DNA of 38,841 nucleotides from positions 1 to 38,841 of the IMG/VR virus record IMGVR_UViG_3300049442_000098, one strand, 5' to 3'. The translations under genes and the position numbers were made by a program. Of the stretch, positions 1-38,841 are shown one piece after another. This DNA is from a virus. The notes under the pieces were generated by a model that worked only from the letters and a program-made list of their open reading frames with translations, had not been told where the DNA came from and did no database searches. Numbering within the stretch: position 1 is the first letter of the stretch; the number at the start of each line of letters is the position of its first letter.

Positions 1-22
1 CGCCCGAGACTCCCTGCCATGG

Positions 23-592
23 TCAGGATCCTACGGGGGCCGGAGGCTGCGCCCCGCCCATCAGGGCCATGAACGCGGCCGAAGCCGCCTTCTCGTCGTA
101 CATCTCCTCGGTGGTGACGCCCTCAACGCCGATCGGCGGCAGCCTCAGGTCGATGTCGAACTTGTTGCGCTCCTTCTCGTCCATGGTGCGCACACAGATG
201 ACGTAGATCGCGTTCAGGGCGGCGGCGAGGCTGACCGCGCCCAGGTCCACCCCGAGCCGGGTCAGCTCGCCGCCGATCACCTGCCAGCTTTCCGCCGACG
301 ACCGGATCAGTCGGTCGGCTTCCCACCACGGCCGCCCGGCCGCCGACGTCAGCAGCTCCCGGGACCGCTTGATGATGTCCTGCGGGTCGAGCTTCCCGTC
401 GAGCAGCAGGTCGGTGATGCGCTCCTCCGCGTCGCCGTCCATCAGGCCGGGGATCAGGGGCAGCGGCGTCTGGTCGTCGAGGATCGCCACGAACCAGCCG
501 ACGGCCGGGATCGGCGGCACGGTGAACGTTTCCCCGGCCAGGTCGACGTCGAGCGCCCAGATCTTCAGCGCGGCGAGCGCATCACCGGCCAT
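23..592 (-). CDS. Tail-assembly-chaperone-like protein, second of a pair
   Basis: 189 aa, ATG start directly after the stop of the gene at 593-865. The protein is acidic and helical, with a Trp-rich centre (GRPWWEADRLI near residues 87-97) followed by a GGELTRLGVDLG block, a pattern I associate with actinophage tail assembly chaperones, which fold around the tape measure protein. It is the last gene before the left edge, where the tape measure would be expected. Near its 3' end the zero-frame codons GCC CCC GTA could allow a -1 slip. The -1 frame stays open to the window edge and contains an ATG at position 20. Family assignment is from resemblance and position; it could be another minor tail protein. 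Confidence 0.6.
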   Translation of the reverse strand: MAGDALAALKIWALDVDLAGETFTVPPIPAVGWFVAILDDQTPLPLIPGLMDGDAEERITDLLLDGKLDPQDIIKRSRELLTSAAGRPWWEADRLIRSSAESWQVIGGELTRLGVDLGAVSLAAALNAIYVICVRTMDEKERNKFDIDLRLPPIGVEGVTTEEMYDEKAASAAFMALMGGAQPPAPVGS

Positions 593-865
593 CTACGCGG
601 TGATCGCCGGGTCGAGCCGGGCGCAGGCGTTGTCGGGCAGCATGTCGCCGTCGTCGTGTGGCACGGAGACGCAGAGGGGGCCGTCCACCATGACCAGTTC
701 CCCGACCGGCCAGACGCCCGGCCCCGCATCCTGGCCGACCGGCACGGCGATCCGTTCCAGGTCGTAGTCGATCAGGACGGCCCCGCACCACGCGCAGCGC
801 TGCCGCAACAGGCTCCCGATGTAGACGAACGACCCGGCGATGTGCACCACCGCGCCGCCGCTCAC
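593..865 (-). CDS. Small protein with a CAWC zinc-ribbon-like start
   Basis: 90 aa. The GTG start overlaps the upstream TGA by four bases (GTGA), and the stop abuts the ATG of the next gene, so it is translationally coupled within the tail operon. I see a CAWC pair at residues 24-27 but only one later Cys (residue 65), so zinc binding is uncertain. I do not recognise the family. Its position between the two chaperone-like genes suggests a tail-related or simply accessory role. Confidence 0.6.
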   Translation of the reverse strand: MSGGAVVHIAGSFVYIGSLLRQRCAWCGAVLIDYDLERIAVPVGQDAGPGVWPVGELVMVDGPLCVSVPHDDGDMLPDNACARLDPAITA

Positions 866-1230
866 CTCGCGGCCCGCCGCCGGACTGCCGCTGCCTTGAC
901 CGGGCCGGTCGCCGGGGCGCCGTTGAGCTTCTCGCCCGCAACCCGGATGGAATCGAAGATCTCCTCCACTGGGACGGTGCCGTCGACCATCGCCTCTTCC
1001 AGCCAGTCCCGGTCGTCCGCCTTGACGATCATGGAGTCGACGATGTTGCCGATCGTGCCGAGGTTGCGGACCAGCTTGTCCCTGGCCGCGTCCGACACCG
1101 TGTCGTTTTCGATCTTGGAGTTGGGCAGGCTCCGGGTGATCCGGGCCAGCACCACCAGCGCGCCGTCGGTCGGCTTGCGCATCTCGACCTCGCGGTCCCC
1201 GAGCGGGACCAGCACCGTCAGCTCGGCCAT
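862..1230 (-). CDS. Tail-assembly-chaperone-like protein, first of a pair
   Basis: 122 aa from an ATG that overlaps the upstream TGA (ATGA); the longer open frame upstream lies inside the papain-like gene and is ignored. The sequence begins with a short beta-like stretch (TVLVPLGDREVEM) and continues helical with DRDWLEEAMVDG (about residues 73-84), resembling tail assembly chaperones of actinophages, and ends in a basic tail. It carries one copy of the dispersed 13-base motif, read as K-I-E-N. The role is inferred from resemblance and from its place after the head-tail genes. Confidence 0.6.
   Translation of the reverse strand: MAELTVLVPLGDREVEMRKPTDGALVVLARITRSLPNSKIENDTVSDAARDKLVRNLGTIGNIVDSMIVKADDRDWLEEAMVDGTVPVEEIFDSIRVAGEKLNGAPATGPVKAAAVRRRAAR
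1105..1114 (-). repeat. Dispersed motif site 1
   Basis: GATCGAAAAC core with CAA upstream and GAC downstream, inside the 122-aa gene, read K-I-E-N. Confidence 0.8.
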
Positions 1231-2138
1231 CAGACGAGTCCCTTCAAGGCGGCCCAGGTCTCCAGGGAGTGGGCGGCGTGCACGATCAGCGGCGCCGTGT
1301 GGCGGTCGTGGCGGAATGGTGTCGTCTCCACCCACAGGGCCAGGTCGTTGTCGTCGAACGTCTGTTCCGGATCCCGGGTGGGGAGTGGGGCGGGCTGCGA
1401 CTTCGCCGTCCAGAAATAGACGTCGCCCTGCTGCTGCCTCAGCGCCCACCAGTCGTTCGCGGGCAGATACCAGCGGCCCTGCGCACCCCAGCTGGTTCCC
1501 CAGCTGTTCGGCCCGCCGACCAGCAGGCGGCCGGTCCCGTTGCCGGGGGAATCGACGGCGACGACCTCGTCCACGCACAGCTCGTGGCCGCCTGCGAGGC
1601 CGGAGCTGGTGTCGACGGTGAGCAGGCCCGACGCGGGCGCGTCGAACATGCTGTTGTACCAGGGCAGCCCGGTGATCCCGGGCCGATCCTGGAGGGCTTC
1701 CAGGGAGGACGCGAGGTCACCGGCCATCTGGTAGCCGGTGATGATGCCCGCCTGCACGGCAACCTTCGATGACGTGAGGCCGTCGGAGCCGGTGTCGTCG
1801 CCGTACCCGGTCGGGTAGTAGTAGGTGCCCGCGTAGTCGTCGCCTGCGGTGTTCTGCGAGTACCAGGTCAGTGCGCCGGATTCGGTCGGCTCGTACTGCC
1901 AGGCGGGGGCGTCCGGGGCGTAGAACGGGGCACGGTAGGCGCAGGCCACGGACGCGTTGCCCGTGCAGGAGCCGACGTCGCCCTGGTCCATGATCCCGAT
2001 GTAGGCGGCGTGCCGCACCGACCGGATCGGGGTGTCCTGCGGCTGGAGGGCGTACGCCCAGCTGCGACTGTCGTGGTTGACGTTGCGCCCGAGCAGCGGG
2101 TGGTGCGGCTGCCGCTCGCGGACGATGGTGACCTTCAT
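1230..2138 (-). CDS. Papain-like (C1 family) cysteine protease in the tail operon
   Basis: 302 aa. ATG at 2138 was chosen because an AGGAGG-type ribosome site lies 6-10 bases upstream; an upstream in-frame codon at 2162 lacks one. Active-site-like elements are in papain order: MDQGDVGSCTGNA near residues 40-52 (oxyanion Gln and nucleophilic Cys), GGHEL near residues 180-184 (His) and GPNSWGTSWG near 208-217 (Asn). There is no signal peptide or membrane segment. C1 peptidases cleave peptide bonds. In a phage virion operon this could process a structural protein, degrade a host surface protein or act in lysis; the sequence does not decide. It has the complete triad, so activity is plausible. 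Confidence 0.8.
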   Translation of the reverse strand: MKVTIVRERQPHHPLLGRNVNHDSRSWAYALQPQDTPIRSVRHAAYIGIMDQGDVGSCTGNASVACAYRAPFYAPDAPAWQYEPTESGALTWYSQNTAGDDYAGTYYYPTGYGDDTGSDGLTSSKVAVQAGIITGYQMAGDLASSLEALQDRPGITGLPWYNSMFDAPASGLLTVDTSSGLAGGHELCVDEVVAVDSPGNGTGRLLVGGPNSWGTSWGAQGRWYLPANDWWALRQQQGDVYFWTAKSQPAPLPTRDPEQTFDDNDLALWVETTPFRHDRHTAPLIVHAAHSLETWAALKGLV

Positions 2139-2167
2139 TGCTCTCCTCCTCCTGCCCGCCACCTCCG

Positions 2168-2599
2168 TCAGTTGGCGGCGGACGTGCTCATTCTGTACCC
2201 CTCGTTGGCGGCGACCTCAGTAAGGGCGTCCCGCAGCCACGGGCGGCCCCGCCGGGCTGGCTGCGTCACCGACTTGCGGACGAACTGGCGGCCGTGCCAG
2301 CGGAACGCGAGGGCCTTCTTCGTCCTCGGGTAGATGGTCAGCGCCCCGCGCCCCTCGTGCAGGGGGAGGGCGTACTCGACCAGGGTGTAGACCTCGCCGG
2401 TGATGGCGCTCGCGCCGGACGTCAGCTTGAACTGGTGGGATGCGCGCAGGTTGCCCTGGTCGACGGGGCACGTCACCCGGGCGCGGTTGAGCACCTTCAG
2501 CGTGACCCGGGTGACGTCCCGGCCCGCGAGGTCTTGCAGGATGCCCTTGATCTCTGCCTGGTACAGGTCAACCTTGACCGTCTTCACTCCGCTGGCCAT
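2168..2599 (-). CDS. HK97 gp10-like head-tail completion protein
   Basis: 143 aa, ATG start with AGGAGG seven bases upstream. CPVDQGNLRASH (about residues 44-55) followed by a beta-rich stretch with TLVEYALPLHEG is the signature of the HK97 gp10 family, neck or tail-completion proteins at the head-tail joint. The C-terminus contains RPWLRDAL, also usual for the family. It overlaps the upstream 68-aa gene by 32 bases, a sign of tight coupling. The location, after the connectors and before the chaperone-like genes, agrees with this role. Confidence 0.8.
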   Translation of the reverse strand: MASGVKTVKVDLYQAEIKGILQDLAGRDVTRVTLKVLNRARVTCPVDQGNLRASHQFKLTSGASAITGEVYTLVEYALPLHEGRGALTIYPRTKKALAFRWHGRQFVRKSVTQPARRGRPWLRDALTEVAANEGYRMSTSAAN

Positions 2600-2774
2600 C
2601 GGGCGCCTCCTCGCTCAGGTCCCGCAGGTAGCCGGTGGCGACGTGCCGGTCTTCCCAGCTCGTGTCGGCGTCGGAGGCCGTGAAGGTCTCGCCCTTGTTG
2701 AGGGAGTCGAAGCTGATCAGCACCTCGTACCGGTGCGGCCGGATCGTCTTCGCGTCGTTTTCGATCTTGGCCAT
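2568..2774 (-). CDS. Small conserved-position protein in the head-tail region
   Basis: 68 aa with a GGAG ribosome site five bases before ATG. The dispersed motif sits at the very start of the gene (Met-Ala then K-I-E-N). The rest has a short beta segment (YEVLISFDSLNKGETF) and an acidic, polar C-terminus. I do not recognise it. In phages with this gene order a protein of this size could be a small head-tail connector or simply an unassigned tail protein. Confidence 0.6.
   Translation of the reverse strand: MAKIENDAKTIRPHRYEVLISFDSLNKGETFTASDADTSWEDRHVATGYLRDLSEEAPDGQRSEDGQG
2757..2766 (-). repeat. Dispersed motif site 2
   Basis: CAAGATCGAAAACGAC at codons 3-6 of the 68-aa gene. Confidence 0.8.
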
Positions 2775-2784
2775 CGGGGCTCCA

Positions 2785-3315
2785 TCAGCAGTCTGAGCAG
2801 GGACTCATCACGGACACGGTCACGGTCAGCTTACCGCCGGTGCAGCCGCCCTCCACTGGAAGCGGGGACCACTCCCCGACCGCCCGGCGCTGCGTCGGGC
2901 CGAAGCAGCACGCCGCCGTCTGACGCATCAGGTTCTGGTCCCGCATCTGCGTGGCGAACGCCACCGCCCAATCCGCCGTGCTCGGCGGGTCCAGGTCGTC
3001 GGGTGCGCCGGAGGAGTCCGACCAGGGCATGCAGAACGCCATGCCCATCTCCAGGTCCACGGCGTAGGCGAGGGGTCCGCACGGCACCCACGTGTTGTCG
3101 GTGGCCGGGAAGCTGTCCCACGACGGCCGGACGCCCGCGACCCGAACCCAGGCCAGGCCGGAGCAGCACTCGTCGACACCCGGCCCGATCAGCGGGCCGG
3201 TCTCCTGACCGACGCGCATCTGGATGTACGCCGGTGGGGTCGGCAGCGCGTTCAGCTTCGCCGTGAAGCAGGCCAGCAACTGCGCGGCGACCGGCGAGGC
3301 GATCAGGTCCGACAT
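2785..3315 (-). CDS. Head-tail connector or minor structural protein, Cys-rich
   Basis: 176 aa from ATG at 3315, with GAGG nine bases upstream. Alpha-helical N-terminus (VAAQLLACFTAKLNALPTPP), then beta-rich; two double-Cys sites (ECCSG near 46-50 and ACCFG near 135-139) and a CSDC C-terminus. The length and place, between a putative adaptor and the gp10-like protein, suit a tail-terminator or head-tail connector. I have no firm family match. Confidence 0.6.
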   Translation of the reverse strand: MSDLIASPVAAQLLACFTAKLNALPTPPAYIQMRVGQETGPLIGPGVDECCSGLAWVRVAGVRPSWDSFPATDNTWVPCGPLAYAVDLEMGMAFCMPWSDSSGAPDDLDPPSTADWAVAFATQMRDQNLMRQTAACCFGPTQRRAVGEWSPLPVEGGCTGGKLTVTVSVMSPCSDC

Positions 3316-3325
3316 CTCGTCTGCC

Positions 3326-4141
3326 TCACGGCCAGGTCGTGCGGCGGATGGGGGACACGTCGGGGGACAGCACCATCGGTGCCCGCATGAGCCGCCCCGG
3401 GTTGAGCTGCACCACCAGCTGGTCAACCTCGGACAGGCCGGTCAGCCCCCGGTCCAGGTACGAGTCCACCGACGGGAACTGCACGGAGACGCCCTGACGG
3501 GTCAGGGACTGCATCCGCTGCGGCAGACGGCACGGCCTACCCACGAGGCCGTTGGCGATCTCGCAGGCGAGCAGCCCGGCGGCGTCGAGGGCCTCCTGCG
3601 GGACGACCCGGCCGAAGTCGCCGAGGATCGTGAAGGTGTTCACGACGCCAGTGCCGGGGTTCTTGTCCATGTCCTGGCACTGCGGCCAGCAGGCGCCGTC
3701 GGTGCGGACGAGCAGGTCGCCGTTGTCGACGCGGTACGCGGACGGGTCGACGGTCGCGTTGTCGACCTTGACGGTGGTGATGGCGACGGTCGGCGGCAGC
3801 TCCACCTCGCAGCTGGCGCCGCAGCAGCGGATGCCCCGGCAGCCGGAGTTATGCCAGACGCCCTGATAGATGTAGGCGGCCGGGTAGCTGCCGGAGTCGT
3901 CGACTCCCCACGGGTTGAGGATGTTCACCGGGTACGTCTGGTAGAGCGGCATCAGCTGCCCGGCGTTGCAGGGCCTGAGCGTGAGCGTGACGGTCCCGAA
4001 CTGGCGGCCGGTCAGCGAGTACACCGTGAACGCGGCGAGGCGCAGAGCGAGGGCCTTCTGCTCGGGGGTGAGCGTGTCCCACGTGGCCTGGCAGGCGGGG
4101 AAGTTCGTGACGGTCCAGCCGTCAGGCGTCGCGGTTACCAA
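3326..4141 (-). CDS. Head-to-tail adaptor-like protein
   Basis: 271 aa; the only start with a good ribosome site (AGGAGG) is a TTG codon. The start region (ATWDTLTPEQKALALRLAAFTVYSLTGRQFG) is helical and resembles phage head-tail adaptors that begin with a helix and a variable substrate-like beta domain. There are several Cys (RGIRCCGASC) and a C-terminal RLMRAPMVLSPDV segment common in actinophage adaptors. It follows the major tail protein gene here, after a 13-bp hairpin. The connector role is inferred from gene order and resemblance. Confidence 0.65.
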   Translation of the reverse strand: MVTATPDGWTVTNFPACQATWDTLTPEQKALALRLAAFTVYSLTGRQFGTVTLTLRPCNAGQLMPLYQTYPVNILNPWGVDDSGSYPAAYIYQGVWHNSGCRGIRCCGASCEVELPPTVAITTVKVDNATVDPSAYRVDNGDLLVRTDGACWPQCQDMDKNPGTGVVNTFTILGDFGRVVPQEALDAAGLLACEIANGLVGRPCRLPQRMQSLTRQGVSVQFPSVDSYLDRGLTGLSEVDQLVVQLNPGRLMRAPMVLSPDVSPIRRTTWP

Positions 4142-4159
4142 GGCTCCTCCTTGTGTGCA

Positions 4160-4191
4160 GCGGGGGTCGGAGCACCACCTCCGACCCCCGC
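4160..4191 (-). terminator. Stem-loop after the major tail protein gene
   Basis: Perfect 13-bp stem (4160-4172 with 4179-4191) around a six-base loop, about 30 bases after the tail protein stop. There is no clear U-run, so it may attenuate or protect mRNA rather than fully terminate. Confidence 0.6.
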
Positions 4192-4222
4192 ACTTCCCGT
4201 CGGCCCCCCTCGAAACCGCCGG

Positions 4223-4915
4223 TCAGGCTGCGCAGCCGCACGAAGCGGCCGGAGGTGCCAGGTACGTCCACTGGAGGTGCCGGTGCGTGTCGCTCGGGAG
4301 CGCAATCAGCAGCTTCTGAGAGGCGCCGGTGGACATGTTCGCGAGCACGTTCTTCGGGCCGGTGCCCCAGTTCGTGCCCTGCTTGGTGCGACCGGACACG
4401 GTGAACGACACCGCACCGTTTTCGATCTTGACGTCGCCGACGGTCCCCTCAACGACGTTCGGCAGCAGGAAGTAGCCGTACGGCACCAGCGAGAACGTAC
4501 CGAGCGTCGTGCACTGCGACTGGGCGATGTTCGACCACACCTCCAACCCGAACGACCCGGCCGCGTAGTTGGTCGTACGCGTCTGGAAGCCGACCGCCGC
4601 CGGGGCCGCCGCGTCGTTGAGCACCAGCGTGGAGCCCGTGATCAGGCCGAACAACTCCGGGTCGACGTTGCAGAAGGTGATCGTGACCTCGATCCACTTC
4701 AGCTGCTTGGGCGACTTCTCGTTGACGCACATCAACCCGGCGGCGTTCTGGACGACGATCTCCGTCCCAGACTCCACCTGGTCCTGCATCTCCACGGAGA
4801 CGAAGCCGGTCGAGACCGCCGACACGCAGGAGCCCACAGACGGGGTGCCGCACGAGTTGACCGTCTGGACCCGCATAGTCGTCCCCTGAATGGGGGCCTG
4901 ACACACGGCTACCAT
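4223..4915 (-). CDS. Major tail (tube) protein
   Basis: 230 aa, ATG with AAGGAG ten bases upstream. The features match actinophage tail tube proteins: an N-terminal region mentioning SGTEIVVQNAAG, then LKWIEVTITFCNVDPELFGLI (residues about 72-92), FGLEVWS, GYFLLPNVVEGTVGDVKIENGA, and a C-terminal FTVSGRTKQGTNWGTGP block. Tube subunits stack as hexamers to form the DNA channel. A strong hairpin follows the gene, usual after highly expressed virion genes. It contains a copy of the dispersed motif in the VKIENGA segment, where I-E-N is also a natural family sequence. Confidence 0.85.
   Translation of the reverse strand: MVAVCQAPIQGTTMRVQTVNSCGTPSVGSCVSAVSTGFVSVEMQDQVESGTEIVVQNAAGLMCVNEKSPKQLKWIEVTITFCNVDPELFGLITGSTLVLNDAAAPAAVGFQTRTTNYAAGSFGLEVWSNIAQSQCTTLGTFSLVPYGYFLLPNVVEGTVGDVKIENGAVSFTVSGRTKQGTNWGTGPKNVLANMSTGASQKLLIALPSDTHRHLQWTYLAPPAASCGCAA
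4418..4427 (-). repeat. Dispersed motif site 3
   Basis: CAAGATCGAAAACGG, in the major tail protein gene. Confidence 0.8.
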
Positions 4916-4918
4916 GTG

Positions 4919-5146
4919 CTACTCCTTCTTGGGCAGCGGCCAACGCTTGGCGCGGTCCGCGTTGAAAGCCTTCGCCACGTCCTCGGGGACGCGGAAGGAC
5001 AGCCCGGCATCGTGCTCGCCGCGCTGGGCTTCCACCACCCGGGCGCCGTAGCCCTTCTCGTCGGCGATCTCCAGAAGCCGGGTAGCGACATCACCCTCCG
5101 GCTCGTGGCGATCGACGATCACGATCGCGACCTTGTCAGCAGACAT
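4919..5146 (-). CDS. Small virion-operon protein
   Basis: 75 aa, with GGGAGG ahead of ATG. Sequence pattern: short beta strand (VAIVIVDRHEP), a helix (VATRLLEIADEKGYGARVVEA), and a basic C-terminus. Not recognised. It lies between two structural genes and is probably co-transcribed with them. Confidence 0.65.
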   Translation of the reverse strand: MSADKVAIVIVDRHEPEGDVATRLLEIADEKGYGARVVEAQRGEHDAGLSFRVPEDVAKAFNADRAKRWPLPKKE

Positions 5147-5161
5147 GATCAGCCTCCCGTC

Positions 5162-6079
5162 CTAGTAGATGTTGACAGTCGTGTTGGTCATGGCGTTCAG
5201 GCTCACGAGCACGAAGAACGCCACGCAGTCGACGGTGATGGCGTACGCCTGCTGTGCAGTCGCCTGCCACGCGTTGCCGACCCGATCGAATGCCCTCTCC
5301 GGCGGGTTGACGAACACGTCGTCGTCGCGCCAGACCGTCACCGCGCCGGTCGCCACGATGTACGCGGTACCGGCGGCGGGAACGGTGACATCCGAATTGG
5401 GCTTGTTGCCGGAGTAGCCGCGCCCGAACGACCACACGTTGCCCATCGGCGTGAACTGCACGCCGGTCTGCCCCCGGGGGCCTCGCTGAGGCAGCGGCAT
5501 CAGCTGCCGCTCAGCCAGGTACGGGGTCAGCAGCGGCCGGGCGTGGAAGACGCCCGGGTACGAGTACTGCGACAGGGCGTCTTCGAGCAGGCCGACGCCG
5601 TATTCGAGGGTGACCGATGCGCCCGGCGTCGGGGTGACGTCGAGGATCCCGGCGCCACCGTTCAGCTCAGGGCGGACCAGGGCAGCCTGCACGTCGGCGT
5701 TGCCGCCCCAGAATGCCTGCTCGGCGACGTACTGCGCGTTGTCGTTGAGCCGGATCCGGGCGCGCCGCTCGACCTCGGCGGCGTCGTACGGGAAGGCCCC
5801 CGCCTTCAGGCCCGCGACGACCTGGAACGGCAGGCCGATGGCCGTGCCGTCACACGCGTCAAGGGTGGACCCGGCGGTGATGGTCGGGGTGGAGCAGGAC
5901 GCAGCCGCGAGCAGGTGGGCCTGACCGCAGTGTTCTTCGAGGTACTGGACCCCGCCGACCTCGCCGTGAGCGGGCATCGGGAACGGGCCGTTGGCGGCCG
6001 TGAAGAGGCCGTAGCGGATGTTCCCGACGGGAGGCTGTTCGACGAAAGCCGGGCCGGTCATTGGCGTAAGGGTCGCCAC
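5162..6079 (-). CDS. Virion structural protein downstream of major capsid
   Basis: 305 aa; GTG start with GGGAGG eight bases upstream. The central segment (AAEVERRARIRLNDNAQYVAEQAFWGG near residues 98-124) is followed by GVGLLEDALSQYSYPGVFHARP; the C-terminal half is beta-rich. The block resembles capsid or virion proteins that lie next to the major capsid gene in some actinophages. It could be a second shell, decoration or vertex protein. I do not assign a fold. Confidence 0.6.
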   Translation of the reverse strand: MATLTPMTGPAFVEQPPVGNIRYGLFTAANGPFPMPAHGEVGGVQYLEEHCGQAHLLAAASCSTPTITAGSTLDACDGTAIGLPFQVVAGLKAGAFPYDAAEVERRARIRLNDNAQYVAEQAFWGGNADVQAALVRPELNGGAGILDVTPTPGASVTLEYGVGLLEDALSQYSYPGVFHARPLLTPYLAERQLMPLPQRGPRGQTGVQFTPMGNVWSFGRGYSGNKPNSDVTVPAAGTAYIVATGAVTVWRDDDVFVNPPERAFDRVGNAWQATAQQAYAITVDCVAFFVLVSLNAMTNTTVNIY

Positions 6080-6107
6080 GTTCGCGCCCTCCCTTCCATC
6101 GTGAGGT

Positions 6108-6141
6108 CCCCCCGGCCGCCGGGGCGTCGGCGGCCGGGGGG
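6108..6141 (-). terminator. 13-bp GC stem-loop after the major capsid gene
   Basis: Perfect 13-bp stem (6108-6120 with 6129-6141) in the gap between the major capsid stop and the next start. There is no U-tract; it probably limits read-through or stabilises the capsid mRNA 3' end. Confidence 0.65.
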
Positions 6142-6148
6142 ATCAGGA

Positions 6149-8035
6149 TCACGGGTTGGTCGGGAAGACGCCCTGCGTAGCGATGACCGCCTGCGCGTTC
6201 GGCGCGTAGTTCGCCGCGCCGTCCGGGATCAGGCCGCCGCCGAGAGCACCGATGGTGTAGACGCGGCTGTCGAAACAGGTCTTGGCCGCGAGGATGCCCT
6301 GCTCGGTGAAAAGCTGGGTGGTCTTGTTCTGCGCCAGCGTGGTGCTGTCGTAGACGGTGTCCAGGGTGATGATGTCGGCGTTGCCCCGCACCCAGGTACC
6401 GGCCGCGTAGACCAGCATCTGAAGCGAGTGGGGCCAGTCCTGGACGAAGTCGGTCGACGTCGGGCTGGAACCCATCTGCTGCCACACCGACGGCGCGCCG
6501 GACGGGTAGGCCGCCCAGTAGAAGGCATCCTGCCAGTCGTAGACGTACTGTGCGCGGGCGCCGCGAGCGGCGAGCCACGCGTTGATGTTCGCCATGGTGA
6601 TGGCGAACACGTCGGTGCCGTTGTCGCCGTCGTAGAACGCGCGGCGGGTGACGTCGGCCCGGATCCACGACTGGACCCAGTACGGCAGCACGACCTCCAG
6701 GGTCGACGACTGCTGCATGCGCTGGCGGTACTTGTAGTCGGTGATCGCCAGGTCGAGCGCGGACAGCAGGGTCGAGACCACCGAGTGGTCGGTGTACCAG
6801 GTCGTACCGGCGCCAGGGGTGTGCGCGGTGACGTTGCTCGGGAGGGTGAGCGCGGTCGAGCCGGTGACCAGGGCGTTGATCATGAACTGGTTGATCTTGT
6901 GGTTGTGCGCGACCATCGCACCCCGCACGAACCGGGCGATCAGCTCCGGGTAACCCCGCAGCTGAAGCAGGTCCGCCTGGATCGCCAGGCCGTCAGCGTC
7001 GAGCCGCACGTCGGTGAACGACGGGCACGGAACCGGCATCGTCGGCTTGGTGACACCCGAGATGACCTGCGCCTCGGTGTAGTGGAAGTAGCCCGCACCG
7101 GAGTAGATCGACGAGAAGTCCGGTCCGGTCGTGAACTTGATGCCGCCCCGGGTGACGTTGATCTCCGGGATGTCGAGCATGCCGTCGTTCGACTCCAGCT
7201 CGCACAGGTCGTACAGCACCTCGGAAGGCGCACACCACCCGGCACCGGCAGCCGTCAGCGACAGGGGCGAACCGGCCGCTTCGAGCGCCTTGCGCTTGAT
7301 GTTGATCGACGCGAGCAGCGAACCGCCCGGCAGCCGCTTCTCGCTGGCCGCGTAGTCGATGATGCCGGTCGCGTCCTCGTTGAGGCCGCCGGACGCGGTC
7401 AGCTCCTTGGGGTACTCCATCTTGAACTGCGCGACGGAGTCCCGGCGGGAAGCGCCTGCGCCACCGGCCGCGCCGTACTGGAGGAACCGCTTCTCGACCA
7501 GGCGGCCGACGTCGTCCCACGACAGGTTCGTGCCGACCTGCACGTCGGAGTTGCCAGCACCGGCCAGGATCACGGCCGGGGTGCCGTTCGAGGTCTCGGG
7601 CACCACGGGCGCCGGAGTGCCGGACGCGGCAGTCTGCGAGGCGACAGCGGCCACACCAGGGGTGACGGGCGCCGGAGTCGCGGCCGGGGTTGCCGGTGCG
7701 GCAGCGGCCGGTACGGCGGCCGGGGGCGTCTCGCCGCCCTCAGCGCCAGCAGCAGCCTCCTCGGTGTCGGCGTCGCCGAGGGTCTCGGTCAGGGCCGCGA
7801 ACGCGCCAGCGGCGCCGGAGCGGCGAGACCGCTCCTCATCCACGCCCTTGACCACGGTGGTCAGCTCGCGCATCGTCGCGATGTCGTCGGGGGAGACGTC
7901 AGAGACGTCCATCTCTGCGTACTGCGCTGCGGCGTCACGCGCCTGCGCTCGGAGCGAAGTCAGGTCATCGGTCGACATCGTCGAGAAGGCATACGAGCCG
8001 TCATCGAGAGTCGGGACCTGGAAAGGCAGCTTCAC
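6149..8035 (-). CDS. Major capsid protein with N-terminal scaffold-like region
   Basis: 628 aa from the GTG at 8035. That start is chosen because it has a purine-rich upstream region and avoids the divergent gene; a later ATG at 7979 lacks a ribosome site. The first 130 or so residues are acidic, helical and contain DDLTSLRAQARDAAAQYAEMD, followed by a Pro/Ala-rich linker, resembling a fused scaffold domain. The rest is HK97-like: EINVTRGGIKFTT, RGAMVAHNHKINQFMINALV, LEVVLPYWVQSWIRADVTRRA, and the usual C-terminal FDSRVYTIGALGGG. It forms the icosahedral shell. The protease at 11714-13252 probably removes the scaffold. Confidence 0.85.
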   Translation of the reverse strand: MKLPFQVPTLDDGSYAFSTMSTDDLTSLRAQARDAAAQYAEMDVSDVSPDDIATMRELTTVVKGVDEERSRRSGAAGAFAALTETLGDADTEEAAAGAEGGETPPAAVPAAAAPATPAATPAPVTPGVAAVASQTAASGTPAPVVPETSNGTPAVILAGAGNSDVQVGTNLSWDDVGRLVEKRFLQYGAAGGAGASRRDSVAQFKMEYPKELTASGGLNEDATGIIDYAASEKRLPGGSLLASINIKRKALEAAGSPLSLTAAGAGWCAPSEVLYDLCELESNDGMLDIPEINVTRGGIKFTTGPDFSSIYSGAGYFHYTEAQVISGVTKPTMPVPCPSFTDVRLDADGLAIQADLLQLRGYPELIARFVRGAMVAHNHKINQFMINALVTGSTALTLPSNVTAHTPGAGTTWYTDHSVVSTLLSALDLAITDYKYRQRMQQSSTLEVVLPYWVQSWIRADVTRRAFYDGDNGTDVFAITMANINAWLAARGARAQYVYDWQDAFYWAAYPSGAPSVWQQMGSSPTSTDFVQDWPHSLQMLVYAAGTWVRGNADIITLDTVYDSTTLAQNKTTQLFTEQGILAAKTCFDSRVYTIGALGGGLIPDGAANYAPNAQAVIATQGVFPTNP

Positions 8036-8141
8036 CTTCGGGTCTCTCTTCTTCGAGCGCTCGGCCGGACCGTGGCAGCACCGATACACCTGGACCGGAT
8101 CATAACCGGTACCGTGGCGTTCACGGAGGAGGAGGCCGTAT

Positions 8142-9110
8142 ATGACTTCAGACAGTGCTGCCCAGGCGGCGAAGAACGGACTGGTAGAAGCCCTTTCCGC
8201 ATCCCTGACGCCCGACCCGTTCCCCCGGTCCGGCGAGCAGGTCTGCATCGGCTACCCGCACCTGGACACGTTCGGCGCGAACTTCGTCGATTCGGTCCTG
8301 CGGATGATCGCCTACGACAAGACGCACGGGAACCACCTGATGCACAGCTCCGGGCTGCGCAACACCGGCGCCCTGTCGGCGGCGTGGGGCCGGTCCATCG
8401 AACTGTCCCACGCCCGGAACACGATCGCCGCCGCGTTCATGGCCAGCGACGCCGACTGGCTGCTGTGGTGGGACTCCGACATCGGCTGCGAGCCGGACGC
8501 CCTGGAGAAGCTCCTCGCGGTCGCGCACCCGGACACCGCACCGATCGTGGGCGGGCTGGCGTTCATCGAGAACGAGTACTCCCACGACTTCATGGGCGGG
8601 CTCCGTGCGAGGCTCGCCCCGACGCTGTACGACTGGTCGTGGATGGAGCCGAACAACGGGATGCCGGGGGCGTACAAGCTGGCGACCCGCGCCGACTGGG
8701 TGCCCGGCGAGGTGACCCGCGTCGGCGCGACCGGAACCGGCTTCATGCTGACCCATCGGTCGGTGTACGAGAAGATCAGCGAGTGGCTGATGGACCAGCA
8801 CGCGCCCGGCCACATCTGGTTCGAGCGGATCCCCGGCCCTGACGGGGAGCTGTGCGGCGAGGACATCTCGTTCTGCATGCGCGCCCATCAGGTCGGCCTG
8901 CCGGTGTTCGTGCACACCGGCGTCGGCACCACCCACCAGAAGACTGTCTGGTACGGGGCGCCGGAGTACCGGGGGAAGCCGTTCACGCCGCCCCCGGCGA
9001 CGGTCCGGGTGTTGCCGCCGGACGAGTGGCCAAAGCTGATGATCAACCCGAACACGGTCGGAGACGCCGAACGGAACTCCCCGATCGGACGCAAGCAGGG
9101 CGGGGCCTGA
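8142..9110 (+). CDS. GT-A-fold glycosyltransferase-like protein
   Basis: 322 aa; the strong GGAGGAGGAGG upstream of ATG fixes the start. Key parts: an N-terminal HARNTIAAAFMASDADWLLWWDSDIG region (about residues 89-114), in which D-S-D is the metal and nucleotide-sugar motif, GGLAFIENEYSHDF, an acceptor-side TGTGFMLTHRSVYEKI and CGEDISFCMRAHQVG (catalytic-site-like ED). These are typical of GT-A enzymes that transfer a sugar to protein or glycan. Lying on the opposite strand to capsid genes and followed by a terminator, it looks like an independently regulated moron gene. The acceptor is unknown: virion protein, DNA or host surface. Confidence 0.75.
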   Translation: MTSDSAAQAAKNGLVEALSASLTPDPFPRSGEQVCIGYPHLDTFGANFVDSVLRMIAYDKTHGNHLMHSSGLRNTGALSAAWGRSIELSHARNTIAAAFMASDADWLLWWDSDIGCEPDALEKLLAVAHPDTAPIVGGLAFIENEYSHDFMGGLRARLAPTLYDWSWMEPNNGMPGAYKLATRADWVPGEVTRVGATGTGFMLTHRSVYEKISEWLMDQHAPGHIWFERIPGPDGELCGEDISFCMRAHQVGLPVFVHTGVGTTHQKTVWYGAPEYRGKPFTPPPATVRVLPPDEWPKLMINPNTVGDAERNSPIGRKQGGA

Positions 9111-9122
9111 CCCCGAACGCGA

Positions 9123-9153
9123 AGAGGCCCCCGGCGAACCGCCGGGGGCCTCT
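9123..9153 (+). terminator. Rho-independent terminator of the glycosyltransferase gene
   Basis: A 14-bp perfect stem (9123-9136 with 9140-9153) with a three-base loop, followed by TTTCT. It lies just after the stop at 9110 and separates the plus-strand gene from the minus-strand small genes that follow. Confidence 0.85.
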
Positions 9154-9167
9154 TTCTGCGCCTGATT

Positions 9168-9302
9168 CTATTCGGGGATGACGTAGGAGTTCCACCAGCC
9201 GACGACCGCCCGGCTCTTGAACACCCGATAACGGCGGCCGGTGAGTGCGGCCTGCTGGTGGGCATGGCGGAATGCCTGCTCCCAGGTCATGTGCGCGGCC
9301 AT
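9168..9302 (-). CDS. Tiny hypothetical protein
   Basis: 44 aa, ATG overlapping the stop of the upstream gene (ATGA). The protein is helical with aromatic residues at the end (VVGWWNSYVIPE) and no recognised domain. It is the last of three coupled minus-strand genes that end just before the glycosyltransferase terminator. Confidence 0.6.
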   Translation of the reverse strand: MAAHMTWEQAFRHAHQQAALTGRRYRVFKSRAVVGWWNSYVIPE

Positions 9303-9481
9303 CAGGCAGCCTTGCGGGTGCGCAGCTTACGGGACAGGTGGGCATGTTCCAGCTCGGTCCGGATCCCGTCCGGCCGCCCGCCGGTGATCGTCCCGGACAG
9401 GGAGGCGCACGCCTGGCCAATCTCGGCCCCACAGACCGGGCACTTGCGGTAGAGGTTCCAGTCGGTCACGGGTTGGGTCAT
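9302..9481 (-). CDS. Small zinc-finger-like protein
   Basis: 59 aa, GAGGAG four bases before ATG. A CPVCGAEIGQACASL segment (about 14-28) followed by HAHLSRK (about 48-54) fits the short C-x2-C...C...H-x-H/R zinc-binding proteins common in actinophages, thought to bind nucleic acid. It overlaps the preceding longer reading frame. Confidence 0.65.
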   Translation of the reverse strand: MTQPVTDWNLYRKCPVCGAEIGQACASLSGTITGGRPDGIRTELEHAHLSRKLRTRKAA

Positions 9482-9683
9482 GGTCTCCTCGATCTCCCCG
9501 GCGGCAGGCCGGGCACAGTCGGACGTTGAGTGGGGCGCCGGTGAAAGACGTCCCGTTGTAGGCGACCCATCCGCCCGCCCGCAGCCCGTCGAGGGTCGCG
9601 GTGGCGGTAGTCGAGCATCGGTCGCATTCCTGCGGCTCGCCGGGGTCCGGGGCGGTGTCGAACAGGGGCGGGGTGACGATCAC
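9327..9683 (-). CDS. Zinc-ribbon-like protein; 3' extent uncertain
   Basis: 118 aa from a GTG with GGAGGAGG eight bases upstream. CDRC (residues 20-23) and CPAC (56-59) form a four-Cys zinc ribbon with an intervening beta region (GLRAGGWVAYNGTSFTG). The frame continues 155 bases past the start of the next gene in another frame; beyond residue 67 the protein reads as low-quality sequence and may be translated only because no stop occurs. Transcribed from the divergent promoter region at 9713-9745. Confidence 0.6.
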   Translation of the reverse strand: MIVTPPLFDTAPDPGEPQECDRCSTTATATLDGLRAGGWVAYNGTSFTGAPLNVRLCPACRRGDRGDHDPTRDRLEPLPQVPGLWGRDWPGVRLPVRDDHRRAAGRDPDRAGTCPPVP

Positions 9684-9712
9684 GTCGGGCCTCCTCCGGT
9701 CCGTCTGCCCTT

Positions 9713-9745
9713 AGACTACACCTTTCCCGACCGGTCGTGTAGGCT
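9713..9745. promoter_or_regulatory. Divergent promoter pair of the TGTAnnCT leader family
   Basis: On plus, TGTAGGCTG (-10 TAGGCT at 9740-9745), then GGCAGACAGACC and AAGGAGG. On minus, TGTAGTCTA (-10 TAGTCT at 9713-9718), then GGCAGACGGACC and GGAGGAGG. Each leads into a gene (9774 plus, 9683 minus). The two halves mirror each other. No good -35 box was found for either. Confidence 0.5.
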
Positions 9746-9773
9746 GTAGGCAGACAGACCGAAGGAGGATGCG

Positions 9774-10508
9774 ATGACCACCACCACGACCGCCCCGTCC
9801 GTAGCCCGGTTCCAGCAGGCACAGGACAAGGTATGGCGCGACGTCGCCCACGAACTGGCCACAGGCCGCAAGAAGACCCACTGGATGTGGTTCGTGTTCC
9901 CGCAGCTCCGGGGCCTCGCCAAGAGCGAGATCGCCCAGCGCTACGGGATCCGCGACAAAGCCGAAGCGCTGGCCTACCTGGACAACGAGGTGCTGCGGAT
10001 TCGGCTGGCCTCCGCCACCATGGCCGTCCTGAAACGCGACCGGCTCATGTTCAGCGACACCGACCGCAAGAAACTCCGCTCGTGCATGACGTTGTTCCGG
10101 GGGCTGGTCACCGACCCCACTCTCCCGGATGCCGTGCTGGCGAAGTTCTACGGCGGCGAGCCGTGCCCGTTGACCTTGGACCTGCTGGCCGGGCGGCCGA
10201 TCCCGCAGCAGTGGACGCCGCCGCCGGTGAGCAGCCGGGGATGGAGCGCACAGGGAAGGGTGGAGACGAAGGTGGGCAGGCACTGGGAGAAGCAGATCGC
10301 GGCGGCCCGCGCCGCCGTCGATGAAGCCAACACCCGGACGCTGTGGGACAACGACCCGATGTCGCATCGCGAGATCGAGTCGTTCATTAGGGGCTTCGGT
10401 CTCTCGGCTGCCGCCACCCGGCAGATCGTGGACCGGTGGATGGAAGACCAGAACCGGGCGACCCAGCAGGGATGGGATTCGCACGACGGCGAGTACCACA
10501 ACGACTGA
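9774..10508 (+). CDS. DUF1810 family protein with C-terminal extension
   Basis: 244 aa, GAAGGAGG five to eight bases upstream. The N-terminal 140 residues are a clear DUF1810 domain: ARFQQAQDKVWRDVAHEL, KKTHWMWFVFPQLRGLAKSE (about residues 36-55), RYGI, EALAYLD, and LRSCMTLF. The conserved His, Trp and Arg are present. The biochemical function of DUF1810 is not established to my knowledge. About 95 residues follow with a possible helical TRQIVDRWMEDQNRATQQG. First gene of the plus-strand accessory run, coupled downstream to the CCPM genes. Confidence 0.85.
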   Translation: MTTTTTAPSVARFQQAQDKVWRDVAHELATGRKKTHWMWFVFPQLRGLAKSEIAQRYGIRDKAEALAYLDNEVLRIRLASATMAVLKRDRLMFSDTDRKKLRSCMTLFRGLVTDPTLPDAVLAKFYGGEPCPLTLDLLAGRPIPQQWTPPPVSSRGWSAQGRVETKVGRHWEKQIAAARAAVDEANTRTLWDNDPMSHREIESFIRGFGLSAAATRQIVDRWMEDQNRATQQGWDSHDGEYHND

Positions 10509-10519
10509 GGAGGAGAGCA

Positions 10520-10753
10520 ATGGGAACGTGGAAGGGTGACAGCAACCCGGGCGGTCCGGGCGGCCGGACGCGGAAGATCCAGACCAACGTGCCGCGAGGT
10601 CGGACCTCGCACGGCGGGGGTGGTGGGCAGCCGCCCACGAAGAAGTGCTGCCCGATGAACGAGGCTATCCAGTCCGCCCGGCGGGGGCAGTTCCGGCTGG
10701 CCCGCAGATACGTGCGGATGTCGGTCCGGGTGCTCGTGGCGCGGGTCGTCTGA
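10520..10753 (+). CDS. CCPM-family small basic protein, copy 1
   Basis: 77 aa; GGAGGAGAGCA precedes ATG. A Gly/Pro/Arg-rich N-terminus leads to KKCCPMNEAIQSARRGQFRL and RRYVRMSVRVLVARVV (residues about 44-77). The last 35 residues match those of the next gene and of 28357-28605. The conserved part could be a short membrane-associating or nucleic-acid-binding helix with two Cys. Function unknown. Its stop overlaps the next start. Confidence 0.7.
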   Translation: MGTWKGDSNPGGPGGRTRKIQTNVPRGRTSHGGGGGQPPTKKCCPMNEAIQSARRGQFRLARRYVRMSVRVLVARVV

Positions 10754-10953
10754 TGGCGGGACCGTTCGGGGCGGGCAAGCGTCCGGCTCGTGTCCGCACG
10801 CCCAGTCAGCTCCCCAGCAGCCGCAACGGCAGCCAGGGCGGCGACTGCTGCCCGATGGTCGCCGCTGTGAGGTCGGTGCGGCAGGGCCGGTTCCGGCTGG
10901 CCCGGCGATACGCCCGACTGTCGGTCCGGCTGCTTGTCGCCCGCGTCGCTTGA
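10753..10953 (+). CDS. CCPM-family small basic protein, copy 2
   Basis: 66 aa; the ATG shares a base with the upstream stop (TGATG). It has a shorter polar N-terminus, then GGDCCPMVAAVRSVRQGRFR and RRYARLSVRLLVARVA. Almost the same C-terminal block is found in 10520-10753 and 28357-28605, so this is a small in-genome paralog family. Confidence 0.7.
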   Translation: MAGPFGAGKRPARVRTPSQLPSSRNGSQGGDCCPMVAAVRSVRQGRFRLARRYARLSVRLLVARVA

Positions 10954-10960
10954 CGGATCG

Positions 10961-11011
10961 TGACAGTTTTTTACAGGCCCGTTGCCCTGCTGGGTGGCGG
11001 GCCTGTACGCT
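10961..11011 (+). promoter_or_regulatory. Promoter with overlapping inverted repeat
   Basis: TTGCCC (10982-10987), 18 bases, TACGCT (11006-11011), then GTGCACAGACAGATC leader and an AGGAGG. A perfect 9-bp inverted repeat (10973-10981 with 10998-11006) spans the -35 and spacer. A TGACAG-T6-ACAG element (10961-10976) precedes it and recurs at 26852-26867 on the other strand. Confidence 0.65.
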
Positions 11012-11041
11012 GTGCACAGACAGATCAATCCAGGAGGCATC

Positions 11042-11488
11042 ATGCGCGACCAGTTCAAGCCCGGCGACCTGGCTATCCGGCTCGGCTTCGGCCGGGTCTA
11101 CGGCAGCGGCCCCGACCGGGGGCAGGTCAAGCCCCACATCGAGATCGCCGACCAGACGTCCGGCAAGATCCTGACCATCGACCTCACCGCCGACGACCTC
11201 GTGGAGATGCTCAGCGGCGGTGCCGCGATGGTCCCCGCCGACCGGGTAAGCGGCTTCCGGGGGGTCGCCACGTGGGGCCGGTACCTGAAGACGATCACCC
11301 GCAAGGTGAAGACCGAGGGCGACGACTACAAGCTGCGCGACGGCGACCTCCGCAAGGCGGCCCAACTGCCCCACGTCGCGAAGGTCATCGCCGAGATCGA
11401 GGCCGACGGGTACGCCTGCGACACCCCGCGCCGCGACAACACCATGCACTGGGTGCTGATCGGCCGGAAGTACGACGTGCAGCCGTAG
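11042..11488 (+). CDS. Hypothetical protein, plus-strand accessory gene
   Basis: 148 aa; AGGAGG six bases before ATG. It begins with a beta-barrel-like stretch (FKPGDLAIRLGFGRVYG), has an acidic alpha-helical centre (DLTADDLVEMLSGG) and ends in HVAKVIAEIEADGYA plus HWVLIGRKYDV. It looks like a soluble phage accessory protein; I do not recognise the family. It has its own promoter and terminator, so it is a single-gene unit. Confidence 0.7.
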   Translation: MRDQFKPGDLAIRLGFGRVYGSGPDRGQVKPHIEIADQTSGKILTIDLTADDLVEMLSGGAAMVPADRVSGFRGVATWGRYLKTITRKVKTEGDDYKLRDGDLRKAAQLPHVAKVIAEIEADGYACDTPRRDNTMHWVLIGRKYDVQP

Positions 11489-11496
11489 CCCGGACA

Positions 11497-11538
11497 GACG
11501 GAAGGCCCGACCCCATCCCCAGGGGCGGGCCTTCCGTC
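11497..11538. terminator. Shared hairpin terminator
   Basis: A 13-bp GC-rich stem starting GACGGAAGG and ending CCTTCCGTC, with a short A/C-rich loop and TCTT after it on plus. It lies between the convergent ends of the 11042 plus gene and the minus-strand small protein gene at 11542-11700, so it could serve both. Confidence 0.75.
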
Positions 11539-11541
11539 GTC

Positions 11542-11700
11542 TTAGCTGGTCTTCGCGTACGTGGCGCCGGGCGTCTTCGCGGCGAAGACCTTCGCCTCAG
11601 TCTCGCGGACGGCGGTGAACTTCTTCAGCTCCTTGCCCTGCGAATCTCGCACGACGTAGTTGCCGAGACCGGAACCTCCACCACCACAGTTGCAACCCAT
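11542..11700 (-). CDS. Small capsid-operon protein, MGCNCGGGG start
   Basis: 52 aa; AGGAGGAGG upstream of ATG. It starts MGCNCGGGGSGLGNYVV and continues with a short strand-helix pattern ending PGATYAKTS. Proteins with this MGCNCGG start lie next to capsid maturation protease genes in many actinophages; the role is not established. It is the last gene of the head operon portion before the hairpin. Confidence 0.75.
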   Translation of the reverse strand: MGCNCGGGGSGLGNYVVRDSQGKELKKFTAVRETEAKVFAAKTPGATYAKTS

Positions 11701-11713
11701 CAGGCCCCTCCTC

Positions 11714-13252
11714 CTACTCGGCCAGGACGACCAGCAGGTCGCCCATGACGTCATCATAATCGGCGGCGCAGTCGACCCGGGTGGCTGCGGCGACCAGGCC
11801 AGACCACTCGGCGGCGACAGAGGAGCGGTGCGCGGCGTCGGCCTGCTCGGCGAGCAGGCCCCGGGCGATGGCCCGACCCAGCGCCTCAGTGTCGGGCACC
11901 CCGTTGTGGGCGCTGGCCGGGGCCTCCTCGGCGAGGCTGGCGAGCGCACCGGCGGCGGTCAGGCTGAGGATCTCGTCGTCCTCCGGCATCCCGCTGATGG
12001 CGGACGCGGTCATCATCCGGGGGATGGGGAACCCTGCCGTGTTGACGTGCAGGGCGGCGACCAGCTCCAGGTTGCCGCCGACCCGACGCCAGTCGCCGGA
12101 CAGCGGGGTTGCGCGCATGACCCGCACGGCAGCGTCGTCCGCCTCTGGCACGAGCGCGCCCGCGACCCAGATGCCGTGGGGGTCTTCACCTGCACGGACG
12201 ACCGCGCCGGTGTTGTTGCTGACGTCGTAGTGCTCGGCTGCCGCGCGGTAGCCGAGATTCGGACCGGCGTGACCTCCGGCGCCGTAGGTGAGGCGGCCGG
12301 TCGGAACCCGGGCGCCGGTGGCGGTGACGACCTCGCCGGTGTGGAAGTAGGCGTAGGACGTCTGCGACTTGGGCGGCTTCACGCAGGAGTTGCCGATGCC
12401 GACGTGGCAGGTGTCCCAGACGGCGACGTGGCCGTAGACGCGGCCGTCGTCGCCGATGTGCAGCGGGGTCGGGCCTTCCAGCTTCGGGTCGTCGAACCAT
12501 TCGCGGGGTGGTGCTGCCGGGGCGGCCCCGGCGATGAGGGCGCGCATCTTCTCCCGGGCCTCCTGCTCGTCGTCGGAGTCCATCTCCGCGTCGTTTTCGA
12601 TCATGGTGCCGTCGGCGGCGATGCTCTCGGCGACCGGTTCAGGTGCCGCCTTGGGCGGCTTGGCGGCCGTCAACACGGCATGGCCGGACAGCTCAGCAAA
12701 CGCGGGGATGTGCACGAGGGTGGCCGACGCGACCCGGCCGGACCGGACCATCTTCAGCCGGGGGCCGTCGTACGCCTCCTCGGCGAACATCGGTTCGGAC
12801 CCGCAGCCGCAGTCGGTGCCGGTGGCGCTGGCGTGGGCGAGCTTCGCGGCCTTCAGCTGAGCCTTCAGCTTGACCTTCTGCTCCCTCTTCCAGACCGCGT
12901 ACGCCTTCGGCTCGGGCACGTGTTCCATCTCGGCCTGGTCGAGGTCGACAGACGGACCGATCACCTTGTTCTGGGTGAACTTCATCGCGGCCGTCGCGGC
13001 GTTGCGGACGTCTTCCGGCCACGACTCGTCGTCGTAGAACTCACCGGAGGCGGGGAGCATCCCCCCGCCCTCGTCGCCGATCTTGCTGATGTGGCCGACG
13101 ATCACAGCGTTGTGGTGCCCGCCGCCGTCGCTCGCGACGTACCGCAGGGGCAGCGGCAGGTCACGATGCGACAGGGCGCCCTTGTCGAACTGACGGCCGT
13201 CACCGGTCGGCTTCCCGACGACGGCGATCGGCATCTTCCAGGCGGTGCCCAT
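11714..13252 (-). CDS. Capsid maturation protease
   Basis: 512 aa, ATG start. The N-terminal half includes HNAVIVGHISKIGDEG and LLP; a Cys/Glu linker follows, and the C-terminal portion carries GRVYGHVAVWDTCHVG, SQTSYAYFHTGEV, and WRRVGGNLELVAALHVNTAG (residues about 403-422), highly typical of actinophage head maturation proteases. These cut scaffold or head proteins during shell maturation. I do not assign catalytic residues. Located between the giant protein and the major capsid gene, interrupted by the plus-strand island. One copy of the dispersed motif lies in the hinge (M-I-E-N). Confidence 0.8.
   Translation of the reverse strand: MGTAWKMPIAVVGKPTGDGRQFDKGALSHRDLPLPLRYVASDGGGHHNAVIVGHISKIGDEGGGMLPASGEFYDDESWPEDVRNAATAAMKFTQNKVIGPSVDLDQAEMEHVPEPKAYAVWKREQKVKLKAQLKAAKLAHASATGTDCGCGSEPMFAEEAYDGPRLKMVRSGRVASATLVHIPAFAELSGHAVLTAAKPPKAAPEPVAESIAADGTMIENDAEMDSDDEQEAREKMRALIAGAAPAAPPREWFDDPKLEGPTPLHIGDDGRVYGHVAVWDTCHVGIGNSCVKPPKSQTSYAYFHTGEVVTATGARVPTGRLTYGAGGHAGPNLGYRAAAEHYDVSNNTGAVVRAGEDPHGIWVAGALVPEADDAAVRVMRATPLSGDWRRVGGNLELVAALHVNTAGFPIPRMMTASAISGMPEDDEILSLTAAGALASLAEEAPASAHNGVPDTEALGRAIARGLLAEQADAAHRSSVAAEWSGLVAAATRVDCAADYDDVMGDLLVVLAE
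12593..12602 (-). repeat. Dispersed motif site 4
   Basis: CATGATCGAAAACGAC, protease hinge, read M-I-E-N. Confidence 0.8.
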
Positions 13253-13275
13253 GCGCTACCCCTTCTCGTTGCAGG

Positions 13276-13521
13276 TCAGATTACAGCCAGCGCCTGCGGG
13301 AAGGCGCCGACGACGATCAGGAACAGCCCGGCAGCGACGGCCAGGACGCCGGGCGCCAGGTCGGCGAGCAGCCCGGCCGCCTGGGCGACCCGCTTCGCCG
13401 GGGTCGGCGGCGTGGGCGGCAGCGGCGGCGGGGGGCCGGTCGGGGGTGCGGTCAGGGCGGTGGGGCACACGTAGAAGCGGGGACGCGTGCGGAGCTTTTG
13501 TCCATTCATGGCCGACACCAT
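13276..13521 (-). CDS. Small membrane protein, possible holin-like
   Basis: 81 aa from ATG at 13521 (ATG at 13509 is an alternative). Pro-rich N-terminal third (GPPPPLPPTPPTP) followed by one or two hydrophobic helices (LAPGVLAVAAGLFLIVVGAF). A holin would be compatible with the size, but only one clear membrane segment is present, and no endolysin lies next to it. Confidence 0.6.
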   Translation of the reverse strand: MVSAMNGQKLRTRPRFYVCPTALTAPPTGPPPPLPPTPPTPAKRVAQAAGLLADLAPGVLAVAAGLFLIVVGAFPQALAVI

Positions 13522-13533
13522 ACACCGACCCCG

Positions 13534-13773
13534 CTAGATGCCCTGTTGATCGGGCAGGTCAGCAGGGTCCGCCCACGACTGCGGATCCCGGCTTTCGATG
13601 TCTCTCACCAGCTGTTGGGTGCCGAGGGACAGCTTCTCCCAGGTGGCCGAATCCTCGCCGCCCGCCGCCTGCCATCCGGCGAGCACCCGGGTGCGCTCCT
13701 CGGGCAGCACGGTGAAGCCGCCCAGCGCGTCGCTGAGGCGGTGGAACAGCTGGCCTACGGCGCTTGTCGGCAT
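13534..13773 (-). CDS. Small helical protein
   Basis: 79 aa, ATG overlapping the stop of the giant gene (ATGA). It has helix-turn-helix-like segments (GQLFHRLSDALGGF, TWEKLSLGTQQLVRDIES) and an acidic end. Its coupling to the giant suggests a function with it, for example an immunity or chaperone partner for the ADP-ribosyltransferase domain. That is inference only. Confidence 0.65.
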   Translation of the reverse strand: MPTSAVGQLFHRLSDALGGFTVLPEERTRVLAGWQAAGGEDSATWEKLSLGTQQLVRDIESRDPQSWADPADLPDQQGI

Positions 13774-16700
13774 CAGCCGGGCTCCTTCTGGATGATCAAC
13801 ACGGAACGGTTCAGCCAGTTGAAGGCAGGCTTTCCGGCGGACGCGACGTGCCCGGCGCCGCCACCGGCGTGCGCGCGGTGGTGCGGGTTGATCTCGATAC
13901 CGTCGAGGCCCTTCGCGGCACCCCAGCGCCCGGGATCCCAGAACGTCGACAGTTCGTAGCCCGAAGACCCCTTCGCCTTCGAGGTGCGCGAGGAGTTGGC
14001 CTGCGCCTCCTTCTCGACCTTGTCGTACTTCTCCATGACGGCGGACTTCGGGATGAGCATCCGCACGATGGAACCCTTGGTGCGGTCCGAGTACTGCTCG
14101 GCGACCCGCTTCTGGGTGGCCAGGTAGTAGCCGTTGCCGAAGATGCCGGTGCCGTAGTACGCCGGGCCGGACCGCATCTCCTCGTTGATGTCGGCGGCGG
14201 TCTTGCCGCCGGAGCTGCCCCGGCCGCGCGGGGACCAGCCGCCGCCCGCGCCGGTCACACCACGCCACGCCTCGATATAGTCGCCGGTCGCCAGGAGCCG
14301 GTCGATCTCCGACTTCGAGACGACGGTCGGGGTGTCGTCGAATCCCTGCTGGGCGCCGATCGCGGCGAGGCGGCCGTCGGCGGTCTTGCCGTCGAACAGC
14401 TTCCGATCGTTCTTGATCTTCTGCCGCTGCGCGTCGATGTCGGCCTTCGAGCCGACCAGGTTCTTGCCGGTCGACTTCTTGTGCGGGTGCGGCCAGGCGT
14501 TGAACGAGGCGGGCGCCTGACGGCCGCCGGGCGGCAGCGAGAGGCGGCCCAGTCGCTTCGAGACCGGGCCGGGCCGGGCGATCTGGCCCAGCTTCTGCCC
14601 CCCGGCTGCCGGGAACAGCGACATGACGTTCTGCTCCAGCTTGCCGCCCGCGAGCGGGGCGAGGAGCTTGCCGGAGGTGTCGAGGGCCTTGATCTCCGAC
14701 TCGGTCATCCACTTGGCGTCGGAGGTTTCCTGCCGGGCGTGGTGCGTCGACAGGTCCGGCTTGAGCATCTTCGGGACCTGCGCGGCGATCGACACGTATT
14801 TCCAGGTGGTGCCGGGGATGGCGTTGGTGTGCTCGCCGTGGATCGCCGCCGACGCCAGGTCGGAGTCCTTGAAGCCCAGTTCCTCAATGACCTCGCGGGC
14901 GCCGCCCTGGTGGAACGTCTCCTTCTCGTCGATGGCGCCGCCGGGGAACTGCCACTTGCCGGGGTCGGAGATTCCGGGTCCGCGCTGGACCATCAGGTAG
15001 CGCTTCTCGCCGGTGCCCGGGTCCTGGTGCATGAGCAGCAGTCCGGCCGCGCCGTACTTGCCCCAGACGCTCTTGCCGCCGGGAGTGGAGATCCAGCCGT
15101 CGCCGCCCTTGCCCTTGTTGGTGGCCTGCACGAGGGTGCCGACGACCGGGGTGGGATAGCGGACCTGCCCGGGGACGGAGTTCGCCGGGGGGATGATCGC
15201 CGGGTTGCCGGGGGTCTGCCCGGCGGGGGTTCCGGGCGGGGTGAACCGGTCGATGAGCTTGCCCGCCTTGGTGGCGGATGGCCCCTTCGCGGTCGTCTGG
15301 ATGAACGACAGGTCGGACAGGAGGTGCTGCTGCTCCTGGACGTTCAGGTTGTTGAAGTCGCCGCCGCGCAGCCCGCCGTAGGTGGACAGCTGGTGGGCCA
15401 TCGTGTGCGACTTCGGGTGGACGCCGTAGATGGTGTCGAGGGCGTCCTGCACGTGCTGCGGCACGTTCGGCTGCACGGACGTCGGCACCGTCCCCGACGG
15501 CAGGTTCGAGACGACCGGCGCCGGGTGGAACTTGGCGGTCATCACCTGCCGGGGGGAAGCGGGCAGGTTGTTGATCCGCTCGTCGATGGCCTCGCGGAAG
15601 GTCGGCGACAGGGCGTCGTAGTCGGCCTTGCTGAGGTTGTGGAAGGCGAGGGCCGCAGACGGGTCGGAGTATCCGGCGGTCGGGTGCGGGTCGGCGGCCT
15701 GGACGGCGGACACCTGGTTGGGGGTGAGGGTGACCTGGCTGTTCAGCTTGAGCAGGACGTCCTTGTTCATCGCCGCGTCGTAGCGGGTCTGCAACGGCAA
15801 CGACGAGTCGTTTTCGATCTTGCCCAGGTCGTCGAACACGGCCTTCTGCGTCGCGTCCGGCAGCCCCGTCAGCTTGATCGGGGTGACCTTGTTGTACGTC
15901 TCCACCCGGGACGCCGGGGCGACCAGGTCCCGGCCGTAGCTGGCGATGTCGGCGACGTTGCGCGACTCCCGGTCGGCGGGCACCACCCGGGAACCTTCCA
16001 GGTGTGCTGCCAGGGCGTTCGGGAACGCCGCGAGGGCGTTGTCCTGCGGCGACCACCAGCGTGACGGCCCGGCGTTCTCCAGCCGCTTCTGATAGCTGCG
16101 CAGGTCCGTCTTGATGGCTCCCCGGGCGAAGTCGGGCAGCGACCGGAAGGCGGCCGGGTCCATCTGGCGGTAGGCGTCGGCCTTCGCGGCCCCGGTACGG
16201 GCGTACTTGTCGGAGGCTGCCACGAGGGCGTCGCGGGTCGCACCGTCCAGAGGGCTGTCGCCTTCCAGCTCGCGCAGCGCCATCCATGTTCTGGTCTTCG
16301 CGTGGTTGTCGCTCTGCCCGGCCAGCCGCTTCCGGACGGTCTTCAAAACCAGGGTCTGCACGTCGCCCGGCAGTGCCCGGTACAAGTCGAGCCGGTCGCG
16401 GGGGATCTCCCCGCCATCCGCCATGTGGATGCCGAGGTAGTGGTTGACGACGTCGTTGCGGGTGGCTTCCGACCAGGGGCTTCCGGTGGGCACGCCCGGC
16501 TCGCCGCGCAGCCCGGTCCGCAGGATGTTTTCGCGCAGGTCACGGACGGCCTGCGCATGGATCGGGTCGAGGGCGTTCAGGTCGCTGTCGGAGGTGCGGA
16601 AGATCTGGCTGATGTCCGTCGAGCTGAGCCGGGGCGCAGGCTCCCAGTTGTGCTTCATCCCGGCGAGGGAGACGGGGTAATAGCCGGGGGCGCCGTAGGC

Positions 16701-19286
16701 GGGCTGCCCGGCCAGCGTGGATCGGACGTACGGCGGCAGGGTCGGGTTGTCCCGGGCAACCCGCAGGGCTTCCTTGTCCAGGACTCCCAGGGCGGCCCTG
16801 TGTGTGGTGGGGGGGGCCTGGACCCGGGCGGTCGCGAACTGGGAATAGAGCTGATCGCCGTCGATCTTCCCGGCGCGGAAGTCGGCCTCAGCCTGCTTGA
16901 GCCGGTGCACGGCCGGGTGTTCGCCGGTGTACGCGATGACGGCCTTCTCGACCCCGGCATCGAGGGTGAGGTCGCCGCCGTTGTGGATCCGGTCGTGGTG
17001 CAGGGCCTGGAGGGCGTCGAGGATCTGCCGCTGCTCGTCAGGGTTGAGAGCGTCGAACTGCGGCTTGGTCAGCGCACTGAGGGCCTGGAGGCGGGCCGCA
17101 GCGGTGGCGGGGCTCCTTGGAGCCTTCGCGGCGTCGAGGGCGTCGAGGCGCTGCTGTACGCCGGACGTCTTCTCCTCGCCGTGCAGTTCGCCGAGGGACG
17201 GGGTGTGGTCCCACTTGCGGGACGTCTGCGCCGGGCTGCCCTTGTTGATCATCCGGCCGTAGGCGGCGGCCGACGCCTTCTGCGCGTCGGTGGCCTTCGG
17301 GTGGGTGGCGATGAACGCCAGCCGACCGAGCACCGTCCGCTTGTCGACGTCGTCGAGCTTGCCGACCTGCTCCGGGGACAGCCGGGCAACAGCCTTCAGG
17401 ACATCATCGGTCGGTGCGGCGCTGGCGGCGGCCTTGACGACCTGCTGCTGCGGGTCGCTGTAGCCCTTCGGGTGCGCCGGAGCGCTCGGGGTGTCGACCT
17501 TGACCGCGACGGCCTTGACGACCTGCGCGCCGTTCTGCTTCTGCTGGGCGGTGAGGACACCCTTCAGGGCGGCGGCCTCACTGTTGTGGAAGCTGACGAC
17601 CCCTTCGGTGCCGTCCGGCCAGCGCACGATCGAGGCGTGGGTATACGGCTGGTTGCTGGTGCGGGTGACCGTCTTGCCGTTGTGGGTGACGGTGAAGGTC
17701 TTCCGGCCGCCGGTAGGCGCGGGGGTCGGAGTCCCACTCGGTGCGGTGGCCGCCGGGGCGCCCGGGGCCGGGCCGGTGTGCCTTGATCCAAAACGATCGA
17801 GGAGATCCTGCGCGGCCTGCGACTTCTTCGGGTCGAGGAACTTCGCCTTCGCGTTGGCCAGGTCGTCGCGGATGGTCCGCTGCGTCTGCGTGTCGAGGCG
17901 ATCGAAGTCGTCCTTGGACAGCTTGCCGTAGACGTCGACATGGGTCTTCGCCGTCGGGCGTCCGCCGAGGGCGCGACCGGCGACGGCGCGGGCGTGCTGG
18001 AGGTGCGGCGGGAACGCCTGCGGGGTGTTGGACGGCGGCCCGGGAGCCTGCGGGGTCGGACCGGACGGCGGCGCGGGCGGGGTTGGCGGGGTGGCATTGC
18101 CACCGTGGACGTTGGCGTGATCATGGGCGTACTTCTCCAGGGCCGCCTGCGTCGAGCTGGTCCGGATCAGCTTGCCGTTGTGCTTGAGGCTGTAGCCCAT
18201 GCCGTCGCGGGTGATCCGGTAGCCATTGGGCAGGCCGACGGAGGTGGAGGTGACGGAGCCGCCGGGCAGGGGCTTGTTGAGCACGCCGAGGGAGTCGCGG
18301 CTCCCGCGCTTCGGGGCCGGTGCGGGGGCGGGCAGCTGCGGCGTGGGCGTCGGGGGGATGAGCTTGGTGGCCTGGCCCAGGGTCGTCTTCCCCGGGGCCG
18401 CAGACGGCACGTGGGGGGCGGCCGGGGCCGATGCGGGCGTGGTGCCGCCGAGGGTCGTCCCGGCGGGCAGCTTCGCCAGGAGGGCATCGGCGCGGGTCTG
18501 CTGCGGGCCGAAGCCGCGTACCTTGATCGCTTCCAGCTCGTCACGGATCGCGGTCCGGTCTGCCGGGGAAAGGTCCGACCATTCCTGCGCGGTGAGCTTC
18601 GATGCCTTGTCGAGCTTGTACTGGTCGGTGACCTTCGGCTGCGTGATGACGAACGCAGGGCCGCGCCCGGCGACGGTCGGCTTCTTGCCCTTTGGGCCGG
18701 TCGGCAACGGTGCCGTGTTCGTCTTGATCCCGGCGGCCTGGTTGATCGCCCGCGAGGCGTTGTGCGCCTGCCCACCCGCAAGGTCGGCCTGCTGGTTGAC
18801 CTTGCCCAGCGGGGTGGGGGTGGCGCCGGTCGCCGGGTGGGTGTGGCCGGAGCCGGTGCCGGGGGCAGGCTTCGCCTTGATCTCGGTGAGCAGCTTGCGG
18901 GGGATGGGCTTGCCCTGCGAGCGCAGGTCGGCGATCCGCTTCACCCGGCGGGCGTTGGCCTTCGCGACCCGCTCGTCTTCCACCTGCTTCCAGATGTGCG
19001 GGGAGACGGAGTGCAGGGTGCCCTTCCAGCCCTTGCAGGGGCCGGGGTGCAGCGGGGCGCGGCAGGCGGTCAGGGAGCACGGCTCGTGCGCGTCGTCGTC
19101 CTGGTTGACCCAGCCAGCGATCGACGCCCAGATGACGGGCGGGCTCCCGAGGATCGGGATGGGGCCGGAGGCGGAGGCGGTGAGCGTATCCGTGTAGATC
19201 TGCCCGGCGACGGCGTCGATGTCGAACGTGGGCAGGGGTGCGACATGAAATCCGTACCCCTGCACCAGCCGCCCGAGCGTCGTCAT
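13773..19286 (-). CDS. 1837-aa virion-associated protein: helical repeats, NUDIX and ART domains
   Basis: The ATG at 19286 was chosen; the ribosome site is weak. Layout: residues 1-60 beta-like; a Cys/His cluster ending PLHPGPCKGWKG near 78-89; a low-complexity Pro/Ala/Thr region; about ten degenerate helical repeats centred on patterns such as LSPADRTAIRDEL, DFDRLDTQTQRTIRDDL and DFNNLNVQEQQHLLSDL (about 230-1340); a NUDIX domain around 1409-1545 with a full box in GGAIDEKETFHQ plus GGAREVIEELGF; and a C-terminal ADP-ribosyltransferase-like domain (about 1652-1837) with WRGV, GTGIFGNGYYLA and LDGIEINPHHRA. It lies between the MuF/sugar cassette and the protease, as head-associated polymorphic effectors do. 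It may be packaged or injected and modify host protein by ADP-ribose transfer. The acidic catalytic residue is not certain. Confidence 0.85.
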   Translation of the reverse strand: MTTLGRLVQGYGFHVAPLPTFDIDAVAGQIYTDTLTASASGPIPILGSPPVIWASIAGWVNQDDDAHEPCSLTACRAPLHPGPCKGWKGTLHSVSPHIWKQVEDERVAKANARRVKRIADLRSQGKPIPRKLLTEIKAKPAPGTGSGHTHPATGATPTPLGKVNQQADLAGGQAHNASRAINQAAGIKTNTAPLPTGPKGKKPTVAGRGPAFVITQPKVTDQYKLDKASKLTAQEWSDLSPADRTAIRDELEAIKVRGFGPQQTRADALLAKLPAGTTLGGTTPASAPAAPHVPSAAPGKTTLGQATKLIPPTPTPQLPAPAPAPKRGSRDSLGVLNKPLPGGSVTSTSVGLPNGYRITRDGMGYSLKHNGKLIRTSSTQAALEKYAHDHANVHGGNATPPTPPAPPSGPTPQAPGPPSNTPQAFPPHLQHARAVAGRALGGRPTAKTHVDVYGKLSKDDFDRLDTQTQRTIRDDLANAKAKFLDPKKSQAAQDLLDRFGSRHTGPAPGAPAATAPSGTPTPAPTGGRKTFTVTHNGKTVTRTSNQPYTHASIVRWPDGTEGVVSFHNSEAAALKGVLTAQQKQNGAQVVKAVAVKVDTPSAPAHPKGYSDPQQQVVKAAASAAPTDDVLKAVARLSPEQVGKLDDVDKRTVLGRLAFIATHPKATDAQKASAAAYGRMINKGSPAQTSRKWDHTPSLGELHGEEKTSGVQQRLDALDAAKAPRSPATAAARLQALSALTKPQFDALNPDEQRQILDALQALHHDRIHNGGDLTLDAGVEKAVIAYTGEHPAVHRLKQAEADFRAGKIDGDQLYSQFATARVQAPPTTHRAALGVLDKEALRVARDNPTLPPYVRSTLAGQPAYGAPGYYPVSLAGMKHNWEPAPRLSSTDISQIFRTSDSDLNALDPIHAQAVRDLRENILRTGLRGEPGVPTGSPWSEATRNDVVNHYLGIHMADGGEIPRDRLDLYRALPGDVQTLVLKTVRKRLAGQSDNHAKTRTWMALRELEGDSPLDGATRDALVAASDKYARTGAAKADAYRQMDPAAFRSLPDFARGAIKTDLRSYQKRLENAGPSRWWSPQDNALAAFPNALAAHLEGSRVVPADRESRNVADIASYGRDLVAPASRVETYNKVTPIKLTGLPDATQKAVFDDLGKIENDSSLPLQTRYDAAMNKDVLLKLNSQVTLTPNQVSAVQAADPHPTAGYSDPSAALAFHNLSKADYDALSPTFREAIDERINNLPASPRQVMTAKFHPAPVVSNLPSGTVPTSVQPNVPQHVQDALDTIYGVHPKSHTMAHQLSTYGGLRGGDFNNLNVQEQQHLLSDLSFIQTTAKGPSATKAGKLIDRFTPPGTPAGQTPGNPAIIPPANSVPGQVRYPTPVVGTLVQATNKGKGGDGWISTPGGKSVWGKYGAAGLLLMHQDPGTGEKRYLMVQRGPGISDPGKWQFPGGAIDEKETFHQGGAREVIEELGFKDSDLASAAIHGEHTNAIPGTTWKYVSIAAQVPKMLKPDLSTHHARQETSDAKWMTESEIKALDTSGKLLAPLAGGKLEQNVMSLFPAAGGQKLGQIARPGPVSKRLGRLSLPPGGRQAPASFNAWPHPHKKSTGKNLVGSKADIDAQRQKIKNDRKLFDGKTADGRLAAIGAQQGFDDTPTVVSKSEIDRLLATGDYIEAWRGVTGAGGGWSPRGRGSSGGKTAADINEEMRSGPAYYGTGIFGNGYYLATQKRVAEQYSDRTKGSIVRMLIPKSAVMEKYDKVEKEAQANSSRTSKAKGSSGYELSTFWDPGRWGAAKGLDGIEINPHHRAHAGGGAGHVASAGKPAFNWLNRSVLIIQKEPG
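15810..15819 (-). repeat. Dispersed motif site 5
   Basis: CAAGATCGAAAACGAC, in the giant gene. Confidence 0.8.
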
Positions 19287-19292
19287 TCCGTG

Positions 19293-19321
19293 AGCATACC
19301 GGTTGTTTTCGATCTTGAAGG
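19293..19321 (-). promoter_or_regulatory. Possible weak promoter overlapping a dispersed motif
   Basis: TATGCT (19293-19298), the -10 used by the accessory promoters, stands seven bases before the giant gene start. A motif copy occupies 19305-19314, inside the spacer. No convincing -35 is seen (CCTTCA at 19316-19321). If the motif binds a protein, it could act as operator here. Confidence 0.3.
19305..19314 (-). repeat. Dispersed motif site 6
   Basis: CAAGATCGAAAACAAC, intergenic, upstream of the giant gene. Confidence 0.8.
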
Positions 19322-20191
19322 CTAGACACGCAGGGCGCGGATGACCCCCTGCTCCAACGTCACCTTCGGCGTGTAAATCTCGTGGAAGCGGGTCGGGTCA
19401 CCCACCCGGTAGGCGACCCCGGCAGGCTTGTCGGACAGGGCCTCCACCGACGGCTCGAACCCGGCCACGGAGGCGGCGAGGCGGGCCAGCTCGAACATCG
19501 ACAGGCCGTCGCCCGTGCACAGGTTGACCGGCTCGGTCGTGCCCGACTCGGCAACGGCCAGCATTCCGGACACCACGTCGTCGATGTGAATCCAGTCGCG
19601 GACCTGCGTCCCCGAACCCCACACCGTCACCGGGTCCTCGCGGCGGATCACCCGGTCGAGGATGGCCCGGAACGGGAAGTCCGTCGACTGGTCCTCGCCG
19701 TAGCCGGAGAACGGCCGGACCACGGTCACCGGCAGGCCAGCCTTGCGGGCTTCGGCGGCCAGGCGCTCGCCAGTGAGCTTCGCCCAGCCGTAGACGGAGT
19801 CAGGCTCGGAGCAGTCGGAGAGGTCCACCATGTCCTCGTACAGCGGCTCCCGATAGGCGTTGTCCCGCTGGAATTCGATCGGGTAGACAGCCGAGGAGGA
19901 CAGGTACAGCACGCGCCCCTGCCCGGTCCGCACAGCCCACTCGAACATCGCCGAGTCCAGCTGGAGGTTCCGGGCGAAGTGCTGCGGCTGACTGTCGATG
20001 GCGACGCGGTGCGGGGCGCTGGCGGCGCCGTGCACGATCAGGTCGTACTGCGAGGTGCCCTGACGGAAGTAGGCGAGGGCGTCGAACCCGTCAGCGATGT
20101 CGAGTCCGGCCGTGTCCCACCCCATCAGGTCGAGGCGTTCCATCACGTGGCGTCCGACGAAGCCGGAGCAGCCCGTGACCAGCGCCCTCAC
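19322..20191 (-). CDS. NAD-dependent sugar epimerase/dehydratase (SDR family)
   Basis: 289 aa from a GTG that overlaps the upstream TGA. It starts with an SDR Rossmann fold (RALVTGCSGFVGRHV), then an IVHGAAS segment, LYLSSSAVY, and YGWAKLTGE with the YxxxK catalytic pair (about residues 150-158); C-terminal RDWIHIDDVVSGM is the substrate-binding pattern. These enzymes convert nucleotide-activated sugars, for example 4-epimerases or reductases. In tandem with a methyltransferase and glycosyltransferase it probably makes or alters a sugar placed on the virion. Confidence 0.85.
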   Translation of the reverse strand: MRALVTGCSGFVGRHVMERLDLMGWDTAGLDIADGFDALAYFRQGTSQYDLIVHGAASAPHRVAIDSQPQHFARNLQLDSAMFEWAVRTGQGRVLYLSSSAVYPIEFQRDNAYREPLYEDMVDLSDCSEPDSVYGWAKLTGERLAAEARKAGLPVTVVRPFSGYGEDQSTDFPFRAILDRVIRREDPVTVWGSGTQVRDWIHIDDVVSGMLAVAESGTTEPVNLCTGDGLSMFELARLAASVAGFEPSVEALSDKPAGVAYRVGDPTRFHEIYTPKVTLEQGVIRALRV

Positions 20192-20751
20192 AGGCACGCC
20201 CAGATCTGGTAGGCGTAGATGCCGACGGTCGGCCGGGTGTCGACGGTGGTGTGCACGCCCGGGGTGAAGCCCGCGTTGCGGAGCATCTTCTCCACCGCTT
20301 CGGAATCCCAACCCCACACGTGCTCGGGGTTCCTGTCGTCGTCCTCACCGTCAGGCGTCGACAGGATCAGCCGGTCCGTCTTCTCCCGGATCCGGGCGAG
20401 GACGGCGTCGGGGTCGTCGAGGTGCTCAATCGTCTCCGAGCAGATGAACAGGTCCACATGGTCGATGTCTTCGATCGTCTGTTCGATCGGGCCGGTGTGT
20501 TCGTAGCCGGGGGCGAAGTCGCCGAAGACCGCGCGGGCGCCGTGGGACGCCTGCAACCGCTGGAGGATGAGGCCGTTGCCGCAGGACAGGTCGGCGACGC
20601 GGCCCCCCTGAGGCATCAGCAGCCCGGCGACGGCTGAGGTGACATCGACCCGGAACAGGTGGTCTTCCCAGCGGCGGTGGTCGTGCGGAATCTTGTACAT
20701 CTCGGCCAGCTCGTGCTCCGTGGGCATCGGCCGTAGCCGCTTGCGCATCAT
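20188..20751 (-). CDS. SAM-dependent methyltransferase
   Basis: 187 aa, start overlapping the preceding stop. Motif I GGRVADLSCGNGLIL (about residues 49-63), an acidic motif II (VFGDFAPGYEH), FICSETIEHLDDPD (motif IV-like) and LILSTPDGE. A class I fold with a size and linkage fitting small sugar or O-methyltransferases. Being inside the sugar cassette suggests it methylates a glycosyl group; DNA or protein methylation cannot be excluded. No target-recognition domain is seen. Confidence 0.8.
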   Translation of the reverse strand: MMRKRLRPMPTEHELAEMYKIPHDHRRWEDHLFRVDVTSAVAGLLMPQGGRVADLSCGNGLILQRLQASHGARAVFGDFAPGYEHTGPIEQTIEDIDHVDLFICSETIEHLDDPDAVLARIREKTDRLILSTPDGEDDDRNPEHVWGWDSEAVEKMLRNAGFTPGVHTTVDTRPTVGIYAYQIWACL

Positions 20752-21434
20752 CGCAACGCCTTCACTTTCTGGATGTCGGCCATCAGGTGACGGGAAGCAT
20801 AGTCCCCGTACGCCTGACTGTCCCGGGCATACATCCTCGGATCGTTGACACGCACATACCCGTCGTCCATCTGCGCCTTTCCCGCGAACGGGTGGACGTG
20901 CTCAACGACCGTGTCCGCCAGGTAGGTGATGCAGTCGGCACCCTTGCCCAGGTCGAGCCAGTAGTTGTCGACGAACAGGTGGGTCAGGCACGCCGGGGCC
21001 ATGTGCCCGAGCGCGAGCACGATGTCGGAGGTCATCGCGACCTGGGTGGGGATCCGCTCATGCTGGAGGAGGTCGTCGCCGTAGACGAGACCGGTGCCGA
21101 GCTTGGCCAGGGCGCGCAGGTAGTTGCCGTCCCAACCGGGGGTGCGGGGCCGGTGGTCGTCGCCGAGGAAGCCTAGGGCGCGCGCGGTCGGCGCGTAGTG
21201 CACGGCGGCGGCGTTCAGGGTGGCGACCATCGTCGAGGGGGCCGGGGCGACGAACAGCTCCGCGTTCGGCTCGGTCCTGGTGAAGGTCTCGTATCCGTCG
21301 AGCAGCGGATCGTCGGAGTCGACGGCGACGACAAGCTTCGTGTTGGCGGTGCACGTCTGGTAGAAGGCGGTGACCACCTCGCGGACAGCCTCAGGCCGTC
21401 CGCGAGAAGGGACGATGGCCACGAACGGGGTCAC
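20748..21434 (-). CDS. GT-A-like glycosyltransferase
   Basis: 228 aa; GTG overlaps the stop of the MuF gene. PFVAIVPSRGRPEAV (start), LVVAVDSDDP (about 34-43), GFLGDDHRPRTPGWD (about 88-102) and YGDDLLQHERIP are the nucleotide-sugar and metal-binding features of family-2-type GT-A enzymes. The product likely adds a sugar to a virion protein. The three genes 19322-21434 are coupled through overlapping starts and stops. Confidence 0.75.
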   Translation of the reverse strand: MTPFVAIVPSRGRPEAVREVVTAFYQTCTANTKLVVAVDSDDPLLDGYETFTRTEPNAELFVAPAPSTMVATLNAAAVHYAPTARALGFLGDDHRPRTPGWDGNYLRALAKLGTGLVYGDDLLQHERIPTQVAMTSDIVLALGHMAPACLTHLFVDNYWLDLGKGADCITYLADTVVEHVHPFAGKAQMDDGYVRVNDPRMYARDSQAYGDYASRHLMADIQKVKALR

Positions 21435-22834
21435 TTGCTGGCTTCTCTCAAGGTCTTGTTCTCCTCGTGCTTACGCTTCTTCGCTGCCGCCGCCGCCTTG
21501 GCCTTGTGGTAGGCGGTGCGCTCCTTCGGCGACATCTTGGCGAGCTTCGCCTTCTCTGCGCGGCGTTCCAGGATCCGCTGCGCGCGGCGCTTCAGGGTGT
21601 CCTTGTGGCGGGCTGCACGGCGGTCCAGGGTGTCCTGCTGGTTGGTGTCCTGCACGCCGGTCCGCTTCGCCTGGTCGTTCTCGCGGGTGGCATCCTTCAG
21701 CTTCTGCTTGTGCGGGGCGAGGGCGCGCTTGTAGCCGGAGATGGCCTTGCGTGCCATGGCGGCCAGCTTCGGGTTTCCGGGGTTCTGCGCGGCGACAGCT
21801 GCCGCCTGCTGGATGGCCTTCTCCAGGCCGGTGACGGCCGTCTGAGCGACCTGCGCGGGGGTCTTCTTCGTGGCGTCCTGGTAGTCGGGTTCGGTGCCGC
21901 CACGCTTCTGCCCCTTGCACAGGCCAGGCTTGTGGGTGAGCTTGCAGAACTGGCCGTCGGTGCACACCTCCTGCATGAGGGTGATCGAGGCGCGTAGCGA
22001 CGGCGTCTTGTACTGGCGGTTGCCCATCGGTGTGGGCTCGTTTTCGATCTCCATCAGCTCGACACACCGGCAGTTGACCACCTGGTCGGCGGGCGCCCCG
22101 GCGGCGTGCGGGTGCATCATCAGCACGACGCCTTCGGGGCCGAGCCGGAACGGGGTGCCCCACGGCTGCACCTGGCCGTCGGCCTCGCGGTGGTCGGGAC
22201 GGGTCCGCTGGTCTTCGGTGGCCAGCCACCGGTGCACGTACTTCGTGCCGGAGTCGTCGTTGTCGACGATCATCGAGAACGCGTCGTGCAGACCGCCGTT
22301 GTAGGCGCCGACGACCTCGGTCCGCGCGACAGTCCGTGCCCGGTTCTTCCACCGCTGCACGCCGGTGTCTCCGAACAGCTGTTCGATCTGGTCCTGCACG
22401 TCGGGGATGCTCGCCCCGTTGGTAGTTGCCGAGTCAATGATGTGGGAGACCAGGCCGAAGACCTCATCGGGGACAGCCCGGAGCCGGTTGTCGGTGTCGG
22501 CGATCCAGTTGCGCACGAACGGCCGCGAATCGAACAGGGCACCGTCCGCAAACAGATCGCGGTACGGGGCGGCAAGCACCTCCTCCGCGACCTTCGCCGA
22601 GTACTTCGCGGTGAGGGCCGCCCACTTCGGCCCCTGCGAGAAGACCTTCATCGGGTCGGGCACGAGCGCCAGGCGGGCAACACCACCGGCAAACATCGCG
22701 ACGCGGACGGCGGCAAGCCACTCCAGCATCATGTCCAGGTACGCCTCATACAGGGGCGGCTCATACTGGGCGAAGACCGCCACGGCCGCCTGCTGCTGCG
22801 CGGCGGCGTTAGGCAGGGTCGCTGGCTGCGGCAT
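21431..22834 (-). CDS. MuF-like minor head protein
   Basis: 467 aa. Helical N-terminal half, then the phage Mu F C-terminal domain: ARTVARTEVVGAYNGGLHDA (about 165-184), WLATEDQRTRPDHREADGQV (about 206-225), and LMMHPHAAGAPADQVVNCRC. It is followed by a Cys/His cluster (CTDGQFCKLTHKPGLCKG) and a very basic, coiled-coil-like C-terminus (about 330-467). MuF proteins sit on the portal side inside the capsid and often move with the DNA. The Cys/His cluster resembles that of the giant protein. Carries one motif copy. Confidence 0.85.
   Translation of the reverse strand: MPQPATLPNAAAQQQAAVAVFAQYEPPLYEAYLDMMLEWLAAVRVAMFAGGVARLALVPDPMKVFSQGPKWAALTAKYSAKVAEEVLAAPYRDLFADGALFDSRPFVRNWIADTDNRLRAVPDEVFGLVSHIIDSATTNGASIPDVQDQIEQLFGDTGVQRWKNRARTVARTEVVGAYNGGLHDAFSMIVDNDDSGTKYVHRWLATEDQRTRPDHREADGQVQPWGTPFRLGPEGVVLMMHPHAAGAPADQVVNCRCVELMEIENEPTPMGNRQYKTPSLRASITLMQEVCTDGQFCKLTHKPGLCKGQKRGGTEPDYQDATKKTPAQVAQTAVTGLEKAIQQAAAVAAQNPGNPKLAAMARKAISGYKRALAPHKQKLKDATRENDQAKRTGVQDTNQQDTLDRRAARHKDTLKRRAQRILERRAEKAKLAKMSPKERTAYHKAKAAAAAKKRKHEENKTLREASK
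22040..22049 (-). repeat. Dispersed motif site 7
   Basis: GGAGATCGAAAACGAG, MuF gene; the only copy without CAW before GATC. Confidence 0.75.
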
Positions 22835-22988
22835 CTTCGCTACCTTCCCTCAGCGTCTTGATTCCCCAGATGAGCCCGTCCACCTCGGCGACGGTCAGGG
22901 TGACCCCGTCGCGCCGGTCCTGCGCCCTCTTCAGCTTGCTGACGGCCTCAGCAAACCGCGCTATCGCGGTGATCTGTTCGGCTAGCAC
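22809..22988 (-). CDS. Small protein between portal and MuF genes
   Basis: 59 aa, GTG start with GGAGGTGA a few bases upstream; its 3' end overlaps the MuF start by 26 bases. Helical, with AISRFAEAVSK-like charge pattern and DGVTLTVAEVDGLIWGIKTL. Not recognised. Confidence 0.65.
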   Translation of the reverse strand: MLAEQITAIARFAEAVSKLKRAQDRRDGVTLTVAEVDGLIWGIKTLREGSEDAAASDPA

Positions 22989-23064
22989 GTCTCACCTCCG
23001 CGAGTGCGGCTGCCAGGCGCCGTCGGCGGTCCCTGCGGCGGCGGGACAGCAGGACACCTAACAC
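22948..23064 (-). CDS. Possible tiny basic protein
   Basis: 38 aa from GTG, starting LGVLLSRRRRDRRRRLAAAL. Third positions are G/C-rich for the first half, suggesting coding, but there is no clear ribosome site, and it overlaps the downstream gene by 41 bases. An alternative frame from ATG at 23131 (49 aa, ending 22982) has the better ribosome site but poorer composition. Confidence 0.3.
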   Translation of the reverse strand: MLGVLLSRRRRDRRRRLAAALAEVRRASRTDHRDSAVC

Positions 23065-23162
23065 CCGAATGCCACGCTGCGTGACTGGATTGGGGTACCA
23101 GCCCGGGGGATCGGGCAAGAATGATCTTCATTCGTCACTCTCCGCATCATCTCGCCGATCAC
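23058..23162 (-). CDS. Possible tiny protein
   Basis: 34 aa, a GTG overlapping the previous stop (GTGA), starting VIGEMMRRVTNEDHSC. The only support is the coupled start; composition is not diagnostic. Confidence 0.3.
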   Translation of the reverse strand: MIGEMMRRVTNEDHSCPIPRAGTPIQSRSVAFGC

Positions 23163-23425
23163 GTCGGCCACCGCTCGGCGGTGAAGCGGGCCTCGGTGTC
23201 GTTGAGGGCGGCGACCACCCGGGCGGCATGCGGCGCCGAGAACATCACGCCGATGTACTTGTCGCCGTCGTAGATGTTCTGCGGCTGGTGGTTGCCAACC
23301 CGGAATCGGGGCTGGCCGGGCTGCATCACCGTGTCATTTTCGATCTTGGCCTGGTGGTCGGCGTGCCAGCCCAGCACCAGGCAGAGGTGGGGACCGACCT
23401 CGTTGCACACTCGGGGATCGATCAT
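23159..23425 (-). CDS. Small protein coupled to the portal gene
   Basis: 88 aa; ATG overlaps the portal stop. It contains VCNEVGPHLCLVLGWHADHQ near the start, a motif copy read as K-I-E-N, and a C-terminal helix (HAARVVAALNDTEARF). Structure suggests a compact alpha/beta protein. Unknown family. Confidence 0.65.
   Translation of the reverse strand: MIDPRVCNEVGPHLCLVLGWHADHQAKIENDTVMQPGQPRFRVGNHQPQNIYDGDKYIGVMFSAPHAARVVAALNDTEARFTAERWPT
23336..23345 (-). repeat. Dispersed motif site 8
   Basis: CAAGATCGAAAATGAC, last core base changed; 88-aa gene. Confidence 0.75.
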
Positions 23426-25353
23426 GAGACGAGTTCTCCTCGGGTCTCGCGCAGCATCGAGCGCAGGAACTCCGGCTCGTGGGCGACGCCGCGCGTCAAC
23501 AGTTCAGTGGCGTAGCTGCTGAGCACCGACTCCAGGACGTCAGGGTCGACGCCCAGCTCTGTGGCCTGCTCCCGGACGTGCGTCCATGCCCCGGCCAGCA
23601 GCGACGGGACTCGGGTCCGGTCGGCGATGACACGGGTGTGCAGTTCGTGCTTCGGGACCTGGTGGCGGGCGCGGGCCGGGCCGGGCACGAGGCGGCCCCC
23701 GGCCAGCTCCAATGCCCGGCGCATAGCCGAGTCGGCGGCGTAGAACAGGGGGTCGCCGCCCTGGGAGCGGGCGGACGCGGCGAGGGCGCCGAGCTTGCCG
23801 CCGCCACCGACCTTGCCCTGGACGGCGTCCTCCACGGACGGGAACTGCGGCAGGCCACGCGCACCAGCGTCAGCCGGGTCTGCGCCTGCTTCGTCGTAGC
23901 CGGGGTCGCCGGGCATCAGGTCCCCGGGCGGGGCGCCGGGCTCCTGGGACTTGATCGGCGGGAGGCCGAGAACCTTCTGCACCTCAGGGTCGGTGGCGTA
24001 CGCCGGGTTGGCCAGGACGAGTGCCTTGACCAGGCCGTAGACGACTTCCTTGTCGTCGGGGGCGTCGTCGTCGGTGAAGGCGCCGTTGTCGCGGGCGGCC
24101 TTGTCGCTGATGAGGCCCTTCTCCGAATACTGGAGGGCCTGCTCCGAGCGGTTGGAGCGGACGGTCAGGGCGGCGATGTCGAACCAGAGGGTGTACTTCT
24201 CCGGGTTGGCGACGCCTGCGGTCTTCAGGGCGGGCTGGAAGTAGCCGACGTTGAGGGCGTCGGCGAGCTGGATCAGCAGCGGCTCGATATGGATCTTGAT
24301 CGACGACTCTTCGATGGCCCACGCCGACCAGTGGTTCGAGTCGCCCATGCCGGTCAGCACCTCGGGCGGGATGTCCAGCGACATCGCCATCCGTTCGACG
24401 GCCGCCTTGCGCATCTCGACGACCTTGTCGGAGATCTGCGAGTCGAACGTCAGGTGTTTGATCTTGTCGAGGGCCTCAGTCGCGACCTGCAAGATGATCG
24501 GGACCAGGGCGGCAGCACTGTCACGCTGCTGCAACGACGTCGCCATCGTCTTCTGAAGCAGCTGCGCGAACCCGTCGATGCCCGACTGTCGGGAGTCGCC
24601 GGGCACCTCGCCGGGGGCGGACGGGAACGCGATGGAGTCCGGCAGCAGCAGGATCCCGGCACCGGCCAGGCGGGAGTCCAGCTCGGCGAAGACGCGCTTC
24701 GTGCACTGCTCCAGCTCACGCAGCACGGGCAGGATCGCCCGGACGGTCGAGTCGGCGGCGTCGTACCGGCGGGGGTGCGGGTTCCACGCCCTGATCAGGA
24801 GGTCTTTCTTCGGGTCCAGCTTGTACGTGCCGCCGCCGTGGGTGATCGACCGGCGGACCATGATGTCGTCGCCGCGCCGGGTGATCTCCGACGACGAGCA
24901 GACGTACCACTTGTCCGCGTCCTCAGAGGCGGCCTCGTAGCCTTCCGCGACGATGAACACGTCCCCGGCAACCATCATGTTGATGGCCATCAGGCGCTGC
25001 GCCTGCGCCTTGGAGGCGGGCGTGCCGAACATGGTCTCCGCGATGGCGCGGACCTTCTCGTCGTCGACCTCGCTGCCGACGGTGCCGTCCGACGAGACGG
25101 ACGCGGCGTACATGCGGCAGCGGGAGACGGCGTTGCCCATCCAGTTGACGACGAACCGCATCTCCCCGCAGATGTCATAGTGTCGCCATGCTTCGTGCTG
25201 CCAGCGGTGGTCGCCGAGCTTGAACATCTGCCACGACGCGGCGTCGTCGAGCTTGATGGGGACGGCGGCGCCGATCAGCGCGTTGGCCGGGCGCGAGCCG
25301 GGGCCATCAGTGCCTCCGGCCGGGACGGTCCTACGCTTGCTCAGCAGTCCCAC
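23422..25353 (-). CDS. Portal protein
   Basis: 643 aa, GTG start with AAGGGG upstream. The typical order of portal elements is visible: LGDHRWQHEAWRHYDICGEM, NWMGNAVSRCRMYA, GDVFIVAEGY, DLLIRAWNPHPR, the long stem helix region ending KIKHLTFDSQ, then MSLDIPPEVLTGMGDSNHWS (about residues 323-342) and the C-terminal helices and clip region. The portal forms the dodecameric channel for DNA. It sits between terminase and MuF as usual, though separated from terminase here by the tRNA/accessory stretch. Confidence 0.9.
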   Translation of the reverse strand: MGLLSKRRTVPAGGTDGPGSRPANALIGAAVPIKLDDAASWQMFKLGDHRWQHEAWRHYDICGEMRFVVNWMGNAVSRCRMYAASVSSDGTVGSEVDDEKVRAIAETMFGTPASKAQAQRLMAINMMVAGDVFIVAEGYEAASEDADKWYVCSSSEITRRGDDIMVRRSITHGGGTYKLDPKKDLLIRAWNPHPRRYDAADSTVRAILPVLRELEQCTKRVFAELDSRLAGAGILLLPDSIAFPSAPGEVPGDSRQSGIDGFAQLLQKTMATSLQQRDSAAALVPIILQVATEALDKIKHLTFDSQISDKVVEMRKAAVERMAMSLDIPPEVLTGMGDSNHWSAWAIEESSIKIHIEPLLIQLADALNVGYFQPALKTAGVANPEKYTLWFDIAALTVRSNRSEQALQYSEKGLISDKAARDNGAFTDDDAPDDKEVVYGLVKALVLANPAYATDPEVQKVLGLPPIKSQEPGAPPGDLMPGDPGYDEAGADPADAGARGLPQFPSVEDAVQGKVGGGGKLGALAASARSQGGDPLFYAADSAMRRALELAGGRLVPGPARARHQVPKHELHTRVIADRTRVPSLLAGAWTHVREQATELGVDPDVLESVLSSYATELLTRGVAHEPEFLRSMLRETRGELVS

Positions 25354-25357
25354 TCGG

Positions 25358-25666
25358 TCACCCCTTCACACGGGCAAGCGCCCCGGCCGCAGCGGACAAG
25401 GCCAGCGCGAGTGCGGGCACGAACAGCCACGGCGAATCGCCGTAAGCGTAGATGATCGGGGCGGCGGGAATAGCCAGCCAGACGCTGATGCACCAGGGGC
25501 ACAGCAGCAGGTAGGACAGCAGGTGGTGGCCACGGTCCTTCAGGGCGGTGGCGGCGGCGTCGCGGGGGCGGGCGGTGAGCATGTCTGCGGTGAGCAGGAC
25601 GACAAGCCGGGCGAAGGCCAGCAGGTAGATCACGTATACGACAGAAAGGCCGGGCATGGCCACCAT
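25358..25666 (-). CDS. DUF1360-like small membrane protein
   Basis: 102 aa; ATG at 25666 or 25657. Three hydrophobic helices; SYLLLCPWCISVWLA (about 51-65) has the CPWC-x-SVW pattern of DUF1360 proteins. Integral membrane location is likely. The role in the phage is unknown; lysis or exclusion are possibilities. Confidence 0.7.
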   Translation of the reverse strand: MVAMPGLSVVYVIYLLAFARLVVLLTADMLTARPRDAAATALKDRGHHLLSYLLLCPWCISVWLAIPAAPIIYAYGDSPWLFVPALALALSAAAGALARVKG

Positions 25667-25704
25667 CGTAGGTGGTCAGCCCGGCCGTTGTATGTGCGCG
25701 GTGG

Positions 25705-25845
25705 TCAGCGATCGGAGTCGCGGCCCGCCTGGTGGACGGTCTTGGACATCTCGGCGATGCGGCGGCGTTGGACGGTGGCGGAGTAGGCGGTGAGCGCGGA
25801 GACGATGATCGAAACGACGCTGATGATGATGGCGATGATCTCCAT
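25705..25845 (-). CDS. Single-span small membrane protein
   Basis: 46 aa, with GAGGAGG ahead of ATG. A hydrophobic N-terminus (IIAIIISVVSIIVSALTAYS) is followed by a basic/charged tail (RRRIAEMSKTVHQ), so a type with N-out or N-in membrane anchor. It has its own promoter within the 53-bp repeat. Confidence 0.75.
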   Translation of the reverse strand: MEIIAIIISVVSIIVSALTAYSATVQRRRIAEMSKTVHQAGRDSDR

Positions 25846-25857
25846 GGTGTCCTCCTC

Positions 25858-25910
25858 GGTCTGTCTATGCACAGCATACAGCCCCCTCGCCCAGCAGGGC
25901 AAGAGGGCTG
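25858..25910 (-). repeat. 53-bp exact repeat, copy 1, holding a promoter
   Basis: Identical to 26802-26854 and in the same orientation. On the minus strand it contains TTGCCC (25897-25902), an 18-base spacer, TATGCT (25873-25878) and the GCATAGACAGACC leader, and drives the 46-aa membrane protein gene. Confidence 0.85.
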
Positions 25911-25924
25911 CGGCTTTCTTCCCG

Positions 25925-26233
25925 TCAGGCCGTCAGCGTATCGAGGAACGCCAGCAGCGCGGCCTTCAGGCGGCCACCCCGATCCCCTCGACGGAAGATC
26001 GCACCCGGGATCCACGGGTGGTCATTGTCCAGCTCACGGCGGGCGTCAGCGACGACCTCCTCCAGCTCCGGATCGACGTCGACCTGGAAGACGGCGACGG
26101 GCCGCATCTCCAGGTCGAACGACCAGTGCTTCATCTTCTGCTCGCCAGCGAACGCCTGGTGGGCGATCATCCGGGCCGCAACGTCGGCGTAGTCGACACC
26201 GTCGGGCACCTCGAACATGACTGCCAGCTTCAC
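25925..26233 (-). CDS. Small hypothetical protein following the macro-domain gene
   Basis: 102 aa; GTG overlaps the macro-domain stop. A beta strand start (KLAVMFEVPDGVDYADVAAR) and acidic centre (AVFQVDVDPELEEVVADARR) suggest a compact alpha/beta fold. No recognised family. Coupled with the macro gene, so it may share its pathway. Confidence 0.65.
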   Translation of the reverse strand: MKLAVMFEVPDGVDYADVAARMIAHQAFAGEQKMKHWSFDLEMRPVAVFQVDVDPELEEVVADARRELDNDHPWIPGAIFRRGDRGGRLKAALLAFLDTLTA

Positions 26234-26784
26234 AGGCCCGGCCTTCCCGCGAGGATGGCCTTGGCCAGCGTGTAGGTGTGCGCGTCGAACGTGACCAGCT
26301 TGATGTCCCTGACGCTGGTCCGGGCGCCCTGGATGGCGGTGATGGCCTGGTGGATGGCGTCGCCGACCGGCCAGGCGTAGACGCCGGAGGAGATCAGCGG
26401 GAACGCGACGCTGCGGGCCTTCAGCCGGTCGGCGGCGGCCAGGGAGTTCGTGTAGCAGGCGCGCAGCAGGGCCGGATCGGGTTCCTTGCGGTAGTGCGGG
26501 CCGACGGTGTGGATGACGTACATGGCGGGGAGCTTGCCGCCGCCGGTGACGGCGGCCTCGCCGACGCACAGGCCGTGCGGGTAGATGGCGGCGCGCAGGC
26601 GTAGGCACTCTTCGAGCAGCTGCGGACCGGCCGCCTCGTGGATGGCGCCGTCAACGCCGCCGCCACCCAGCAGGGACGACTTGGCGGCGTTGACGATGGC
26701 GTCGACTTCCAGGGTGGTGATGTCGCCCCGCACGATCTCCAGGCGGGGGGAGCGGCGGAACCAGCTGCGGATACGGGAGAACAT
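26230..26784 (-). CDS. Macro-domain protein (ADP-ribose binding or hydrolase)
   Basis: 184 aa; GAAGGG before ATG. A full MacroD-like domain: EIVRGDITTLEVDAIVNAAK (about 16-35), SSLLGGGGVDGAIHEAAG (about 36-53), CVGEAAVTGGGKLP, VIHTVGP, CYTNSLAAADRLKARSVAFP and ISSGVYAWP. Macro domains bind ADP-ribose; MacroD types can remove it from protein or O-acetyl-ADP-ribose. Oddity: the usual NAAN is NAAK here, while the GGGGVDGAIH loop with its Asp is intact. It may reverse or shield ADP-ribosylation by the giant protein or the host. Confidence 0.85.
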   Translation of the reverse strand: MFSRIRSWFRRSPRLEIVRGDITTLEVDAIVNAAKSSLLGGGGVDGAIHEAAGPQLLEECLRLRAAIYPHGLCVGEAAVTGGGKLPAMYVIHTVGPHYRKEPDPALLRACYTNSLAAADRLKARSVAFPLISSGVYAWPVGDAIHQAITAIQGARTSVRDIKLVTFDAHTYTLAKAILAGRPGL

Positions 26785-26801
26785 GATCAGCCCTTCTCGT
26801 T

Positions 26802-26854
26802 GGTCTGTCTATGCACAGCATACAGCCCCCTCGCCCAGCAGGGCAAGAGGGCTG
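26802..26854 (-). repeat. 53-bp exact repeat, copy 2, holding a promoter
   Basis: Same sequence as 25858-25910. Here the -35 TTGCCC is 26841-26846 and the -10 TATGCT is 26817-26822. ACAGCCC and GGGCTGT arms (26822-26828, 26849-26855) form an inverted repeat round the promoter; the T6 element lies upstream (26852-26867). It drives the macro-domain gene. Confidence 0.85.
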
Positions 26855-26864
26855 TAAAAAACTG

Positions 26865-26975
26865 TCACTTGCGCCGTCGGCGCCTGGTCCGCAGGGTCTC
26901 CAGAAAGACTTGCAGAAGGTCATAGGCGGAGATCCCAATAACCGCACCGAACAGGCCCGCCAGAAAGGTCGTCAC
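26865..26975 (-). CDS. Tiny single-span membrane protein
   Basis: 36 aa, GTG overlapping the previous stop. One hydrophobic helix (TFLAGLFGAVIGISAYDLLQ) and a C-terminal RTRRRRRK. Short anchored peptides of this kind are frequent in phages. The stop leads directly into the T6 regulatory element. Confidence 0.55.
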   Translation of the reverse strand: MTTFLAGLFGAVIGISAYDLLQVFLETLRTRRRRRK

Positions 26976-27694
26976 CGCTCGGCGACGACGAAGTCGCCCG
27001 ACCCGGCGGCCAGCTCAGCGGTGTACGCGGTGTGGCCGTTCTCCCAGCGCCACTCCGCGACCCGCTCCGCGCTGGCGGCGTCGTACGCGGTGACGGTCGT
27101 GGTCGCCGTCGCGGTGGCCGGGCGGGTCACCGTGAACTCCTTACGCGCCGGGATCGGGTCCAGGCCGAAGTCGGCCAGCACCTCGTTCACCCCGTGGTCG
27201 CAGAGACGCGGACCGGCGATGACGGCCAGCATGAGGCCCTCGCGGAACTTCTCCAGGGTGCCAGTGACCGTGGTGGGCGCGTCGGGGTGCACGGCGGTCG
27301 GGTCCGGGTCTTCCGGGCCGGAGACGAACGTCGGGACGGCCAGGAGGGTGTAGTTGGCGATGGCGACCAGGTCGCCGCTCGGGTTGGCGAAGGCGCGGGC
27401 GGCGGCGTCGCGGTTGGGGGCGACGACCTGCCTGCGGTAGATGCCCGTGGCGGGCGCCTCCAGGGTGTAGACGCTGTCGCCGTCGAGGCGGTCGGTAACG
27501 CCGAGCGGGCCGAGCTTCTTGTTGACCCACTCGGTGGTGAGCTTCATCGGCTCACTGTTGTGGCCGTCTTCGGCGGCGGCGAAGATGAACTTGCGCAGGG
27601 CGCCCAGCTTGACGAGGTCGTCGGCGGTGGCGTTGTGCGGGTCGTTGATCCAGTCGTTCCAGGTGTCGTGGCCGTGAGTGGTGATCGTGTCCAC
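26972..27694 (-). CDS. Hypothetical protein, 240 aa
   Basis: GTG start with GGAGGAG upstream and a consensus promoter ahead. The N-terminal third is helical (WNDWINDPHNATADDLVKLG), the middle beta-rich (LVAIANYTLLAVPTFVSG), and a Thr-rich beta C-terminus (RPATATATTTVTAYDA). It looks soluble. The repetitive C-terminus resembles surface or tail-attached segments, but no family is recognised. Confidence 0.65.
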   Translation of the reverse strand: MDTITTHGHDTWNDWINDPHNATADDLVKLGALRKFIFAAAEDGHNSEPMKLTTEWVNKKLGPLGVTDRLDGDSVYTLEAPATGIYRRQVVAPNRDAAARAFANPSGDLVAIANYTLLAVPTFVSGPEDPDPTAVHPDAPTTVTGTLEKFREGLMLAVIAGPRLCDHGVNEVLADFGLDPIPARKEFTVTRPATATATTTVTAYDAASAERVAEWRWENGHTAYTAELAAGSGDFVVAER

Positions 27695-27729
27695 GTGCTC
27701 TCCTCCGTTGCGGTGTCCTGTCAGCTCCG

Positions 27730-27759
27730 ACTATACGCGACGGGCGCCTGGGATGTCCA
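27730..27759 (-). promoter_or_regulatory. Sigma-70-type promoter
   Basis: TGGACA (27754-27759), an 18-base spacer and TATAGT (27730-27735), followed by a GCTGACAGGACACC leader similar to that of the other promoters and the GGAGGAG of the 240-aa gene. Confidence 0.65.
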
Positions 27760-27778
27760 CGCGGGATAGACGTTTGAG

Positions 27779-27868
27779 CCCCTGCCGCTTCGCGAGCGCG
27801 TTCGACGTCGTATCCGATGCCCGTGAACCGGATACGGGCCGCGTTCTGCGGCCGTCGAGCGGCAGGGG
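27779..27868. ncRNA. Branched RNA structure, cloverleaf-like
   Basis: An 11-bp outer stem (27779-27789 with 27858-27868) encloses a 7-bp hairpin (27810-27816 with 27829-27835), a 6-bp hairpin (27837-27842 with 27848-27853) and a short CGAC/GTCG pairing (27803-27806 with 27854-27857). It lies 20 bases upstream of the promoter at 27730-27759. No gene here is convincing. It could be a small RNA, a degenerate tRNA or a structured 3' end. Confidence 0.45.
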
Positions 27869-27911
27869 GGAACACAGGTCAGGGGGCATGAGCCCAGGGC
27901 GCCTGACCTCG

Positions 27912-27983
27912 CTGCGGGGGCGGGGTCCGAACCCGCATCGTCGACTCCGGGGCCGACTGCTCTGCCTGTTGAGCTACCCCACA
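27912..27983 (-). tRNA. tRNA, Arg(CCG) or Pro(CGG) by alignment
   Basis: Acceptor TGTGGGG with CCCCGCA, TA, a D-arm GCTC/GAGC, T-stem GCGGG/CCCGC with loop TTCGGAC. The anticodon stem GTCGG/TCGAC closes an 8-base loop (CCCCGGAG) instead of seven, and U33 is absent; the variable region is short. The identity depends on which side the extra base is placed. Confidence 0.65.
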
Positions 27984-27988
27984 CCGTG

Positions 27989-28135
27989 CTACTTCTCGCC
28001 CCGCTTCTTCGGGTTGATCGCTCTGGCCTGCTTCTTGGGCGTGTACTTCGGCATGGGCGCCTGCATCGGCGGGGTCCGCGCGATGGCGGCCTTCCCCGGG
28101 CTGATGAGCCTCTTCCCTACCTCGCGCCAGTTCAT
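27989..28135 (-). CDS. Small basic protein
   Basis: 48 aa; GGAAGG five bases ahead of ATG, and a motif copy in reverse orientation 15 bases upstream. The first part is MNWREVGKRLISPGKAAI; then Pro/Met-rich and Lys-rich (PKYTPKKQARAINPKKRGEK). A nucleic-acid-binding peptide would fit. It ends six bases from the tRNA at 27912-27983. Confidence 0.6.
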   Translation of the reverse strand: MNWREVGKRLISPGKAAIARTPPMQAPMPKYTPKKQARAINPKKRGEK

Positions 28136-28149
28136 CGGCTTCCTTCCAT

Positions 28150-28159
28150 GATCGAAAAC
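28150..28159 (+). repeat. Dispersed motif site 9, reversed
   Basis: CATGATCGAAAACG on plus, between a tRNA-like gene and the 48-aa gene. Confidence 0.75.
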
Positions 28160-28171
28160 GTTGCGGTGTTG

Positions 28172-28253
28172 CGTCCCGAGCAGGGATCGAACCTGCTGTC
28201 CCCCGGAGGAAAGGAACGGCGGTAACTCCGGGAGCCTTGCACCAAGCCGGGAC
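28172..28253 (-). tRNA. tRNA-like gene with expanded anticodon loop
   Basis: Acceptor GTCCCGG/TCGGGAC and a normal T-arm (GCAGG, TTCGATC, CCTGC). A 7-bp stem CCCGGAG/CTCCGGG takes the place of the anticodon stem but closes a 17-base loop starting TTACC. The D-region (CTTGGTGCAAG) is compact. The amino acid cannot be assigned. Confidence 0.5.
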
Positions 28254-28261
28254 GCGGAACC

Positions 28262-28348
28262 CTACGGCCGTGGACAGCCGCGCGGGCGCCGGTTGAAGCA
28301 CCAGTTCCAGGTGAACCGTCGAGGCACGCACGAGGTCCGCACAGCCAT
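28262..28348 (-). CDS. Possible tiny Arg/Trp/Cys-rich peptide
   Basis: 28 aa starting ATG: MAVRTSCVPRRFTWNWCFNR and a short basic, Pro-rich end with one further Cys. It overlaps nothing essential, but the ribosome site is weak. Included because phages often carry genes of this size here. Confidence 0.3.
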   Translation of the reverse strand: MAVRTSCVPRRFTWNWCFNRRPRGCPRP

Positions 28349-28356
28349 CGGCCGGA

Positions 28357-28605
28357 TCAGGCGGTCCACGCCACCCTCGCGACGATCAGCCGCCCCGACA
28401 GGCGGGCATAGCGGGCGGCGAGACGGAACCTGCCCCGGGCGGCCGAGCGGACAGCGGCGACCATCGGGCAGCAGTCGCCGCCCTTGTGGTTGGTGCCGCC
28501 GCCGGTACCGCCGGACCGGTAGTGCGGCAGGGGGCCGTTCCCGGCGCCGCCGCCACCACGGTTCGGGGGGCGACCACCAGACGGGCGCGGCTTGCCCTTC
28601 GCCAT
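28357..28605 (-). CDS. CCPM-family small basic protein, copy 3
   Basis: 82 aa; ATG shares bases with the upstream TAA. Gly/Pro/Arg-rich start (GKPRPSGGRPPNRGGGG), then GGDCCPMVAAVRSAARGRFR and LAARYARLSGRLIVARVA. Same family as the two plus-strand genes at 10520-10953, but on the other strand and next to tRNAs. Confidence 0.7.
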   Translation of the reverse strand: MAKGKPRPSGGRPPNRGGGGAGNGPLPHYRSGGTGGGTNHKGGDCCPMVAAVRSAARGRFRLAARYARLSGRLIVARVAWTA

Positions 28606-29312
28606 TACTGCGCCACCTCATCCTGCGTGGCAGGCTCCGGCACGTCCGGGGTGAACGTGACGGTGCCGCCACCCAGCTCCCGGGCCGCCTTGGTGAGGTG
28701 CCGGGCGAAGTCCAGGAGCCGGTCGACAACCTCGGCGGAGTCGTGGCCGTCCCACTTCGGCGAGTGTTCCAGCACGGTGACCGCTTCGAAGCGGTCCCAG
28801 TCGGCCAGCGGGTAGTGGTAGCTGACCGTCCCGGCGGGCAGCTCCATCCCGACGATGAAGTAGCCCGCGAACATCGGGTCGTCTTCGGGGTGGTGCTGCT
28901 TGGAGCGCCACGAGTCCCCGCCGATCGCACCGATGGTCGCCAGGACGGCGGTCAGGGCGCAGCGGTGGTCGTACAGCTCCTGCATCGTGTGGTAGCCGTC
29001 GGACAGGGTGGGGATGTCGTCGTCCTGGACTGCCACGGTCGCCTCCTCGGGGGCGCCTTCACGGAAGAGGACGCCCTGGTTCTGTACCTCGTTGATGGCG
29101 TCGGTGATGCCCTGCTCGTCGAGGCCGCACTTGGCGAGGCCCTTGCGGACCTTCGTCAGGGTGTTCTCGTCGTAGACGGTGACGTCGGTGATGACGTTGT
29201 CGGCCCGCTCCAGGGCGGCGGCCTCGGGGGACACCAGCGGCAGCAGGAGTGCCTGCGAGGGGGCGGGCGCCTGGGCGTTGTCCCGTGGGGTGTACCCGGT
29301 CGGGTCGGTCAC
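28605..29312 (-). CDS. WDGH-motif phage protein
   Basis: 235 aa from a GTG overlapping the previous stop. A helical N-terminal half (RADNVITDVTVYDENTLTK) is followed by the conserved block YDHRCALTAVLA, SKQHHPEDDPMFAGYFIVGM, TVSYHYPLADWDRFE and SPKWDGHDSAEVVDRLLDFA (about 177-196). This block recurs in many phages with WDGH near its end; its biochemical role is not known. The acidic and aromatic residues hint at a small-molecule or nucleotide site. Confidence 0.75.
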   Translation of the reverse strand: MTDPTGYTPRDNAQAPAPSQALLLPLVSPEAAALERADNVITDVTVYDENTLTKVRKGLAKCGLDEQGITDAINEVQNQGVLFREGAPEEATVAVQDDDIPTLSDGYHTMQELYDHRCALTAVLATIGAIGGDSWRSKQHHPEDDPMFAGYFIVGMELPAGTVSYHYPLADWDRFEAVTVLEHSPKWDGHDSAEVVDRLLDFARHLTKAARELGGGTVTFTPDVPEPATQDEVAQ

Positions 29313-29488
29313 TTGTGGTCTCCAAACGGTGCGGCGAACCAGCCGTTCTTGGTTCCGGGACTGTTCGGCGGGCCGACTCGCATCCCACCTGCCTGCTGGG
29401 AGGTGTCGCAGCGGCGGCAGATGTGGATGCCGAAGGTCTTGCCGTCGAGCATCCACATCTCGAAGCCGCAGGAGCAGCGGGTGGGCAT
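29309..29488 (-). CDS. Small zinc-ribbon protein
   Basis: 59 aa; ATG overlaps the previous stop and the TGA overlaps the next GTG. CSCGFEMWMLDGKTFGIHIC and RRC give a C-x-C...C-x2-C zinc ribbon (residues 5-27), with a polar tail. Short coupled genes in this place are typical accessory genes. Confidence 0.65.
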   Translation of the reverse strand: MPTRCSCGFEMWMLDGKTFGIHICRRCDTSQQAGGMRVGPPNSPGTKNGWFAAPFGDHK

Positions 29489-29604
29489 CAGCGCTGGGCG
29501 CGGGCGCGGTCGAGCCGGGCGATGATCCCGGAGACTTGCTTGGTGCTGGCGTTGCCTGCGATGGCTTTGCCGAGTGCGCGCCATAGCTTGTCGGTCTGTT
29601 CCAT
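29488..29604 (-). CDS. Tiny helical protein
   Basis: 38 aa; AAGGAGG close before ATG. Helical (EQTDKLWRALGKAIAGNAST and IIARLDRAR). First of the four-gene set reading left. Confidence 0.55.
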   Translation of the reverse strand: MEQTDKLWRALGKAIAGNASTKQVSGIIARLDRARAQR

Positions 29605-29633
29605 GGCTCCTCCTTCTTCGGTGCACGTGGGTA

Positions 29634-29696
29634 GGTTGCCGGAGGGTGAAACCACGCCGTGGCCGTGGGGGTTTCCCGCTGTCCCCTCCGGCAACC
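29634..29696. ncRNA. Structured element with 12-bp outer stem
   Basis: GGTTGCCGGAGG and CCTCCGGCAACC arms pair perfectly (63 nt overall). Inside, AAACC/GGTTT can extend the helix. A second stem, GCCTGACC/GGTCAGGC, lies just to the right (29700-29746). No gene, no U-tract. Role unknown. Confidence 0.45.
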
Positions 29697-29813
29697 CGCC
29701 TGACCTGCGTGAACGGCACCTTGCGGGTGTCTTGCCGGTCAGGCAGCGCTGTCGCGTACCGCAGGACACTAACGGCCCACGGCCTGACTCGCAGTGAAGC
29801 GACGACGCATCCG

Positions 29814-29893
29814 TGCTGCGCGGGGATTCGAACCCCTCACCTTTCGGTCCCCTCTTGCGGAGGGGGACGGGTGTCCATCCCGTCTTGCGCAGC
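29814..29893 (-). tRNA. tRNA-like, Cys(GCA) by best fold
   Basis: Acceptor GCTGCGC/GCGCAGC with discriminator A, T-loop TTCGAAT, an anticodon stem CCCCT/AGGGG closing CCGCAAG (GCA). Oddities: C at position 33, a 6-bp D-type hairpin (GACGGG/CCCGTC) and an 11-base variable region with a GAAA tetraloop. A Ser(GGA) reading of the first hairpin was considered. Confidence 0.55.
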
Positions 29894-30049
29894 GGTACTA
29901 GGTCGTTCCGTGCTCCGCGTGTCGACCCGCTCGGCGTTTCCCGACCGTTTCCTGTTACCAGCCGGTTGCCTCCTTATCCGGCGCTGGCGAGCGGTCCCGC
30001 CTCAGGCATCCCGTCTTTCCGGGGCGTCAGCCCGTCTATCCAGGCTGTG

Positions 30050-30122
30050 TGCCCGGCCGTGGATTCGAACCACGATCCTCCAGCCCCCCGGGCTGGCGCT
30101 CGTCCATCGAGCCGTACCGGAC
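30050..30122 (-). tRNA. tRNA-Pro(GGG)
   Basis: Complete cloverleaf: acceptor GTCCGGT/GCCGGGC (with wobble), D-arm GCTC/GAGC, anticodon stem CCAGC/GCTGG around CCGGGGG, T-arm with TTCGAAT. C instead of U at position 33. Confidence 0.75.
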
Positions 30123-30152
30123 TTGCCGCCGCACGCCCCTCACCAGAGCTAA

Positions 30153-30165
30153 GGGAATCGAACCC
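30153..30165 (-). other. T-arm remnant of a tRNA-like gene
   Basis: GGGTTCGATTCCC, followed by TTAGCTC. A possible anticodon hairpin with loop TTCATGG (CAT, Met) lies upstream, but no 5' acceptor partner was found, so this may be a degenerate or rearranged tRNA. Confidence 0.4.
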
Positions 30166-30210
30166 GGCGTGCGACTTGCCTCGCCCGCACCATGAATACG
30201 GGGTCGGCCG

Positions 30211-30296
30211 AGGAGGGAGCAGGACTTGCACCTGCACCACCGGTTGGGGTGTCCCGGGGGGCCGGGAGACCGGTGTGCTGCTTACACCATCCCTCC
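30211..30296 (-). tRNA. tRNA-like, Gln-type body, 24-nt anticodon loop
   Basis: Acceptor GGAGGGA/TCCCTCC, D-arm GTGT/ACAC and T-stem GCAGG/CCTGC. The anticodon stem CCGGT/ACCGG is perfect but holds 24 bases including an inner CCCGG/CCGGG hairpin. The T-loop is TGCAAGT instead of TTCAAGT. Confidence 0.5.
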
Positions 30297-30324
30297 GAGG
30301 GGTAGACGCGTTCACCTGGCACGT

Positions 30325-30420
30325 CTACCGCCCGCCACCTCTGGTGACCGTCACGGCCATAACAAGGCCGTCCTCGATAGCTTCCTGCGCGTCGTAACTG
30401 CTCACCCGGAGGTGGGTCAC
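30325..30420 (-). CDS. Possible tiny gene between tRNAs
   Basis: 31 aa from GTG: THLRVSSYDAQEAIEDGLVM then a short basic end. GC-rich third positions favour coding; the ribosome site is poor. No recognised family. Confidence 0.35.
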   Translation of the reverse strand: MTHLRVSSYDAQEAIEDGLVMAVTVTRGGGR

Positions 30421-30458
30421 GTACAGCCTGCGTGCAAGCCATGAAGCACTTTCGGCTG

Positions 30459-30530
30459 TGGTGCTGGACGGATTCGCGCCGCCGACCTCCTGCCGTGAGG
30501 CAGGTGCTCTATCTGCTGAGCTACAGCACC
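30459..30530 (-). tRNA. tRNA-like with shortened anticodon loop
   Basis: Acceptor GGTGCTG/CAGCACC, D-arm GCTC/GAGC and T-stem are all regular. The anticodon arm is CCTGC, six bases, GCAGG (or a 6-bp stem with TCAC loop), one to three bases short. The T-loop starts CG instead of TT. The body resembles Ala/Val tRNAs. Confidence 0.55.
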
Positions 30531-30624
30531 CCCCGCTTGCTCATGGCGGGGGCGTTGGTTGGCGCCGGGCTGAGCAGCCGACCGAGCCCCTACAGGCTGG
30601 ACGACACCCGGCGTTCCTCTGCGT

Positions 30625-30779
30625 GGGTCACGGGGGGACTCGAACCGCCATCCCTACGTCCGTGCTCCCCGCCCGGTCACGCGCGCTTCCGGTTGGGGCC
30701 GTGTGGGGGCGTGCTCAAACACTGTCTTCCCGCCACACGGTGGACGTCGCTCTGCCTGTTGAGCTACGCGCCCCTGACC
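30625..30779 (-). tRNA. Interrupted tRNA-like gene with 80-nt anticodon insert
   Basis: The 5' half has a D-arm (GCTC, AACAGGCA, GAGC) and ACGTCC; the 3' half has GGACGT, then a T-arm with TTCGAGT, and CGTGACC pairing with GGTCAGG except one position. Between the two stem arms lie 80 bases (30662-30741) with two further hairpins. Extra bases also stand between acceptor and D-arm, and the T-stem has a C-C mismatch. Confidence 0.4.
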
Positions 30780-30824
30780 GGCTGGTAGATCACCCCTGGC
30801 CGCCGGTCGGACCAGGGAGGGCAT

Positions 30825-31049
30825 TCACTCGTTGGGGTCGATGAACGGGGGGTTGTCGGCGGGCGGGTAGACGCCACCGGCGACATCGACCATCTCCGTG
30901 GCGGCGGTGGAGCCGACGATGTTCACCGGGGTGAGGGTGATGACGCCCGTGTCGTCCTTCGCGGCCGTGAAGTACTCCACGTCGGCGGCGAGGGCGCCGA
31001 GAGCGACGCGGTTGGAGCTGCCGACGGTGCGGTACAGGGTCAGGCCCAT
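30825..31049 (-). CDS. Small hypothetical protein below a structured leader
   Basis: 74 aa; GGAGGAG before ATG. It is beta-rich (LTLYRTVGSSNRVALGALAA, GVITLTPVNIVGSTA), with an acidic, Pro-rich end. Small size and beta character would suit a decoration or tail-fibre subunit, but this is a guess. Confidence 0.65.
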   Translation of the reverse strand: MGLTLYRTVGSSNRVALGALAADVEYFTAAKDDTGVITLTPVNIVGSTAATEMVDVAGGVYPPADNPPFIDPNE

Positions 31050-31074
31050 GTCTCTCCTCCGAGGTTGTGATGGG

Positions 31075-31184
31075 CGGCGGGGGGTTACTGGCCCGACCTC
31101 CCGGAGAACGCACGAAGCGGCGCGCTAGGAATGTTCTCCGGGTTGACAGACCGGGGAGGCTGCGGGCCTCGCAACCCCCCGCCG
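31075..31184 (-). ncRNA. Structured 5' leader or small RNA
   Basis: Nested perfect stems: 12 bp (31075-31086 with 31173-31184), 6 bp (31090-31095 with 31163-31168) and 10 bp (31100-31109 with 31133-31142). The structure ends 26 bases from the start codon of the 74-aa gene, so it could be a riboregulator or a separate RNA. Confidence 0.6.
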
Positions 31185-31196
31185 TCTACCGAGACC

Positions 31197-31535
31197 CTAC
31201 ACCACTCCGCACGGTTGGATCGCACCCGTCCTAGCGTGTGGGGCTTCCGGGTCTCTCCGGGCGCTGATCGCGTTCCGGAAGTGTGCGAACAGGTTGTCCC
31301 AGTCACCGTCGGCGGGCTGGCCGTCGAAGGTCAGGGCCGGGATGCGCCACGCGTGCTTGCCGATCAGCCACGCCCGGTAGCCGTCGCTGGCGTCGTTGTC
31401 CATGAACGCCGCCCCCATGGGGCCCAAGTGCCAGGGCTGGCGGTCGCCGGAGAGGCGCGTGTCGAGGGCGTCGAGGAATTCGGCGAGGAGCTGCGCGTCG
31501 CGGCGGTTGATCGAGTCGACGATGCCGTAGTCCAT
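31197..31535 (-). CDS. Hypothetical protein with own promoter
   Basis: 112 aa; AAAGGAGG seven bases before ATG. Helical N-terminal (INRRDAQLLAEFLDALDTRL) and a Trp/Phe-rich centre (WLIGKHAWRIPALTFDGQPA, WDNLFAHFRNAI). Unknown family. The promoter is the best in the window (TTGACA, 17, TAGGCT). Confidence 0.7.
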   Translation of the reverse strand: MDYGIVDSINRRDAQLLAEFLDALDTRLSGDRQPWHLGPMGAAFMDNDASDGYRAWLIGKHAWRIPALTFDGQPADGDWDNLFAHFRNAISARRDPEAPHARTGAIQPCGVV

Positions 31536-31566
31536 GGGGGGCCTCCTTTGTGGTCTGTCAGCTTCC

Positions 31567-31595
31567 AGCCTACGTGCGGTGTAAATTGTTGTCAA
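31567..31595 (-). promoter_or_regulatory. Consensus promoter
   Basis: TTGACA (31590-31595), a 17-base spacer, TAGGCT (31567-31572), then GGAAGCTGACAGACC as leader. Divergent from the plus-strand gene at 31686. Confidence 0.75.
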
Positions 31596-31685
31596 CGCTT
31601 GACGTACGGGATGCCATTTGAGCTTGATATCTGCCGAACTGCTGTCACTCTGGATATAGATCACCCCCGAAGGAGCGAGGGAACC

Positions 31686-31946
31686 ATGCGCACGCGAGAG
31701 CTGGAGAAGGACGCATTCGAGACGCCCACGATCAATTCGTGGCGGCAGAAGCCGACCTCGGATCAGGTCCGGTACGCCACGGATCTGTGCCGTTCCGAGC
31801 TGCCTTATGCGGAGCGCGTAAAGACGATCGAAAGCTTCGCGGCGCTGGACCTCACGGCGATGTCGGACCTGATCGGCCAGTTGGTCGAGGTGCGAGAGCA
31901 GCGGCTGGCGCGGCTACGGCGGACGCGGCGCCGGTCCCGTCGGTAG
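31686..31946 (+). CDS. Small basic plus-strand protein
   Basis: 86 aa; GAAGGAGCGAGG before ATG. Helical with a very basic C-terminus (LARLRRTRRRSRR). INSWRQKPTSDQVRYATDLC resembles DNA-associated phage proteins. Its isolated plus-strand place next to the divergent promoter suggests a regulator, but that is inference. Confidence 0.65.
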   Translation: MRTRELEKDAFETPTINSWRQKPTSDQVRYATDLCRSELPYAERVKTIESFAALDLTAMSDLIGQLVEVREQRLARLRRTRRRSRR

Positions 31947-31982
31947 GGTGGAATCTCCTGGGTAGCGCTGCCCGGATGTGCG

Positions 31983-32015
31983 GAGGCCCGACCCCTCGAA
32001 ACGGGGCCGGGCCTC
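31983..32015 (+). terminator. Hairpin terminator
   Basis: GAGGCCCG and CGGGCCTC arms with CCCC/GGGG continuation and one internal mismatch around TCGAAA. Lies between convergent ends of the genes at 31686 and 32024. Confidence 0.65.
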
Positions 32016-32023
32016 TCGCGGTT

Positions 32024-32197
32024 CTAGCTCTTGCCGCCGCCCTTGAAGACGACGACGATCTTGCCGAGGATCGACTTGTCGCTCGTGCGGCCGTCTCCGG
32101 CGCTGGCGCCGTAGCCCTTCGGGTGTCCGGTCCTGCCGAACCACTTGTTGCTGGACTTGCCGGATTCGAGGCCGACGATCTTGGTCTTCTTGGTCAC
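32024..32197 (-). CDS. Small basic Gly-rich protein
   Basis: 57 aa; GTG with GGGAG five bases upstream. Lys/Gly-rich (TKKTKIVGLESGKSSNKWFG, RTGHPKGYGASAGDG) with a short hydrophobic end (ILGKIVVVFKGGG). TATGCT and the CAGACAACC leader stand upstream. Unknown family. Confidence 0.6.
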   Translation of the reverse strand: MTKKTKIVGLESGKSSNKWFGRTGHPKGYGASAGDGRTSDKSILGKIVVVFKGGGKS

Positions 32198-32392
32198 TGC
32201 ATCTCCCTCGGTTGTCTGCTTACAGCATACACCAAGGGTGCGACGGAAACGGGAGCGCCCCGAGCCTCGCCGCCCTGCCCGGAGTTTCACCGTGGCCGCA
32301 ACGCGAGGTAGTCGGGACGTCTTGAGTGTCGCAGCACTGCCGCGATTTCAACCCGTTGGAACCCGGTGACGAGACCGGCAACGGCACCCACC

Positions 32393-33862
32393 TTAGTACG
32401 CCGACGAGACCGGCATGAACATGTCCTGCGGCGGCGCGGCGACCTTCACCAGCTTGTTCTCTTTGCCCATCAGGAACAGCTCGGCCTGCACGAGGGCGTC
32501 GATCCGGTCGGGGCTGGCCGTCTCGCCGGGGATCCACGTGCACTGCTGGTCTTCGAGCTCCAGGAACACCCCGGCGTGCTTGACGCGGCCCTGCTCGTAG
32601 CGGGCGGCGACCGGCTCGGCCCGCAGCTTCTTGCCCGCCAGGGAGGTGACCTCCCGGATCGGCGGCGGTCCCTCCTCGAACAGGCAGCCGTCGCATTCGT
32701 CGTCGTCTTCGGCGGCATGTGCGCAGTCGGGTAGGTGCTCCTTCTGCATCTCCTTGTACGCGTCGGTCATGACCTGCATCAGCCACTTCTTGCCCATGTT
32801 CGTCTCGACGATCAGCCAGGTCGCACCGAACTGGCGGAACATCAGCCACGCGCGGCGGGCGGCAGCATTGCCGACGAGCTTGCAGGTCCAGTCGGCCAGC
32901 ACGTAGTCGTTGCCGTCGTATCCCCGGCCGACGGCGAGCAGGCCGGTCTCGTCGCCTGCGCCGGTGGCGCAGGGGTCCATGGAGACGACGACCTGAGCCA
33001 GTTCGGGCAGGTCGGAGGGCTTCACCCGGTTGTTTTCGATCATGGGCCGCGTCCACAGCGCGCCCTCGATCTCCTCCAGGAGGTGGCCGTACAGCTCCTG
33101 CAACCCGGCCCGGGTGCCCTCGTAGATCTTCCGCAGCTCGTCGACCACGTGCTTCGACAGGTTCATGATGTTGTCGAAGATCGAGCCGGTGGTGATGGCG
33201 ACGGTGCCGTCGTCCTTGTGCTGCCACTCGATCAGCAGCTTGATCGGCTTCGGGGTGGTGGTGACGACCGCGCGGGGATGGTCGTCGATCAGCGGGGCGC
33301 GCATCGACGGCAGGATGCCCTCGTACCAGGCGGCGTACGTGTAGCGCCACTTGGCCAGCTCGTCAGCCCACAGCCCGGCGGCGTTGTAGCCACGGCCGAC
33401 GTCGGCGTTGTCGGCGCCCTCGAAGTAGATCAGCTGCCCCGACCGGAACTCGATCATGAGCTTGGGGCTCTTGCGGTACTCGAAGTCGCGGCCCTTCTCC
33501 ATGCCCATCCGACGCAGGATGGACAGCATCCCGGAGTTGCCCTCAATGCACGCGGTGCGGCAGTCGTTGAGAGTCTCGGCGATGACCAGCCACTCGGTGC
33601 GCTGGCCGAACGCGTCTACCGGGTGCTTGAACACCTGGTCGAGGAGGTACTCAGCGCCGGTGCGGGTCTTACCCCATCCCCGGCCGGACCGGATCAGCCA
33701 GACGAGCCAGTCGCCGGGGGGCTTGAACTGCTCGGGCCGTCCGACCCACCACCAGGCGCCCTTCTGGATGTCATCGAGGGTCTCGCGGGTCTGCTCGCCG
33801 AGCCAGCGGCGGCGCAGGGCGGGCGGCAGCAGGGCCAGCTTCTGCGCGGCGGACAGGCTCAT
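32393..33862 (-). CDS. Terminase, large subunit
   Basis: 489 aa; ATG overlaps the upstream stop. ATPase domain: Walker A in IRSGRGWGKTRTGAEYL (about residues 57-73) and Walker B in GLWADELAKW; EGADNADVGRGYNAAGLWAD is the typical preceding block. Nuclease domain: VVVSMDPCATGAGDETG (about 290-306) with the first catalytic Asp, then VETNMGKKW and DRIDALVQA. It cleaves and packages DNA with the small subunit. A motif copy lies in the RPMIENNR linker. No frameshift seen. Confidence 0.92.
   Translation of the reverse strand: MSLSAAQKLALLPPALRRRWLGEQTRETLDDIQKGAWWWVGRPEQFKPPGDWLVWLIRSGRGWGKTRTGAEYLLDQVFKHPVDAFGQRTEWLVIAETLNDCRTACIEGNSGMLSILRRMGMEKGRDFEYRKSPKLMIEFRSGQLIYFEGADNADVGRGYNAAGLWADELAKWRYTYAAWYEGILPSMRAPLIDDHPRAVVTTTPKPIKLLIEWQHKDDGTVAITTGSIFDNIMNLSKHVVDELRKIYEGTRAGLQELYGHLLEEIEGALWTRPMIENNRVKPSDLPELAQVVVSMDPCATGAGDETGLLAVGRGYDGNDYVLADWTCKLVGNAAARRAWLMFRQFGATWLIVETNMGKKWLMQVMTDAYKEMQKEHLPDCAHAAEDDDECDGCLFEEGPPPIREVTSLAGKKLRAEPVAARYEQGRVKHAGVFLELEDQQCTWIPGETASPDRIDALVQAELFLMGKENKLVKVAAPPQDMFMPVSSAY
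33032..33041 (-). repeat. Dispersed motif site 10
   Basis: CATGATCGAAAACAAC, large terminase gene. Confidence 0.8.
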
Positions 33863-34101
33863 GATCGAAAACTATCCGGAGAGGGCGGTGACCAGTGCCC
33901 CTTCGGCTGGAGGCAGCGTTCCGGCGCCGGGTCGAGGCGGTCATCCGCGCAGCTCATGCATGGCTCGTGGGTGGCGTCGTGGTTGGCGAAGCGGCCCAGC
34001 GGGCGGCAGTTGTGCAGGCCGGACCGCTCGCAGGGGCGCGGAGCCCGGGGGTCGCCCGGCCGCCCGGCTTGCGGGCGACCCCCGGCCGCGCTCGCCCTCA
34101 C
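33859..34101 (-). CDS. Small Cys/His-rich protein
   Basis: 80 aa; GTG overlapping the small-terminase stop, and TGA overlapping the large-terminase ATG. A C-x6-C...H-x3-C-x2-C arrangement (about 44-71: CERSGLHNC, HEPCMSC) suggests zinc binding. It may be an HNH-like or DNA-binding helper, common at terminase loci; the histidines of an HNH nuclease are not clear. Confidence 0.6.
   Translation of the reverse strand: MRASAAGGRPQAGRPGDPRAPRPCERSGLHNCRPLGRFANHDATHEPCMSCADDRLDPAPERCLQPKGHWSPPSPDSFRS
33863..33872 (+). repeat. Dispersed motif site 11, reversed
   Basis: CATGATCGAAAACTA on plus; abuts the terminase ATG. Confidence 0.75.
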
Positions 34102-34832
34102 TGCGGAGGAGGTGCAGGGAGGGCGGCGTCCAGTGCGCGGGTCGCCTCCTCGGCGCCAGCGGTCAGCTCCTGGTATCCGGCTTCGATCTGCTCGGGGCTC
34201 ATGCGCTGCACCATGGCGTCGAGGGTGGCCATGATCTTGTCGTGCTGGACGCCGACCTCAACCCGCACTTCAGGGTTGCCCGCCTGGTCGGTCTTGGTGC
34301 TGGCGGCGACCGTGACGGTGGTCGCGGAGGTGGCGCCCTTGTTGTCCAGGCCCAGGGCGGCGCGTTCGATCCTCGCGGCGGTGTCGATCATGAGGATCAG
34401 GGCGTGCGGGCTGATCTTGTTGACGTCGAGGGTGGCGAGCCGGGCGAGGGCCTTCTCCATGAGCAGCCCGGCGGTCTTCATGTGGCGCTTGGCCATCTCC
34501 TCGCGGTCGCCCTGGAGGCGGACGGCGGTGATGCGGTCCTGCTCGACATCCCACAGGGCGGCGCGTTCAGCCCAGAGGCCGAAGCGGGCGACGCGGGCCA
34601 TCGCCGGGTAGGTGATGACCGGGGACATCCCGGCGATCTGCGCGACGGAGCGCAGGCGGCCGTGGTCGCGGTACATGCTGAACAGGCCGTAGTTGCGGGG
34701 CAGCTCGCCGGGCTGCTGCTCCCAGGCGTCCCGGCCGGGGTCCAGCTCCAGCTTCTTACGTCCCATCGTGGCCAGGACTTCCGGGGCGCGGGTGTGGTCG
34801 GTGCTTCCCTTGCGGGATGGGCGGCGTGGCAT
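34098..34832 (-). CDS. Terminase small subunit-like protein
   Basis: 244 aa; GGAGGAG before ATG. The first 100 residues have the helix-turn-helix pattern of actinophage small terminases: ELPRNYGLFSMYRDHGRLRS, VAQIAGMSPVITYPAMARVA, RFGLWAERAALWD. A helical oligomerisation region and an Ala/Glu tail follow. It should bind the packaging site and load the large subunit. Confidence 0.75.
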   Translation of the reverse strand: MPRRPSRKGSTDHTRAPEVLATMGRKKLELDPGRDAWEQQPGELPRNYGLFSMYRDHGRLRSVAQIAGMSPVITYPAMARVARFGLWAERAALWDVEQDRITAVRLQGDREEMAKRHMKTAGLLMEKALARLATLDVNKISPHALILMIDTAARIERAALGLDNKGATSATTVTVAASTKTDQAGNPEVRVEVGVQHDKIMATLDAMVQRMSPEQIEAGYQELTAGAEEATRALDAALPAPPPQ

Positions 34833-34864
34833 GGGCTCCTCCTACGCCGCCCAGCGTACGGGAG

Positions 34865-35086
34865 TCAGTACCGCCCGGCGGCGGTGGCTGATTCGTACTC
34901 GCGCATGGCAGCGGAGCATTCGGCAACGTCGGCTTCGGTGACGGGGAAGCCGAAGCGGGTCAGCTCGCGCAGCTTCTGGCGGGCCTTCTCCAGGCGGATC
35001 GCGGCTTCGTAGCGGTCGAATAGGCGGACGGCGTGGGCCTTGCCCCAGGCGCGTCCGTTGGTGCGGTAGGCGAGCGTGAACGACAT
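34865..35086 (-). CDS. Small hypothetical protein
   Basis: 73 aa. ATG at 35086 is favoured over 35089, as GGAGG lies four bases before it. A motif copy sits immediately upstream of the ribosome site. Mixed beta and helix (SFTLAYRTNGRAWGKAHAVR, YEAAIRLEKARQKLRELTR). Not recognised. Confidence 0.65.
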   Translation of the reverse strand: MSFTLAYRTNGRAWGKAHAVRLFDRYEAAIRLEKARQKLRELTRFGFPVTEADVAECSAAMREYESATAAGRY

Positions 35087-35095
35087 CATTCCTCC

Positions 35096-35105
35096 GTTTT
35101 CGATC
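35096..35105 (-). repeat. Dispersed motif site 12
   Basis: CAAGATCGAAAACGG immediately upstream of the GGAGG of the 73-aa gene. Confidence 0.8.
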
Positions 35106-35109
35106 TTGA

Positions 35110-35472
35110 CTACAGGCCAGGCCAGATCAGTTCGGCCGGGACGTCGTAGACGCGCTGGATCAGGTCGGCGCCGTCGGCCCACATCTCGGCGAGGTCGGCG
35201 ATCAGCGGCGGGATCTCGTCGGCGGCCAGGCGGCGGCCGGTCGCCTTGTAGATCAGCGCTTCGGTGCGGCCCCGGTCTTTCGTCGTCTCACCGTGCCACT
35301 CGTACAGCCAGGCGTCGAGGCCCCACGGCATCCACCCGGACCAGACGACCTGCACGGGCGCCCCGTGGTCCGGCGGCACGAACCCGGCGTCCTCGCCGTC
35401 GAACGGGCCGCCGACGAGACGGATGCGCGCCCAGTTGTCGGGGGGGGTGTGCGGCCATGCCCAGTTGGCCAT
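35110..35472 (-). CDS. Hypothetical protein, 120 aa
   Basis: ATG overlaps the upstream stop (ATGA). IRLVGGPFDGEDAGFVPPDH, VVWSGWMPWGLDAWLYEWHG; the GGPFDG pattern recurs in small phage proteins of unknown function. C-terminal helix (PLIADLAEMWADGADLIQRV). Confidence 0.65.
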   Translation of the reverse strand: MANWAWPHTPPDNWARIRLVGGPFDGEDAGFVPPDHGAPVQVVWSGWMPWGLDAWLYEWHGETTKDRGRTEALIYKATGRRLAADEIPPLIADLAEMWADGADLIQRVYDVPAELIWPGL

Positions 35473-35723
35473 CAGGAGCATCCGCAGACGTCGTTGGAGG
35501 AGGGGATCTGGAAGCAGATCCCGCACTTGTCGGCGGCGGTCTTGCCGCGCGGCATGACCCGGTCGACCTCCACCGTCGCGAGCTGGGCGCGTGACTCGTC
35601 GGCGGCGCCGCAGCACTCCACGATCACCAGGACGCCGTCGTTGTCGTAGGCGACTTCGTCGCCGGGTTCGAAGAGGTCGGTGCAGTTGCCGCATCGTCCG
35701 GTGTAGCTCGCCGCGAAGCTCAT
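35472..35723 (-). CDS. Zinc-ribbon-like small protein
   Basis: 83 aa; AGGAG before ATG. GRCGNCTDLFEPGDEVAYDN (C-x2-C), VIVECCG, DKCGICFQ and CGCS give several Cys pairs for one or two zinc sites. Perhaps nucleic-acid binding. Confidence 0.65.
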   Translation of the reverse strand: MSFAASYTGRCGNCTDLFEPGDEVAYDNDGVLVIVECCGAADESRAQLATVEVDRVMPRGKTAADKCGICFQIPSSNDVCGCS

Positions 35724-36091
35724 CCTCTACTCCTGAGGTCGTTTTCGATCATGATGCCGCGAGCGCAGCGCGCCCACCGGCACGGGTTCTCGCGGAAAAT
35801 CTCCCCGTACATCAGGGCGTCCGCCTGGTGGAGGAACGCCCACTGCCGCACCCCGCCCGGGTGCCCGCAGGCCGACCGAACCCACCACGCCCACGAGTCG
35901 TCGCGGGGTAGCCGCTGGTCGACGGGCCACTGGCCGTCGGGCATCGGCCGGATCAGCCACACCACCCCGGCGGCGCCCGTCGGGGTGCCCTTAGCGAGCC
36001 ACTGGCCGGACGGGGCCGCCCCCGGCACCGGCTGCGAGGGCAGCGGCGCCGGGGGCGGTGTGGGACGGCGTCGTCGCGCGGTCAACGCCAC
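35720..36091 (-). CDS. Hypothetical protein, Pro-rich start
   Basis: 123 aa from GTG (a TTG at 36086 is another choice). A Pro/Arg-rich start, a Trp-rich centre (VVWLIRPMPDGQWPVDQRLP) and a Cys pair. A motif copy encodes M-I-E-N close to the C-terminus. Function unknown. Confidence 0.55.
   Translation of the reverse strand: MALTARRRRPTPPPAPLPSQPVPGAAPSGQWLAKGTPTGAAGVVWLIRPMPDGQWPVDQRLPRDDSWAWWVRSACGHPGGVRQWAFLHQADALMYGEIFRENPCRWARCARGIMIENDLRSRG
35741..35750 (-). repeat. Dispersed motif site 13
   Basis: CATGATCGAAAACGAC near the end of the 123-aa gene. Confidence 0.8.
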
Positions 36092-36867
36092 TCGGGCAGC
36101 GCGGTCGTGCGGCGCCGCTGGTTGTAGAGGTTGACGATGACCCAGGCGACCTGCGTGGAGAGGTTGCCGGTGCGGGCCAGCTTCTGACCCCGGGCGTAGC
36201 CGACGAGTCCGTCCGGGCCGCCCGGGGAGGAGGCGAGACGCTTCGCCATGTCGGTCAGGTCGACGTCAGTGCCGTAGCGGGCGAGCACCCGGCCCAGGCC
36301 CTCGATCATGGAACCCTGAACGCCGTTCGGGGCGTGCCCGAACGCGACGGTCAGGGTGGCGACGGTCGCGGCGGCGGCGTCGGGGCTCATGGCGTAGACG
36401 CGCTCCAGGGCGCGGATCGCGGACATCTTGCCTGCCGATGCGGAGCTGGCCAGGCTCCATCCGTTGTCCTTCAGCACCCGGGCCAGGGCGAGCGCTTCGG
36501 GGCGCTGCTCGATGCAGGCGACCAGGAACTGGTCGATCGGCGACACCTTCTCGGTCTTGTTGAGCAGCCGGAACAGGGCGGCCTCTTCGGCGAGGGTCAG
36601 GCCCCGGTACTCGTTCGTCAGGATGACGCCCTCGTGCGCGGCGGCTTCGGCGGCACGGTAGCGGTGCTGGCCGTCCACGACGTGGATGCGGTCCGGCGAC
36701 CGGTACGAGGTGGTCAGCACGCCGAGGGCTTCGGGGTGGAAGTCACCGGCCATGGCGTCGACTCGGGCCTTCTTCACGGCGCGCTGGACCTGCGGGTCCA
36801 CCCAGAGGTCGCCGACCTTACGTTCGACGATGTGGTGGGTGACGCGGGTTTCCGGGCTGGTCGTCAT
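36082..36867 (-). CDS. ParB-like protein, DUF6551 type
   Basis: 261 aa; ATG overlaps the stop of the upstream ParB-like gene. DPQVQRAVKKARVDAMAGDF and IHVVDGQHRYRAAEAA (about residues 62-77) make a ParB/Srx-like nucleotide-binding core; EEAALFRLLNKTEK follows. Such proteins may bind or hydrolyse NTP and are frequent in actinophages. It forms a pair with the next gene. Confidence 0.75.
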   Translation of the reverse strand: MTTSPETRVTHHIVERKVGDLWVDPQVQRAVKKARVDAMAGDFHPEALGVLTTSYRSPDRIHVVDGQHRYRAAEAAAHEGVILTNEYRGLTLAEEAALFRLLNKTEKVSPIDQFLVACIEQRPEALALARVLKDNGWSLASSASAGKMSAIRALERVYAMSPDAAAATVATLTVAFGHAPNGVQGSMIEGLGRVLARYGTDVDLTDMAKRLASSPGGPDGLVGYARGQKLARTGNLSTQVAWVIVNLYNQRRRTTALPEWR

Positions 36868-37787
36868 GACTGTGCGGTCTCCTTCATGTTGTTGATGATC
36901 TTTTCCATGTCGCGGCGGATCTTCTTCAGCCGCGCATGTACCGGCCCGACCTGATCCCAGGACAGTTCGGAGTTCGGGGGGCCAAGCTCGGACAGCCCGG
37001 CGATCAGGCCCTCCAGCTGCGGCAGGCTCCGCTCCCACGCGGCGCGCTGCCGTGGGGCGGGGGCCGACTCGATCGGGGCAACGACGCGCACCCGGGAGAC
37101 GGGGGTGGAGCGGTTGCTGAGCAGGGCGGCGTAGTTGGCGTAGATGCTGCTGTCGCCGTTGTCGATCGCGGCCAGGCAGGAGGCGGCGTGCGAGCGGCGC
37201 TCGTCGGGCAGCACCGGGTTGGTGGCCACCTTGTGGATTGCCCAGAGGCGCGAGGCGGTCGCCTCCGACATGCCGAACGGCTCGCCGAGGACGGCCAGAA
37301 AGTAGTCGTCGCCTCGCCCCTGGGCGGCGGACCGGCCGGGGGTGCGCTTGCCGGTGAGGGTCTGCCTGCGCAGCTCGACACCCCGGCGGCGGGCCTCGTT
37401 GACGCGTCGGACGGCGGCAGGCTCGTCGAGTACGCGCATGACCGCCCACAGCTTGCACATCTGTGACGGCTTCAGCGGGATCGCGGCGGTGTCGTCGCCG
37501 TTGTCGTTGAGCAGCCGCTTGGCGGCGTCTTCGATGGTGTCGACGAACACGGCGGGGATGTGCCGGAAGTCCTTCCGCTTCCCGGGCTGGACGCGGCCGG
37601 ACAGCAGGAAGTGGGCGCGCAGGCGGCGGGCGCCGGAGATGAGCGTCCCGTCAGCCCACAGCGTGATGGGGTGCCGCAGGCCGTCCGCTTCGATGCTGTC
37701 CGACAGGCCGGACAGCTCGCCGTACTCGTCGCGCACCTGCGGGGTCCGCACGGTCTCGATGTGGATGGTCATCTCCTGGCCCTTCAC
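36864..37787 (-). CDS. ParB-like nuclease-domain protein
   Basis: 307 aa from GTG at 37787, chosen for GAGGAGG upstream; GTGs at 37805 and 37814 are alternatives. IHIETVRTPQVRDEYGELSG, IEADGLRHPITLWADGTLIS, GARRLRAHFLL (about 41-51) is the ParB N-terminal fold; an HTH-like centre and a C-terminal coiled coil follow. Known ParB relatives bind DNA sites using CTP. A link to the dispersed motif is possible but not shown. Confidence 0.8.
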   Translation of the reverse strand: MKGQEMTIHIETVRTPQVRDEYGELSGLSDSIEADGLRHPITLWADGTLISGARRLRAHFLLSGRVQPGKRKDFRHIPAVFVDTIEDAAKRLLNDNGDDTAAIPLKPSQMCKLWAVMRVLDEPAAVRRVNEARRRGVELRRQTLTGKRTPGRSAAQGRGDDYFLAVLGEPFGMSEATASRLWAIHKVATNPVLPDERRSHAASCLAAIDNGDSSIYANYAALLSNRSTPVSRVRVVAPIESAPAPRQRAAWERSLPQLEGLIAGLSELGPPNSELSWDQVGPVHARLKKIRRDMEKIINNMKETAQS

Positions 37788-37810
37788 GGGCGCCTCCTCG
37801 GTCACGGTGT

Positions 37811-38386
37811 TCACGGGGTAAGGGCGAGCTTCGCCAGTTCGCGGGTCTCGTCGCGAGGGACGCCGAACCACTGCTCCGGGGTCACCTCGCGGGGCACGAC
37901 GGCGCCGGAGAACTTCGCAGTGTGGGTGCCCCAGCTCTTTCCGGCAGCGGCCACCTGAGCGCGTGCCCAGCGCTCCCGCTGGGCTTCATCCCAGACATCG
38001 GCGGCCGGGTCGGCAGGGACGGCCAAGACGACGGTCTCGGCGAGGTTGAGGGAGACGGGCGAGGCGGGGCGGTCGTCGTGCCCGGCGGTCATGATCGCGG
38101 TCTCGTCGGTGCGCCAGGCCGGTTCGGGGGCGGGGACGGGGACCATGCGGGCTCGGCGCTCCTCCTCGGTCAGCGGGCCACCGGATACGACGGGGGTGGC
38201 GCGCGGGCCGACGGGGCGGCGTCCGGCGCCGCCGGGGCGGTACAGCTCGACGCTGTCGGCGTAGTCGGCGAGGCGGTGGCGGCCAGCGGTGAGGGCGGGT
38301 GGGGCGACGGCCATGCGGACGGTCCACACGGTCAGCAGGACGAGCGGCAGGATCGCCAGAGCGGTTACCACGGTCGGAGTGGACAT
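37811..38386 (-). CDS. Membrane-anchored hypothetical protein
   Basis: 191 aa; GAGAGG before ATG. One N-terminal membrane helix (VVTALAILPLVLLTVWTVRM), then a long Pro/Ala/Arg-rich soluble portion and a helical C-terminus (WDEAQRERWARAQVAAAG). First gene of the operon from the promoter at 38421-38449. Confidence 0.65.
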   Translation of the reverse strand: MSTPTVVTALAILPLVLLTVWTVRMAVAPPALTAGRHRLADYADSVELYRPGGAGRRPVGPRATPVVSGGPLTEEERRARMVPVPAPEPAWRTDETAIMTAGHDDRPASPVSLNLAETVVLAVPADPAADVWDEAQRERWARAQVAAAGKSWGTHTAKFSGAVVPREVTPEQWFGVPRDETRELAKLALTP

Positions 38387-38420
38387 CTCGGGGCCTCTCT
38401 GAGGTGGGGGGGTTGCCCAC

Positions 38421-38449
38421 AGAGTGCGCCACCCGGTCTGCCTTGTCAA
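38421..38449 (-). promoter_or_regulatory. Likely promoter of the terminase-side operon
   Basis: TTGACA (38444-38449), 17 bases, CACTCT (38421-38426, a weak -10). It points left, 35 bases before the start of the membrane-anchored gene. Confidence 0.45.
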
Positions 38450-38557
38450 CCACCAGGGTACAGAGTACATCAACGAATCTTGCCCACTACGCAGGGGGGA
38501 GGGCGATCCTGTAGGCTCATGGCTGACGCACTCCCCGGCACCCCCAGAGGACACGAC

Positions 38558-38841
38558 ATGACGAGCTACAAGCAGATGTGGCAGGAGGCTTCCAGCGAGG
38601 CGACGGCGCTCAAGCAGGAGGTAGCCCGGCTGCGGGCGCTGATCGCGTTCAGCCCCGACGAGACGCTCCGCGAGGTGGAGAGGATCCGCACGGTCGTCGA
38701 CCTGGCCGGTATTGCCCGGCACATGCGGGTCGAGCGGTACACCCCGCAGCAGTGGCGCCAGCGCGGCCTGCTCCCGGCGGTCGACTTCCCCGAGATCAAG
38801 GAGCCGCTCTGGTACGCGTCGACCCTGCGCGACCAGTTCGC
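38558..38841 (+). CDS. HTH/excisionase-like protein (partial)
   Basis: 94 codons to the window end, open. ATG at 38558 has AGAGGA upstream; an in-frame ATG at 38519 is possible. A coiled-coil start (ALKQEVARLRALI) is followed by VVDLAGIARHMRVERYTPQQ, WRQRGLLPAVDFPEI, a MerR/excisionase-like wing. It is divergent from the late operon, so it may regulate it. Confidence 0.65.
   Translation, partial: MTSYKQMWQEASSEATALKQEVARLRALIAFSPDETLREVERIRTVVDLAGIARHMRVERYTPQQWRQRGLLPAVDFPEIKEPLWYASTLRDQF

What the first reader, a model, noticed from the sequence alone, without database searches (positions are those of the whole stretch)
26230..26784. ADP-ribose circuit: macro domain alongside ART and NUDIX
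The macro-domain gene has its own duplicated promoter and is coupled to a 102-aa partner, while the ART/NUDIX giant is in the late operon. Writer, possible processor and possible eraser are thus all in 14 kb. This may protect phage components from the phage's own ART, or counter host ADP-ribosylation or NAD-based defence. The DUF1810 gene has no established role and is only a possible associate.
Basis: inference. Interest (0 to 1): 0.78.

Follow-up and report, generated by a model that had tools for sequence, protein, structure and literature searches.

The report
Phage macro domain with altered catalyst
A group of phages related to those of actinobacteria carries an ADP-ribose-binding protein whose key catalytic residue has been swapped for lysine in every copy seen, which suggests it grips ADP-ribose compounds, perhaps to disarm bacterial defences, more than it erases the phage's own marks.

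Summary
Window 26230-26784(-) encodes a MacroD-type macro domain with its own promoter, copied perfectly 944 bp away, and a 102-aa ORF overlapping its stop. The 1837-aa protein at 13773-19286(-) has an intact NUDIX box and an ART-fold C-terminus. All three (macro, ART/NUDIX, DUF1810) occur in 9 of 9 close relatives over 50 kb.

The proposed writer-eraser circuit is only partly supported. Two outgroup lineages keep the ART but lack macro and DUF1810. Macro does not share regulation with the ART. It shares a promoter motif with DUF1810 and, in relatives, with an ERF recombinase gene, so it is probably expressed early.

The unexpected part is the active site. The catalytic Asn of MacroD enzymes (NAAN) is Lys (NAAK) in 19 of 19 clade loci found by a site-blind scan. 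It is Asn in 10 of 10 other viral loci and 79 of 80 cellular homologues. Among about 40 family-wide near-invariant columns it is the only one changed, and the gene is under purifying selection. Best reading: an early ADP-ribose-ligand binder (or altered-chemistry enzyme) acting against host ADP-ribose-based defence, not a standard eraser of the phage's own ART mark. Function is inferred, not shown.

The parts
26230..26784 (-). MacroD-type macro domain protein, 184 aa; Lys35 (codon 26680-26682) at the site of the MacroD catalytic Asn
   Evidence: Pfam PF01661 2.1e-37; PDB MacroD relatives; K at the site in 19 of 19 clade loci
26803..26827 (-). promoter-like repeat copy 1; the core TATGCTGTNNNNAGACAGA begins 38 nt before the macro ATG and follows a G+C-rich hairpin
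   Evidence: exact duplicate, chance 0; core 5 in the window against 0.01 expected; geometry
25859..25883 (-). promoter-like repeat copy 2, in front of the 65-aa ORF
25925..26233 (-). 102-aa ORF, GTG start overlapping the macro stop; not conserved in all relatives
   Evidence: no family
9740..9758 (+). same promoter core (1 mismatch), begins 34 nt before the DUF1810 ATG
9774..10508 (+). DUF1810 / Rv1873-fold protein, 244 aa, co-distributed with macro
   Evidence: PF08837 2.3e-41; 2jek Z 22.7; present in 18 of 26 ART-positive records
13773..19286 (-). 1837-aa protein with NUDIX (residues 1427-1533) and C-terminal ART fold; between MuF and head genes
   Evidence: PF00293 5.4e-13; model pLDDT 82.5; ART-fold rows
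11006..11024 (+). same promoter core (1 mismatch) before a 148-aa ORF of unknown function
32211..32229 (-). weaker promoter core (2 mismatches) before a 57-aa ORF

Best explanation
The macro gene is part of a dispersed, probably early-expressed regulon (with DUF1810 and, in relatives, an ERF recombinase), inserted between the terminase and portal genes of one clade of phages related to those of actinobacteria. The protein descends from an actinobacterial-type MacroD hydrolase. It keeps the conserved ADP-ribose-pocket motifs, but its catalytic Asn was replaced once by Lys and has stayed Lys since. Most likely it is an ADP-ribose-ligand binder with weak or absent MacroD hydrolysis. It would be made early to hold (sequester or shield) ADP-ribose-type signals or marks produced by host NAD-based defence. 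Shown here: family, synteny, promoter sharing, fixation of Lys, purifying selection, and persistence of the ART without macro in outgroups. Inferred: early timing, ligand binding, loss of hydrolysis, counter-defence role.
For: Single changed site: of about 40 columns near-invariant in both sets, the only one that differs between 16 phage and 78 cellular rows is this Asn (K 16 of 16 against N 77, D 1). Site-blind viral scan: K in 19 of 19 clade loci, N in 10 of 10 others, 1 of 30 truncated. Site-blind cellular scan: N 79, D 1, K 0 of 80 kept loci. Actinobacterial genomes: NAAK pattern in 1 of 396, NAAN in 116 of 396. Purifying selection: dN/dS 0.083 and 0.092 in the two pairs that could be computed. 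Effect of losing this Asn: in SARS-CoV-2 Mac1, N40A cuts activity about 10-fold and N40D about 100-fold while the ADP-ribose pose is kept (PMC10499221, passages); MacroD2 Asn92 shields the 2''-OH (PMC7050489, passages). Shared promoter: motif upstream of macro in 18 of 19 clade loci and 0 of 10 others, before DUF1810 and before ERF genes. Binding-only macro domains that recognise ADP-ribose signals exist in Thoeris ThsA (PMC11204291, passages).
Against: No Lys variant of this site has been assayed in anything I read; Lys could support another chemistry. The early timing rests on motif sharing with ERF genes only, not on transcription data. No host is known, so no particular defence system can be named. 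The partner ORF is unexplained. One clade record (G012) lacks the motif upstream of macro. A Streptomyces-like cellular macro also has Lys (L165), so the change is not unique to phages.
Confidence: 0.42

Rival explanations
1. Active eraser aimed at host marks or metabolites: the Lys is tolerated or tunes specificity, and the protein hydrolyses ADP-ribose adducts made by host defence (for example ADP-ribosylated nucleic-acid ends).
For: The other near-invariant catalytic-loop and ligand residues are kept. A Streptomyces MacroD (SCO6450) acts on ADP-ribosylated RNA phosphate ends (PMC11833690, passages). Early-type promoter.
Against: Every measured substitution of this Asn in the paper read reduces activity; 89 of 90 comparators outside the clade keep Asn (10 of 10 viral, 79 of 80 cellular).
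Confidence: 0.24
2. Self-protection circuit: the macro removes or shields marks made by the phage's own C-terminal ART, newly injected or made late.
For: All three genes in 9 of 9 clade records over 50 kb. The ART fold is supported, and its best structural row is a cyanophage pre-ejectosome chain, consistent with injection.
Against: Outgroups G025-G029 keep the ART without macro. No shared promoter with the ART operon. Hydrolytic Asn lost. The ART's third catalytic Glu is not conserved, so its activity is itself unproven.
Confidence: 0.16
3. Altered covalent chemistry: Lys35 attacks ring-opened ADP-ribose (Schiff base or Amadori product), making a suicide trap or a new hydrolase mechanism, as the unrelated Lys84 does in TARG1.
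For: TARG1 Lys84 forms such an adduct (PMC7050489, passages). Lys is kept with both codons, 16 AAG and 1 AAA of 17 rows, and is invariant at about 57% overall identity.
Against: Lys84 lies in another part of the fold (recalled); no structure of a Lys variant seen; the adduct is untested.
Confidence: 0.1
4. Housekeeping: clean-up of ADP-ribose-phosphate by-products of RNA repair, or of O-acetyl-ADP-ribose.
For: A standard macro role listed in PMC9503650 (section read).
Against: No RNA-repair family among the 10 proteins of relative G008 scanned (not the whole genome); the Asn loss should hurt this too.
Confidence: 0.06

Closest known systems
MacroD-type macro domains (human MACROD1/2, E. coli YmdB, O. 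iheyensis MacroD, S. coelicolor SCO6450)
   Same: Same fold family, GDIT, GGGGVDGAIH and HTVGP motifs; groups with actinobacterial MacroD genes
   Different: Catalytic-loop Asn replaced by Lys in all clade members
Binding-only macro domains: Thoeris ThsA TM-macro, macroH2A1.1, PARP14 macro
   Same: Expected ligand (ADP-ribose) and probable lack of hydrolysis (ThsA: PMC11204291, passages)
   Different: Phage protein of MacroD descent, without the ThsA architecture; binding not measured here
Phage polyvalent / MuF-linked ART and Nudix proteins (Iyer et al. 2022, PMC9503650)
   Same: ART and NUDIX in a protein coded beside MuF, portal and head genes; macro genes in the same virus world
   Different: ART and NUDIX lie on an 1837-residue protein separate from MuF; ART found only by structure prediction; third Glu not conserved
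Phage sponges for nucleotide immune signals (Tad1, Tad2, Acb2; PMC12043709, abstract in listing only)
   Same: Proposed mode: a phage protein holding a signalling nucleotide
   Different: Unrelated fold family (recalled); no such activity shown here

Membership tests
MacroD-type macro domain | Macro fold/sequence family | tested here: met
   PF01661 2.1e-37; MacroD structures top the list
MacroD-type macro domain | Catalytic loop GGGGVDGAIH | tested here: met
   kept in all clade rows, with small changes (GGHG, GGSG, SGGG) in three
MacroD-type macro domain | Conserved catalytic Asn (MacroD2 Asn92, SARS-CoV-2 Mac1 N40) | tested here: not met
   Lys in 19 of 19 clade loci, 16 of 16 aligned rows
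MacroD-type macro domain | ADP-ribosyl hydrolase activity | not testable with these tools
   needs an assay
ART fold (C-terminus of 13773-19286) | ART fold | tested here: met
   model pLDDT 82.5, pTM 0.82; the 50 VIA rows shown are ART proteins or, at the top, a phage ejectosome chain (Z 6.6, rmsd 5.1, 141 aligned). Z under 8, so moderate support
ART fold (C-terminus of 13773-19286) | Third catalytic Glu (R-S-E / H-Y-E; recalled) | tested here: inconclusive
   No Glu in clade rows at the strand after G216 (PAFNWLNR and close variants); outgroups read EA(Y/F)N; residue mapping is by eye
ART fold (C-terminus of 13773-19286) | Sequence hit to a known ART family | tested here: not met
   no ART family in Pfam or PHROGs; no PDB sequence hit at E 10 with profile A3
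NUDIX hydrolase | Nudix box GX5EX7REUXEEXGU | tested here: met
   GGAIDEKETFHQGGAREVIEELGF read from the translation; PF00293 5.4e-13. The box formula is recalled
DUF1810 / Rv1873-like | Rv1873 fold | tested here: met
   2jek Z 22.7, rmsd 1.6, 136 aligned; PF08837 2.3e-41
NADAR (considered) | NADAR sequence family in these phages | tested here: not met
   PF08719 in 0 of 13 records
NADAR (considered) | NADAR fold in the DUF1810 protein | tested here: inconclusive
   the rows shown cannot exclude it

The most novel reading that the evidence does not exclude
A phage lineage converted a captured actinobacterial MacroD hydrolase, by one Asn-to-Lys change at the catalytic site, into a dedicated ADP-ribose-signal trap, binding or covalently capturing host NAD-derived immune signals. 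It would be deployed early together with a DUF1810 protein, which would be the first member of that family with a role in the ADP-ribose conflict.
Probability: 0.22. Interest if true: 0.85.

Novelty: new variant of a known kind. Interest (0 to 1): 0.58.

Why it matters
Macro domains are the commonest ADP-ribose-handling domains in viruses (PMC9503650, section read), yet I found no paper on their role in phages of actinobacteria. A lineage in which the one residue most needed for hydrolysis is uniformly Lys, and nearly everything else in the pocket is kept, is a natural experiment separating binding from cleavage. It gives a clean test (K35N, K35A) of whether phage macros act as erasers or as traps for defence signals. 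It also hands DUF1810, whose structure was released in 2007 as a hypothetical protein, a co-regulated partner.

Tried and rejected
Pfam, PHROG and PDB-sequence searches did not find the ART; structure prediction was needed. The giant and the partner have no match in the named-phage collection, and the DNA of 20.0-38.8 kb has none. DUF1810 as a NADAR relative: nothing in its support (no NADAR among the rows shown). ARH erasers in the phages: 0 of 13 records. Papers: DUF1810 is named in 2 papers and Rv1873 in 5, seen as search listings only; neither listing gave a function. No paper held the terms used for cyanophage A4.

The first macro scan with an alignment used patterns that contain NAAK, so its 'all Lys' is biased; I repeated it with an alignment starting after the site. 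In one search, 78 of 80 cellular rows were used: two were not extracted by the script. The tree is a quick tree; p-AU 0.62 does not reject one origin for the phage rows, and a Paractinoplanes row with Asn falls inside or beside them. dN/dS could be computed for 2 of 10 pairs; the others gave math errors.

Full report
The window is a 38.8-kb virus record, 69% G+C. Gene order on the minus strand is small terminase, large terminase, a variable block with the macro gene, a DUF1360 protein, portal, MuF, three enzyme genes, the 1837-aa NUDIX/ART protein, a head protein and the capsid. The nearest named phages by capsid mostly infect actinobacteria, at about 38-41% identity.

The macro gene is at the stated place, has a promoter-like repeat that occurs twice without mismatch, and overlaps a 102-aa ORF. 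The NUDIX is certain. The ART is not seen by sequence. A model of its last 235 residues from 22 sequences reaches pLDDT 82.5, and the listed structural rows are ART proteins plus a cyanophage pre-ejectosome chain at the top (Z 6.6). Foldseek alone gives PARP1/2 at E about 5e-3, with none under 0.001. The third catalytic Glu is not conserved in the clade, so activity is open.

Co-occurrence. Two scans, with the macro alignment and with the ART-domain alignment, plus one record, gave 36 records that I searched whole. Macro is in 20 of 36, the ART in 26 of 36, DUF1810 in 18 of 36. Of the 26 ART records, 11 have macro. Of the 15 without, 5 belong to two outgroup lineages (G025-G027; G028-G029) and 10 are fragments of 31.7 kb or less. 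For those whose coordinates I compared (G002, G011, G013, G017, G030) the contig ends before the expected macro site, judged from the coordinates. All 9 clade records over 50 kb hold all three. In outgroups G026 and G029 the large terminase is followed directly by the DUF1360 and portal genes, so the macro block looks like an insertion at that point. Because the difference sits on one boundary, the co-occurrence does not prove a functional link of macro and ART. It does show that the ART can do without the macro.

Regulation. The core TATGCTGTNNNNAGACAGA is found 5 times in the window against 0.01 expected: before macro (38 nt to ATG), a 65-aa ORF, DUF1810 (34 nt to ATG), a 148-aa ORF and a 57-aa ORF. 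It lies upstream of macro on the same strand in 17 of 18 loci in one set, none antisense, and in 18 of 19 clade loci but 0 of 10 other viral macro loci in another. It lies before DUF1810 in 19 of 20 loci under a lenient setting, 10 of them within about 50 nt (several loci are the same record). In G004 and G008 it precedes ERF genes. It was not found in outgroups G026 and G029, nor in the window before the giant. I infer an early regulon.

The active site. In all clade macro proteins the second Asn of NAAN is Lys. My first alignment scan was biased because its patterns contained the site, so I repeated with an alignment starting after it. In viral contigs, 30 loci: 19 of 19 clade loci with the site visible have Lys, 10 of 10 others have Asn, 1 truncated. 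In bacterial and archaeal contigs, the best 80 of 587 relatives: Asn 79, Asp 1, Lys 0. In 396 actinobacterial genomes the Lys pattern occurs in 1 and the Asn pattern in 116. Comparing 16 phage with 78 cellular rows, about 40 columns are near-invariant in both sets, and this is the only one of them that changed. The frame is open in every clade row and dN/dS is 0.08-0.09 in the two of ten pairs that could be computed. A quick tree puts the clade inside actinobacterial MacroD genes; one origin is not rejected, p-AU 0.62. The single cellular Lys protein, L165, groups with Streptomyces rows, apart from the phages.

What it means. In SARS-CoV-2 Mac1, also MacroD-type, N40A lowers catalysis about 10-fold and N40D about 100-fold, while ADP-ribose binds in the same pose in N40D (PMC10499221, passages). 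MacroD2 Asn92 shields the 2''-OH (PMC7050489, passages). The phage Lys therefore probably disables or redirects hydrolysis and leaves the pocket. Macro domains that only bind are known in the Thoeris effector ThsA (PMC11204291, passages), and phage proteins that sequester immune nucleotides are known (abstracts in listing). Iyer et al. proposed that phage Macro, NADAR, SLOG and Nudix proteins mainly counter small ADP-ribose signals (PMC9503650, passages and one section). I therefore favour an early ADP-ribose-ligand binder acting in counter-defence. Steps not shown: binding, loss of hydrolysis, timing, target.

DUF1810. Its model matches Rv1873 (2jek) at Z 22.7, with the next row at 4.9. It is not linked to ADP-ribose by anything I found, but it shares distribution and promoter with macro.

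Not in print, as far as these searches go: the listings showed no paper on a Lys-variant MacroD or on a phage macro acting as a sponge; the library holds open-licence papers only, and I read passages of only a few.

Noticed in passing
L020 3332-3889 (G008 43332-43889, -): Relative G008 encodes a host-cell-surface-exposed lipoprotein (PF07553, 6.6e-19), a family known from superinfection exclusion (recalled), hinting at a temperate lifestyle.
   Followed up: no
window 21431-22834 and 11714-13252: The MuF protein and the 512-aa protein match different parts of one PHROG (phrog_859, 807 positions): a protein that is single elsewhere may be split here around the giant and three enzyme genes.
   Followed up: no
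L080/L081 (G029 about 54.5-60.2 kb): In outgroup G029 the order portal-giant-MuF differs from portal-MuF-giant in the window and in G026.
   Followed up: partly
window about 13776-14480 (ART domain, around residue 218 of model m116da6e53c30): Clade ARTs read PAFNWLNR or close variants, while outgroups without macro read EA(Y/F)N(W/V)LNR: a possible loss of the catalytic Glu that coincides with gain of the macro; one event, mapping by eye.
   Followed up: partly
window 19322-21434: An epimerase, a methyltransferase and a glycosyltransferase/methyltransferase-like gene sit between MuF and the giant and have no match in G026, G029 or G018.
   Followed up: no
window 27911-27983, 30049-30122, 30458-30530: Three tRNA-like genes on the minus strand; two have anticodons that ARAGORN reads as 4 or 2 bases.
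   Followed up: no
window 28605-29456: Protein with a WDGH domain (PF25311, 5.4e-32).
   Followed up: no
L165 (unnamed actinobacterial genome G210): A cellular MacroD gene with the same Asn-to-Lys change, grouping with Streptomyces rows: an independent case worth an assay.
   Followed up: partly

What the first reader, a model, noticed from the sequence alone, without database searches (positions are those of the whole stretch)
30625..30779. tRNA-like gene split by an 80-nt structured insert
ACGTCC (30742-30747) and GGACGT (30656-30661) complete an anticodon stem only if the 80 nt between them is looped out. The insert folds as two hairpins: CCGTGTGG with CCACACGG, and CCCC...CCGG with CCGG...GGGG. 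It is far smaller than a group I intron and has no visible self-cleaving ribozyme core. Two other genes in the cluster have 17- and 24-nt loops, so a graded series of insertions is present.
Basis: partly seen in the sequence, partly recalled or inferred. Interest (0 to 1): 0.75.

Follow-up and report, generated by a model that had tools for sequence, protein, structure and literature searches.

The report
Phage tRNA-like RNA with replaced anticodon
A family of soil phages, probably of actinobacteria, carries a row of tRNA-shaped RNA genes whose decoding end has been swapped for other folded RNA pieces, so they cannot read codons in the usual way and probably do some other, still unknown job during infection.

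Summary
A tRNA body (acceptor, D and T arms, minus strand 30773-30626) carries 80 nt between ACGTCC and GGACGT, folding as two hairpins. The reading as a split or intron-bearing tRNA is not supported. In 28 related phage records (window included), found by terminase or by the insert, the region downstream of the terminase holds tRNA-like genes. Of 71 scored in 27 of these records, 2 have a canonical anticodon loop (7 nt, U33), against 334 of 408 in other phages. Deleting one segment restores a canonical anticodon arm in 1 of 31 long elements (1.6 expected by shuffling). Bodies are conserved by compensatory change (151 double-change cells against 44 shuffled). The window's insert is a conserved RNA domain found in three other phages, inside tRNA-like bodies only 73-75% identical. 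Conversely, 13 phages with nearly the same GGGGAGA body carry many different anticodon regions of 19-101 nt. This is a modular, non-decoding tRNA-scaffold RNA. Its function is inferred only: most likely a decoy or ligand aimed at host tRNA-binding or tRNA-cutting proteins. I found no published description (open-access library only).

The parts
30626..30773 (-). tRNA-like element of the finding: acceptor 30773-30767/30632-30626, D arm 30764-30749, T arm 30649-30633, anticodon arm replaced by a three-way-junction domain
   Evidence: comparative structure
30742..30747 (-). 5' strand of the anticodon stem, ACGTCC; pairs with GGACGT at 30661-30656
   Evidence: compensatory changes in this helix, helix 2
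30656..30661 (-). 3' strand of the anticodon stem, GGACGT
30695..30740 (-). conserved alpha domain: helix CCGTGTGG/CCACACGG enclosing CGGGAAGACAGTGTTTGAGCACGCCC, then CCCC
   Evidence: model R1 finds it in the window, L133, L154 and L158 only, each inside a tRNA-like body
30667..30698 (-). second hairpin of the anticodon-arm domain, CCCC..GGGG, variable inside and in length between relatives
30531..30581 (-). 51-nt leader, predicted pseudoknot (TGCTCA/TGAGCA plus CCCCGC/GCGGGG), directly abutting the next tRNA-like element
   Evidence: hit at E<=0.1 in 27 of 28 family records
30458..30530 (-). tRNA-like element, family 2, 6-nt anticodon loop CTCACG, T loop CGCGAAT
30210..30296 (-). tRNA-like element, 5-bp anticodon stem with 24-nt loop holding a small hairpin
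30049..30122 (-). tRNA-like element, loop CCGGGGG (C at position 33)
29814..29893 (-). tRNA-like element, loop CCGCAAG (C at position 33), long D stem, short variable-arm hairpin
   Evidence: read; weakly supported by ARAGORN with a relaxed threshold
28171..28255 (-). tRNA-like element, acceptor GCGTCCCG/CGGGACGC, 17-nt anticodon loop
   Evidence: read; ARAGORN draws it differently, so boundaries are uncertain
27911..27983 (-). tRNA-like element, 8-nt anticodon loop CCCCGGAG

Best explanation
The element is a non-decoding, tRNA-scaffolded RNA. Shown by comparison: the acceptor stem, D arm, T arm and the elbow contact are kept by compensatory change, while the anticodon arm is replaced by one of several folded RNA domains or by a loop of the wrong size, and domains and bodies have been recombined. 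Inferred from general tRNA biology: the body lets host enzymes that read the acceptor/T half (RNase P, CCA addition) mature and stabilise the RNA, as in the laboratory tRNA scaffold. Inferred and least certain: the exchanged anticodon-arm domain is the working part, most likely a decoy, inhibitor or uncleavable ligand for a host protein that binds or cuts tRNA in its anticodon arm (for example a defence nuclease), and its diversity reflects an arms race.
For: Rfam tRNA model above cut-off in 18 of 18 phage records tested, 2-7 matches each. 71 elements, 2 with a canonical anticodon loop, against 334/408 in other phages with the same finder, which does not score the anticodon arm. Body helices: 97.5% of cells paired, 151 double-change cells against 43.8 +/- 5.5 shuffled. 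Window domain: compensatory changes in anticodon stem and first hairpin; two other insert types also show them. Modularity: alpha insert in four bodies of 73-75% identity, GGGGAGA body with many inserts. Elbow: in all 26 family-2 elements D-loop AG goes with G55 (9) and GG with T55 (17). Excision does not restore decoding.
Against: No expression, processing or binding data. Many of the RNAs may simply be tolerated. No host is known (no relatives of the terminase found in bacterial genomes), so no target can be named. Known phage answers to anticodon nucleases keep decoding function, unlike these. The window copy has an acceptor mismatch. The decoy step rests on inference only.
Confidence: 0.55

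Rival explanations
1. One reading: a working tRNA gene with a small intron that is removed to give a normal tRNA.
For: Anticodon stem halves pair when the 80 nt are looped out; ARAGORN draws it as tRNA-Ala(AGC) with a 73-nt intron; short tRNA inserts that do restore a normal arm exist in other phages.
Against: No single-segment excision gives a 5-bp stem and 7-nt U33 loop here; 1/31 in the family against 1.6 by chance. Sister elements have 5- and 6-nt loops. No RtcB ligase in 18 phage records (the Rnl1 search was uninformative).
Confidence: 0.08
2. Decaying tRNA genes (pseudogenes) with accumulated insertions and deletions.
For: Some bodies are imperfect (window acceptor mismatch; a 3' half only near 30150-30200); anticodon loops are lost.
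Against: Compensatory changes in all seven acceptor pairs and most T-stem pairs, in the inserts, and the D-loop/T-loop co-change; an array in every one of the records studied.
Confidence: 0.07
3. tRNA-like folds serve as RNA-processing punctuation: RNase P and RNase Z cut at them and release the conserved structured RNAs lying between them; the anticodon arm is free to drift because it is not needed.
For: Segments between the tRNA-like elements are themselves conserved and structured, such as the 51-nt leader.
Against: Inserts show their own compensatory changes and recur between different bodies, which a freely drifting arm would not.
Confidence: 0.15
4. Unusual but translating tRNAs (frameshift suppressors or recoding tRNAs with loops of 6 or 8 nt).
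For: A few elements have 8-nt loops, as in classical +1 suppressors.
Against: Loops range from 4 nt to folded domains of over 100 nt and mostly lack U33.
Confidence: 0.05

Closest known systems
Phage-encoded tRNA genes, including those with altered anticodon loops proposed to evade anticodon nucleases (PMC10264068)
   Same: Cloverleaf genes clustered in a phage genome; changes centred on the anticodon loop.
   Different: Those keep a decoding anticodon; 69 of 71 scored elements here lack a canonical loop.
Lak megaphage tRNAs with introns, some containing a possible inner tRNA (PMC6784885)
   Same: Insert inside the anticodon arm of a phage tRNA gene.
   Different: Here excision does not restore an anticodon arm, and no intron-free decoding version was seen among relatives.
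Laboratory tRNA scaffold: tRNA acceptor, T and D arms with the anticodon loop replaced by an RNA of choice (PMC3753655)
   Same: Exactly the same architecture: constant tRNA body, exchangeable folded domain at the anticodon end.
   Different: Man-made for RNA production; a natural modular set has not been described in the papers I could search.
Bacterial YrlA Y RNA (tRNA-like module; from my own knowledge)
   Same: Non-coding RNA that mimics tRNA and does not decode.
   Different: YrlA partners Ro60; no TROVE (Ro60) domain in 21 phage records. Here the ends lie in a normal acceptor stem.
tmRNA
   Same: tRNA half without an anticodon arm.
   Different: ARAGORN reports no tmRNA in the window; D and T arms here are complete.

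Membership tests
tRNA (Rfam RF00005) | cloverleaf body: 7-bp acceptor, D arm, T arm with TTC loop | tested here: met
   RF00005 above cut-off in 18/18 records; covariation. The window element itself is not reported by RF00005, presumably because of its 80-nt insert
tRNA (Rfam RF00005) | decoding anticodon arm: 5-bp stem, 7-nt loop, U33 | tested here: not met
   2 of 71 in the family, 334 of 408 control
tRNA with intron | excision restores a canonical anticodon arm | tested here: not met
   1 of 31, shuffled 1.6; other phages 58 of 120
group I intron | conserved catalytic core | tested here: not met
   only tRNA hits at gathering score; no group I among weak hits
YrlA / bacterial Y RNA | encoded with a Ro60 (TROVE) protein | tested here: not met
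   0 of 21 phage records; control genome rings; window record is incomplete
tmRNA | tag-peptide reading frame and tmRNA fold | tested here: not met
   ARAGORN, window only
anti-defence tRNA decoy | binds or protects against a host tRNA-targeting protein | not testable with these tools
   host unknown

The most novel reading that the evidence does not exclude
A previously undescribed class of phage non-coding RNA: natural tRNA scaffolds whose anticodon end is a swappable, rapidly diversifying RNA domain, deployed as an array against host tRNA-handling or tRNA-cutting proteins.
Probability: 0.35. Interest if true: 0.9.

Novelty: new variant of a known kind. Interest (0 to 1): 0.72.

Why it matters
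Why phages carry tRNA genes has been debated for decades, mostly in terms of codon supply or resistance to anticodon nucleases. A whole phage family whose tRNA-like genes have nearly all lost the means to decode, yet keep the tRNA body by compensatory mutation, gives a clean case in which codon supply cannot be the reason, and so makes the alternatives directly testable. It also offers natural, evolved versions of the laboratory tRNA scaffold, and a warning that tRNA finders silently drop or mislabel such genes.

Tried and rejected
Chance or a lone artefact: rejected, many independent contigs. Splicing to a canonical tRNA: tested by excising every possible segment, at chance level. Antisense or guide role: longest complementarity of inserts to the phage's own locus is 10.3 nt against 10.6 for shuffled inserts. 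Ro60 partner: absent. RtcB: absent. T4 Rnl1: no hit, but nothing rang in the controls either, so uninformative. Prophages or free-standing copies in bacterial genomes: terminase relatives none, alpha motif none. A relaxed alpha motif finds nine further viral loci; their sequence context shows no alpha helix or tRNA-like body. Actinoplanes phage phiAsp2 shares only one protein-coding stretch. Fold energy of the window element is unremarkable. A first structure search on my own finder that scored the anticodon arm was replaced by one that does not.

Full report
Observation. On the minus strand the gene runs from 30773 to 30626: acceptor GGGCGCG/CGTGACC with one G-A mismatch, D arm GCTC-AACAGGCA-GAGC, T arm GGCGG-TTCGAGT-CCCCC. 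ARAGORN finds it only when introns are allowed, and Rfam's tRNA model reports three neighbours above cut-off but not this one.

Relatives. The window is an IMG/VR virus record. Its terminase brought in 20 related records and, with an alignment, 27, most of the longer ones 54-59 kb; one more (L133) came through DNA patterns. No relative of this terminase was found in about 85,000 bacterial and archaeal genomes. GenBank phages match the terminase at under 40% identity among the records listed. The host is therefore unknown; high G+C and the resemblance of scattered proteins to actinophages suggest an actinobacterium.

A phage-wide pattern. A finder that scores acceptor, D and T arms but not the anticodon arm recovers 71 tRNA-like elements in 27 records of the family. 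Only 2 have a 7-nt loop with U33. The same finder on other viral contigs, which were selected for holding at least one odd gene, gives 334 canonical of 408 genes of normal length. The Rfam tRNA model independently rings in all 18 records tested, 2-7 times each.

The bodies are under selection. On 42 distinct bodies, 97.5% of paired cells form standard pairs, and 151 cells show changes on both sides against 43.8 +/- 5.5 in shuffles; all seven acceptor pairs take part. The percentage paired is inflated because the finder requires pairing, but the double changes are not explained by that. In 26 family-2 elements the D-loop and T-loop change together: AG in the D loop goes with G at position 55 (9 elements), GG with T55 (17 elements), without exception (read). 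That is the elbow contact of a folded tRNA; how many independent changes this represents was not worked out.

The anticodon end is a module. The window's domain (alpha) has the form CCGTG...-CGGGARGACAGTGTYYGAGCACGCCC-...CACGG-CCCC...GGGG. It occurs in L158, L154 and L133 as well, each time inside a tRNA-like body, while its first helix changes by compensation (TG/CA, AC/GT, GC/GC versions). Those four bodies are only 73-75% identical. Conversely 13 records carry the nearly constant GGGGAGA body with anticodon regions of 19 to 101 nt of many unrelated sequences. At least two more insert types are shared between records and show compensatory changes: one with GATCA-loop hairpins (about 145-150 nt) and one with an extended 9-bp stem.

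Not introns. For 31 long elements I removed every possible segment and asked for a 5-bp stem with a 7-nt U33 loop: one succeeded, 1.6 expected from shuffles. A near-identical, slightly looser test on long tRNA genes of other phages succeeds in 58 of 120, so the test can find introns. Elements with 5- and 6-nt loops cannot be repaired by splicing at all.

Mechanism. Shown: conserved tRNA bodies, non-canonical anticodon ends, folded inserts, recombination of inserts and bodies. Inferred from established tRNA biology: maturation and stability through enzymes that read the acceptor/T half, as exploited by the laboratory tRNA scaffold (PMC3753655). Inferred without direct evidence: that the exchanged domain binds a host factor, most plausibly one that acts on tRNA anticodon arms, as a decoy or inhibitor. 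I give the structural claim about 0.85 and the decoy step about 0.3.

Novelty. Literature searches found altered anticodon loops in decoding phage tRNAs (PMC10264068) and introns in Lak phage tRNAs (PMC6784885), but nothing like a family of non-decoding tRNA scaffolds with exchangeable domains. The library holds open-access papers only, so a subscription paper could have been missed.

Noticed in passing
L029 1293-, L037 10274+ and 10535+, L083 2120+, L100 2435+, L104 4000-, L111 5+, L121 2119+, L126 4649+ and 4862+, L131 2843- and others: A second, unrelated class in mostly AT-rich phage tRNA genes: inserts of about 40-58 nt inside the anticodon stem near position 28-30, with a short hairpin followed by A-C-A/T-G-C-A-A. 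Removing them gives a perfect 5-bp stem and U33 loop; 26 cases listed in 21 contigs, at least one of doubtful type. It looks like a family of very short tRNA introns with unknown splicing.
   Followed up: partly
L042 4219+, L051 928-, L064 3871+, L111 2123+: An apparent second, shortened tRNA-like fold nested in the anticodon loop of a tRNA gene; similar to the Lak phage case in PMC6784885.
   Followed up: no
window 30531-30581 minus, and once in 26 of 27 other family records (E<=0.1): 51-nt predicted pseudoknot leader with compensatory changes, directly abutting the family-2 tRNA-like element in nearly all records. In viral contigs its core motif appears in family records plus one further contig of unchecked kinship (L189).
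   Followed up: partly
L155, L013, L021, L154, L015, L008, family-2 element: These six carry an insert of roughly 30-40 nt in the D loop instead of the anticodon arm.
   Followed up: no
window 30423-30459 minus; L022 about 13925-13965; L133 about 678-712: Conserved hairpin-like segment GCCGAAAGTGCTTCRTGGCTTGCACGCAGGC between tRNA-like elements.
   Followed up: no
window 28605-29456 minus and 26230-26784 minus: A WDGH-domain protein and a Macro-domain protein flank part of the array; a possible ADP-ribose link was not examined.
   Followed up: no
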